Source of the DNA: Plasmodium brasilianum
Taxonomy: Eukaryota; Apicomplexa; Aconoidasida; Haemosporida; Plasmodiidae
Assembly: GCF_023973825.1 (NCBI RefSeq)
Contig: NC_090122.1
Span: 1,666,630 to 1,730,629 of the forward strand
DNA: 64,000 nt
Direction of reading: 5' to 3'
The notes under the pieces were generated by a model that was not told where the DNA came from, did no database searches, and was given only the letters and a program-made list of their open reading frames with translations. Positions within the stretch are counted from its first letter, which is position 1, and each line of letters starts with the position of its first letter. Positions 1-64,000 of the stretch are shown piece by piece. A program made the position numbers and the translations under genes.

Positions 1-3000
1 TTTACCAAAACTGGCTGGACAGTGAGAATAAATATGTTCACGTAAATAATATTTTCGAAATTGATAGCATAACAAAGGACTTGCAAAATATGTTTTGTAG
101 TGATACAGAAAACACGAGCAAAAAATTACTTAAGGATAGTATGAGCGATAATGATAACAGTATTATTAATACTAGGGTTAATACTCAGGAGGGGGTAAAA
201 AATATAGAAAGCACTAATAGCATATCAAATGAAAGAAGTTTAAGGAATATAGAGAAAAGGTTTGTGTCCGACAAAATAAAAAAAATGAATGAAAATATAA
301 ATAAATATATAGATGAAAAGAAAAATAATATAAAGAATATATGTTACAATGATAATTTTCCTTATAGCAAATCTCATATGAAGGAAGATTATCAAGGACA
401 TTATTCAGATATAGATCCAAAAAATAGAATTATAAAAGAACAAAAAGGGAACGAACAAGATATTAATAGAATGTACAATAATAAGACAGATGGCAATATA
501 ATTCCTATGAACAGTGTAGATCAAACATACAACAAGAAGCAGTTAGGAAATATGAACAATGCGGATTACAAAAATAATACGAACAATACATACAGCATGA
601 ATAATAGCAGTTATAATAACAGTTTAGCTAGGTCGACTAATTCTTATCACATGTACAAGGAGAATGTTGGAGATAGCCTTATTAATAATGATAGTGATAA
701 CTTCAAAAGTGTACTCAGAACATACCAAATATATGATGATAAAGAAGATATGCAAATAAAAAATAATGGTTTAAATAATGAATACCCATTACAAAAATGT
801 AATGCAACGAATTTAGAAAAAACAAATGAAAATGATGTTAAATCTAATGATTATATGAACAAATTACATTTATGTAATGAAAACAACACGTCTGCTCATA
901 ATAATAATAATCTAGTAAATAATTCATTTAACAATTATAAGCTTAACTCATCGGAAAATATGTATATTGCATATAATAAACAAAATGATATCACAATATA
1001 TGGTAATCCTGAATATAGTAATAGGAATGCACCAGCTACTTCTCAAAACATGAATAATGGAGTTGAGGCAAATGATAAATATCAAAATGCGAAAAACGAA
1101 AAAAAAGGAGAGGCTTGGATCATTGACATAAAGAATAATGAAATAATGCCTTATAGAAAACTGCAGAGTACGATTTTAACGGAGGAAGTGGAGAGGGGTA
1201 CAGAAAATAGAGGGAAATACGGGGTAAAAGATGGGATAAATAGGACAAAAAATAAGGCAAAAAATAGAGAGAAAAATGGAATGAAAAACTGGCTTCACCA
1301 AAATAGGTATATGAATAACCATACAAAATTGAAGCCACTATTACACCATAAAAAATTTAGCAAGGGATCTGCTTATAATAATGGTAAAAATAAAGACAAG
1401 CTGCATTTACTAGTAAACAACATTTCAAAGTTAGTTAAAGGAAAGATAGAAGAAGAATTAAAGAGTAAAAATATATCAAAAGATATATTAAATTTTGAAA
1501 TAACTAAAATAAAAAAAAAAAAAGCAGTTCCAAATAGTAGTTTAAAAAATAAAAGCCAAGAAACTACGATTATTTTAAGTGATTCAATGTCCTTATCATC
1601 TGGAACTTTAAATAGCACTTTTGAAACAATAGATGATCATAAGAATAATCAGATTACTCCTAACTTCTTGAGGAATATGCAGGAAAGTAATTTGACATTT
1701 AACACAGATTGTGCTAGCAATTTATCAAAAAATGGAAAGGGAAGGCATGTATATATAGGCAAAAATAACAACTCATTTGTTGATCATAAGGATAGAGACG
1801 ATAAAAATAATTTTCAGTTGACTAATATGAACAAATCTATTATAAATGGTGGAACCTACGTAAATGAAGCAAATTACTTATATGGTGGAAGCTACTTAAA
1901 TAACGATACATTGTTGAATAACTTCATAGTAAATAAAAATTATATGCAAGACATTGGAAGTTTAAATGAAAACCTCTTTCTCAATGATCAATCTGTACTA
2001 CCAGAAGTTCCATTAAACAATATAGGGGACATTTATTATAAGCAGAATTTGAGTTGTGATTATGTAGGTAATGTACAATTACAGCATAATATTGATTACC
2101 TTAATTTTTCTGGTTTGAGTAACAAGAATCAATTAAACCAAAGTTCATTAAGCAACAATAGGAATAATTACAAGAGTAACAACATAGTTGTGAATGAATA
2201 TATAAACATAAAAAATAATAGTACTAGTAGTAATAATAATAATAATAATGGTAGCAGTAGTAGTAATACTAATGTTAACAATGGTAGTAATAATAACGAT
2301 GCGCTGAATAGCTCTATAAAAAATAAGGCTGTCAATGCTGAAGAAAACGCGAACATAATGAATAGCAGAAATATAAGGAAAGACGAAGAAGCTTTTATTG
2401 TGGATGAAGACGTTAATAATAGTATTGAAAATACGAATAACAATTTGAACATGAATATGGTGATAAATAACTACCAAGACATTAATAACAATTTTATAAA
2501 TGATCCTGTAAGCAACGTGTATGATACGAACCAGTGCTTATTATACAACGGTGTTTTGAGTAACAAAAATGGTAAAGAAGCTAGTACAATCTTTGATGTT
2601 GATAAGATGAACAATTCTTACTTATTCGACATTAACACAATAAAGCAAGGAATGATTCCCCCTTTTTATGATGATGCCTCCTTGAATTACAATTTGATAG
2701 ACAGGAACGATACGAATGATATGAATGATACCAATGATGTGAATGATATGGACGAAGGAAGTAAGGGGGGTTCTCTAGGTAACAATTTAAACAGTAGCAG
2801 TAACAAAAATGATAATAGCAGCAGTAGTAATAAAATCATCGGTAAAAGTGAACATAATTTTAAGAATGCTGATGGCAGTATTGCCTTTTTTCCGGAGTAT
2901 TGCGTTGATAAGAACATATCTAATAAAACACAAAAAGAGGTTAAAGTATGTGAGAAGATTAATGTAAATAAAAAAGGAAACAATCAGTTATTAAAGGAAA

Positions 3001-4133
3001 ATATTGTGGACGAAAAACATAAAACTCTAGAAAGAAATACAAGGAGATCTAAATCTGTGGATATCAGAAGATTCGAAACTAAGAACGATTTAGCTAGTAA
3101 AGGAGATTCTACGAGGAACAAGATGAAAACACAAATATTTAATTATTCTGATTATAAGAATAACGGATTAAGAGATATGTCAACTTATGCTGATAAGGTG
3201 TTACAGGATATGAAATCTTTGATTCCCTCCAATGTCAGCAATTTAATTAACAAGGCAAACCTAAAAGGTAAAACAGGCCGTTCTATTACTAAAATGGTTA
3301 GCAACAACAGTAACATTAGTAGTAGCAATAATAGTATTAGTAGCAGTCGTAGTAGTAGTTGTAACAGCTGTGGTAGCCGTGGAAGTTGCAATAGCAATAC
3401 TTTCAATAGTGCGAATTATAAATTGTGCACGAAACATGAACCAGGAAAATTAAACAAAAATAAGGATAAAATACATAGCAACCATGGAGGAACCCTCCTC
3501 AAAAGTACTTCAACCAAGAATCTTTACCAAAATTACAGATACGATGAAACGAATAATGTATCAGAAAATATAATGAACAATATAAATATATTGGGACTGG
3601 AAAAAGGTGACTATATAAATAAATGCCCATCTATTAATAAAAATGAGACAAGAATTATCTACAATGATTCAAATGATAGTAATAATAATAATTATTTAGT
3701 GGGGGAAGGTGTAAATAATATTATGATAGGTAAAACCAACGAAAATGCATTATTATCAAGTAGGAATTCTTCAAGCAATAATAATGAAAATAATATTAAA
3801 AAAAATTTAATGTCTATGAATGCAAAAAATGGTGAACATACAAGATTAAATGCTGGTATAAATAGTAATATAAACAATAACATGCATTATGATTTGAACA
3901 ATTTTAATTATAATTTGAATAAATTTGAAAATATCTTAAAAGAAGACCAATTCAAGAATTACTCAAATAATGCACATAATATTATATATAAACAGGTAAA
4001 TTCAAATCAACATTTGGTAAAGAATTCGATTATTTTAAATCGAAAAGAAGAAGGTAATGCATTTCAATCTGAGACGCGCAGATCTTTAAGTTGCTTTAGA
4101 GAAGCTTTAAAAAAACAAGGAATTTTGGGTTGA
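1..4133 (+). CDS. Large Asn-rich protein of unknown function, 5'-truncated by the window edge
   Basis: The frame is already open at base 3 and stays open through the ATG at 81, so the true start lies upstream of the window. About 1376 residues are visible, ending in a TGA at 4131-4133. Composition is dominated by Asn, Lys, Ser and Asp, with many short N and S runs (for example around 2220-2300 and 3300-3400). No signal peptide, membrane span or catalytic motif is visible. The least degenerate segments are the basic region near 1250-1500, a stretch near 3010-3090 (RRSKSVDIRRFE) and the last 20 residues, which end in a compact helical tail (RRSLSCFREALKKQGILG). These more complex islands are what a family search should use. 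I do not recognise the protein. The next gene, URM1, lies 0.9 kb downstream on the same strand. Confidence 0.9.
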   Translation, partial: YQNWLDSENKYVHVNNIFEIDSITKDLQNMFCSDTENTSKKLLKDSMSDNDNSIINTRVNTQEGVKNIESTNSISNERSLRNIEKRFVSDKIKKMNENINKYIDEKKNNIKNICYNDNFPYSKSHMKEDYQGHYSDIDPKNRIIKEQKGNEQDINRMYNNKTDGNIIPMNSVDQTYNKKQLGNMNNADYKNNTNNTYSMNNSSYNNSLARSTNSYHMYKENVGDSLINNDSDNFKSVLRTYQIYDDKEDMQIKNNGLNNEYPLQKCNATNLEKTNENDVKSNDYMNKLHLCNENNTSAHNNNNLVNNSFNNYKLNSSENMYIAYNKQNDITIYGNPEYSNRNAPATSQNMNNGVEANDKYQNAKNEKKGEAWIIDIKNNEIMPYRKLQSTILTEEVERGTENRGKYGVKDGINRTKNKAKNREKNGMKNWLHQNRYMNNHTKLKPLLHHKKFSKGSAYNNGKNKDKLHLLVNNISKLVKGKIEEELKSKNISKDILNFEITKIKKKKAVPNSSLKNKSQETTIILSDSMSLSSGTLNSTFETIDDHKNNQITPNFLRNMQESNLTFNTDCASNLSKNGKGRHVYIGKNNNSFVDHKDRDDKNNFQLTNMNKSIINGGTYVNEANYLYGGSYLNNDTLLNNFIVNKNYMQDIGSLNENLFLNDQSVLPEVPLNNIGDIYYKQNLSCDYVGNVQLQHNIDYLNFSGLSNKNQLNQSSLSNNRNNYKSNNIVVNEYINIKNNSTSSNNNNNNGSSSSNTNVNNGSNNNDALNSSIKNKAVNAEENANIMNSRNIRKDEEAFIVDEDVNNSIENTNNNLNMNMVINNYQDINNNFINDPVSNVYDTNQCLLYNGVLSNKNGKEASTIFDVDKMNNSYLFDINTIKQGMIPPFYDDASLNYNLIDRNDTNDMNDTNDVNDMDEGSKGGSLGNNLNSSSNKNDNSSSSNKIIGKSEHNFKNADGSIAFFPEYCVDKNISNKTQKEVKVCEKINVNKKGNNQLLKENIVDEKHKTLERNTRRSKSVDIRRFETKNDLASKGDSTRNKMKTQIFNYSDYKNNGLRDMSTYADKVLQDMKSLIPSNVSNLINKANLKGKTGRSITKMVSNNSNISSSNNSISSSRSSSCNSCGSRGSCNSNTFNSANYKLCTKHEPGKLNKNKDKIHSNHGGTLLKSTSTKNLYQNYRYDETNNVSENIMNNINILGLEKGDYINKCPSINKNETRIIYNDSNDSNNNNYLVGEGVNNIMIGKTNENALLSSRNSSSNNNENNIKKNLMSMNAKNGEHTRLNAGINSNINNNMHYDLNNFNYNLNKFENILKEDQFKNYSNNAHNIIYKQVNSNQHLVKNSIILNRKEEGNAFQSETRRSLSCFREALKKQGILG

Positions 4134-5045
4134 TAAAAAAAAAAAAAAAAAAAAGAAAAAAAAAGTTCAAAGAACTGTATTTTATGAAGCAACACATATT
4201 TTAATGCATCTCACTATATTTTTTTTTGTTTTGCTAATTTTGGATATTCTACTGGCATAATATGTGCCATATCCGAGTGAATAATTCCTTTGAAGATCCC
4301 GTTTACCTGTGTATACATTTATACACACATATGTGCACGCATTATATACGTTTTTACCGTTATCCTGCCTCTTGATGATCGTTCAGAATTTTTTTTCTTT
4401 TTATTTGTTAAACTTTTTAAGAAATAATTTTTTCCATTTTTAACAATTTGCTTATTTATATTTAACATAATACATTGTTTTAGTGATTTTTTTTTTTTTT
4501 TTTTTTTTACAAAGAATTTTAAATAATGGGAAAAAAACAATATATTAACAGTTCTTGTAAGATAGGAAATAAAAAAAAATTCTATATATATATGCACATA
4601 CTATATATATTTATATATATATAAAATATCTCTTCATTCTTTGATTCATTTTTTCAAATAACAAAAATTAAAGCTTGATATTGTAACTTCGGCTCAAAAA
4701 CCAAAAAAATAAGGGAACATCAAAACTATAATAATCTAGAGCAAACGGTTTACATGTAACATATTAAAAATACAAAAGAAAAAATAAAAATAATAAAAAA
4801 GGTAAAAACACAAGTATAATAATGACCATACTTCATACTTAATGAGAAATACATCTTTCGGAAAGAGCTTATCTTTTATATTATATTAATTTAACTATTT
4901 AAATTCATAAAAAAAGGCCTCCAAAAGAGAAAAAAGAAAACAATTTTTTTTTAAATTTTTATATTGTTTTTTTTTCTTAATTTTCCTGTGGAAAATTTGT
5001 AATGTATCATATTATTTCTATTTTTAAAAGCAACATATAGATGAT
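4134..5045. other. Intergenic region between the Asn-rich gene and URM1
   Basis: This 0.9-kb AT-rich spacer should hold the 3' UTR of the upstream gene and the promoter and 5' UTR of URM1. It starts with an A-rich run just after the stop codon and contains long T and A homopolymers. I see no gene or structured RNA in it. Confidence 0.7.
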
Positions 5046-5423
5046 ATGAAAATAAAAATAGAATTAAAATTTTTGGGAGGATTAGAAAGCTATTTAGAGA
5101 ACAAGTCCAAAAACGTTGTATCACTTGAAATAGAATCAGATGAATTTAATTTTGAAAATTTAATTGCCTACATAAGGAATAACATAATTGTAGAAAGAAA
5201 GGATGTTTTTTCTGATTTTGTGATAAGCGATAATGCGAAATTTTGTAAAGTGATGGTTGATGATAGGGAATACTCTAATTATAATTTAAATGATAAGGCA
5301 AAAATAAAACCAGGAGTAATTGTGTTAGTTAATGAATATGACTGGGAAATTTTAGATACTTATTCCTACAAAATTAAAAATGATGACAAAATATGTTTTC
5401 TATCAACTCTGCATGGAGGTTGA
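5046..5423 (+). CDS. URM1: Ubiquitin-related modifier 1 (URM1), sulfur carrier
   Basis: Single-exon protein of 125 residues. URM1 is a ubiquitin-fold protein whose C-terminal diglycine is thiocarboxylated by an E1-like enzyme. It donates sulfur for 2-thiolation of the wobble uridine of tRNAs and can also be conjugated to proteins. Seen here: an N-terminal beta strand (KIELKFLGGLE), a conserved core (PGVIVLVNEYDWEIL, about residues 88-102) and the family-diagnostic end FLSTLHGG followed directly by a stop, so the mature Gly-Gly tail needs no processing. Family members are usually close to 100 residues. The extra length is a roughly 25-residue insertion around residues 57-82, between the ERKDVF helix and the PG motif. 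The start is the only in-frame ATG that gives the complete first strand. Confidence 0.95.
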   Translation: MKIKIELKFLGGLESYLENKSKNVVSLEIESDEFNFENLIAYIRNNIIVERKDVFSDFVISDNAKFCKVMVDDREYSNYNLNDKAKIKPGVIVLVNEYDWEILDTYSYKIKNDDKICFLSTLHGG

Positions 5424-6287
5424 AGAAAAATATTGCATTGTGTGTGGGTGATTGTATATCTCTACATGATCAAAAACATAATTATACATGTATATACTTA
5501 CCTATTCATTTAAGTTTGTATACACACTACAATAACAAGCAACTTTTCCTTTTATTTATGCATGAAGCCAATACATCATACTATCGTTGAAAAAAGGGGG
5601 AAACTTATATCCTATGTAGTAATGTTTTTATGAATAACTAAAAAGTTATTACTACACATTTAAATAATAGTAGAAATATTCACCGTTTTTCTTATATTGT
5701 ACCTATGTGGTATTATATAGAAATAATAAAAATTTCCTTCCCTTTTAAAAAAAATGAGCACAAACAGAAGAAGAAGCAGTACTTTTCATACTTTTAAGGT
5801 AGAAATAATGTCTATTAAGATGAATTATTGGAATCGTCAATTATATATATGTGCATGTATATATGTATATAACAAGCAAATATGTTTAGTTATTTGGCAT
5901 ATCAAAAACATATTTGTATACACGCAAGCACATTTATGTTATTCATTTTAAGATTGTTGTAGCATAGTTTTTTTATTTCTAATTCACCTACTTTTGTTTT
6001 TGCATTTTTTTTTTTTTTTTTTTTTTTTTCAAGTGGTCCATTTTGTTCTTTCACCTATTCTATTCATCTTTGTTTTATTATATTAGTGTTCTTTTTATTT
6101 TTTCCCCTAAATATTGTTTACAAAATATCCTTTTATAGATTATAAATCTCTAATAAATTCAAAATATATATATTTTTAAAATATTAATACGAATAAGTAG
6201 TGGCATATAGTTGATATTTTATTGTATTTAATTTATTTATTTAGTTTTTTTTTTTTTTTTTTTTTTTTGGAGTATTCTTTACTTTAA
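5424..6287. other. Intergenic region between URM1 and the membrane protein gene
   Basis: AT-rich spacer with two long T runs, near 6007-6029 and 6246-6268, the second lying just upstream of the next start codon. Small open frames here (5393-5590, 5754-5951) are short, unlike any family I know, and rich in TATA/TGTA-derived codons, so I treat the region as noncoding. Confidence 0.65.
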
Positions 6288-7058
6288 ATGAAAATTCTTA
6301 ATTACATATGTGGTCGTCCACTGAGAAGTGGTGGGACTGCCCCTTTAATTTACAACCCTGTTAGAAAATGGTTAATCATTTTAATGATACTATATTTTTG
6401 CTTATGTATTTTATCCTATGGTATATTTTTATTCCCTAAAGCATCTGATTTACACTGTTCTTATTTGAGTGACTCTTTATTTAATTTTTCTCTATCAATA
6501 GGTAAAAAATAAATCATATAGTTTGATGTTTTGCTCATATATAATAATTAACAGTATGTAATATTTTTTTTCTTTCGTACTTTTTATCATAAATAATTGT
6601 AAATAGTACATTAATTTTTTACCCGAAAATTTCCAATTTTTTTGCCTGTCTTTATTATCCATAACTATTAACATAAAATAAATTTTTTACCCCATTTTTA
6701 TTTTGTTTTAAAAGGAGCATCATATTTAATGGCTCCCTATTATTCTATAATTAGTTGTAGAGAGTGGGGAACGGAAATTGAATGGGCTATAGTAGCAATA
6801 GTCTCTGCTGTTATGGCTATTATTGATGTTAGTTCAAGTTGTTATGGTATTTATGTATTGTATACTATTGTTGACGTAGTATTTACTGATGTTTCTGGAA
6901 TGACCGACTGTAATTGTTACAAAGCTATACTTTTTTTTTCGGCAAATTCATTTTTAATTTTTCTTCATTTAGTTGTTGCCATCGTTAGTATTGCTGTATA
7001 CTTTTTACTTATGACAAGAATTGAAGAACAGTTAGAAGATAATAGAAATATTATATAA
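6288..7058 (+). CDS. Small multi-span membrane protein, two exons, function unknown
   Basis: Exons 6288-6501 and 6715-7058, joined by a GT..AG intron (ATAG|gtaaaa ... aaaag|GAGC). They give an uninterrupted 185-residue protein with consistent phase. The N-terminal about 25 residues are hydrophilic and contain CGRPLRSGG. They are followed by a strong hydrophobic segment (WLIILMILYFCLCILSYGIFLF). Exon 2 carries two or three more hydrophobic segments (AIVAIVSAVMAIIDVSS, GIYVLYTIVDVVF and FLIFLHLVVAIVSIAVYFLL), then a short charged tail ending DNRNII. This suggests a four-span protein with both ends on the same side. Loops carry several cysteines (LHCS, SCREW, CNC) that could form disulfides. No family recognised. 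It converges with the following minus-strand gene, 445 bp away. Confidence 0.85.
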
Positions 7059-7502
7059 TTTTTTTTTTTTTTTTAAACAATTTATAACATATTTGCCCTC
7101 TTGTCTCATGCTAATTATTCATAAAAAAAAAAATAATTTTATTTCCTCCTTTTTGAAATATAATTTTTTTCAATTTTTTGTGTATTTCTTTTTTCATTAT
7201 TTTAATTAAATATTGTTATACTTAAACTATAGCTGGTATATGTGGAATAGCTGAGTGTATGTATTTTTTTATCAATCACTATTTTATATGTGTATTATCT
7301 AAGGAAGATTTATGAGAATAATTCATTATTGTCTGAACTTATTTTTTACGTATATATTTAAAGACGCATTTGCTAATGTTTTTTTATTACTATATTTTTC
7401 AAAAAAAAGAAAAACGATATTTTTACTTTATATAATTAAATAGGATGTAATATGAAATAGTGTCAAAAGAAAACAAAAGAATAATGTTCTTCTCTATATT
7501 CC
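7059..7502. other. Convergent 3' intergenic region
   Basis: Spacer between two genes whose 3' ends face each other. It is T-rich on one side and A-rich on the other and should hold both 3' UTRs. No feature seen. Confidence 0.65.
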
Positions 7503-8860
7503 TTATTCTTTTTTCTTTATTTCATTTTTTCCACTTATGGTGTCCATCATAAGTACTAAACCAAAAAATATAAGGAAACCTCCTAATACTCAAAAGAAAA
7601 AAAAGATTTCTTTTTTCATTAAAAAATAGAATACCAAATGTAGCACTTGAAAAAAAAACTTAAAGGAATTCAATGGAGTTGTAATTAAAAAAAACAAAAT
7701 AATCCTTCATTAATAAGATATTGTGTCTAAATATCAACATACTAAAAATAAAAGCAGGCGAAGGTATGTTATTCTTGAGATAATTCCGATGATCCATTTT
7801 AAATTTATTACATCCGAGTTATTTTTAAAAATATAAGCATCTAATGCTTTTCTATAAAAGACAGAAGCTACAGCATCACATAATCTACTAATAGGCCAGT
7901 TAATAATCAAAGAGTTGCTTAATTTGATTACCTGTTTATTAGTATTTATTCCGTTTATTTTCTATGTAACTAAAAAAAAGAAAAAAAGAAAATACATACA
8001 AACAAGAATAAGTACATAAACGCATATATGAATAAGCAACATGTGTTGGAACCTATTTTTGAAGTGCAAAAACAGAAATATATACTGACGACTTATTTCT
8101 TAATTCGTATTTACAAAAAACAAGGTATTCCTTATTGTTTGAAATAATTTAAAATAAAAGTTAAAAATAATATCTTTTCTATAATAATTTAAGTTCACAG
8201 GATTTGGAAATCGTTTCGTATGTGCTTGCGTTAAAACAGTTTCTGCTACTGATTTTTTTGAAAACTTTGGTTTTGCTCCTATTCTCTCTTTAAATAGTTG
8301 TGTAAAGGCATCTAATCATAATTAAGAATAAAAAAAAAAAAAAAAATTGGCTACATAAGAATGTTGTCATAATATTTTTTATATATGTTATTTCTGCACA
8401 TATCTTGGGGTGTTATCAAAAGGGAAAAGTGTTTCTCAGACAGTATAAATACGTTAACACATTCATGTGTGGGTACATATATATATGTCGTTTCTGTGTA
8501 TGTGTGCCTGCGCGTAAGAATATGCAATTGTTTAACGCTTATTTATGGGAAAAAGCGTAATAGTGGACTAATATAAATATCGGCGGTAATATTGCACAGC
8601 ACACATTTAAAAGAAATACCACTTATGCAGTTTTGTCTTATTACATTATAAATATATGTTCTATGATCTTTGTAATATTTAAAGCTTAACGAAATCATAG
8701 CTAATTTTTCTTAATATTATAACAAGCGCCTTTTTTATTTTTATTTTTTTTTGGTATTACATATGTATGATTAATTTTTCATACCTATTTCATCTTGTTT
8801 TAACCTTACAAGTAGTTCAGCCAATTTTTGAACTTTTTTGTTTTCAGTTTTTTTATTCAT
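7503..8860 (-). CDS. Small tail-anchored-type protein with a dilysine-like C terminus, four exons
   Basis: Not visible as one frame; rebuilt from splice sites. Exons (minus strand) are 8860-8785, 8311-8115, 7961-7739 and 7588-7503. Phases match throughout and give 193 residues. Exon 1 starts MNKKTENKK and is basic and helical. Exons 2 and 3 carry a soluble region with KRFPNPVNLNYYRKD and NWPISRLCDAVASVFYRKAL, well conserved in character and not low-complexity. The end of exon 3 and exon 4 form one strong hydrophobic segment (LRLLLFLVLLGGFLIFFGLV), followed by a polar tail ending KKKE. That ending fits the KKXX ER/Golgi retrieval pattern. The first three junctions are convincing. The last intron (GTAT|gttgat ... 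ttgag|TATT) has weaker sites and is chosen because it keeps the membrane span open. I do not recognise the family. Confidence 0.7.
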
Positions 8861-9840
8861 TTCTTTAATAACAATATGCGTCTGCGTCTTTTGAAGAAAT
8901 TAATTTTTTTTAAAAAGCATTTAAAAGAAGTAAATCAATATATATACATAAGTACACATATATATATATGCACAGTATGGATGTTTGAAAAAATACGAAA
9001 TTGGTCTAATTCAATAAAACTTTAAACAAAATATTACATAACGATATTTATTTAACAAAAAAAAAAAAAAAAAACTAAACAAAGAACCATACTTAAAACA
9101 GAGAAATTGTAATTTAAAAAAAAAAGGAATGCGAGGTAACAAAAATGCAAAAGTTGGAATGAAAAATAAACTAAAATGGAAATGAAATAACATGAAATAA
9201 AAATACAATAGAATGGAAATAAAATGGAATGAAATGAAAATAAAATAAAATGAAAATTAAACAGAATAAAAAAAAAAATATAAATGAAAATAAAAGGCAG
9301 GTAGCTCTCCTCGTTATATATATGCCAGAACGATGAAGAAGCGAAAATTTAGCTTACACAAAAAAAGAGGAAAATATAGCGAAAAGAAAATACAAAAAAT
9401 CAGAATATACAATGAATCATACAAAAGGAGCAAAAAAAAAAAAAAAAACATTAAACACAAACGTGTGCATAATATAACATACAGTTGTTAGGAATTATTA
9501 TCGGATTTATTTTTTATTAAAATATAAAATATAATAAAATATAGTAGAATTTAATTACAAGAATTATATATAATGTGTTAATTATGAGTAGCACAAATAA
9601 TCACACAAAAAACAGGGAAAATTATATATATATATATATATTTATTTATTTAAAACACATAGTTATCAATAAATGATACAAAATTATTAAATGCCAATTT
9701 TACAAATGTTAACATAAAATTTGAGTACCAAAACGTGGGTATATATGTATATGTACTCACATATTTGAGGGGGGGCAAAAATATAGACGATGCTTCTCCA
9801 TGATTCGACTCATTTTTATTCTAACGATCTACAAATTAGA
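8861..9840. other. Intergenic region between the four-exon gene and GC-alpha
   Basis: Both flanking genes are on the minus strand, so this 1-kb spacer holds the GC-alpha 3' UTR and the promoter of the 7503-8860 gene. It contains a degenerate pentamer-like array of AATGAAAATAAAA motifs around 9165-9270 and a short TA run near 9629. No gene seen. Confidence 0.65.
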
Positions 9841-12800
9841 TTAAGAGTTGTTGACGTTTATGTAATAGAGATCCTTGCTAGAAAATTTTTTACCGTTGAA
9901 ATTGCTGAGGTTACGAGTAGATATGGATAAAGTGCTTGTTCTTCTATTGTCAAGTCGGTTTGTCCCCAGATGGTTTTGTCTTTGGAATTTTCTATTAAAT
10001 AAATGGCTTCTACTGGGTAATGTTTTTGTATTATTAGAGGAATCAGTTTCTTTTTTATCATTAATAATAAAACATTTGACATCTTTGTAAATAACTCTAA
10101 CAGTTGTATTTGCTTTAAAAATAAATCTATTTTTAAATTGTTGCAATAAGAAATTTTTAAGAGTTTCAGAAACATTAATTTTACCTGGAATACCATTACT
10201 TTCCATAAGATTACCTGTTAATACATCAATTCCCCATAAATCATATCTCAAACGACCGGACCCAATAACCCCACCTACACATGAACCATAGTGTAAACCT
10301 ATTCTCATATTTAGATTAGGTATACCTAATTTTTCTCTTATTTCTTTAATAATTCTTATCATTGAATATGCCATTTCTAGAACTCTTTCAGTACCATCTA
10401 CAGGGTCATAATCTTGGCTGTCTTCTGTGACAGGTTCGCTTATAGCTACATATGCATCTCCTATTGTGCATAATTTATATAAACCGTATTTTGTACTGTC
10501 GTTATCAAATTTTGCAAATAATTTCTGTAACAATGTTAAGACTTCTGAAGCATCTACTCCATTTGCCCATGAAGTAAATCCACATATATCAGCAAAAAGA
10601 AATGTCAATCTGTCATGTGTATAAGCTAGCTTTAATTTATCTTGTTGAAACTCTTCTAACACATGTTTAGGAAGCATATCATTTAACAATTCTGTGGCTC
10701 TATTTTCTGTCTTCTTTGCACTCTCATTTGCATAAAATGTTCTTCTATCAATAGATTCCTTACAATATGTTGATATTAAATTAAAGGCAACGTACCATGG
10801 TATAAGCAGAAGAGTTGAGTCTGTAGTTATTGTTTTTACAACACTCGTTGATATAAATGTCAAAGACATAGTAATTAACAACAGGTCTACTAATATACAT
10901 GTCTGAAATAACATACCTGTGTTATGATGTAATATGACTAAATAAAAGAAAAATTCTATAGTATCATTTGTCATCCATATAGTATGGGATGTCGTTTGAT
11001 CCGTTTCTGATATAGACCATAAATATGCTACTGAAAAAACACATGCGGCTGATATGAATAATAAATTTAAGAAAAATATCATCCATTTAATATTTAATAA
11101 AGAGGAAACTTCAGGTCTAGTTCTATAATGAAATAATAACCACAACATAAAACCAAGATATGTATACACAGATCTCACAGACCAATATATAAAATAATTA
11201 ACTTGTAGCGTTTGAGTTGCTCTTTTATGATCTACAAATACTATTGGTACTGTACTTGAAATTAATGTTTGCATAACAAAGGCTACTAGAAAAATTATTA
11301 GTGCTTGCTCAATTGAATTTAGATTAGATTTGTTACTATAAAAATGAGACCTATATTTAGACTCTAAATTCTTGTCACTAAATTTTAAAAATATCCATTC
11401 GCTACTTATGGAAGCTATCCCTTTTCCCCTTTCTTGGTCTTGTTTTTTGCATATGGTATTGTGTTTTTCCTTTTTTCCCTTTCTAGAAAAAGTAAATATT
11501 TTCAATAAGCACGAAGTAAGCCCCGACATATTTAGGGCACCCTTCTTAGAGGTTTCATCCGCTTCTAGCTGTTTTTGTTGTTGCTCCTGCTGTTTCTTCT
11601 TCTCCTTCTGCATCTTCAGTTGGTGCTTCGATTCCCCACCCGTTTCTGTCTCTCCATCCCTTTTACCTTTCTTCATGATGCTCCTAAGATAGTTCCTTCT
11701 CTTGTTATTCAACATTTTGTGATAGGCTACGTGGTTTACATGATCATAATTAATACAGTTACTAACAGTACAATATCTCTCACTACATGTTCTGCATTTT
11801 TTAGCACATAATTGCACATTTTTATAATCCTCGTCATCGTCTTCATCATGAGTTTCTATACCAACATATGTAAGGTTGTTCATGCTTTGCGCATTGACTT
11901 GTTTCATGATTTCTGGATTTGTTTTTTTTTGGATAATTTCACTATTTTGATCTTTATTTATTAAATTATCATTCAAATAGTACAATGAATCACTCAAGGA
12001 AAGTTTATTCATATAGGTAGTATTAAAATCTTTAATATCATCAAAATCTTTATTATTTTCAAGGTAGTGATTGAAATTTGTTGTAGAATCATTATGAAGT
12101 TCATTATTTAAAAAGGACATATTAAGAAAATCCTTTTGTTTCAACTGATAACCTAGAGCTGCACCAATTTTTAGATTCCTTAATTTTATAATTTCATAAC
12201 AATGCATATTAACATCTCTTATATATTCATTGGGCAAATCATTCAAGGACAAATCTTTCAAATTTACGTAATCATTGTTTATTTCATTGTCAAAATTACC
12301 GTAGTTATTCATATCAATATTACAAGTACTTTCATTTAAATTGTATTCATTATATTGATTTGTTTTGTTTGAATAATAATCTAATATATTTTGTGTTTTA
12401 TCATAATTTATAGAATTATTTAGTTTATTATTATCTGCATAAAAATCAGAAAAAAAATGATTCTTTCTGTCCACATTCTCATCTACAAATGGATAATTTA
12501 ACCCAATAACAGATGTTATTAAATATGTGGTCATAGTTCCTTTTCCTTTTATTTCTGTTTCTTTTTTTTCATAAATTAATGTTTTATCATCCTTAACCAA
12601 GTCATACGTCGCTTCTGATAAATGAATATAATCAGGTTTCCCTGTTGTTTTCATTCTAGATGCTGTATTAACCGTATCACCAAAAAGAGCATATTGCGGT
12701 TTTTTAGATCCTACAACACCAGCAATAATTCTTCCTGAATGTATTCCAATCTTAACTCTAATTCTGGTTGGTCTACTCTCTAAGGATTTTCCTTGTGTCA

Positions 12801-15800
12801 TATTATTCACTGAATTGTTTATATTCTCATGCTCATCCGCATTATCATGTTCATAGCAGTCGTTCTTTTTTGCCATTTGCTTTGTTTTTTCGTATTTAAT
12901 ATGACTACTCACTTGAAGAATTGATAAAGCAAAATCGATTGAATCATGAGCGTCTTCCTGGCCTTTAGTTTTGCCACACATATTGTTATAATTTTCGTTA
13001 CTCTCCTCAAAATGTTTATTATTTTTGTCATATGTGTTATTCTTACAGTTGTTAATACTACTGTTGTTGTCATTATTAACATTACTGCTGCTGCCGCTTC
13101 TGTTGTCACCTTCCTTTTTCACCAATCCGCATGCAGCCAAGTATGTTTCAAAAACTGTTTCAATTTTTGTGCAGTTAAATTGCTCAGTACATTTGTCAAA
13201 ACATAAAAATAGTCTATCTAGCACTTCAACTAATCTTGTAGGTTCAATATTAGCTACAATGTTTTGAAAGTCATATATATCGCAAAAGATCACCGTAACA
13301 GTATCTATGTCCTCTGCTTTCAACGATATAGGTATACCTTCTTCATTTAATTCAGAATATATCATTTCATCCACAATAAAAGCAGGAAGCATGGTGTTTA
13401 ATATTTCCCTCTGTTTTCTTCTAGAGGATTCTACCGAATATTCCAATAAAAAGTTTTTCCTTTGATTAAACTCAAGACGATAACCTACAAAACCGACAAA
13501 AACGTCAACACCAATAAACAAAGGGATATAATGAGCTAAGCTTTTTTTATCTAAAAAATGGTCTCCCTTAAACCTAATAATGAACAGACTTAAAAAAATA
13601 ATATTGCAAAATACAGCGTTAACAAAGGGTAATCTTAAAATAACAAATGTGTATAAGGGAAAAAGAACTGCTTGAAAGACTCCATCTGTGTGTGTAATGG
13701 AATAACTAACCACATGATGAGTTATTATTAATATTACCAATGAATTGATAATTTTGTTAAAATTTTCTATAAATATAATGGGGAAAAATGTGGTAACTGT
13801 TGCAATTAGTAAGATTAATTCAAATACGAGATATAAAATTAATACAAATAAACCCGTGGAAGTATTTGGTGACATATACCACGATTCATTTAATGATGAT
13901 TCTAATTTCCAAATATATAAAAAAAATATTCCTAATAATATAAAAATAAAACGATACCATGGTATTAATGTTTTGTAAAATTTATTCTTTTTATGTATTT
14001 GAAATCCTGATTCCAGTTGCATATCTTTAAATGCTAATGTGAATCTATTAATTAAATTGGTCACTTTCACAATTTCTTTTTGTGCATTCTCATTTTCGTT
14101 TTTCTTTTTATTATTGCCATTATAATTTGAACTATCCGCACTTGTATAGGAAAATTCGGATGTCGATTCGTTATCATAATATGCAGCCTTATTTTGAATT
14201 ATATAATAATTTCTTTTATTAACATCTAATGGTTCAGGTATATTTTCCATACGTTCATTATTTTTAAAAAATATATGCTCTTCGTTAATTCGAAAACGTT
14301 TCCCTTGAGGTAATAAATCAACTAGAAACGTATTTTTTAATGGGTTTAAACAATTTTTCATTTCTGCCATTAGGGATTCATCAATTCTAGAACTTGATTC
14401 CAAATATTCATCTGATCTAAAATCCATAGGAAAACTATCTTCTATATAATAACCATTCCCACTTATAGTTGTTTCATCATATGTTAAGCTATTTCTGTAA
14501 TTAAGTAAACCTCTGTTAACTAGACATCTATCATCACTTTTAAAGAAGTCCTTTTCCTCATTTTCGTTACTGCATATTTTATTAAATATATTAAACTTAT
14601 TGGACCAATTGGAAATACTCTGATTCTTTTCTTCTTCACAAATTGCCTGATTTGCTTTTTCCTTCTTCAGTTGGAAAGAATATATTTTGTTACATGTATC
14701 TACCTCTGTAGTTTTCTTCTCGGTTTCAACAAATGGTGATTTATCTCCACCTTTTTCATTTCTTTTCCTCTTACTTTGTTCTGTATCATTTTTAGCCTTC
14801 TCATCAATTTCACGTTTTTTTATCTCCTCGTTTTTATATGTCTTATCTGAATGCCTTTGTTTTGTATTCTCTTCATCTGTATCATTTTCCTTACCTGTAT
14901 GTACACTTAACTCTTTTTCCTTCATTTGATTAACCTGAACTTTGTTAACCTGATTGTTCTGTGTGTTTTTAATGTTATTATTTGTGCTTTCCCTTTTATC
15001 TATTTTTGCCATTTGCCCCTCTCTATATTCTTCCGTAATTCCTTTTTTCCCCCTTTTTCTAGTAGAGTCAAAATTTCCCATCCCGTGAACCGCCTGCTCC
15101 GATAAGGTAACTTGTGACCCTCTATATTTTTGTTCCTCGTCAAAATCAGTGTTATTATAATCCAAATTGGCAATACTACTATGAATGTTACGATCAATGA
15201 TTGAGCTCCTCGATTTATGGAAGTATTTAGAAAAGGAGTTATTCTTAATGTATCGCTGATTGTTTTTATAATTTTTTGCACTACTTATTAACGTATTTTC
15301 AAGAGAATTATGCTTATCGTCAATTTTAAAATTAGATGTCTTGTTTATATTTCTTCTAAATTTAAATTTTAATTTCTTGCTAAATCTTTTTAAGCTTAAA
15401 AATTTTTTCTTTCCTGATAGAAAATAAGCATATTTATATTTATTATGCTTCTCTTGATACTGTTCAAATATCCAGTGATTAACTACATTATATATATTAG
15501 GGAACAAGATAGTTTTTGTAAAATTAATAAATATATACGAGATGATACATATTGTAAACCATAAAATTAAAAGAACATATAAAGGATTCCAAGAAAAGGT
15601 TTGCCTAAATACCTCTCTTATATATTCATTTGACACATAAGCGAAAAAAATAAAAATCATTGAAGGGAAAAAAACAAAAAGAAAACAACCAAAGCACGTA
15701 ATGAGTATTGATGGAGACCATAAAGATCCTTCTAAGAAAAGACGCATAATAGAAATTAATAAACTCCCTAGAAAACATATATTTCCAAAGGTATTTATTG

Positions 15801-18800
15801 TGACTACTTCTCCATTATTCAGATGAGAATTTTCCTTAAGTGCTATGTAAGAAAAAAAAAATATAATCACAGCATAAAAGATAGCCTCAATTATCCAAGA
15901 GAAAAATTTTAAGATGTTCATATTGTACTTTCTTCTACTTAGTGCATAAAATAAAGGAATATTATATAATATATCATAATTCAAATTATGCTGTAGGAAC
16001 ATATAATAAATTATAGGTATAAATACCCAAAAAATACTGAAAAATGTATATAACATTTCTGGATATATTTTTACACAACTCCAGGCGGCATAAGCTTGAT
16101 AAAAAAAAATTGGTAGTATAAGAATAATATTTTTAAAAAAGCTCCAATATAACATAATACTAATTGTATATAAATGTTTCGATCCATATATAAATAATAA
16201 TTTCCTTAAATAACAAAAATTTTTTATACAGTAATCTGAATATCCTGCAGATATAATACATTCCGAAGTCATTATACTTACCCCTATATTAGCTTCTTGT
16301 AACATTGCAATATCATTTGCTCCATCTCCTATGGCTAATGTATTTGGTGTTGGAGATAATCTATTCTTAATTAATCGAACTATAAATGCCTTTTGCTTAG
16401 CTGTTATTCGACAAGCTATTACGACATCAGATCTACAAGCCATATTTAGAAAATGCGTTTGTAAATCACTATGATTTAAAAATGTTTGTAAGTTTTTACC
16501 GTTTATTAATAAACATAATTTTTCGTAACATTTTTTCTCTTCTTTTTCCGCCTGAAATAACTCATATAATGCTGCCCCTTCCCGTTTTAATTTTTTATAA
16601 TTCTTGTTCTCAAGCATAGCATGAAATATTTTGGTATGAGAATTTAAAATTTTACATAAAAATGAAATGTGTAAAGAATACTCAACGTTATCTCCTGTTA
16701 ACATCCAAATTCGGATTCCAGATTGGCTCAAAATTTCCATCGTTTTAGTTACCTTCTTTTGTAATCTATCTTTAACTCCAGTTATTCCTAGATAGATTAA
16801 ATCTTTTTCGATTTCTTCCGCTACATTCATTAATCTTTCTTCTTTATTATATATAGACAAACATGCATCATCGTACATCCTCTTGTATTTAATAGTCTCT
16901 TCTTCATTCAAATATTTAAACGCGAATATCATTGACCTCAACCCTTTCAATGAAAATTTTCGTAGTTGTTTTTCTAATTGTCGATATCGTTTCTTAATTT
17001 TGTATTGTTGACGTTTTGCATATATTTCTCTCTCCCTTAAATCGTTTAGATTAGAATATTCATTTTTTTCGTCATATTCATCAGAATAATTAGTGCAAAA
17101 TATTTTCTCACTAATATTCTCATATTCGATACTTTCAATATGCTCAGATTTTAAGGAGTGTTTTTCCAGGTCGAAAAATCTTTTTTTCAGTGAAATGTTC
17201 TCGCCTTCTCGTCGGTCTCTTTTTTCTCTATTCTTCTTCCCTCTTCCATTGTAGTTTTTTTTGTATCTTTTGTTGTTGTTTATGCTACTGTTGTCGTTGC
17301 TGCTGACATCATGGCTGTTCTTTTTTATTCTTTTGTTACTCTTTATTTTGTCTAAAAATTTGCTATACTTTAAATTTAACAGTGAGAGAATAGACGTATC
17401 TGAACCTTTGACATACAGAATAGACCCAGAATGCATAAATTCAGGTTTAACGACAATTGACATTCTTCCTCTCTTATTTGTATATTCATTAATACCAATG
17501 ATATTCCATTTATAAAAGTTTCCACCTATTTCTACACACATGATATTTTTATTCCTTAATATTAATCTATAGCCTAAATAGTTACATGTATATATTAAAC
17601 ATTCTTCATCTAAGGAACTAGACTGATATTTTATAGCATCTAAATATATATTTGATTCTGAAGGGTAATTATCCATAAATTTCATGTTTTTATTTTTGTC
17701 GAATTCATACTCAGAATTTCCCAAATTTTTTTCATTAACGAAAGAAGTAAGTTCAAAACTTTTATCGTCCACGTTATGATATTTACTTTTGTACTTTGCT
17801 CTTTCAATGCTTCCATTGACTGTGTAGCTATTCAAAGAAAGCAATTTTTCTTTTGATATTTGTTTAAAGGAAACTACACTATGTTTTTTTGATATATATC
17901 CACTATCACGGTGTTCACTAATCCTTTCACATGAAAAGGTATTTTTATTTCTACTCAAATTTGGATATTTCCTCCATACACTGGTTTCTGTATTTTCTAT
18001 ACCTTTGTAAATATCGGAGCATTTAGAAGATCTAAAACTCCTTTTTTTTATTCTATAATTTTTGTTAAAAAAATATCTGAACTTTAAATCATTTCCCTTA
18101 TTATTATTTTTATACTTAAAGTTGGTTAATGTTGTGTAGTTGTATAAATTTGTTTCACATTTCTTTTTCTCATTAATGGTTAATTTGTTTTCGTTACTTT
18201 TACTTCTACAATTTTTATCATTATCTAAATTATAGGAATTGTCTATTTTATCAAAATCTTTATATAATCTATTACTTGTTTTAATACCTTGACCATTATC
18301 ATATTCAGTGTATCTCTGAAAATTTAATTCATTTCTAGTTTTGTTTATGTCATTATAAAATTTATTCGCATGATTATGATTATCCAAATAATGAAAGATA
18401 CCCTTTGAATGTTTCGAAGTAATATGTGGCATGTTCTTATTTCTAATAGCATCCATCTGAATAAATGGAACCACCGTATGACATAAGGTTATGCATTTTA
18501 AAAATTCATCTATGTAATAACCTCTCCAGTTATCAGAATTTAAATCAACATATATTCTTTTATCAGTAAAATCACATCGGGTTTTTATATGGTTTGTGTT
18601 GATATGCGATCTAAAATTTTTTGGCTTTGAAAATTTTTGTTGCATTAAATAATTCTGATATTCTTTATTAAAAAAAAAGTAGGTTCCACTAGTGGATTCT
18701 TTCATATGCTTCACTTTTTCATTTATTTTTTCTTCAGTTTTCTTTTTACTCATTGAATTTTTTAATGGTACATACAAATTCTGTCTTTCTGTATAACTGG

Positions 18801-19534
18801 AGCAACTTCTGACACTCTCATTGTCATTATGCATTTCGATGCTATCATAATTAGAGGATGAATATATATAAGATGAGCTGAAATTATCAGATAAAGAGGA
18901 ACATGTTGATGAAGACGAAGAATATGACGTCGATGAATTTTCTGATGATTTATATCTATTATAAAAACAACTACCATTTATATTTCCCGAATTTTTACCT
19001 TTATAATTTCTCGAAGAGTTTGATTTATAATTAAGATTATTTTTATCATGCTCATAGTCCATATTTTCCTTTATATAATTATCACTATTCATTTTGTCAT
19101 ATATATTTTCCATGATGTAATCCGAAGAATCCTCGTCCTTTTCCATAAGTTGTACACTATCACTATCATAACCACTACTACAGCTGTTATTGAGTTTGTT
19201 GTTGTATCTGTTACTATTATTGTTATTAATATTCCTATCACAATCACGGTGCGTTTGCACATTAGCACTAACATCATACTCTTCCGTAACAATCTCTTTT
19301 TCTTGAATTTCTTCGTGTATATTACTATTTCCTAGATGTAAATTATTGCCTGTATTTGTAGCAAAGCAATTTTTTTTTGCCTCGTTATCGTCTGCAGTTT
19401 TTTTGCTGTCGGCTCTATTTTTACACCAAGAACTTTTTTTATCATAACTGGATGATTTACTCTTCTTCTTCTTACTATAACTATTACAATTATTGTTATT
19501 GTTATTATTATTATTATTATTGGCGCTAATGTTA

Positions 19535-19615
<81 letters not shown>

Positions 19616-21966
19616 TTTTTTTTTTTTTTTCTATTTGCATATTTGTTGCCGTATGTCCTTCCACCTATAGAACACATGTTGAAGAACATTTCATTATTTG
19701 TTAAAGTGCCGGTTTTGTCTGTGAATATGAAATCAACATTTCCTAAATCACCATGCATATTCGAATTCAAGCATATCCCCCACCCGTATTCATCATCATC
19801 TACGGAAGATTTCTCATTAGATAAATTGGGTGTATTAATTCCTTTTTCTTTGTCTACTTTTTTGGTAAAGTCTCTTGCTCGCATTTCATTTTTCGTTTTA
19901 TATAAAAATGGGAAAACTTTCCGTAATATTCCTTTTTCCTTTTTTTGCATATTTTTGCTATTTAAAATAATTCCCTTATTATAACTATTACTGATATTAA
20001 TAATACTATTATTATTGTTACTGTCGTTGTTGTTGTTTCTGACGCTATTATTGTTACTACTTTTATTGTGTCTGCTATCATTGATGTTGATGCTGTTTTT
20101 GAAACTACTGCTATTCTTTTTATTTATGGCATGCTCCATTTTAGTAGTCACACATCCTTTATCTTTCTCCCTTATGGTACGACGACACTTATCATTTGCA
20201 TTTTCTTTTCCCTTCAATTCATGAGAATATGAATGATTCTTTATATATTTTTTATATAGAAAGCTATTCTGTGGTAAATGTGTATCAAAGTTCATATGTT
20301 CATCTTTTTTGAAGAAGAAAATTTTTAATTTTTCTAAAAAGGAGCCAGTCTTTCTATATTTTTTATGTATAGTATCGCTTAGTGCCATTGAACTCCTATT
20401 ATTGACAGTGTTTGACTGAGATTTCGAGTTGTTCATTAAACTATTTGTGTTATAAAAATAATTTTTAATTTTACTTAGTTTATGAAATGTACTTATAAAA
20501 CTTTTTCTATTAACAGAATTTGATTCATTATTCGTATAGGAATATCTTTTTTTGCTGAAATTTCTTTTACTAAAATGATTCATAAAAAAAGTATAATTTC
20601 TAAAATCCTTACATGACTTGTTCATTTTTAAATCAATGACTTGTTCATTTTCATCAATGGCAGAAGGATCAGATGATTCGTTTTCAAATGTACTAATACG
20701 GTTATCATTTTCTATTATAATACTTTGAAATATAGAAATAAGATCAACAGTAATTAGAATACTAATTGGGATAGTATTTGAATATAACAAAATGTATTTA
20801 ATTATCGATTCAAATAAGTTATCTTTTGTAGTAATTAACATAAAATGAGTTCCACTTTTAAATTTGTCATCTTCTGTCCATTTACATAACACGGATATGA
20901 AAACACAAATTAATGTAAAAAAGATGGTAATAATTGTATACATATTCAATTCTTTATTAACATAACCAAATTTATAGGTATTTCTTAACATATTTTTCAT
21001 GATTTTCGTATCTGTTCCTGTATATATAATAACTCCAAAAATATGATCTGTATTTTTTATATAGGATCCTTTAAAAACAACGTTATTAATTGATAAAGAG
21101 GTAGCACGTGGATATGCATCTAATTTTAAGGATCCATTAAATGATTCCATATTACTATTTGGTTTTTCACAGATAATTCTCCCTTTAATATTACAGATAC
21201 CATGCATAGATGTTTCATTTCTTGTTTCATTAACACAGCATTTCTTGTTTAAATTTGTCTCTCCATTTATTAAGGAAGTTTCTACATATACTAATCCTTC
21301 ATTATTATTACAACTTAGCAAAAGAATATCAGCAGGTACTTGTTCGTTTTCAATTAAACGAATAATACTACCAACTGTTAGGTCCATCCATTTAACTGCT
21401 TTTAATTGAGAATTAGATACATCTACAACATGACACAACCTATTATTCATTTGAGAGTCTATATTTGATCTTCTAGAATCTTCGTAGATATTTTTCATAA
21501 TAGATACAAATATAAAAAAAAACAGTAAATATATAGACTTATGTTTAGAATAATACAAATAATTACTAATGTTATGAAAAGCTGGTATAAATTCTAATAA
21601 CGATATAAGTAAAAACCATATATTTGGTAAACGTAAAAACTGTTCATATAAACTCTTAAAAATAAAAGAATAAGTACTATATCTACTGGAAGATATCTTA
21701 TTTGTTGGAAAACTAATTAATTCTTCTGTATCTGTTGGATTAATTTCTATTTTTCTGAAATCCCATAACGGTTGATTATTTGTGTCTTTGTATAATTTTT
21801 GCTTCTTTTCCATCCATGCTGCTTCTGCTGTTGTGAAATCATTTTGCTGCTTATTTTCATTGAAATTCTGATTCTTCATACTTATATTATTAGTGAGCAT
21901 TTTCTCAGAATATTTTACCTTATAACGATTATTTGATTTATCGTGACTCTTTCTTTTTTCCAGCAT
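9841..21966 (-). CDS. GCalpha: Guanylyl cyclase alpha: P4-ATPase-like domain fused to a two-domain guanylyl cyclase
   Basis: Single exon of 12.1 kb, 4041 residues from the ATG at 21966. The enzyme makes cGMP, which activates the parasite protein kinase G and so triggers egress and motility. The N-terminal half is a P4-type ATPase (flippase)-like membrane domain. It has an early WDFRKIE segment, membrane spans, an actuator motif reading NGETNL, the phosphorylation motif DKTGTLT near residue 750, LTGDN near 1755, and GDGANDIAM near 1880. A block of C-terminal spans ends near 2150. A low-complexity linker follows. Next come membrane spans from about 2665, a first cyclase domain (about 2860-3160), a second span set from about 3560, and a second cyclase domain (about 3770-3970). 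The first domain has KIETV and NTASR. The second has FADICGF and IGDAY. A Asn tract lies at about 19490-19620. In apicomplexans the ATPase half is known to work with a CDC50-family partner. Confidence 0.97.
19487..19625 (-). repeat. AAT-type triplet repeat encoding poly-Asn in GC-alpha
   Basis: A nearly pure ATT/TTA triplet run on the plus strand codes for two Asn tracts separated by a short ISA-containing break, followed by Lys-rich sequence. It lies in the large insert just after the DKTGTLT motif, within the ATPase cytoplasmic loop. The in-frame period of 3 keeps the ORF open. It is probably length-polymorphic. Confidence 0.9.
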
Positions 21967-22262
21967 TTTTTCTAGCAATTTTTTTTTAGCATAATTAATT
22001 ACAAGTTATAACATTCACGTTCACATATCTTTTGATGTATCAGTGAGCATATATAGGCGCATTTTCTCTTTTTACAACTTAAAAAAGTGAAAGTAGAAGG
22101 GAATAGGCACGTTGTAAGCATGTCGCATGCATATGTATACACGCATATATATATACATGCACTTATATATGTTTATATTTATTTGTTCTAATTGAATTCA
22201 CTTAAGAATGTTTTAAAAAAAGAAACGCAGGAGAGATATGACAGAAAAAAATAAAAAACATA

Positions 22263-22301
<39 letters not shown>

Positions 22302-22884
22302 CAAATTACGTACATATATATTACATGCACATACATTACGTGCATATACATTACATTAATATATGTGTAACCCTATTCTAAGGTAGAAACGTGTTACACA
22401 TTTCTTAATATCACAGTTAAAAAAGTCGTTCTTCCATATAAATGGTACTTAAAAAATATTAGCTGCAAATGGCATAGTAATAATTCATATTAGTTTTTAC
22501 GAAAATAGAAGAATAAAACTAATATAATACTGTATTTTGTTTTGAGTATAAACAAATATGAACATACGCGAAGAATATACAAAGGTGTATGCCAAGTGCG
22601 TATGAAGTTTGTGCGATATTTATGAGAATATTAAGCAAGTTTTATGAAGAGTTTACCAAAGTTTAACCGACATTTAAGCGAAGGGTATACTTCTGTTAGG
22701 GTAAAATATTTTAAAAAACATTTTTAATAGAGGAAATTTCAAGTAAAAATAAGATATATTACTTAAATATTTATATACTTAAATGTGTAAAAAATAGAAC
22801 ATAGTTTGGACATACTAAGAAGGATATATATAAAAAAAAAAAAATAATAAAAGATAAGAAATATAAGGTGAAAAGGGGAATACA

Positions 22885-23202
22885 TTAGAAAAATTTAAGT
22901 AAATACGTAAATTTTTTTGCAAGTATACAAATGATATTTCTTCGAAATATGATTAAAAATATTTCTGCTATTAAATGAATTGAGAATGAAACAGACAAAT
23001 AAATAAACATATATATATGTAATGTATATGTATAAATTTTATTATTTTTTAATATTATATTTTTTTTTTTTACATTTTTTTTTTTCATTTTTTTATTTAA
23101 ATTTTTTTTTATTCTATTTAATTTTGTTGCAATTTGAATGTTATGTAATGCATCAAAGGAACATATGAAAAAATGTACTGGAAATTTTTGATATATTGCC
23201 AT
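22885..23202 (-). CDS. Weak candidate small ORF (105 codons), probably not a gene
   Basis: The first about 33 codons (MAIYQKFPVHFFICSFDALH and on) have mixed, protein-like composition, unlike the surrounding noncoding DNA. The rest decays into Lys/Asn and TATA-derived codons. No homologue is recognised and no good splice donor follows the interesting part. It could be a chance frame or a first exon whose partner I could not find. Confidence 0.18.
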   Translation of the reverse strand: MAIYQKFPVHFFICSFDALHNIQIATKLNRIKKNLNKKMKKKNVKKKNIILKNNKIYTYTLHIYMFIYLSVSFSIHLIAEIFLIIFRRNIICILAKKFTYLLKFF

Positions 23203-25613
23203 CTTAACTACAATTCATAAATATACATTTATATTTATGTATATGTGTATGTATGTAAAAATTTTATATCCATTAACCAAGAGAGTAGAGCAATTACAAA
23301 CTTAATACAACAATAATATGAATTGCACATATATGTATGTACATAATTATATGTGTATACATGCAAATGTGTACATTTAGTAGGTGTTAATATGATCAAG
23401 AAATAAGTGTTTTCCAGAAATATATTTTCTTTAACAAATTGTAAAGTGTAATAAGAAAAAATTTAAGTGCATTTCTGCTGTCATTAAATATTTCATTTCA
23501 AATATTTTAAGCTATATATGACACTGAAAATGTGGCGTAGTGAATACCTAATTTTTCTAAACATATTTACAAAATAACTTCGCTTTTTTCAAAATTACAA
23601 AAAGGAGAAAAAGATAGAAAAAAAAAAAAAAATATTTATATTATCGGCTAGATCATTAAAGAATGTAATATTTATATTGCGAATATTGGGGCTTTCGGCT
23701 TATGTGTTTGCCAGGTGAAGTTTTCATAAATAATTATATTTTTTGTTTATATACGAACTGAAAAATTGTTCATTTTTTTCTTAAAATTAATAACTTAAGG
23801 ATTAACATAGAATTTGTTTCAAAGACCAAAAGGAACCCTTATAAAGATAAAATATTACAGTTTTCCTTTTCATGCTCACATACATATTTTCCTCATTAAT
23901 ATGCGCCGTCGTACGTACATATGTGAGGGACTAATGTAACTTGGAATGGGAAAAAAAAAAAAAAAGAAGTACCGCTAACAGATTAAACAACTTATAAATA
24001 ATCAATAATATAGTTGAGATAATTTTGTACTGTGTTTAACATATGATTTAATTGCTGGTTTATCCGCTTAATTAATTATTGATTTAGGGTTTAACCTAAC
24101 TATTCATAGAATATATATAATTCTATTTTTAAAAAGTGGTAGCAACTAATTAACATACACAAATGGGAGTTAAGCATCGTTAACATAAATGAATGACTAC
24201 ATATATAAATATGTACATATGTCTATATGTCTATATAATAATATATACTAGCGTATCATGGAAACGTATTAACGCGAAAAGGATATTTTTTTTTTTTTTT
24301 GGAGGGTGGGACTATTTCTTTTTATATTTTTCTCGGCCTTTTATCTGATTAAAAATATCTAATTTTGGCTTGTACTTATTTAAATTTTTTTTTTTTAATT
24401 TTATTTATTTATATGCAATATGTTGTTAATACTGTTTACGATAGAAAGTGATAGATTTTAATTATTTTATTACCATATTATACGTAACTAAGGAGATTAC
24501 AAAAACAGATAAAACAATTAATTAACGATATATATATTTTTGAATATATCTACATTTTTCTTTTGAAATATAGTAATAACTAAAAATATGAAAGATAAAA
24601 AAATGGGGAAACAATTATTAGAGTTTCATTATACTAAAGATCTATCCTTATAAAAAAAAGTAACTATATAGTATTAAGATAAATAAGTTTCATATCATTA
24701 AAACAAACAAAATTTTAGAATAATTCATTATATATGTCTTAATTAACTTTTAACTTAACAATATGAGAAAGCATTTGCTTGTAAATTATATCTTAAGAAA
24801 TATTTTTTAAATTGAGAGACAGCAATTTTACGTACAATCGTATGTATGTGTATATATAGATATAGGAAGATGATTCAGTACAAATAAAAATACTCATGTA
24901 ATACACATATAAGCAAATTACTGACTATAGTGTTTTTCCTTCCATTTCAATATTTATTTGTTCATTTTTGCCTACTACTATGGTAGAAAGAAGCGTAGTG
25001 TACTTTTTCTTACTCCACAAATATAACGAAAAAAAAAGAAAAGAAAAAATATATACATACACGTATATGTACAATGCATTCTAAGTTATTCTTCTATTAT
25101 GAACTGTAAATCATAAAATGAAATTATATTTACGTAAACATATTTTAAGATTGTCGTTTTCCGCTTTTGCAAGTGTGGAATGCATAAAAAAAAAGAGACA
25201 AAACTTAGATTAATTATAATATAAAACAAATAAGAATAAATAAAGCATTTTACGGAATATTTGTTATACCAGTTTTTTTGGGGATGTACATATATATATA
25301 TATAACGACAACACGTCATATGAATTTGGTTCTTTTAAATATTACGTATTTGTAATAATATAAAAGAAGATAATAAAAAAACTTTGTAATCTTTTTATTT
25401 TTTATTTATAAAGGAGGTGAAGGAAACAGATAAATATCAATTTTTTTGTGTATTTTAATACATAAAATATTAAAAACTCAAGTGTATTCAAATAGAAAAT
25501 ATAACTAAATTTTGAATATATATAGAGTGAAAATTTATAAAATTTCCATCCGTTCTTTTCACATATTGTTGTACTATTAAAAAGAAATTGTCCTTATGTC
25601 AAATGTAAAAAAA

Positions 25614-25755
25614 AAATATAAAAAGATATGAAAAAAAGAATGAAAGAAAGAAAAAAAGAATGAAAGAAAGAAAAAACGAATGAAAGAAAGAAAAAAAGAA
25701 TGAAAGAAAGAAAAAACGAATGAAAGAAAGAAAAAAAGAATGAAAGAACTAAAGA
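25614..25755. repeat. 20-bp purine-rich tandem repeat in the intergenic region
   Basis: About six to seven units of GAATGAAAGAAAGAAAAAAM (M = A or C). Alternating A and C at the variable position suggests a 40-bp higher-order unit in the middle. The array is purely purine on the plus strand apart from the T and the variable base, so it is a long homopurine/homopyrimidine tract that could adopt triplex structure. It lies about 2.5 kb upstream of the phosphatase start. Confidence 0.9.
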
Positions 25756-28306
25756 AATGAAAAGAAAACATTTTTAAAAATCGTGTAAGCTTCTACAATG
25801 TAATTTTATACCCACAAATTAACATTAAATTCTTAATATGCAACTGAATCTTCGCTTAAACGAAGATAAAAAGAGGTACTTCAATTTTTCCTAATAATGC
25901 TTTTAATAATACCAATTGAAATTTATTAATCCTTACACATATTTATTAATTTATAATTGTAATATATAATTCGTAAGGGTAGAAGAAAACAAATTGTTAT
26001 TAATACTAAAAAGGTAAAAATATATGATTAAAAATTCACATTCACGGAAGTTCTCATACTTGTATTTATTTTGTAGAATATATATTAGTACAACAAATGT
26101 CCTATTTTTATATATTATATTTTTACAACAAAAATAAAAAATCTATGAAAGTTCATAAAAATAGCAAATTATTTTTTTCCCTGTTCACTTCAATACTTTA
26201 ATAAAAAACTGCATTTGAATGCTTTGTTATAGTATATATATGTAAATTTATATATATACATATCCCTTAAAAAAAAAAAAAAAGGGTTCCTAATAATTTT
26301 TGATTTAAAAAATTTGAGTGGAATTTTAACACATTTCACTTTTTTTTTTATTTTGATATATATTACATATGTATGTATATATATGTATATTATATGCATA
26401 CATACAAAAAGAAAAAAAAAAAAAAAAAACACATTCTTTATTCAAAAATATATACTTTTTTATAACTAAAATACTCAAATTTTATAATATATATATTTTG
26501 TGAAATTTTATGAATGAGTTATAACAAAAACATAACGAACATTCTATTTTAAGCACTACTTTTAAGAAACGTTTTAAATAAAATTTTATTGTATATTTTG
26601 ATATACACAGGATAAATCATTTGTGAAAAAAAAAAATATACAATGTATTTATAATCAAATGCTTTGTACATATATAAAATATCGTACCAATTTTAAGTTT
26701 TGAGAACCCCCATTTAAACATAATATAGCAATTAATGAATTTTATACGAGTTACTGTTTAAATATATGAAGTAATTTATATAATTTTTTTCTAATTAAAA
26801 TTGTACAAAAATATAAATTACATAATTTAGAAGCTTAAAAATAAAATTTTTTTCAATGAATATAGTTTTTATGTATTAAAATATTTAATGTGTTGTGTTA
26901 TGCATGTTTTACAATTAATTACATATATTTTATGTTATATTTAATTATTTTGAATGTTTTTGAACAATTAGAAAAATATATATATATATATAATACATAT
27001 TATACATATGTATACATATATATTTATAAAAAAGTAATACATATTAAAAAAGTATATTTATATACATTTATGTTCTTATTTTTTCATTAAAAATTTTTTT
27101 ACATTTCTTCTATTGGGACGTATAAGAGATCACATATACATGTAAAACAGTTTACTTTTTTTATTTTATTTTGTAATTTTTATTAATTCTCAATTTATAA
27201 TTAATTTTATTTCCTTTTTTTTTCAAGAAATATAAAATTTCCATAAAAATCAGAAATAACATTTCATTCTTCATACATTTAATATAGTACTCATTACAGA
27301 GTATAGTTTTTTTGACAAGAACAATAAATGTTACCAAGATATTTTTAGAGCTGTTAAGGAAAATCAGAAAAGTAAATAAGCTCAGTTATAATATTAATAA
27401 AGATATACATACATTTATTTATGCTTATATGTATATATATATATATATGTATGTATGCTCTTATGCATATGTCCCATAAGTGTAAAAAATTATAACATAC
27501 AGAATGAATAGGAAATATACGAATTGTTGAATGCTATATTAGTATTAATGTACAAGTTTATAAAATAAATTTGTAAAAATTATATTTCATATATTATATA
27601 TATGTATTGTTCCGTAAAAAAAATGTTTTATATGTATATATTAATGATTAAATTAATGGATAAATGTATGATATATTAAGATAATCATGATTTGTTAAAA
27701 TTTTTAAAATAAATATAAAGATATTACACTACAAAAAAGAGCTGATGCACGAAATTTAAAGAAAAACTAAAATTGTATTTTTTAATACAAAATTGAAAGC
27801 ATAGCATATGAATAAAATGAAAAAAATGAAAAAAATGAAAATAAATAATGATTATGCAAAGGTTTAACGAAGTATATTATAATAATATATATATATAATA
27901 TATGTATATGTAAATATTAAGTTTTAATAATAAATATTAATAAAATTTAAGTACATACATAATAAAGGAGGGTTATTAATAGAAATAAAATTAATTTGTT
28001 TAATTGGGACAAAAAATCAATTTAATAATACAGTAGGGCATTCATTGTATTATATTTAAAATATATAAGTATACACACACACATGAACACATGCATATAT
28101 ATACGTATACATAATTATATAGATATACAGTATTTATTTAAACATTCGGCATATATGTAAAACATAGATACATGAACGTGTACATGCATGTGTAACATAC
28201 CGTAGCTTATGTTTTAATATATATATAAAAGAATTGTTAACGTTAATACAAGATAAATAACTATTTTTTAATTTTTTTTTTTTTTATATATTGTTCATTT
28301 AAATAG

Positions 28307-30955
28307 ATGGGAGCATATTTATCGGCACCAAAAACCAATAAAGAATCTATAGATGGAGGAAATTTAGAGTTGGATCCAAGTAGATATGGGTTGTCTTGTA
28401 TGCAGGGTTGGAGGAAGAATATGGAAGACAGCCATATTTGTTATAATAATCTGAAAGTGAATGAAATAGAAGAAGATATTTCGATATATGGTGTTTTTGA
28501 TGGTCATGGTGGCCCGAATGTATCAAAATGGATATCGTACAATTTTCGTAGAATATTTATAAAATGCATAAAAGAAGCTAGTGAGGAATTAATAAAAAAG
28601 AATATAGATAAATCGAAAAATTATAAATTAAAACTTATTAAATTAACTCTTGAAAAAACTTTTTTAAAATTAGATGAAGAAATGCTCTTAGCAGAAAATC
28701 AAGAAAAATTAAAAAAATACAGTGTGCCAACACAAGAAAATGAAGAAGAGTCGGATACAAGGGAAAATTATTTATATTCCATTTTAAATGATATAATATC
28801 AAAAAATATTAGCATTAAAGCAATAGAAAGGGATGGAAAAAGGTGTTTACAGGTTGTGTATAATAAAGATGGAAATCCTGTAGAAGAGGGGAGCACAGAA
28901 TCGTCAAGGTCTTTAACAGTTGATGAAGAAAATAATAAATCCTCGACCATATTTGATAGTTCAGATGGTATATTAAAATATGAAGACGATGAAGATGAAG
29001 AATTTGAAACAGAAATAAATGCAAAGGACGAAAGTAGTAAAGACATTGAAGATTTCGATGACGATGATAATATTAATAATAATAATGTTTTTAAAAAAGA
29101 TGGCGCAAATTCAAATGCTTTAACTGCCAGTAATAATGATACAAAAGTAGTTAAAGGAAAAAAAGATGCAGAAAAAAATGAATATGATACTGAGAAAAAG
29201 ATTAATGGTGATACAGAAGAAAATAGAGAAATAAATATATCACCTAACAAAGGAATGGCTGAAAAGGATGCAAGAAATGATAATGGATTGTTGAATTTAA
29301 ATAAAGAAAATAAAAATAAAATAAAAGATGAGGACAATAAAGAAATTTCTGATTATTTAGATTCGAATGATAGTGCTGAAACTAATGCTAAAAGATTAAA
29401 GAAAGATATGAATAATGAATATTCGATCAATGAAAAGGACAATAATAATAATAATAGTAGTAATAGTAATAATAATAACAGCAGTAATAGTAATAGCAAT
29501 AGTAATAATAATAATAGTAGCAGTAACAACAATAATAATAATTATAATAATGACAAAAATAATGACAACAATAATTATGACAACAATAATAATAACAAAG
29601 AGGAGGAAAATTTAATAAATAATAAGGAATATAATAAAACGGAAAAAGTAAAATCAGAATTAACATATGATAATTTAAAATGTATGGAGCAAGAAGCAGC
29701 AGAAGCAAAAAATAAACTTAATGAAGATTGTGACACAAATAATAGCACAAATGGAAATATAAGTGGTTATGATGAAAATTCATTGAGATTATATGAAAAA
29801 GGCAGTAGTAGTAGTAGTAGTGAGGAAGGTTTTTCCTATGATGAAGCAATAACAAATGTAATTGATAATAATATTAGTAGTAGCAATAGTGATGCAAATA
29901 ATGAAGGAGAAGATTGTAATGGAATATATGCTTCTGATGAACTACGTTTGTTTGAAAATTATTATTCAAATGATTATGAAGATAATATAGCGTATAGTTG
30001 TGGTTCGACAGCCATTGTAGCAGTTATATTAAAAGGATATTTAATTGTAGCCAATGCTGGAGATTCAAGGGCAATAGTTTGTTTTAATGGAAATTCCTTA
30101 GGTATGTCTACTGACCATAAACCACATTTACAAGAAGAGGAAACTAGAATTAAAAAAGCAGGTGGTTATATATCAAATGGTAGGGTAGATGGGAATTTAA
30201 ATTTGACAAGAGCAATTGGGGATTTACATTATAAAAGAGATCCATTTTTACCTCAAAAGGATCAGAAAATTTCTGCTTTCCCAGAAGTTACATGTGTTAC
30301 TTTAACACCTGATGATGAATTTTTATTCCTTGCGTGTGATGGAATATGGGATTGTAAAGATGGTCAAGATGTAGTTGGTTTTGTTAAAACACGTCTGGAG
30401 AAATTTGAGGAACCTACCAATGAGGAGACCCATATGGAAAAAATAGGTAATCATGAAAAAAACATTACTAGTGCAACGAGTGATAATATAGTTAGTAGTG
30501 TTAAAAATGATGAGGAAAATAAATGGAAAGATATTGAAAATAATTTAGATAAAGAAGAAAATAGAAATGTTGCAAGCAATGATCTAAACAGTAACAAAAA
30601 TGATAATGTTGTGAATGATGTGGATATTGTTTTAGCTACTGATGAAAATAAAATGGATGATGACAATAATAATATTCTTCAGGAAAAAAATGAAAATGAT
30701 GAAATGCATATAGAAAGAGACGATGAAGATGAGACTAAATTTGATTCCGCACCAATTATCGAAAGAACAAAATTCGAAAAATTTAATAAATTATCACAAA
30801 TATGTGAAGAATTATGTGATGAGTGTCTATCTAATAATTATAAAGAGAATGATGGAATTGGATGTGATAATATGACATGTTTAATAGTGCAGTATAACCC
30901 AGTTTATAAAATACACACAGAGAAGAAATTTTTAAATATAGATGAGATTGAGTAA
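28307..30955 (+). CDS. PPM2: PP2C-family metal-dependent protein phosphatase (PPM2-like), probably N-myristoylated
   Basis: Single exon, 882 residues. PP2C enzymes are Mn/Mg-dependent Ser/Thr phosphatases. The N terminus MGAYLSAP fits an N-myristoylation signal (Gly2, small residue at 6), so membrane attachment is likely. Motifs in order: GWRKNMEDSH (about 36-45), FDGHGG (about 65-70) with the metal-binding Asp, CGSTAIVAVI (about 565), ANAGDSRAIV (about 583-592), LTRAIGDLHY (about 633), ACDGIWD (about 676) and GCDNMTCLIV (about 851). All expected metal ligands are present, so it should be active. The catalytic fold is split by two long acidic inserts. One (about 110-555) has a pure Asn/Ser tract at 29440-29600, and the other spans about 700-830. 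Only one PP2C domain is present. The PPM2 name rests on architecture and its place beside GC-alpha. It diverges from GC-alpha across 6.3 kb. Confidence 0.9.
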   Translation: MGAYLSAPKTNKESIDGGNLELDPSRYGLSCMQGWRKNMEDSHICYNNLKVNEIEEDISIYGVFDGHGGPNVSKWISYNFRRIFIKCIKEASEELIKKNIDKSKNYKLKLIKLTLEKTFLKLDEEMLLAENQEKLKKYSVPTQENEEESDTRENYLYSILNDIISKNISIKAIERDGKRCLQVVYNKDGNPVEEGSTESSRSLTVDEENNKSSTIFDSSDGILKYEDDEDEEFETEINAKDESSKDIEDFDDDDNINNNNVFKKDGANSNALTASNNDTKVVKGKKDAEKNEYDTEKKINGDTEENREINISPNKGMAEKDARNDNGLLNLNKENKNKIKDEDNKEISDYLDSNDSAETNAKRLKKDMNNEYSINEKDNNNNNSSNSNNNNSSNSNSNSNNNNSSSNNNNNNYNNDKNNDNNNYDNNNNNKEEENLINNKEYNKTEKVKSELTYDNLKCMEQEAAEAKNKLNEDCDTNNSTNGNISGYDENSLRLYEKGSSSSSSEEGFSYDEAITNVIDNNISSSNSDANNEGEDCNGIYASDELRLFENYYSNDYEDNIAYSCGSTAIVAVILKGYLIVANAGDSRAIVCFNGNSLGMSTDHKPHLQEEETRIKKAGGYISNGRVDGNLNLTRAIGDLHYKRDPFLPQKDQKISAFPEVTCVTLTPDDEFLFLACDGIWDCKDGQDVVGFVKTRLEKFEEPTNEETHMEKIGNHEKNITSATSDNIVSSVKNDEENKWKDIENNLDKEENRNVASNDLNSNKNDNVVNDVDIVLATDENKMDDDNNNILQEKNENDEMHIERDDEDETKFDSAPIIERTKFEKFNKLSQICEELCDECLSNNYKENDGIGCDNMTCLIVQYNPVYKIHTEKKFLNIDEIE
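29438..29600 (+). repeat. Asn/Ser low-complexity tract in the PP2C insert
   Basis: AAT/AGT/AAC triplet mixture encoding an Asn-Ser run followed by Asn-Tyr-Asp repeats, inside the first large insert of the phosphatase. It is in frame and probably length-variable between isolates. Confidence 0.85.
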
Positions 30956-32335
30956 AGGTCGGTTGTCATTGGTAATGAACTTGTAGAAAAGGAGGAAGGA
31001 GGAATTAGGGGTATACTCGCAAGTTTCACACATATATGTACATATACATATATATACACATATGGACTTACCTATATTTACATGTACACATTTTATGAAT
31101 AATACTCAGTAGAAAAATACTGCGCATTAAAAATATTATTTGTTAAATACGATCGTACAAAAATTTGTATTAATGCTATTTAATCATGCATTAAAATTTT
31201 TATACGTATTATTACACATTTTCTATTAATTTTTTCCCGCACTTTTTGTATTTAAGTCTATGTAAATCTTACAACTCGTAGCGTAAATATTAGTTAAAAA
31301 TTGAAAAAACAAAAAAAAAAGGCAAAAAGACAGAAAATAAATAACAATAGTGAAAGCGTGCTTCATATGAATGAACTGCTTTTTTATTTTAAACAAATGT
31401 TTTGCAGTATACCTTATTTCTCTATTATATTTCAACGTACATACATGAATATATATATATATATATATATATTCATTTTTATAAGTATGTTTGTATATAT
31501 ATATGTGTATGTATGCGTGTGCGTAATTACTGCATTTATGTAGTTTTTTCTTTTTTGAAGATATACTTTTGTTCCTTCCATACCATCTATTATATTTTTA
31601 TACTAAGTTACGAGGATTACTTAGATGATTAATTATGCGCAAAAGAAAGATTATCAACGTATCCCTATCATATATAAATGCATCACTGCTCATTTTATAC
31701 ATACAAAAATATTGTGTGAATGCATATATATTAGCATAATATCATACTAAAAAATTATTTCATACGATGACTATTACATAAACATGTTATAAAGCGCGTT
31801 TTATAATTTTGTTATATAAGTGTGTTGTGTAAACGTGTTTTATATATCAGTGCTATAAAAACGTTTTGTATGAGCTTGTATAATAGTGTTACACAAACGT
31901 ACTATTTGAATGTGTTATTGTATAAATATTATTATATGATCATCATTTTGTGTAAGTATTTTATTGTATAACTATTTTATTAATAACTATTATGTGCTAT
32001 CATTTTATTTAATTGTCAATTATATATAAGAAAACTTTTAATTTTACATTAATTTCCTGTTTCATATTATTCACCTTAATTTTTATATAAAAAAAACAAA
32101 AAACTAATATTGAACAAAATAAATATTACAAATGCAGGCACTACAGCTCATTGCATTTTAGCCAAAAAAGAAACAACTGTACGTACACATGCAATAACCT
32201 TTTCAAATGGACCGTAAAAAGAAGCACTATATAAATAAGTTGTAATTTACGAAATAAGGCTTAACTGAGAAGAAATAAAAGTGATAATAATAATAAGAAT
32301 AACACTTCAAGTATAATTACACATTGCAAATTGTG
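30956..32335. other. Convergent intergenic region between PP2C and CTNNBL1
   Basis: Both neighbours end here, so this holds two 3' UTRs. It contains a TA microsatellite at about 31448-31472 and a stretch around 31790-31950 of imperfectly repeated phrases (TGTAAACGTGTT, TATAAAAACGTTTTGT, TGTGTTATTGTATAAAT). No coding sequence seen. Confidence 0.65.
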
Positions 32336-34465
32336 TTATACAAATAGGTTAGACTCCTTGGACGACGTTAAAAAAAATGTTAACATTTTTTTTAATTTTT
32401 CTTTTAATTCATCATCATCTAAGCAATCCTGAAAATCTGAAAAAACAGAAAAAAAAAAAAAAATTTGAGAAGGATCAGAAAAAAGTTTAAAGAAATATAG
32501 TTAAAATAGTACACAATTACACGAAAAAAAAAAAAAAATACTTCTTTAATTTCACAATTATTATGCAAATTAACCCACCTAGTATATTTTCATAAATAGA
32601 CTGTATGTCAATGTTTTTGGTGTACAAATGGATAAATATATTATTAGAAATATATGAATTGTTCATAAAAAAAAGAGCTATTAAGATTACATCAGTTAAC
32701 TGATATATGAGATATCCCTTGTCACATAATTCTATGTATTCGAGATTTTTTCTACAATCATCATCAATTTGGATATTCATTTTTTTTAAATTTTCATTTA
32801 CTAATAAATTTTTTTTTTTTTTTTCTTTTCATTGGTAATGATATCATTATATTTTTGCCTTATTTCTAACAAGCGGATAATTTTCTCACATTTTTTTTCT
32901 CCAAACTTATTTAGGACTCTTCCTAAGTAAGTTCCAGTGCAGTGTATACATAAATTGGATATGACCGTAATTATATTTTCTTCAAATTCAAATATGGTAA
33001 TTTTATTTTTTTGTATGTGCCTTAACATAAATAAGCAGAATAGATATTTTAACCCATTTAACTCTACAAATTTGTTGCACGCATCTTTATCGTTAAGCAC
33101 AATTGCAAAAATTTTTAAGGATGGGAAACATAAAAATTTTCTTTCACTAAGTAATTTCAACATTAATTCTAAACCTATAGTACTATCAAATACTTTTTTA
33201 TTATCATTTAGAAGTAATAAATTTCCTATGGCTTGAAAACAATTAAGCAGAATCTCTTTCTTGTTAATATTGGGAGGATCTTTATCTTTATATTTTGAAA
33301 TATATTTTAAAAGTGAATTAAAAATTGAAATAGTATAATAAAAATCATCATACACATTTTCAGCAAATTGATTTATTCGTAAGATAAGTAAAACCAAAAT
33401 TTCACTTGCATATAAAGAATTCGAATCATTTCCTTTTATTTCAACAGTAATTCTTTTTAATAAAAAAAATAATAACTTCGAATTAGTCAATAAGTCATTC
33501 TGTAAATTATTTTCTAACTCAAAAATATTCTCAAAAATGTTAAAGATAGAAGACATAGCATTGTAGTATTCATCATTCTCTTCTTCATTAATTTTCTCTA
33601 ACACATTTATAACAAAATGCGTTAGTTTTTTGTTGTTTAAATATTCAACTATTATGTTACTTACCTCTTTGTCTAACTCATATAAATTTGAAGGATTCGT
33701 TATCTCTTTAATGATATCAAGTACTTCAATAACTATATCATTATTTGGATGATTTAAAAGATCAACAATATCTCCTAAAATTTCACATTCAACCATACTT
33801 TTATACAAATTTGTGCATACACTTAAATTTTTGGTATTCACTAACATTTCGTCTAAGTCTACTTCACTACTCACCCATTTTTCCGGGTTGTCTGGATGCT
33901 CAATTCTATCTCGCTCATTCTTATTTTTTTTCTTTTTAAAAACAGTAGCGAACTTTTTTATGCTATTCTCGTCGATGCATTCGACCTATATCAAGGGGTT
34001 AAAGCATAAGCGTGTGTAAGGATGTATATTTATATGGATATATATGTACACACGCATGCGCGTGTACTATCGTACATACAGAAACGCACGTTACTATGCG
34101 TTCTAACACTTTTGGTTACATGAAAAAGGAATACACAAATTAACTTGTTAAAAAAAAAAAATAAAATAAATATAATAAAAAAAAAAAAATAAAAGGAAAT
34201 AAAGAAAAATAAAAAAAGTAAAATAAAAACAAAATAAAAAAAATATAAATAAATGTAATAGAATTAAAAATAAAAATTCACTGAAGATACACATTTTGCG
34301 GAATAAATTTTTGAGTAACACAAATTTATATGCACTAATGCAAATGGACACTTGTAACGGTTTCATTATTTTATTTTTTTTTTTTTTTTCTTTTATTTTT
34401 TATACATTTTCAGCTTGTTTTAAAATTTCCTCAATGTCAATATCATCTTCATCACTGTATTCCAT
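32336..34465 (-). CDS. CTNNBL1: Beta-catenin-like protein 1 (CTNNBL1), spliceosome-associated armadillo protein; frame broken at an A16 run
   Basis: Rebuilt from exons 34465-34406, 33985-32579 and 32436-32336 (minus strand). CTNNBL1 is an armadillo-repeat protein associated with the PRP19/CDC5L spliceosomal complex. Exon 1 is acidic (MEYSDEDDIDIEEIL). Exon 2 opens with the family signature HPDNPEKWVSSEVDLDEML, then armadillo repeats (LLNHPNNDIVIEVLDIIKE; LYASEILVLLIL; LNKFGEKKCEKIIRLLEIRQ). After an A16 run (32809-32824) the frame shifts. The continuation, with YLIYQLTDVILIALFF and NIDIQSIYENIL, matches the family's conserved C-terminal domain, and exon 4 ends ESNLFV. One extra A in the run gives 522 residues with every phase correct. 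The upstream frame otherwise stops at 32801 after 15 non-homologous bases. Intron 1 is 420 bp. Introns use GT/AG (AAAAT|gtataa; atag|GTCG; CTAG|gtgggt; ttcag|ATTTT). Confidence 0.85.
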
Positions 34466-36001
34466 ATTCTACAATATTTCTGCATCTTATTTTTTGGTGG
34501 ATAAAAGGGGAACCTATATACATATATATAAGTCTACATTCAAACAAAATATATTACTCTCAAATTGTAGCAGTTAACAGGGTTCAATTTGACATGGCTC
34601 TAAACTACAGCGACACATAAAATGACGAAAGGACTTCAATGGATTTGTACAATTTTTTAATATTTTCCTTAAATTCAAAAAAGAGACATATGCTTACGTG
34701 AGCAGGAAATGTATATATGCTTAATATGCATATATATGTACTTACATATATATACACTTACATATAAATATAAATTTTTTTTTGTATGTTTATATCTTCA
34801 TTAAAAAACACTTTTAAAAATGGTAAATTCTGATACCAAAAAAAGTAAATTTAAAAATTATAATTGAAAATAAATATTAAGTTTATGATCTTACATATTG
34901 TACTAACATATTTTCGCTGGTCTCCCACAAAGCCATACATATATATATATATATATCTTGTGATATAAAAAAATGAAAATATTCTTTTTCGTGTGAGTTA
35001 ATTCAAAAAATATTATAGCAAATTTAGAAAGAAAAAAAAAGAGAATACGAAAATATGATATGATGACAAAAAAAAGTTGTAAGTAAATGAATAGCATAAG
35101 TTTCGAAAAACGTATTACAAAATTTTATGTGATTATGTTTTTTGTTTCTTTATTTAGTTACTAATTTTTTAAAATAATTGTAAGCATTATATAAAGTTAA
35201 TACTCTCAACAAAAGAATTGCATAATTATTATTTTCTTTCAGGATATATGCTATATTTTATTTGTGCTATATGAAATATCGTTCCTTTTTTTTGAATTAA
35301 AAAAAGAATTAATTTTTGTACAATTGCACAAAACAAAAATTTTTTTTTCCATTATACCTATATAAAAGAGGGTTATAATTTTGTATCAAAAAATAAGGTA
35401 TTGGGAAATTACTCTGCTCTGAAGAGTGGAACAAAGCACGTTAAACATACAAAAAGGAATGTTTAATAAACGATGAAAAAAAAAAATATCAGCTGCTGTT
35501 AAGTAAAAGAATTACTGATAAGCATTAAATAAAAGAAGTTTAAAATAAAGTAATTTGAAAAATCATAAAAATTGAAGAAGCCCATTTCCACAGTGCCATT
35601 TCGCTAATCAGTATTAAACAATTTCAAAAACGAAATGACAGTTACACTAAAAAAAAATTAAACGGATAACTAAAAAGAACAATATAAAGATAATAATATA
35701 AAAGCATAATGAACATATTTCTTCATGCAAAAAAAGAACAAAAAACGAAGCACAAAATTAAATGAAAAAACACAAAAAAAAAACAAAATATATGAGCTTT
35801 GTTCCAACACGATATGTATTTAAACGAATGGAAGAATTATGCAATATTTACGCACGAACAATAATACATATTATGCATGTATATGCATATGTATAATCGT
35901 ATATATATGTATGTGTATGGGTACGTGTGTATTCATATGTATATGTCTAGAATTCCGATACAAAATACAAATCATTTGAAAAACAAAAAAAAGAGTCTTA
36001 A
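34466..36001. other. Intergenic region upstream of CTNNBL1
   Basis: Both flanking genes are on the minus strand. This 1.5-kb spacer should contain the CTNNBL1 promoter and the 3' UTR of the adaptor-like gene. Short TA/TATG runs occur near 34720-34760 and 34938-34953. No gene seen. Confidence 0.6.
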
Positions 36002-39000
36002 CTATAAAATTTGCTTAAATAGATTAACGGCAAAACTAATTAAGGTATAGGATACAGATATAAAATGCAACTTTACTGCGTCTTTGGAAGTTGCATATTT
36101 CTTTTTAACAAAATCACAAACAATTAATAAAAGTAGCTTATTTTTTTTATCAACTGGATAGGTACTAAATAATATATTGTATGAATCAAAGTGCAAAACA
36201 TTAAATGAGTTATATAATTTTATGGAATTAATAAATTCATTAAAAGTTGAAAAGCCCACCATACTATAATAATAAGATTTGTAATAATATTTATTGTTAT
36301 CTGGGAACCTTTTTACAAAATTATTTAAATATAAACTATTTGGCTTGAGTAAAAACAGATGAGGAAATGGCAAGGCAACTTTGAATTCGATGGTAGTGTT
36401 ATCATTATATAAACATTGCAAATTCAAAAATAATGGCAAATTATGTAGGAGTTTTTTTTTGAAACATAGTGTATATAATAAACATATTTCATTCTTTTTT
36501 AAATTAATATAATCATTTTCTTCTATTACTTTGTTATAATTCTTTTTCAAATTCCTTTTAACTACCTTAATGTTATCCATTCTATTTTCGCTTAGATTAC
36601 TTTTAATGTAAATAATGTTATATAAAATCGACTTTATGTATATATTCAAGTACACATTTTCTTCTTTTATTTCTCCCTCTGCTTTGTTCAGCTTAGCATT
36701 ATTACTTTTATTGCTAGAGTTTACATTGTTCGAGTTTACCTTGCTGCTAGCGTTTACGTTGTTGTTCGTGTTTATGTTACTGCTAGCGTTTACGTTACTG
36801 CTAGCGTTTACGTTACTGCTAGCGTTTACGTTACTGCTAGCGTTTATGTTGCTGCTAGCATTTGAGTTTCTTCTAACGTTTACGTCATCATCGTTAGTAT
36901 TATTATGCTTTTCTGTGCTTCCTTTCCCCTTATATAGTTCTTCACCCTTGGAAACGTTAGCATAATAAAGCTTCGCATAAATCTTAACAAGGTTGTTTTC
37001 AAAAATGAGGCCCTTGGTATTTTTTGTATAAAAATTTCTCAGAAGATTTTTATGTTTATTAATATCTTCATCTGATAAAAAGTTGGATTTTATTCTTGTG
37101 TTTATATAATTGTCTAAGTATGATATTTTTTGTTCTTTTTTATTGCACTTATTAATTATTTTTTCTAAATTGGTAAAATAGCTTTTCCTATTCAAATTTA
37201 TAACATAACCAATTTTTTCACTGCTATTTGACATGAGACTTCCTTTAATATTTCTTGAAACCTTTACAAAGTAATTAAATTTCTTTTCAAACCTTTTATA
37301 ATCACTAAAATAGTCATTGGTTGTTTTTTTGCTCAACGTGTTTACTCGTTTGTGTTTATGCGAAATTGCACTTTTCCTTAATTGATGATCCTTGTTCCTT
37401 TCTCCTTTATCGTCTTCTGTTGCGTCTTCTCTTCCTTCATGTTTATTCATTATTTCATTATTCCAGTAGCAAGTGATCTTTTCTTTATTAAGTTTTTTTC
37501 CTCGACCTTTACGAATGTCCTTTATATAACTGTCACTCACTACATTCTTTATTTTTTTTTTCTTATTCGTCACTTCGGATGAACTTCCCTCCCCTTGATA
37601 TGAGTCGCTCAACATTTCACAGTTGTTAACAGTGTAATTTTCCCTAAATAAATGAGGGCTCTTACCTTTTTTTTTTTTTTTAGCATGATTAATATTATTA
37701 TTTTTTCTATTGTTAATTAAAATTTTTTTTTTCCTATATACTTTTTCCTTCTCCAAAGAAGACATACGATGATTGCAATTGTATTTGTTAATATTGTTGT
37801 TAATTCTTTCACTATTACTACTACTACTACTACTAGAACTACTGGTGGTATTTTTTTTGTGGTTGCTCTTTTTTTCCTTGTGGTTATGCATCTTACTTTC
37901 TAATTGTTCCTTACTATGCCCTTTTTTTAAATGTTTATTTTTATAGTTTTGATTTTTTTTCTTTTTATTTATATTCTTTAAAAAGTTCATTTGCTCACGG
38001 CTTTTTAAATAAAATGAAAAAGTGCTATTATTCGTTTGGACATCTAAGTCATCTCTAAACGCTTTATATAAATTATCACCAGGAATTATTCTATCATCTT
38101 TCGCTATTTGAAAATAGTTGACACCATTCATATGGTTATGTTTGTCATTCTTTTTATTATCATTAGGTACATTAAAAGGATAATTCTTTTTTTTATTTTT
38201 CTCTCCTTTCTTTTCTTCTTTTTGAACTTCATCCACTCTTTTCATATTAAAAATGAATCGATCACTTTGATTATTTGTTAACATGTTGTGGTGAAGTTGA
38301 CTATTGCTATTCTTTTCATTTTTTTCACTTTCTTCTTTTCGTACGTTTGTAAGAAAGTTGTCATAACCGATCAAGTCAGCGAAATCACTACTGTCGTCTT
38401 TTCTTCTATTCTCCTTAGTACTGGTCGAAGTCAAATATTTTTTATATTCCTCAATTAAAAAATTGTCAACTAATAAATCATTTTCTTCATCTACGGATTC
38501 CTTTGTATCGGTAACGGAAGCATCATAATCATCATGACCATCATCATTTTTAAAAAAATGTTTCTTCTCATTAAGACTATTATCCAAAATGTTGTTGTCA
38601 TCACAATCATAATTATTTCGTTCTTGCTCGTTGTTATGAACAGCAAAAAATTTCTCTAAAATTTTTGGACTTACATTTATCCTCTTTTGATTTTTGATAT
38701 AATTTTTCACAAATATATCATTAAAATTAGAGTTTTTCTTTACATATTTATATTTATTTATTATGTCATCGAGTAAGTGGTTGTAGCTGTTAGTTGTGGA
38801 ATTTTCTAAGTTCCAATTAATTTTTTTTAGTTTCATTAAACTTAAAGAATTTTTTTCATACTCGTTATAACTATTCTTGTGTATATGTTTTAATAAAAAG
38901 GATAGATATAACAAGAGCTTTTCATTTTTCATCTGTGCATTTTGCAACTGAAATAGCAAATTATTTACCTTGCTGTTAAGATTATTATTAATTTCACTTG

Positions 39001-42000
39001 AATATTTTAATTTTAATTTATGTTCATTAAAAATAGCATTTAACTTAGTAATTTGTTCTGATAAATGATCATTTTCTTTTTTATTTTTCTCAATTAATTT
39101 TTCAGCTTCTACAACTTTTTCATTTTCTTTTTCCAATTTTTCTATTTTACTATTTTTTTTTTGTACAATATTTTCTATAACTGTAATTATTTCTTTATTC
39201 GATTCTATTATTTCTTTTAACTTACTATTTGCATCTATGTAACTTTCATTATCTAATTCTAGCAGCATTACTAATTTATCCAGTTCTTCAATTTTTCTTT
39301 CGTTTTCCTTATTTTTATTTTCATAAAATACTTTCTCCTTATTACATACATTATATAACTGCTTGTATAGATTTAAATTATTCTGTTTTAATAATTCCGT
39401 CTCATGATCAAAATCATTATTTTTCAAAAATATATTCATTATTATATAGGAATAGTTACTCGAAAAATTCCTTTCTCTTTTGTTTAATTCTTCTTTCTTT
39501 TCTATTTCATTTTCAATCCTACTTCCTTTCATCATCCCATTGCTGGACGTTCTCATTTTATCGAAACTATCTGCATTGTTCAGCTTATTAAAATTACTCA
39601 TACCCACGTCTCCATTCATCACTCCCTTGTTAAAATTATTATCAAAGCTGCGATTGTTCCGGTTGAAGTTGCTACGGTTGAAGTTTAAGTTATTAAAGTT
39701 AAGATGACCGAAGTTAGAACTATTAAAATTAGTGTTACCGAAGTTAGGGTTACTGAAACTAGGGTCACTGAAGTAAGGGTCGCTGAAGTAAGGGTCGCTG
39801 AAGATAGGATTTGTAAGGTTAAAATTTTTTCTCGTAAAACTGAAGTTACTCATGTTCGGAGTGCTCAAATTTCTGCTAGTAAAATTGAAGTTACTCATGT
39901 TCGGAGTGCTCAAATTTCTGCTAGTAAAATTGAAGTTGCTCACGTTGGGGTTATTCAAACTTCTGCTGGTAGTAAAATTGAAGTTTTTAAAATTTAAAAC
40001 GTTCTTGTTATTGCTACGAGTAGAATTATAATTATTCATAGTATGGTTACTCAATTTTCGATTTGTTAAATGATCATTTATCCCTGAGAAATCATTAATA
40101 ATAGGTTTTGTAAAATTAAAATTCCTAGTGTTTCCATTGTTGCTATTATCATATCTAAATTTTGAACTTGGAAAAAGAGAATCATTGTTCATAAAAAAAC
40201 TTTTATTATTTTTAATTTCTTGATTAGGATAAAAATTGTCGGTAACTTGTGTTAATAAGTACGCTGTGGGTACAAAAAATTTAGTTTTCTTTAATATATT
40301 TTTATTTAGATTTATTAAGCAAGTGTAATAACGACAATTATTTATGCTATCTAATATATCAACTGATAAATACAACTGATTGTTATAAAAAATAGAAAAC
40401 TCGAACAATTCTGATACGTTTATAGAAAAATTCTCCACATTTTTACTTCTACTTTTCTTTCTTATATTTATTTTATTATCTAATGATTTTAATGTTAAAT
40501 ATATAAAAACATTTTTTATATTGAACGAAACGTTTATTATATCAGATATGTGAATTATTATAACTAATAAACTGCTTGAAGTTAACTGTTTATCATGGTT
40601 ACTTGTTTTACTTTTGGATAATTTATTTGATAACTTGAAATCATTTATTGATTCCATTATATTCTTATTTAAAAAATCATCTTCATTACTATTTAAACTT
40701 TCAAATTTGAATTTGTTCTCATATAATTCTTTCTTTTTTTTTTTTTTTTCCTCCTGTTATTATCCTTTACATTTGGGTAATTGAAATTTTCATCCATGTC
40801 ACTGCTTAAAATTTTGGTATCATTAGGGATACCGATATCCTTATTAAATGAATCTATTGACATTGATCTAAACATACCTTTATCATGAATATCTTTTTCT
40901 CTACTAATATCATCACTTAGATAATTTCTTCTTTTTTCTCTTTCTTTTTTTTTCTTCTTTTTTTTCTTTTCACGTTCTTTTCTTCTACTTCTACCTTTAC
41001 TTCCGCTTCTACTTCCACTCCTGCTTCTACTTCTACTTCTACTTCGATTTCTTTCTCTTTCATTTTCTTCATCTGTGCTTTTATATTTTCTTCCTTTTTT
41101 TTCATTCTGTTTTTCCCCTTCATGATGTTTTTTTTTTTTTGACATGTACCTCCTATTGTTGTTCATAAATGTTTTGTCACCTACTTCTGAATATCTCCTA
41201 TTTCCATCTTTTTTGTTTTTCTCAAAACTATCGAAAAGTTTAACTGCTCTGTTAACTTGGGTAGAAACCTAATCAGGATTGAATTCCACGATATACACAC
41301 AAATGTAAATAGGTACATACGCACATACAAGTGTACACGTATATATAAATATATATATCAAAATGTGAACATATAGGTAAACACAAGGACACATAAGCAG
41401 TACATAAAAAGACATACACATGCTCATCCATGTAGCTAAAATAAAAATAAAATAAAGTAAAATAATAACAGTATACCTCTACTAATTGCTCGAACAAATT
41501 TGCATTCCCCCTTTCTAGTGCCTCTAGTGTTAATTTTTCTAATATAAGTAAATCTCTGAAGGGGATAAAAAATATGTATATATATATGCATATACATTTT
41601 TTGGTGCCTTTTTTTGAATTTTTTTTTTTGACTCATGTGTTTGTGTGCAATTTCATATAATGCCAAAGCTTTAATTGCAATTTTTAGATTCCTTACTTTT
41701 TACATTCTCTGTATATTTCTCGCATCACATCAATATCTACATTTATGAAAATACAGAAAAGAGGTATATTTTATGATAAATATGTGTTTATAGATTTTGT
41801 TTTTCCTTCTTAAATGTGTATATATATGTACAAATATATATATATATATACATATACACGTGTGGGAGAACAGGTGGAGGATGTGAACAATATATATAAA
41901 GAGTAAATAGTAACATAATTTTCTTTAATAACCCGTCGAGTCATGATGCACACATGCCTCTAGTTGCTTCGCCAGTTCCTTAAAATTTGTAATTTTCTGT

Positions 42001-42014
42001 TTGACGTTTTTCAT
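36002..42014 (-). CDS. Candidate trunkless adaptor: GAT-like helices, C2-like domain, coiled coil and alpha-adaptin appendage-like C terminus
   Basis: Exons (minus strand) are 42014-41933, 41736-41697, 41555-41477 and 41268-36002. The last crosses an A16 run (40734-40749) where one added base joins two frames, giving 1822 residues with all phases consistent. Residues about 28-85 (MREIYRECKKDLLILEKL; LFEQLVEVSTQVNRAVKLFD) resemble the helical GAT domain of GGA/TOM1 proteins. An Arg/Ser-dipeptide and Lys-rich linker follows. Residues about 298-400 look like a C2-type beta sandwich. A FNFT/SNF repeat region and a coiled coil (about 677-863) come next. From about 1485 to the end the sequence fits an AP-2 alpha appendage: GLIFENNLVKIYAKL, then a NVNASS insert, FLNLQCLYNDNTTIEFKVAL, FVKRF, and a terminal helix. 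No adaptin trunk is present. A role in clathrin-type vesicle transport is inferred. The donor of exon 1 (ACGG|gttatt) is the weakest junction. Confidence 0.7.
36742..36862 (-). repeat. 18-bp tandem repeat encoding NVNASS
   Basis: About five to six units of an 18-bp element (core GCTAGCGTTTACGTTACT on the plus strand), coding for Asn-Val/Ile-Asn-Ala-Ser-Ser. They lie inside the predicted appendage domain, between its first strand and the rest, so they are likely a surface loop. Central copies are almost identical. Confidence 0.9.
39690..39985 (-). repeat. Degenerate SNFNFT / DPYFS repeats in the adaptor-like protein
   Basis: Two related arrays. One has 45-bp units coding for STPNMSNFNFTSRNL-type repeats (39830-39965), with two near-identical neighbouring copies. 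The other has 15-bp units coding for SDPYF/SNPNF-type repeats (39720-39800). Both lie in the linker between the C2-like domain and the coiled coil and are in frame. Confidence 0.85.
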
Positions 42015-43327
42015 TTTGAAAAAATAAATTTTCAATAATTAAAAAAAAAAAAAGATTTCTTCCCCATATATGGTGACATATTCTTTTTGCAATAACATTT
42101 TATAATTTTGTACCTTCAGTTAAGATGATAAAAAAAATCAAAAAAAATTAATTATAACTTAAGCATATTATACAAATCTAAGAACTAGAAATTTACTATA
42201 TTATACAACAGTTGTTTATTTATGACAAAAATAAATGAGAAATAAAAAAAAATATAGTTATCACATAAAAAATAAGCCCTTCTAAGATGAAATAATATAA
42301 GGAAAATAAAAAATGTAAATTAAATTTTACAATAATAAAATATTACAATTATATACATTCATATTATAATTAAAACGAAAAAAAAAAAAATAGGGAAAAA
42401 AAATATTTTTTATTTGTCAATTTTGCTTCATTTTTCTTTTTTTTTTTTTTGCTTCCAATTATTGCTACAAATATTTCAAATGTTTTTTCTAGGCTCTTTT
42501 TTTTTTTTTTTTTTTTTTTTATTTCCTTGATTTCTTTGAGGAATTTCATAAGATGGTTTATAAGTATTAATACATTTGTATATTATATATATATATATAA
42601 TATATATAGAAGCACTTCATTGTTTTTACTAGAAATTTTCCAACCTTAAAGCAGAATGGTAGATTTTCCTCGAATGAAGGCAAAAATTTTCAAAATTGGA
42701 AATGTCATTAGTAAAAAATTTAAATGAATTGAGAAATAGAAGAATCTGAATCTTGCCTTAATTCATTTTATCATGCTTTTTTCATTTTCTCTATGCACTA
42801 TTAGGCATTTTTTTTTTTAATTAAAAAAAAAAAAAAGAATTTTAAAAACGAAAATGTACGCACTATTATGTATATATATATGAACAAAGGATGTTCAAGC
42901 ATGTTTCATTTTCTTCGCATATATAATCAAATAAGTCGAACAAAAACGTTTAACTCCATCCCAAAATTTTGGGATAACATAAATGAAAAAAAAAAAAAAT
43001 AGTTTTAAAAATTGTAAATGTAAAACGAGAAAATGATTTTAAAAAAATAAGGGAAAAGCATTAAATATTAGATTTAAAAAATTTTGCAGAAAACATTAAA
43101 ATAAAAAAAAAGGTGAATAAAATAGGGGTATTGCTGCTATTCCTATATACGCAAATGCTCTTACATATATATATATATACATATGTGTGTATAGGCAGTA
43201 AAATATGCACACTTTTGTAAACATAAAATGCTGCCCAAAAATAACTAGCTTAAATTTTAATAGTAATTTGAACGTAAAATTAAAAATAAGTAATAATTAG
43301 AAATCATTTGAGTCAACAGTTTTCCCA
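42015..43327. other. Intergenic region upstream of the adaptor-like gene
   Basis: A 1.3-kb spacer between tandem minus-strand genes. It holds the promoter of the adaptor-like gene and the TAF5 3' UTR. T-rich homopolymers occur near 42497-42520, with TA runs near 42585-42607 and 43165-43181. No gene seen. Confidence 0.6.
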
Positions 43328-44711
43328 TCATATTAAAGCATTAATTCCTAAAAAAACAATAAATAACAATGATAATAGCAATAATATTAGTAGCAATATA
43401 GCAAAAGCAGTAATAGCAATATAACATTTGCAATAGGAATAATAATATATTGTTAACATCGTGCGAGATGAGTTTTGTAGGAATGTAAAAACTTACCAAA
43501 TAAGAGAAGAGCGTTTTCTGGTGTAAATTTTGCTGATATTAAATTTGAATAATTAACTCCATACGACTTTGATAACTTAACATATGGATTATTTTTTTTG
43601 GGGGACTTTTCTAATTTTATCCTTTTGTTTTCTACGGAACTCTTTGTTTCTTTTGAGGCTAAAAAGCATAATCGATACAATTTAAAAACGGGCCAAACAT
43701 GTATGTATATGTGTGTGTACTCAATTGTACATAAGCGGCTGTGTATACGCATATACATATGTGTGCATATATAAGTGTATACATATATGTGTAAATTCCA
43801 ATATGCCCATGGCACGATTTTTTTATTTTCATTTTATTACCTTTTGAACAATTGTAAAAATCAATGAGACTGTTAGAAGACATAGAAACTAACAGATTGT
43901 TATCATAACTGAAGTCCATATTTAAAATTTTGTCTTCATAGTAATCAATACTACTTATAGTTTTCGATTTGCCATTTTCTTTTTTTGCATATTCTTTGTT
44001 TAAAAAATTATTATCTATATAACTATCAAACGATTTAGTTGTATGAAAATATGGGGTATCCTCAAGCTGATTCGTACCAATAGTATTCTTTGATTCCACG
44101 TTAATATATTTGTCAGTTGCCAAGTCAATAAGATTTATATTATTCGTATAACCACCTTTTAATCGGCATAAAAAGATATAAAAATGGGAAGAAAAAGTTA
44201 TATTAAAAGATGCACAGTGGATTATGAAATAACTAACATGCAACGTGTAACTGAAAACTATAAATAATATATAACAAGAGGATTAATAAACAGATTAACT
44301 CGCGGGTTAACAAAAGGATGAACAAATAACTGCTATGTAACATCTACTACATGATGAACAAACATTAGAGATTAAAATAAATAAGGTTTCCAAAAAATTA
44401 AATAAAATAAAGTACTATAAAATAAAATAAATAAAACGAATTAAAATACCTGCATACGAAAGTAATTTCCCGTTTTTGGAAAAACATAATGAAGTTACTC
44501 CTTGACTGCTCGGATAGTTATTCTTAAACCGCTTGATGAACGAATTTACCCTTACGTCATATAGATGTACATAATTGTCTAAATGATGGGACAAATGGCA
44601 TGTGCACATGTTTCATGTGCCGTAAAGAGGTTATATATTATATGCATAAACATATACATAAACACACACAAATATATATAAATATATATACATATGTATA
44701 TATCTACGCAC

Positions 44712-44742
<31 letters not shown>

Positions 44743-45557
44743 ACAATTATGTAGTCAGAATTTACCGAAATATCCGCAAGCTACAAGCGTGCTATTGTAG
44801 TGATATTTACAAATGTTGGCAGTGGAATTATATTTATACGTAATAAAGGGGTAGGTTTTATTAGTTGAGTAGATCCTTAAATTTCCATCATCTTCACATG
44901 AACAAAAAAAATAACCTAAAAAGGCCGTATCAAGATACCATATGGGGGTATGTCCTCCTACATATTTCACATAATTTTTATTACTAATAGTACTGTATAA
45001 ATATATATCTCCATTTACATTACCTGATAATAAAATTTTATTTGTTTCACCAAAACATAAACTAGAAACATTAAATATATTACCATACAATTTCGATATT
45101 TCATTTTCCTCCTGATCATCTAAATCAATAGATATTGTATTAATTTCTTTTAAATGATCATATTTTCTAATATCACTTGGATCTACTATACTACTGTTTT
45201 CCATATCTCTTTTTTTATTTTTTATTTTATTTATTTGTGATTGTTTAATATTCCACAATTTGATTATATTATTTGTATGAGCTGTTGCAACTAATGATCC
45301 ATCAAATCCTGAAATTTCTGCACACGTCATGTCGTTGCAATTGTTCAGGCAGTAATATAACATACTGGGCATTCTATTTTTTGTAACTTTTAATCTATTT
45401 CTCACTTGTGTCCTTATTATGTGCTTATAGTAGTAGTATGCGTCACTAGTTTCATTTGGTACATACGCATTTTCTTCCTTTTCCTTTACTAATTTACTGT
45501 TGTCATCCTGCATTGTTGCAATGGGTAACAAACACATGAAATTAAATTACAGAAAAA

Positions 45558-45645
<88 letters not shown>

Positions 45646-48600
45646 GCAATATGTGCATATATACATGCGTGTGCGCATGTATATATGCGCACGTATATGA
45701 GAATTTAAAAAGGGACGATGTATCAACTACTCTATCCCTCACGGTACCTCTGCAATTTCGTCTTTAAGAGAGTATATGGGGGGCAAATTCCACTGAACAG
45801 GAAAGCTTAATTTTATATTATAAACGAAGTTGGTCGATACAAAGGAATAAAAGAAATTAAAATTCCTTTCAGAGTCATCAACTTGTATTATTTTTATTTT
45901 TGTCGTAATTAAGTTGTAAAGTGAAACACCTCCATACACGCTTAAATAATGCAGCAGGGACTTCTTTCCTAATCTAAAAAAGGTGAAGCACAAAATATGA
46001 AAAAAAAAAAAATTGTTATAAAATAATGAAAAAACATGCAAAATTTTCACAAGTACACGTGGGCACAAAATTAGACAAACAGAGGTATACAAATTTCCCC
46101 TATTACTGTAAAGCTTAAATTTTTCCACATTTACAAAAAGGAGTACTTACTTTGTCATGTACACTATATGTTTGGCATCTTTTTCTTTAAAACGAATTAG
46201 CGATATCTCAAACATTTGACTTAAGCTAACACAATTTGATAAGAATTTTGTTACTGGTTCATATGCAGAAAATTTTTTTAAATATTTGTTTTTAAACTGA
46301 ACCAAAGTATCATAACTGCTGGTTAGTAACAATATATAAATTTCTAATAACAAACAGAAGGCAACATTATACAACTGTAACTTAATTTGACTTAAATTAT
46401 TTTCACACCAATTAATAAATTCATCAAACATATGAATTAAACTTGGTAAATTAAAATTTTCCTTTTCTACACATTCTACTTGTTTTTCCATGGGAGAAGA
46501 TCGTATAGTTACGTTAATATTTCTATTAATGTTATTTATTTTATCCTTTAATATGTTCAGAATTTCTTTATCTAAATTTAAATTGTTTAACAAGGTATCT
46601 AGTGACATACTCTTATAATATTCTAAATCAAAACGATTAACACTTCTCACGTGATGATTTCTTAATGAGGGTGATGATATCTTAGTGCTTTCATTATTGT
46701 TATCATTATTGTTATCATTATTGTTAACATTATTGCTAACATTATTGCTAACACTATTGTTTTCGTTATTATTAGCGTGGTCATCTTCATCAATTACATT
46801 TCCAAATAATTTTGTTAAAGCTATCAACTTTTTATCACTTCCCATACGCTCGTTTGAATAGTTAGATAAAGTTTCATAAACTTCGCTATATTTTTTTTTT
46901 TTTTTTGAAGATTTTAAATCATCATCTTCATGACCAACATCAATTTCTTTGTACATATTTTTTTCTTTATCTAAAAATACTTTTGACAAATCATTGTTCA
47001 TATTATCATAATTTTCGAGTGGACCTTTCTTTTTATTATATACATAATTGTCATCCTCTTTTATGTTCATATTTAAATTTAAATTTGAAATTTTTCTTAT
47101 TTCTTTCGTATAATTATCTTCATTATCATTATGTCCTGTATGTATCGTACTGAAAGGGGCTCTTGTAAAGGTATTTTGTTCATTATTTTCATTAAAATTT
47201 AATAAATGGTTATTGTAATCGAAATTTTTCTTTTTCTCTTTGTAATTATCTTCAAATGGTGTTGTTGCCATTCTTTCGTTTTTAGATGCTTCCAATTTTT
47301 TCCCTTTATTTTTTTCTTCCTTTTTTTCTCTTCTTTTTTTTTTTTCGTTTTTTCCTCGAATTCTTGTCCACTTCTTTTAAAAACTTCCATACTATTTTTC
47401 AATTCTGAATTCATATTTTTGTCAAACAAAATTAATGTACCTTTTTCCCTATCCTTGATGTTATTATTGTTATTACTTACGTTTATGTTGTTAATTCTGT
47501 TAATACTGTTAATGTTGTTATCTTTTGCACTAATATTTACATCATTGCTATTGTTGATATTACTGTGCATAATGTCACTGTTGATGTAGCTCACGCTGTT
47601 GAAATTGTTAGGTGTGCTGATATTCCGTTCTAACGAAGGATGCCCACTTAAATAAGGCATACTGTTACTTCCAATATTATCTAACGGGGCAGTAGTATTT
47701 TTTTTTTTTTTTAATTCTTCATATGTCATATTTTGGTTTATATGCATGGACGGACTACTTCCACCGTTAATATTTATTTTTTTATTTATATAAGCTCGGT
47801 CCATTCTATGTATTTTGGGCGATTTTATATTTTGCTGATCAAGTGACTTCAAAATTTTATTGCTATTTTTGTACTTTTTTGCATAGAGTTTCGACTTGTT
47901 ATTTTCTTTTAACATATCTTTCATCATATTTGTTTGGCTCATATGGTTAAATGCATCTTTCGCGCTTTCCTTATCATTGTTCACGCTCAATTTGTACACA
48001 CCCGCGTTGTCTACGTTGTTTGCCAGTCCGCCGTTCGTCAAGATGTTATTCGCTATACTGCTGTTCGACATGCTGACACTCAAGTTGATATTCCCTAATT
48101 TGTTATTAGCCAAATGGCTGTTCGACGCACCACCATTTTTCATACTCATAATTTGCTTCTTTACGCTCATTTTGTGAAACATGGACGAAGAAAGATTTGC
48201 ATTTTCAGGAATAAATTTAATTGAATTGTCCATTTCACTTAAATTGTTATATCTTACATTTTTCTCATCATTGATATTTTTAAAATTTTCTATATTCCTA
48301 TAAGTTTTAGCATCAAACATATTATTCGCTTGTATAAAAGCCTTTTTGGCTTCATTTCCGATGATATTATTATTATGGCTGATATTTTTGATATTGTTGT
48401 TATTATTGTTATTGCTGATATTGCTGTTATTAATGTTATTGCTAATATTGTTGTTACTGCTTCCACTATTATTAACACCATAAAGCTTGAAATTTGCCTC
48501 TTCATTAATGAGTACATTAGCAGTTTTATTTTTACCATTGTAATCTGTATCCTTTGGTTTGCTGCTCAATTTGTTATCTTTCTTGGGTTGTACGCCGAAA

Positions 48601-50648
48601 TGATTCGTGTCATTAATATTATTATTACTGCTGTTATTACTAATATTATTATTACTAATATTGCTGGTACTATTACTATTAACGCTATTATTGTTAATAC
48701 TATTACTGTTAATACCATTATTGTTACTACTATTAATATTATTAAAACTGTACATTTTATTTATATTTTTAGTATTGATGGAATTTACATTATAAGCATT
48801 GTACATTAACGAGTTATCTACATTTTTTAAACTTCGAGGATGCTCACTGTTGTTATTAATACTTCCATTATTATTAGACATACTAGTGATATTTGATATA
48901 CCAGTATTATTTGACATACCAGAGCTATTTAACATACCAGTATTATTTGACATACCAGAGCTATTTAACATACCAGTATTATTTGACATACCAGAGCTAT
49001 TTAACATACCAGAATTATTTGCTTTGTTGATATTATTAAACTTCTTGGTCGAAATGCACATATTATTTTTCTCATTTTTATTTAATAGATATTTTTCCCT
49101 AATATGAGGCATATTATTTTGATTTTCTTTCATATTACTAATTTTATTATTTATTGGACGTATATTATTCTCTACATTTTTCATATCATTTACAAAAAAT
49201 CTATTTGTGCTTACAGGATCTAAACCAATAAAATGGCTGCTACTGTTCATATTATTGTTAATAATCATTTTATTATTTCTCTTTTTTATAATACCTTCAG
49301 AGTTATTATCTGGTGACTGTCCTCTATTTTCCTTATTATTTAATTTATTATTTATGTCTACATTATTGTTCTTCATACTGTAATTCATACTATTATTATT
49401 ATAATTTAAGTTGTTCACTACATTTTCTCTTAATCCGACGCTACTCTTGTTAATTAGTTGGTTCATATTCCTATTACTGCTACTGTTAATATTATTCTTA
49501 CTGTTATTAATATTATTAGTACTACTATTATTATTATTATTAGCTATATCTGCGCTGTTCATTTTCAAGTTTTTGTTCATATTCAATTCGTTGGGCATGT
49601 TGTCATTATTATTTACTACTACTTTTGCGTTAGAATTACTCACAGGATGTTTCATACTGCCCAGCTTGTTATTTATACTACTGGTTAGATTTCCCATACT
49701 GCTCGGCATATTACCCCTAGTTCTCAACATGTTGCTTATGCTACTCGGCATGTTGTTCATGCTACTCGGCATGTTGTTCATACTACTCGGCATGTTGTTC
49801 ATACTACTCGGCATGTTGTTCATACTACTCGGCATGTTGTTCATACTACTCGGCATGTTGTTCATACTACTCGGCATGTTGTTCATACTACTCGGAATGT
49901 TGTTCATACTACTCGGAATGTTGTTCATACTACTCGGCATGTTGTTCATACTACTCGGCATGTTGTTCATACTACTCGGCATGTTGTTCATACTACTCGG
50001 CATGTTGTTCATACTACTCGGCATGTTGTTCATACTACTCGGCATGTTGTTCATACTACTCGGCATGTTGTTCATACTACTCGGAATGTTGTTCATACTA
50101 CTCGGTATGTTATTAATACTACCTACCATGCTGTTCAAACTATTTGACATGGGATGTTTTATATTGCTAGCTATATTACTCATATTATTCCGCATGTTAT
50201 TTAAATTGCTTTGTATCTTATTGACGTTACTGTGCATCTTGTGCATATTATTCAAATTACTCGTTAATGCATTTATACTATTTGGAATATTATTAATATT
50301 ATTATTCATAACACTTTTGGGTGTGGCGCTCATATTATTCGGTATATTGTTTATACCTATAAGCAAATTCAAATTACTGTTTATGACGCTACTGGAATTG
50401 TTCCTGGTATTTGTATATTTCTCATTATTGCCACTATTAATATTACTGCTACTTTTATTACTAATAATATTACCACTACTATTATTAATACTGCTAATAC
50501 TGTTATTACCACTACTGTTATTATTGCCGCTACTGCTGTTATTACGACTACTACTGTTATTATTATTACCACTACTACTGTTATTATTATTACCACTACT
50601 GCTGTTATTATTACTATAATTATTATTCATATTATTCGGAATTTTCAT
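43328..50648 (-). CDS. TAF5: TFIID subunit TAF5 (NTD2 plus WD40 propeller) with a giant Asn-rich N-terminal extension; frame broken at an A12 run
   Basis: Exons (minus strand): 50648-46151, 45973-45748, 45507-44766, 44578-44450, 44155-43841, 43658-43497 and 43347-43328. One extra A in the A12 run at 47334-47345 makes the sum 2030 codons plus a stop, with all phases matching. TAF5 is a scaffold of the general transcription factor TFIID (and SAGA in many eukaryotes), in the nucleus. Residues to about 1090 are Asn/Ser/Met repeats. The NTD2 helical domain spans exons 1-2 (FDEFINWCENNLSQIKLQLY; FKNKYLKKFSAYEPV; SLLHYLSVYGGVSLYNLI). WD40 blades follow (DGSLVATAHTNNIIKLWNI; LLSGNVNGDIYLYSTI; GGHTPIWYLDTAFLGYFFCS; DNYVHLYDVRVNSF), and the last exons end ENALLLFGINALI, matching the TAF5 C-terminal strand. 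The N-terminal LisH-like NTD1 is not recognisable. The last intron has a consensus gtaagt donor. Some blades are degenerate. Confidence 0.85.
45560..45643. repeat. Compound TA and AAT microsatellite inside a TAF5 intron
   Basis: A TA dinucleotide run (about 45564-45602) runs directly into an AAT run (about 45602-45643), within the intron between exons 45973-45748 and 45507-44766. It is noncoding on both strands despite open frames. Confidence 0.9.
48888..49015 (-). repeat. 36-bp repeat encoding SSGMSNNTGMLN in the TAF5 N terminus
   Basis: Three to four units of a 36-bp element (TATTTGACATACCAGAGCTA and on, plus strand), coding for alternating Ser-Gly-Met-Ser/Leu-Asn phrases. The units are near-identical and in frame. 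Confidence 0.85.
49735..50115 (-). repeat. 21-bp tandem repeat encoding MPSSMNN in the TAF5 N terminus
   Basis: About 18 units of a 21-bp element (ATGTTGTTCATACTACTCGGM on the plus strand) coding for Met/Ile-Pro-Ser-Ser-Met-Asn-Asn. Copies are nearly identical at DNA level. The pattern of Ile versus Met variants (two Ile units, about eight Met, two Ile, then more Met) suggests duplication of a larger block. The ends decay into PSSISN and PSSMGN. Confidence 0.95.
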
Positions 50649-51074
50649 ATTGTTATATTATATTATATTAATTATTACAAATTAATGATACAAAAAAAAA
50701 AAAAAAAATATAAAATTTATAAAAAAAAATACAGGAAAGTTTATGCGATTAATTTTGTCATTACATTTGTAAATTTTTACCATTAAATATGCATCATTTT
50801 TTTTTACATTTATAGTTTAATTGCTTTAACTGTTATATAATTGTATTCATAGGAGTACATCATGCATAGCGCTATCAATAAAAGCTCTTCCTTTTATTTA
50901 AAAATCATTATTTTTCCATTTTTCTTTCTATACTTCATTATATATGCTTTTATATATTTGTGTTCAGTTTTGCATCATTTCCTTTTTAATTTAGTCCTTT
51001 AAAAAAAAACAGGCATATAAAATTAATGAATTATGAAACAAAATTAAGCTAAATTATGTTATATTATACATCAT

Positions 51075-51265
51075 TACACTGTATTATATCAAATTATACT
51101 CGAAGTATGTCAAATTTCACTATAATATTATATCAAATTACACTCGAACTATATCAAATTATACACTATAATTATATCAAACTATACACTATAATTGTAT
51201 CAAATTATACACTATAATTATATCAAATTACGCTACAGTATATCAGATTACACTACATTATATTA
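51075..51265. repeat. Degenerate 22-24-bp repeat with ATATCAAATTA core
   Basis: About seven to eight imperfect copies of ATATCAAATTAYACTMTAATT-like units in the TAF5 upstream region. The core ATCAAATTA is best conserved, with GC-containing substitutions in the flanks (ACTCGAACT, GCTACAG). Confidence 0.85.
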
Positions 51266-53738
51266 AAAAATTTTTATTTTTTTTATTTTTTGCTTTATTG
51301 GCTCTAAGAAAATGACTTCAAATACATGTAATAAATATATATGTAATTAAGAATGTATTTGTGTACTGAAAAACAAATATATATTTTTCTTTCATTTAAA
51401 TATTTTATTCCGTCAGAAGTAATATATACAATTTTATGTCTGTATTGTTTTAATTATTAGTATACAAATTAAGTATTACCATTGAGATATAATGAAAAAT
51501 CAAAAAAAAAAAAATGTTTTAATTTATTATAAAAATATATCAACACGTATATATACACAAATATCACCGTATATATTATGTAATCACATATATATATGCC
51601 CCCCACACATATGTGTCCATATATAAAATATATATATTATGGCAAATGGTATATATGTGAAATTATTCTGCTCATCAAAAATGAAACTATGGAACTGAAA
51701 TTTTGTTTTATTTAAATATACAAATATATATACATGCATACAAAAATACTTACTAAAATATTTAAATTCGTATATACATAAATACTTACACAAATATTAC
51801 TTAATACATAAATGCGTATATGTCAATATGAAAAGAATTGTATATAATTTTATCTTAAAAATTTATTTCATTAAACATGTTTTTTTCTTTTTTTTTGCTT
51901 TTTTGTGTTCTTTTAAATATGAATAATTACTCCCAATGAGAAATATTTAAATTATTATATAAATAATTCTGTACCATATTTTAAACCGCAAGAGAAATTA
52001 TTTATTTTCGAAATTTATTAAAATAATACATGTATATATATACGCCAACAGATATATGTTAAATAAGTACACATATGCATAACTGTTTAAAAATTTTTTG
52101 CATGTGTATGCGTATAAACAAAAAATATATATGTACATATATATGTATAATATATATTTGCATGCCACACCTTGTCATTTTTGATTTTGCGCATTATACG
52201 TCTAATATATGTAATTTTTTTTTTTTTCAATAATTATTCTAGGAGAAACTTTAAGTTCCATTAAATTTACCATTATTGAAGATCTGAAAAAAAATATCAA
52301 ACGTATAAAAAAATAAAACTAAAAAAAAAAAAAAAAGAAAAACAATGTCAACAGTTAATACATCTTTAATAAATTAAAAATAAGTTCTTTTTGTAATTTT
52401 TTTCATTTTATATTTATAATATTAGAATGTAATAACAACCGTTTACATGCTGCCTTATCAGAGAAATTACTATTTCAATTTTAACTACAAACATGTTATA
52501 GGAAAAGTATAATGAAAAAAATTACTTTCTTGATAAAATATGTATATATGTATATATTCGTTTACATCATAAGTATAGAAAAAGGGCCTACTGACGTGTT
52601 TATGCACCGAATGGATAAGAGCCGAATGTTGAAGTATTTTACTAAATTATAACTATTATAAGCTTGCAAAAAGAAAAATATAAAATTTCCTAATTCTATA
52701 TAAAAAATAAAATTATTTCGCGAAAAACATATTTTTTAAAATGCACAAAAGATAGCTGAACATTTACTATAGAAATGCATGACAGTTTTCCTTTTTTTTT
52801 TTTTTTTTTTTTTTTTTATTGCAACAATAAAATCAATAAATGTTCTCCGTATTTAAAACTATTTATCAAGAAGAAAGAATATATATTTATAAACTTAATC
52901 TACAATTAAAAATAATTATTCTCACTTTTAATATCCCTTTAAAAATAAAGCACATTTGTAACTTTAAGGAAAAAATGGAAAATAACATATATGCACGTTC
53001 GCTGTACATTTTTTTAAAAATAATTTTATTTCACAAGAAAAATATATAGATAAACTAAAATTTATTTCTTTTTCTTTTATCGTAAAATCAAATTATTATG
53101 TAGGTTCATTATTTTAAAAAGTTTATGTATGCAGAAGATCTTCTATTTTGAAAATGATGGAGTAATCTTCATGAAATTCTATTAATAATTTTTGCTTTCT
53201 TTACATTTTTTTTTTTTTTTTTTTGAATTAGGCATATTATAAGAGCATATTTCAATTGAGTTCATTTTATTTTAATATTTTTTATTTTATTTTACTTTAT
53301 TTTATATTATTTTAATTTTTTTTTCACTTTAATTAATTAATTTCAGCCATATTATACCGTTCTATTGCTCTAAATGCATGTTAACCGACAATGTAGCTAT
53401 TTGGGAATAAAATGAAGGGGTAATTTTTTTTTTATCTTTTCTAATGATTAATAACTAATATATATCTTTACTTTAAGGGGAATATCCTCTTTCTATAATG
53501 AATAGTTTAATGTCATTCTGTGTAAGCATATTTTTATTTTGATTTCTTATTTTATGTTTTTAAAAGTTATTTTTTACACACCTTTTTCCTCTTCAGTGTA
53601 AGAAATAAAAAAAAAAAAAGAGTAAAATGGTGCTAAAAAAATGCAGTTAAAATAAGATTAAAAATAAAAGCCTTTATTTTTTTTTCTTTTTAATGTATAT
53701 CTCAGCTTTTAAAAATATTAAATTTTGTTCATATAAGG

Positions 53739-53822
53739 AACATACATGTAAATACGAGTTGCAATGTATATTCCTTTATAAATAGCATACATGTAAATAC
53801 GAGTTGCAATATATATTCCTTG
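53739..53822. repeat. Tandem direct duplication of about 43 bp
   Basis: The phrase CATACATGTAAATACGAGTT followed by GCAATRTATATTCCTT occurs twice in succession (about 53741-53776 and 53788-53821), separated by TATAAATAG. It differs at one position. It is intergenic. Confidence 0.9.
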
Positions 53823-54501
53823 TAAATGGCCATTTCTGTTTTAGTTGGTATATATATACGTAATATGTTGTTTCTCTGTTTCATAAATTAAATATATATC
53901 TCTATATACACATATACGTGAATATGCATATATAGTTAAAATTTTGGCTAATATTTGTATCATCATACATTTTATAAACTTTTCTTGAGAAATGTTTGCC
54001 GTAAAAAGCGTGCAACTACCATTTTTCTTATAACTAAAATGCAAAGCAAGCTTTTATTCAATTATAAGATTTAAAATGCTTATCATCATATGTGTATAAA
54101 AAGCATGTTGCTAATAAACCTTAAGTAAAATCATTTTGCGTTCTTATTTAAAAAAAAAAATATATGTATATAATAAAAATATTCATTTTATATGCGCTTC
54201 TTAATAAATGTAATAATTTTAAAATAAGAAGAAACCTATGTTTTCATATCTTTTTTGAGCTCGAAAATGTACAATAAAAAAAATTATGCAAAGAAATATC
54301 ATAGAAACGTATGCATATTACATATGTACATATATATATATATATATATATGTATTTATAAATATATAGCTAGATGCAATTTTAATAAACAATTTTTACG
54401 TACCGCTAAAAAAAAAAAAATTAAAATAAAAAAAAATATATAAATCTATCTAATGTTAAAAGAATAGCGATAATAAAATATATTATTTGTAAGATACTAG
54501 C

Positions 54502-54532
<31 letters not shown>

Positions 54533-54960
54533 TTTTTGAATTTCGCTATCTCCATAACATTGTTTAATACAACCGAAATTAGGGGGATGCTCAGCATATT
54601 ATGGAAAATATTCTTATAACGGAAAATAAATATATAAATAAAACTTAATTAACGTTATACGACAAAATTATTAAATTGTTATTTTTAATTTTATGCTAAT
54701 GATTTCTTTATTCTTTGGAAAGTAAAATTTTTTTTTTATTTTATATAGTTATATATATGCATACATACAAATACGTTGTGCGGTGCTCTAAATTTACATA
54801 TCGCTTCCTTTCTTCTCAAATAAAAGGTTACGTATCCAAGTAGCTTGCTATCTGTAATTAATTAAAAGTGAATACAAAGCAATTTAATTTATAAAATTAA
54901 TTTTTTTTACCTTCTTTTCTTTTTTTACTTTTTTCTTTTTTTTTTTTTTTATTATTTTAT

Positions 54961-54962
<2 letters not shown>

Positions 54963-55021
<59 letters not shown>
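54963..55021. repeat. T59 homopolymer
   Basis: An uninterrupted run of 59 T, preceded by further T-rich sequence from about 54931. It is the longest homopolymer in the window. Its exact length is likely uncertain for any sequencing method. Confidence 0.95.
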
Positions 55022-55025
<4 letters not shown>

Positions 55026-55804
55026 ATGTGAATGTATATTTTTATATCCTTTTAATTTTTTATGTATCTCAAGATGAAAAGTTCTTGTAGGTTGCAAGTG
55101 AAATAGATGAAGCGACAGATTTAAATTTTGAAAACATTTCTTATATGTTGATATTTTCTTATGTATGTTTCATAATCAACTTTATTTTAGAGTCATTTTT
55201 TTTGTTCTTTTGATTGCCTTACAATTGTTATATATATGTATATGTAATGCATGTATATGAATATGTATTTATATATGCATGTAAATGAATACTTAAGTAA
55301 GCATGTATATGTATTCATGTGTATTCATATGTATTTATACATATTTATATATATTTATATGTATATATAAGTATTTATAAGTATTCATATGTATTTATAT
55401 GTATTTATAAGTATTTATAAGTATTAATATATATTTATTTGTATATTATTCATTTATCTACAAAAAAGCTTGAACTCAAGATTTAAAATTTCTTTTTTGA
55501 CAGCTTTACATAAAAAAGGCGAATTCGCAAAATACAAAATAATCGTACTTATACCTTATATACAATTTTTTTTACTTATTTTTGCCCCCTTTTATTTTAC
55601 TTCTATGAAACTCTTTTTTATTTATAAATGCTTTATTTACGTATACTTTTTATTATTATTATTATGTTTATTTTATTTGGCATTCCTTGAATTTTCTTTG
55701 AAAAATTCTGCTCAGTGCCTTTGATGCTTATGAATGTTTTTTTTTTTTAATGGTTAATGTTTATAAAAGTTTTCTTCTTTCTGAACTTTTCTTCATTTGT
55801 ATTT

Positions 55805-55840
<36 letters not shown>

Positions 55841-56678
55841 TATATATGTATGTTAATGAAATAACATTTTTCATGGGAATATTTAATATTTAATGGTACA
55901 TATAGTTATATTTACATATATAATGAAAAAAATAGTTCATATTTTCCACATGTATACAAAGATACCAAGAGTAAATAACATTTAAGGTATGGACTATTCC
56001 AGTCTGTATATCCATTTATGACTATTCATTTACTTTTTCATTATTTGTTTCACTACATTTTCACGATCATTTTTACGACTTTTTCACGATAACTTTTAAG
56101 ACCCTTCCACGTTAATTTTTGCGATATCTTTTACAACCTTTTTTCGCAATCCCCCTTAACGATCATATTCTCTAATTTTTTCTGGAATTTTTTCATTACC
56201 CTTTTTTTAAGAATTTGTATTTTAATTTTTTTCTTTTACTCAGTTTTATTAACAAATTGTTAATATAATCTTATTGCTTTGTTTACAGTACTTATTCATT
56301 TTTCATAAATTTCGCTTTTTTGCTGAACACGAAATAAATATAAAAATATTGTATGCATGTAAGTATTTACATTTTAAGTTATACATATATATATATATAT
56401 TACATTGCTTTGTCAACATAACCCACAATTAATTTGAATACATATATATTTATATGTATAAGGAGATTGTATGCCTTCTAAACAGTTTAAAACAAAAGAG
56501 AATTCCATATTATTTCAAAGTTTTCCACATTTTTTTTATTGCTTTTTCTTTTTTTTTTTACATAATTCATATATTAATTTTGCAAAATGCACCTATTTTG
56601 ATATAGGACATTCGTAAATTTTCATGTACAATTCTCATGCTTTATATACATACATAAATGTATATATGTGTTTATGTA

Positions 56679-56810
56679 TATGCGTATGTATTTATGCATA
56701 TACATATGTAATTATGCATATACGTATGTATTTATGCATATATGTATGTATTTATGCATATATGTATGTATTTATGCATATATATATGTATTTATGCATA
56801 TATGTATGTA
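56679..56810. repeat. 20-bp tandem repeat GTATGTATTTATGCATATAY
   Basis: About six to seven units with slight variation (CATATGTAATTATGC in one copy). Each contains the palindrome TATGCATA. It is located about 1 kb upstream of the RRM gene start. Confidence 0.9.
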
Positions 56811-57407
56811 CATAAGTATAAATTTATAAATATCACACTTAATTGCCGCATTTTTTGCATGCAGGCTTAGTTTTACATATAGAAAAGTGGTATTGTAAAA
56901 TTTTTTAATGGTTCTGTATATATAACTGAACAGAATAATGTATGCATTTAGTATGTGTACACATGAGTATATGGAGAACATGCTTCTTTACACATTCAGA
57001 AGCATACATATATATATATATATATATACGTATACACGCATGGGTTTTTACATTATGCTGTATTATTATTTATGTTAATATACTTTTACATTGATGTTAA
57101 CAAGTTTATGGAAAATTTTTTTGGGGAAAATACATCTCTATAGTTCAATATAAAAATGTGTCGTTAGTCCAGAATTAAAAAAAATAGAAAAAAAAAGTAA
57201 CACATTTTGCACACTCAGACATAACAAGAATTAAAGATGTGTTATTAACAGATTAATCTTATTATTTGTTTACTTAATACAAAATATATTTTAAAAAATA
57301 AAAAGCATTAATGTGCTTAAGTTGATTCATAATGCTTATGTTCACAGACTTTTAACTTAGTAATAGAAAAGAAAAACTCTTATTACTTTTTTATTTTTAC
57401 CATATAC

Positions 57408-57735
57408 ATTTTTTTGCTTTTACTTCTTTATTTTTTGCTTTTACTTCTTTATTTTTTGCTTTTACTTCTTTATTTTTTGCTTTTACTTCTTTATTTTTTG
57501 CTTTTACTTCTTTATTTTTTGCTTTTACTTCTTTATTTTTTGCTTTTACTTCTTTATTTTTTGCTTTTACGTCTTTATTTTTTGCTTTTACGTCTTTATT
57601 TTTTGCTTTCACGTCTTTATTTTTTCCCTTTACCTCTCCATATTTCTCTCTTGCCTCCCCATTTTTGTCTCTTGCCTCCCCATTTTTGTCTCTTACCTAC
57701 CCATTTTTGTCTCTTACCTACCCATTTTTTCCACA
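57408..57735. repeat. 21-bp pyrimidine-rich tandem array directly upstream of the RRM gene
   Basis: About ten near-identical copies of TTTTTGCTTTTACTTCTTTAT pass into about five diverged, more GC-rich copies (TTTTTGTCTCTTGCCTCCCCAT-like) with the same 21-bp period, ending about 80 bp before the ATG at 57818. On the minus strand part of the array reads as a heptapeptide repeat (AKNKEVK). On the plus strand it is an almost pure pyrimidine tract, probably in the 5' UTR or promoter. Confidence 0.9.
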
Positions 57736-57817
57736 TATCTCCCTACTATTTTCTCTTCTCCATTTTTTTCTTTATCACTTTCGGCTTCTTCACTTTTTGT
57801 TCTGCCTATTTGTCAAA

Positions 57818-60800
57818 ATGAACAGCACATATTACGAATTAAAAAACAGTTCGAACGGCAATATGCTTGATGATTTTTTAAGTTATCCTAATTTTTTAAA
57901 ATTCATTGATAATAGTAATAATAATGACAATGAGAATTTTGAAGAGTCTAGAAAATATATACATAGGGAAATAACTAAAACACTGAATGCAAACTCTGCA
58001 AAAATAGGTAGAAATTCGGATGAAAGAAATGTACAAGGTAGTAGTAATAATAATAAGACTTTATCAAAAAATATAAAAAATCAAAATAAGAAGGACTATT
58101 CATACAGTAGCAGTAATAAGGACGAGGATGAAACGAAATGGAATAAGAACCGTAACAATTACGTAAATTACAGCAACAGTAGTAGTAGTAATAGTAATAC
58201 TTATAATAATTCTAGTATTTATAATAATGCTAATAATTATAATAATGCAAATAGTTGTAACAATGGATATAATTATAATAGTGCAAATAATTTTAATAAT
58301 GGAAGTAATTACAACATTAATAATACAAAAAGTAGCAACACGGTCATATCATCTTTGCAAAAATCTTCAGTTGTACAGAATGAGGTATGTGATAATAAAC
58401 GTGAGTCAAACAGTTACAGGAAGAAGAGTGAAATAAATAATGAGGATGCGAGCAGAATAAACGAGGCTATTTTATTAAATCAAAAAGAGAATTTATTAAA
58501 ACATGAATTCTTTTCTTCAGAAGAAAATAAAAATGCGTTGTATGAACAAGCGGATGATAAAAGAATAAATCGAAATTTAATTCATTTCATTTTCGAAAAC
58601 GAAGAGAAGTTTAACTTCTCAACGAAAAGTAAGGAATTTCATTCGTACGAAATGCAAAACAGTAGTAATAATATTAATAATATCCACGACAATAACAATA
58701 GCAATAACATTAGCAATAATATTAGCAATAATGATGGTAATAACATTAGCAATAACATTAGCAATAATGATATGAATAATTTTAGTAAGTATTATAACAG
58801 CAATTATAGTATTACTGAAGAACCGCATGCGAATGTTTTGAACTCAGGTGAATTTAACAATACAAAAAAGAGACCAAATAACTTACTACCATCAGCTAAA
58901 GTAGAAGATAAAAAGAAAAAAAAGGAAAAAGAGAACTTAATCTATTTTTTTAACAAACATAGAGTTGAAAATAATGAGAGCTTAGAAAGAGATATAATAT
59001 ACAGTGATCCTTTAAAAAATAGAAGTCTTCGTTATAATGCACTCAGAAACGCCATGCACGCTGGTATGAGTAACAGCATTAATGGAAATATGTTGGACGT
59101 TAATAAGATGTACAAATATGAGAACAAGAATAAGGCACAAATTTTTTTCCAGAAAAAAGTGAACGAAAAAAAGGAAAATTGTAAAATACACAGAATCGAA
59201 AATAACCCTAATAAGTACAAAAAGTATAATAACTTGAAAGATAATTTTTATTTGAATAATAATAAAAAATATTTTTGTACAAACGTAGATTATATAAAAA
59301 ACAAATCCGAGTTTTTCCTGAGAACTGACACAGATGAAAGAATATACGCAAATAATATGATGTACGACGATTATTTTACAATCGAAAATTTGGAGAAATG
59401 TGATGATAAGAAAGAATATAATAACAGCAGTGAGAGCAGGGTCAACCGAAGTAACGGAAACGTCAATGGCAATGGAAACAGTATCAGCAGTCGTAGTAAC
59501 AATGGTGGCATGATAAAGAATAGCATGCTAGGGTATCGCTTCCGTAAAAATATAGATAACAAGGAATTCATATCAAATAAAAATAAATATGAAAATTTCA
59601 TGGAAATAAACAACATAAATAAAAGAAGTATGAATGATGAAGAGTTCCGTGGAAATAGTTTGAACGATTTTTCTTTGGACGATTTTACAAGTGAGCACAG
59701 CTGTATGCGTAAAGACTATTTCAACACTAACATAAATAATGATGTAAAAATTGACTTAAATTATAATGAAGATATTGAAAATAATAATACTGTGATGGAT
59801 GCAAATTTAAAGGAAGTAATTCCAGAACATAATAATGCAAAGTTATTAAACAATACACATTTTATACCATATAAAATTATGTATGAAAATCAAAATAAAC
59901 AAGAAAAAAAATATAGGAATATTCATATTAATAGTAGTATTCAAATAGAAGAAGAGAAGGAATCTCTAGGCAAACAAATGAATAGCCTTTTGTCAGGTAA
60001 AAATACATACTATCAAAAAAAATGTGATACAGCAATATGTGAGAACTATGAAGCTAATAACAGTAGTAGCAATAATGGGGATGCAAGCGACCACTTATAC
60101 AGTAATAGCAATTGCAACAGAAATAGCAGCAGCATTAGAAATATGAACGGAGACCATGGCATCATGAGCAAAGTGATCAATGCGAATGATAGTGGTGGCT
60201 TCACGAGAGAGTTACCAAAGTTTGAGCATATAGACATAGGAGGGAGTTACGACATAGAAGAGTCAAAAGAGAGTAACACAAATAAGTTGAATGACATAAA
60301 TGAAAAGGAAAATTTTGTAGTAAAATTATTTTTTGGTAATTTGGCTCCAATAACTACAGAAAAAGATATGCACACTTTATTTAGTAATTTTGGTGAATGT
60401 GATTCTTTAATAATATTAAAAGACAGGAGAAGTAAATCAAGGGGTTCAGGTTTTGTTACTTTTTATAACATGCAAGAAGCTATAAATGCTATTAAGAGTT
60501 TAAATAATAAAATAATATTGTCTGGTGCACATAAGCCATTAGAAGTTCGTTTTCCTGAGAATAAAGAAGAAAAAAATTTAAGAACAAAATTATTAAATGC
60601 AGCTAAATGGAAAGGGAAAAAAATTGCCCCAAGTGGTTGTTTGGCAATAAGTACAGAAGATATATTAAATCAAAGTACATTAAATATGAACAGTTCGGGT
60701 AATAATAACGTTTCTCTTATTAATACAAATGATTCTTCTTATTTTTTTTCAGAAAATGATAACAATAATAATAATAATAGTACCAATAATAATATTAGTA

Positions 60801-61306
60801 ACAATAATAATAATAGTACCAATAATAATAATAGTACCAATAATAATAATAGTACCAATAATAATAATAGTACCAATAATAATAATAGTACCAATAATAA
60901 TAATAGTACCAATAATAATAATAGTACCAATAATAATAATAGTACCAATAATAATAATAGTACCAATAATAATAATAGTACCAATAATAATAATAGTACC
61001 AATAATAATAATAGTACCAATAATAATAATAGTACCAATAATAATAATAGTACCAATAATAATAATAGTACCAATAATAATAATAGTACCAATAATAATA
61101 ATAGTACCAATAATAATAATAGTACCAATAATAATAATAGTACCAATAATAATAATAGTACCAATAATAATAATAGTACCAATAATAATAATAGTACCAA
61201 TAATAATATTAGTAACAATAATAATAATAGTACCAATAATAATAATAGTACCAATAATAATAATAGTACCAATAATAATAATAGTACCAATAATAATAAT
61301 AGTACC

Positions 61307-61338
<32 letters not shown>

Positions 61339-63763
61339 TAATGGTAATAGTAGTAACAATAATAGTAATAGTAGTAACAATAATAGTAATAGTAGTAACA
61401 ATAATAGTAATAGTAGTAACAATAATAGTAATAATAATAATATTTCTTATGACAAAAAGGAAATTACTACTAACTGCCATATTTCTAGTGTTGATCCTTT
61501 AGGTTGTTCTAATATTGATTACTATGATCGTTTTAGTGGAAAAAATCAGTTCGCTTATTATGCAGACGATTTTTATGATTTTCAAAAATCAACTAGCCAA
61601 ACGACGAATGATATGTTAAATACAGAATATTTCAACAAGGTAGAAGAGTATAACAAAATGTTTACGTACAACTCTTATAACAAACAAGTGGAGGAAAATA
61701 TACCGGATCAAATGAATAATACTAATTTAATAATACACAGAAAAAATTATAATCATTTTTTACCAAATTTTTTAATTGATAGTAAATCTTCAATAAACTT
61801 AGAATCAAATTCATTTGAAAGCACAACATTAAGTGCATTGGGACATCCTAATAATGATAATTTAGAAAGTAACAATCTGTTAAAACATTTTACTGCTTCT
61901 GAGCAAAATGAGGATAGAAGCCTCTGTGCGCTCCCTGAGATGAATCATAAGCCGGTGAATATACATAACGATAAGAATTTAGATCAAAATTGTAATAGTG
62001 GTACTAGTTCTACCAGTAATTTGAATATCAATTGTATGAGCGTAAACAGTATGAGCGTGAATAGTATCATTGCGAATAGCAACAGTGTGAATAGTTATGA
62101 CACGAATAATCATAGCATGAGTAAATACGGTACGAAAAATTATGGTGCTAATAATTATGGATCTAATACTTACAGTGCTAATACGTATGGTTCTAATACT
62201 TGTGGTTCGAATACTTATGGATCTAATACGTATAGTTCTAATGCTTATGGATCTAATACTTACAGTGCTAATACGTATGGTTCTAATACTTGTGGTTCGA
62301 ATACTTATGGATCTAATACGTATAGTTCTAATGCTTATGGATCTAATACGTATAGTTCTAATGCTTATGGTTCTAATGCTTATGGTTCTAATGCGTATGG
62401 TTCTAATGCTTATGGTTCTAATGCTTATGGTTCTAATACTTATGGTACGAATAATCATAGCAGTGGTAATTACAGTAACTCAAGCTGCTGTGCAAAGGAA
62501 GAGGTGGATGAATTTAACTTATATTTTTCAAGTTTTTTCAACAGCTTCTCAGATAAAGGGGGAAAAAAAAATGATGCAGATACATTATTCTGCTATCTAG
62601 ACAAGAATAACAAATTTATTGATGAAGATGATAAAAGATATGAACAGCAAGAATTTTATTACCTTGATGATTTTCGTCCAGAGAAAAAAATTTATGAAAA
62701 CAATAAAAGGGAATACAATGATTTAAGAAATGTACTGCACATCCCTAAAGAGATACACGATATCGTAAATGAGGATAATATTACTACTGATATATATGAT
62801 AGTAACAAAAATAGTAACAACTTAGAAGAAGGATATAACAACATTAATGTACATTACTTAGGTTTCAACTTGTCTCATTTAATAAAATCAAATGAAGATA
62901 TATTAGCAAAGAATGAAAATATATCGTCTAATAATACATACTCTAGTGAAAATGAAATAGAAGGCAAAAAAGGCGAAAAAAATGTGTTAGGCGATTATGA
63001 TGATAAAGAGTACCAATCAAGATATATCAATAATAGTGCCATGTGCTACGTGCAAATCGCAGATTCACATATACCCACGAACCGCTCAGATATGGGCGAA
63101 TCGAATAATAGCAATAATAATGGCAATAATAATAGTAACAGTAAAAGCAAAAATAATAGCAGCAATAGCAACAGTAATAACAATCGTAATTATAGTATTG
63201 ATAATAATTATAATGATAATAATTATAATGATAATATTTATAATGATGATAGTTGTAATGATGATAATTGTAATGATAGTTGTAATGATGGTAGTTGTAA
63301 TGATGATAGTTGTAATGATGATAGTTATAATAATAATAATAATTGTAATTATAGTAATGATAAGGATAATAATGTTAATAATAATAATGATAAAAAAAAT
63401 AATAATAATAATGATAAAAAAAATAATAATAATAATGATAAAAAAAATAATAATAATAATGATAAAAAAAATAATAATAATAATGATAAAAATAATAATA
63501 ATAATAATGATAAAAATAATAATAATAATAATAATGATAATAATGATAAAAAGCTAAATATTAATAACAAAATAAGCGATGAAATGCTAAAAAAGTTAAT
63601 AAGCCTATATACCAAAAACAAATCATCAATTTTCACTTCTCATATGCTTAGTTATCTAAATAATGTATTATGTGAAATAAATAACGACTTAGAAATATTC
63701 AACAAATTCAATGTGAAGACTTCAATCAAAAATACGAATGACAATAAAAATGCAAAACAGTAA
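57818..63763 (+). CDS. CELF/Bruno-type RNA-binding protein with a single RRM and many tandem repeats
   Basis: Single exon, 1981 residues from the ATG at 57818. The frame is open further upstream to 57665, but that part is the low-complexity 21-bp repeat array, so I take the later ATG (MNSTYYELK). One RRM lies at about residues 831-920, with RNP2 LFFGNL, RNP1 SRGSGFVTF and the tail HKPLEVRFPENKEEKN. This loop-strand layout is typical of CELF/CUGBP family RRMs, so single-stranded RNA binding is likely. No second RRM is seen, whereas CELF proteins usually have three. A short basic helix follows (LLNAAKWKGKKIAPSG). The rest is Asn/Ser/Asp-rich: N runs before the RRM, an NNNNST array at about 980-1168, a SNxYG array at about 1442-1546, and N/D and DKKNNNNN arrays near the C terminus. 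The last 60 residues (MLKKLISLYTKNKSS and on) are more complex and helical, possibly a second domain. The target and stage of action are unknown. Confidence 0.9.
60762..61320 (+). repeat. 18-bp tandem repeat encoding NNNNST
   Basis: About 21 consecutive AATAATAATAATAGTACC units, a break reading NNNISNNNNNST, then about five more units. The same break also precedes the first block, so a block boundary appears to have been duplicated. The units are almost identical at DNA level. It is followed by a 21-bp NSNSSNN array (61340-61430). Confidence 0.95.
62146..62455 (+). repeat. 15-bp SN(T/A)YG repeat containing an exact 90-bp tandem duplication
   Basis: Fifteen-base units such as TATGGTTCTAATGCT encode Tyr/Cys-Gly/Ser-Ser/Ala-Asn-Thr/Ala. 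Bases 62161-62250 and 62251-62340 are identical, a 90-bp (six-unit) duplication, followed by homogeneous YGSNA units. Confidence 0.95.
63376..63545 (+). repeat. 24-bp repeat encoding DKKNNNNN
   Basis: About five to seven units of GATAAAAAAAATAATAATAATAAT, giving Asp-Lys-Lys followed by five Asn, with later copies losing one Lys. Each copy contains an A8 run. It lies just before the conserved C-terminal helix of the RRM protein. Confidence 0.9.
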
Positions 63764-64000
63764 AATAGGAAAATAAGGAGATTAACATGGCTTGATGTTT
63801 CTCTGATTTGACCCCATAAATCTCTTTTTCAAAAAACATATCGTATATATTCATACGTATTTATATACGCATGCAGGTAAATTCACGTACACAAGTATAT
63901 ATGTATATAAGTGTATACGTGGGCATGCATATAATACCCTTGATAAAGTCGTTCATCATTCTTAGCATTGATAAATACTTCATCTTTCCTTGCTGTTTTT

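What the first reader, a model, noticed from the sequence alone, without database searches (positions are those of the whole stretch)
36002..42014. A possible undescribed clathrin-type adaptor with an alpha-adaptin appendage but no adaptin trunk
The C-terminal about 340 residues (minus strand, about 37015-36002) resemble the AP-2 alpha appendage. There is an opening GLIFENNLVKI strand (alpha-adaptins have a very similar VLFEN-type opening), a later sandwich strand ending in EFKVAL, an FVKRF in the place of the family's FF.RW platform motif, and a terminal amphipathic helix. The N terminus has a three-helix segment like the GAT domain of GGA/TOM1 proteins, followed by a C2-like sandwich and a coiled coil. 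GGA proteins pair GAT and ear domains, so this could be a parasite analogue with a membrane-binding C2 instead of VHS. Architecture is read by eye; function is inferred.
Basis: partly seen in the sequence, partly recalled or inferred. Interest (0 to 1): 0.82.

Follow-up and report, generated by a model that had tools for sequence, protein, structure and literature searches.

The report
Malaria KIC5 adaptor: GAT, C2, alpha-ear
The gene is the malaria parasite protein KIC5, already known to carry a clathrin-adaptor "ear" without the usual adaptor trunk, and its front end also looks like a ubiquitin-reading GAT domain followed by a membrane-type C2 domain, which would make it a one-chain endocytic adaptor at the site linked to artemisinin response.

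The parts
41933..42014 (-). exon 1 of the KIC5 orthologue (start of the GAT-like bundle); ATG at 42014, with eight codons between it and the nearest in-frame stop upstream
   Evidence: splice site and frame; same start in orthologues
41697..41736 (-). exon 2
   Evidence: GTAAGG donor, ATGTAG acceptor; matches orthologue sequence
41477..41555 (-). exon 3
   Evidence: GTATAC donor, CTTCAG acceptor
41206..41268 (-). start of exon 4; end of the GAT-like three-helix bundle (protein residues 68-88)
   Evidence: helices 4-23, 29-56, 59-94 in the model of the P. knowlesi orthologue
40693..41268 (-). open frame of exon 4: charged, RS/K-rich linker between GAT and C2
   Evidence: pLDDT under 50 in the orthologue model
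40734..40749 (-). 16-base A run where the reading passes from the exon-4 frame to the main frame; the orthologue proteins run through without a break
36002..40756 (-). main open frame, 1584 aa: C2, Asn/Phe-rich repeats, coiled coil, linker, appendage
40244..40570 (-). C2 domain (sandwich)
   Evidence: coordinates; fold taken from the P. knowlesi orthologue, residues 320-412
39659..39814 (-). Asn/Phe-rich pentapeptide-like repeats in the hinge
   Evidence: Pfam Pentapeptide_4 E 0.00035, below its cut-off
38873..39409 (-). conserved helical (coiled-coil-like) segment
   Evidence: ends set by conserved blocks; coiled coil itself read by eye, not predicted by a tool
36371..37033 (-). appendage, sandwich subdomain (with a low-complexity Asn-rich insert at about 36955-36662)
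   Evidence: strands 6-12, 16-25, 126-135, 143-146, 183-192, 201-208, 214-221 in the model, low pLDDT
36005..36370 (-). appendage, platform subdomain

Best explanation
The gene is the KIC5 orthologue of a Plasmodium species. It encodes a trunkless endocytic adaptor with, in order, a C-terminal-type GAT three-helix bundle, a disordered charged linker, a C2 domain, an Asn/Phe-rich hinge, a coiled coil and a two-subdomain alpha-adaptin appendage. Proposed mechanism: the C2 domain (perhaps with the GAT) holds it at the plasma membrane of the Kelch13 ring, the coiled coil self-associates, the GAT reads ubiquitin or a short partner motif, and the appendage collects accessory proteins such as Eps15. 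It thus works beside AP-2, not inside it. Shown here: orthology, gene structure, and (by prediction) the three folds. Published by others: K13-compartment location, the appendage, growth and drug-response phenotype of truncation, ubiquitin peptides that rise in a UBP1 mutant. Inferred: every binding event.
Confidence: 0.6

Rival explanations
1. KIC5 is an appendage scaffold as published, and the N-terminal bundle is a generic three-helix bundle (for example of syntaxin Habc kind) with no GAT ancestry or ubiquitin binding.
For: Habc and GAT bundles resemble each other (PMC7721868); Pfam GAT is far below its cut-off (19.1 against 31 bits at best) and unrelated helical families score alongside it; helical proteins get high Z (note).
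Against: The four best rows are GGA GATs at 1.5-2.5 A over 82-85 residues, and by sequence GGA3 is the only natural protein matched over most of the segment among 11 PDB hits; 0 of 300 shuffles reach the GGA3 score.
Confidence: 0.23
2. KIC5 acts mainly in nuclear or DNA-stress regulation, with its SMC/Rad50-like segment as the working part, and its effect on drug response does not pass through vesicle traffic.
For: Simmons et al. predicted an NLS, Smc and Rad50 domains and saw DNA-stress transcripts change in a 5'UTR insertion mutant (PMC9829687, passages).
Against: In Pfam the coiled coil gives only a weak, unrelated hit (MCPsignal, best E 0.045 in 5 orthologues), as coiled coils do; Schmidt et al. 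did not see KIC5 in the nucleus; the folds at both ends are of vesicle-adaptor kind.
Confidence: 0.1
3. The exons belong to two genes and the architecture is an artefact of joining them.
For: A frame change at an A run lies between linker and C2; two annotated orthologues start inside the GAT (P0001, P0007).
Against: 8 of 10 annotated orthologues carry the full N terminus and the C terminus in one model, and 20 positions between 50 and 84 are invariant in 10 of 10.
Confidence: 0.04

Closest known systems
KIC5 (PF3D7_1138700), K13-compartment protein
   Same: This is its orthologue; appendage without trunk published (PMC10718435)
   Different: GAT and C2 domains are not mentioned for KIC5 in the text that I read; figures and supplements were not seen
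KIC4 / Toxoplasma KAE
   Same: Trunkless adaptin ear at the K13 ring; KIC4 has VHS and GAT in front; KAE ear binds Eps15
   Different: KIC4 is VHS-GAT-beta-type ear; KIC5 is GAT-C2-coiled coil-alpha-type ear; no Toxoplasma KIC5 was identified by others
GGA proteins
   Same: GAT bundle at one end and an ear at the other end of a single chain
   Different: No VHS, no Arf-binding N-GAT, a C2 instead, and an alpha-type two-subdomain ear instead of a gamma ear
TOM1-Tollip complex
   Same: GAT plus C2; helix 3 of the TOM1 GAT touches the Tollip C2 (PMC13386808)
   Different: Two proteins there, one chain here; no VHS or CUE found in the Pfam scans
AP-2 alpha subunit
   Same: Two-subdomain appendage
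   Different: No adaptin trunk found

Membership tests
KIC5 orthologue group | Sequence match to a protein named KIC5 along its length | tested here: met
   P0007, P. yoelii KIC5, 44% over 90% of the C-terminal query; it aligns with the other orthologues along its length
KIC5 orthologue group | Conserved gene neighbourhood with PF3D7_1138500 (PP2C) | tested here: inconclusive
   PP2C gene at 28307-30955 with two matched stretches; P. falciparum order inferred from gene numbers only
Alpha-adaptin appendage | Sandwich plus platform subdomains | tested here: met
Alpha-adaptin appendage | Sequence match to appendage profiles | tested here: inconclusive
   No Pfam appendage hit in 7 of 7 rows; GLIFEN strand only
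Alpha-adaptin appendage | Platform FF.RW aromatic/basic pocket | tested here: inconclusive
   FVKRF not conserved across A1; register not fixed by sequence
AP-2 alpha subunit | Adaptin_N trunk | tested here: not met
   No Adaptin_N in the window frame at E up to 1 nor in 5 of the 10 orthologues at E up to 5; same in print
GAT domain | Three-helix bundle of GAT order | tested here: met
   By prediction only: ranks 1-4 are GGA GATs; supported
GAT domain | Pfam GAT score above the curated cut-off | tested here: inconclusive
   3 of 7 members hit, best 19.1 bits against 31, so below it
GAT domain | Ubiquitin or partner-motif binding | not testable with these tools
   Helix-2 positions kept, helix-1 positions not kept in this register
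GGA | VHS domain and Arf-binding N-GAT before the bundle | tested here: not met
   First residue sits at GGA residue 211; in-frame stop shortly upstream of the ATG; an unseen upstream exon is not excluded, but orthologue models start at the same place
C2 domain | C2 beta sandwich | tested here: met
   By prediction, seven strands in the orthologue model; 4 of 10 orthologues carry a UniRef name that begins C2 domain
C2 domain | Calcium or phosphoinositide binding | not tested
   loop residues were not analysed

The most novel reading that the evidence does not exclude
KIC5 is a one-chain version of the TOM1-Tollip module plus an alpha ear: its GAT reads ubiquitin on K13-ring proteins (written or erased around K13 and UBP1), its own C2 is regulated by the GAT, and its alpha ear recruits Eps15. 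With KIC4 (VHS-GAT-beta-type ear) it would form a complementary alpha/beta pair of trunkless, ubiquitin-reading adaptors that runs alongside AP-2 at the cytostome.
Probability: 0.25. Interest if true: 0.8.

Novelty: new variant of a known kind. Interest (0 to 1): 0.5.

Why it matters
KIC5 sits at the site whose proteins bear on the parasite's response to artemisinin, yet its role is open: truncation slows growth without a measured trophozoite endocytosis defect. A GAT and a C2 would give it concrete, testable activities (ubiquitin, phosphoinositide and Eps15 binding) and would link adaptor function to the ubiquitin enzymes of the site (UBP1; K13 as a ligase adaptor is recalled). It would also make KIC4 and KIC5 two parallel GGA-like hybrids with beta- and alpha-type ears.

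Tried and rejected
Pfam on the window frame and on 5 of 10 whole orthologues gave no adaptin, GAT or C2. Appendage by sequence: the PDB profile search gave only chance-level hits, none of them an adaptin; hhalign found only the first strand; global and platform-only alignments were no better than shuffles (60 of 200 and 109 of 300). Family PF02883 rang at two neighbouring places on another contig of the genome, over its cut-off, and not in this gene; PF02296 rang nowhere, controls included, so this says nothing. PF03127 gave one weak place elsewhere in the genome (14.6 bits), not followed; a six-frame search cannot see a GAT split over four exons. Foldseek on the appendage model alone had no match under 0.001, its first row being an immunoglobulin; the appendage call comes from the VIA-align second look. 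No Habc chain is among the 50 rows, which excludes nothing. In one search, sandwich domains of glycoside hydrolases and MD-2 also appear below the C2 rows. Relatives outside Plasmodium: none in three protein searches (10, 8 and 10 hits), but these need shared exact words, so absence is not shown; P. falciparum itself was not among the hits. One search did not list P0007 or P0009, though P0009 has the N terminus. Short motifs: no NPF or DPF in the two main frames of the window, one clathrin-box-like match inside the coiled coil. Literature for GAT or C2 in KIC5: the searches gave no other paper that pairs them; of the 9 papers listed for KIC5, I opened passages or sections of 4 and the other 5 were seen as listing only; figures and supplements of PMC10718435 were not readable, so an unseen panel could show these domains. 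PMC11079077 does not mention KIC proteins in its main text.

Full report
What the gene is. The minus-strand gene has three short 5' exons (42014-41933, 41736-41697, 41555-41477, with GT donors and AG acceptors), a fourth exon from 41268, and a 1584-aa open frame to 36002. Searching with the C-terminal 525 residues of that frame returned 10 proteins, all Plasmodium, 44 to 69% identical; the P. yoelii one is named protein KIC5. A PP2C gene with two matched stretches, a catenin-beta-like gene and WD40 exons lie around it. P. falciparum KIC5 is PF3D7_1138700 and a two-domain PP2C is PF3D7_1138500, so the neighbourhood fits, judged by gene numbers. The genome is 31.4 Mb in 43 contigs; by recall this suits the P. 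malariae lineage, but no call names the species.

What was already known. Schmidt et al. 2023 (PMC10718435; [quoted passage not shown] This is the finding's headline. They also report VHS, GAT and a beta-type ear in KIC4. KIC5 truncation slows growth and reduces parasite and food vacuole size, with no endocytosis defect seen in trophozoites. In Toxoplasma, KAE is a trunkless alpha-ear protein whose ear binds Eps15 through WxxF motifs (PMC10105704, passages); Schmidt et al. equate KAE with KIC4 and state that no Toxoplasma KIC5 was identified.

The C2 domain. The same model has seven strands between 320 and 408. Three Foldseek matches are under 0.001, all C2-containing proteins (PLC-epsilon 3.3e-4, PI3KC2a, NEDD4 C2), and ranks 5-50 align to this part with C2-containing proteins (one of them, rank 37, also takes in the N terminus). 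Four of the ten orthologues bear a UniRef name that begins C2 domain, so databases know this domain although the passages that I read do not discuss it.

How it may work. GGA3 GAT binds ubiquitin through L227, M231 and L247 with E246 and E250 (PMC7721868, passages). In the alignment the helix-2 residues fall on position 30 (E, D or A), 31 (V or I) and 34 (D or E) of seven sequences; the helix-1 pair falls on E13 and Q17 and is not kept in that register. KIC5 ubiquitin peptides rise in a P. yoelii UBP1 mutant (PMC10899652, passages), which puts KIC5 in a ubiquitin circuit though not as a reader. In TOM1-Tollip, helix 3 of the GAT touches the C2 and lowers its lipid binding (PMC13386808, passages); KIC5 has both domains in one chain. 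I therefore propose a lipid- and ubiquitin-reading scaffold with a coiled coil and an alpha ear for Eps15-type partners. All binding steps are inference. A clathrin link has no support here; clathrin itself has been placed at cytostome collars by others (PMC12742282, abstract and passages).

Verdict. The new content is the GAT and, for the literature, the C2 domain, which change KIC5 from an ear on an unknown body to a hybrid that recalls GGA and TOM1-Tollip.

Noticed in passing
window 28307-30955 (+): PP2C phosphatase with two matched stretches (Pfam E 2.8e-59), fits PF3D7_1138500; supports the KIC5 neighbourhood.
   Followed up: partly
window 32801-33985 (-): Catenin-beta-like (CTNNBL, E 5.3e-101) gene between the phosphatase and KIC5.
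   Followed up: no
window 43659-45546 (-): WD40-repeat exons upstream of KIC5 on the same strand.
   Followed up: no
window 40734-40749: A 16-base A run where the reading frame changes; orthologue proteins continue through it. Assembly homopolymer length or slippage; not resolved.
   Followed up: partly
P0001 (P. ovale) and P0007 (P. yoelii KIC5): Annotated models start inside the GAT-like bundle, so the first short exons are probably missed in 2 of 10 orthologues.
   Followed up: partly
window 39659-39814 (-): Asn/Phe-rich pentapeptide-like repeats in the hinge, different in the orthologues seen (for example NPNF in P. ovale, GPSF in P. knowlesi); could be multivalent partner motifs.
   Followed up: no
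window 57356-63763 (+): 2135-aa open frame with an RRM domain (E 3.8e-14).
   Followed up: no
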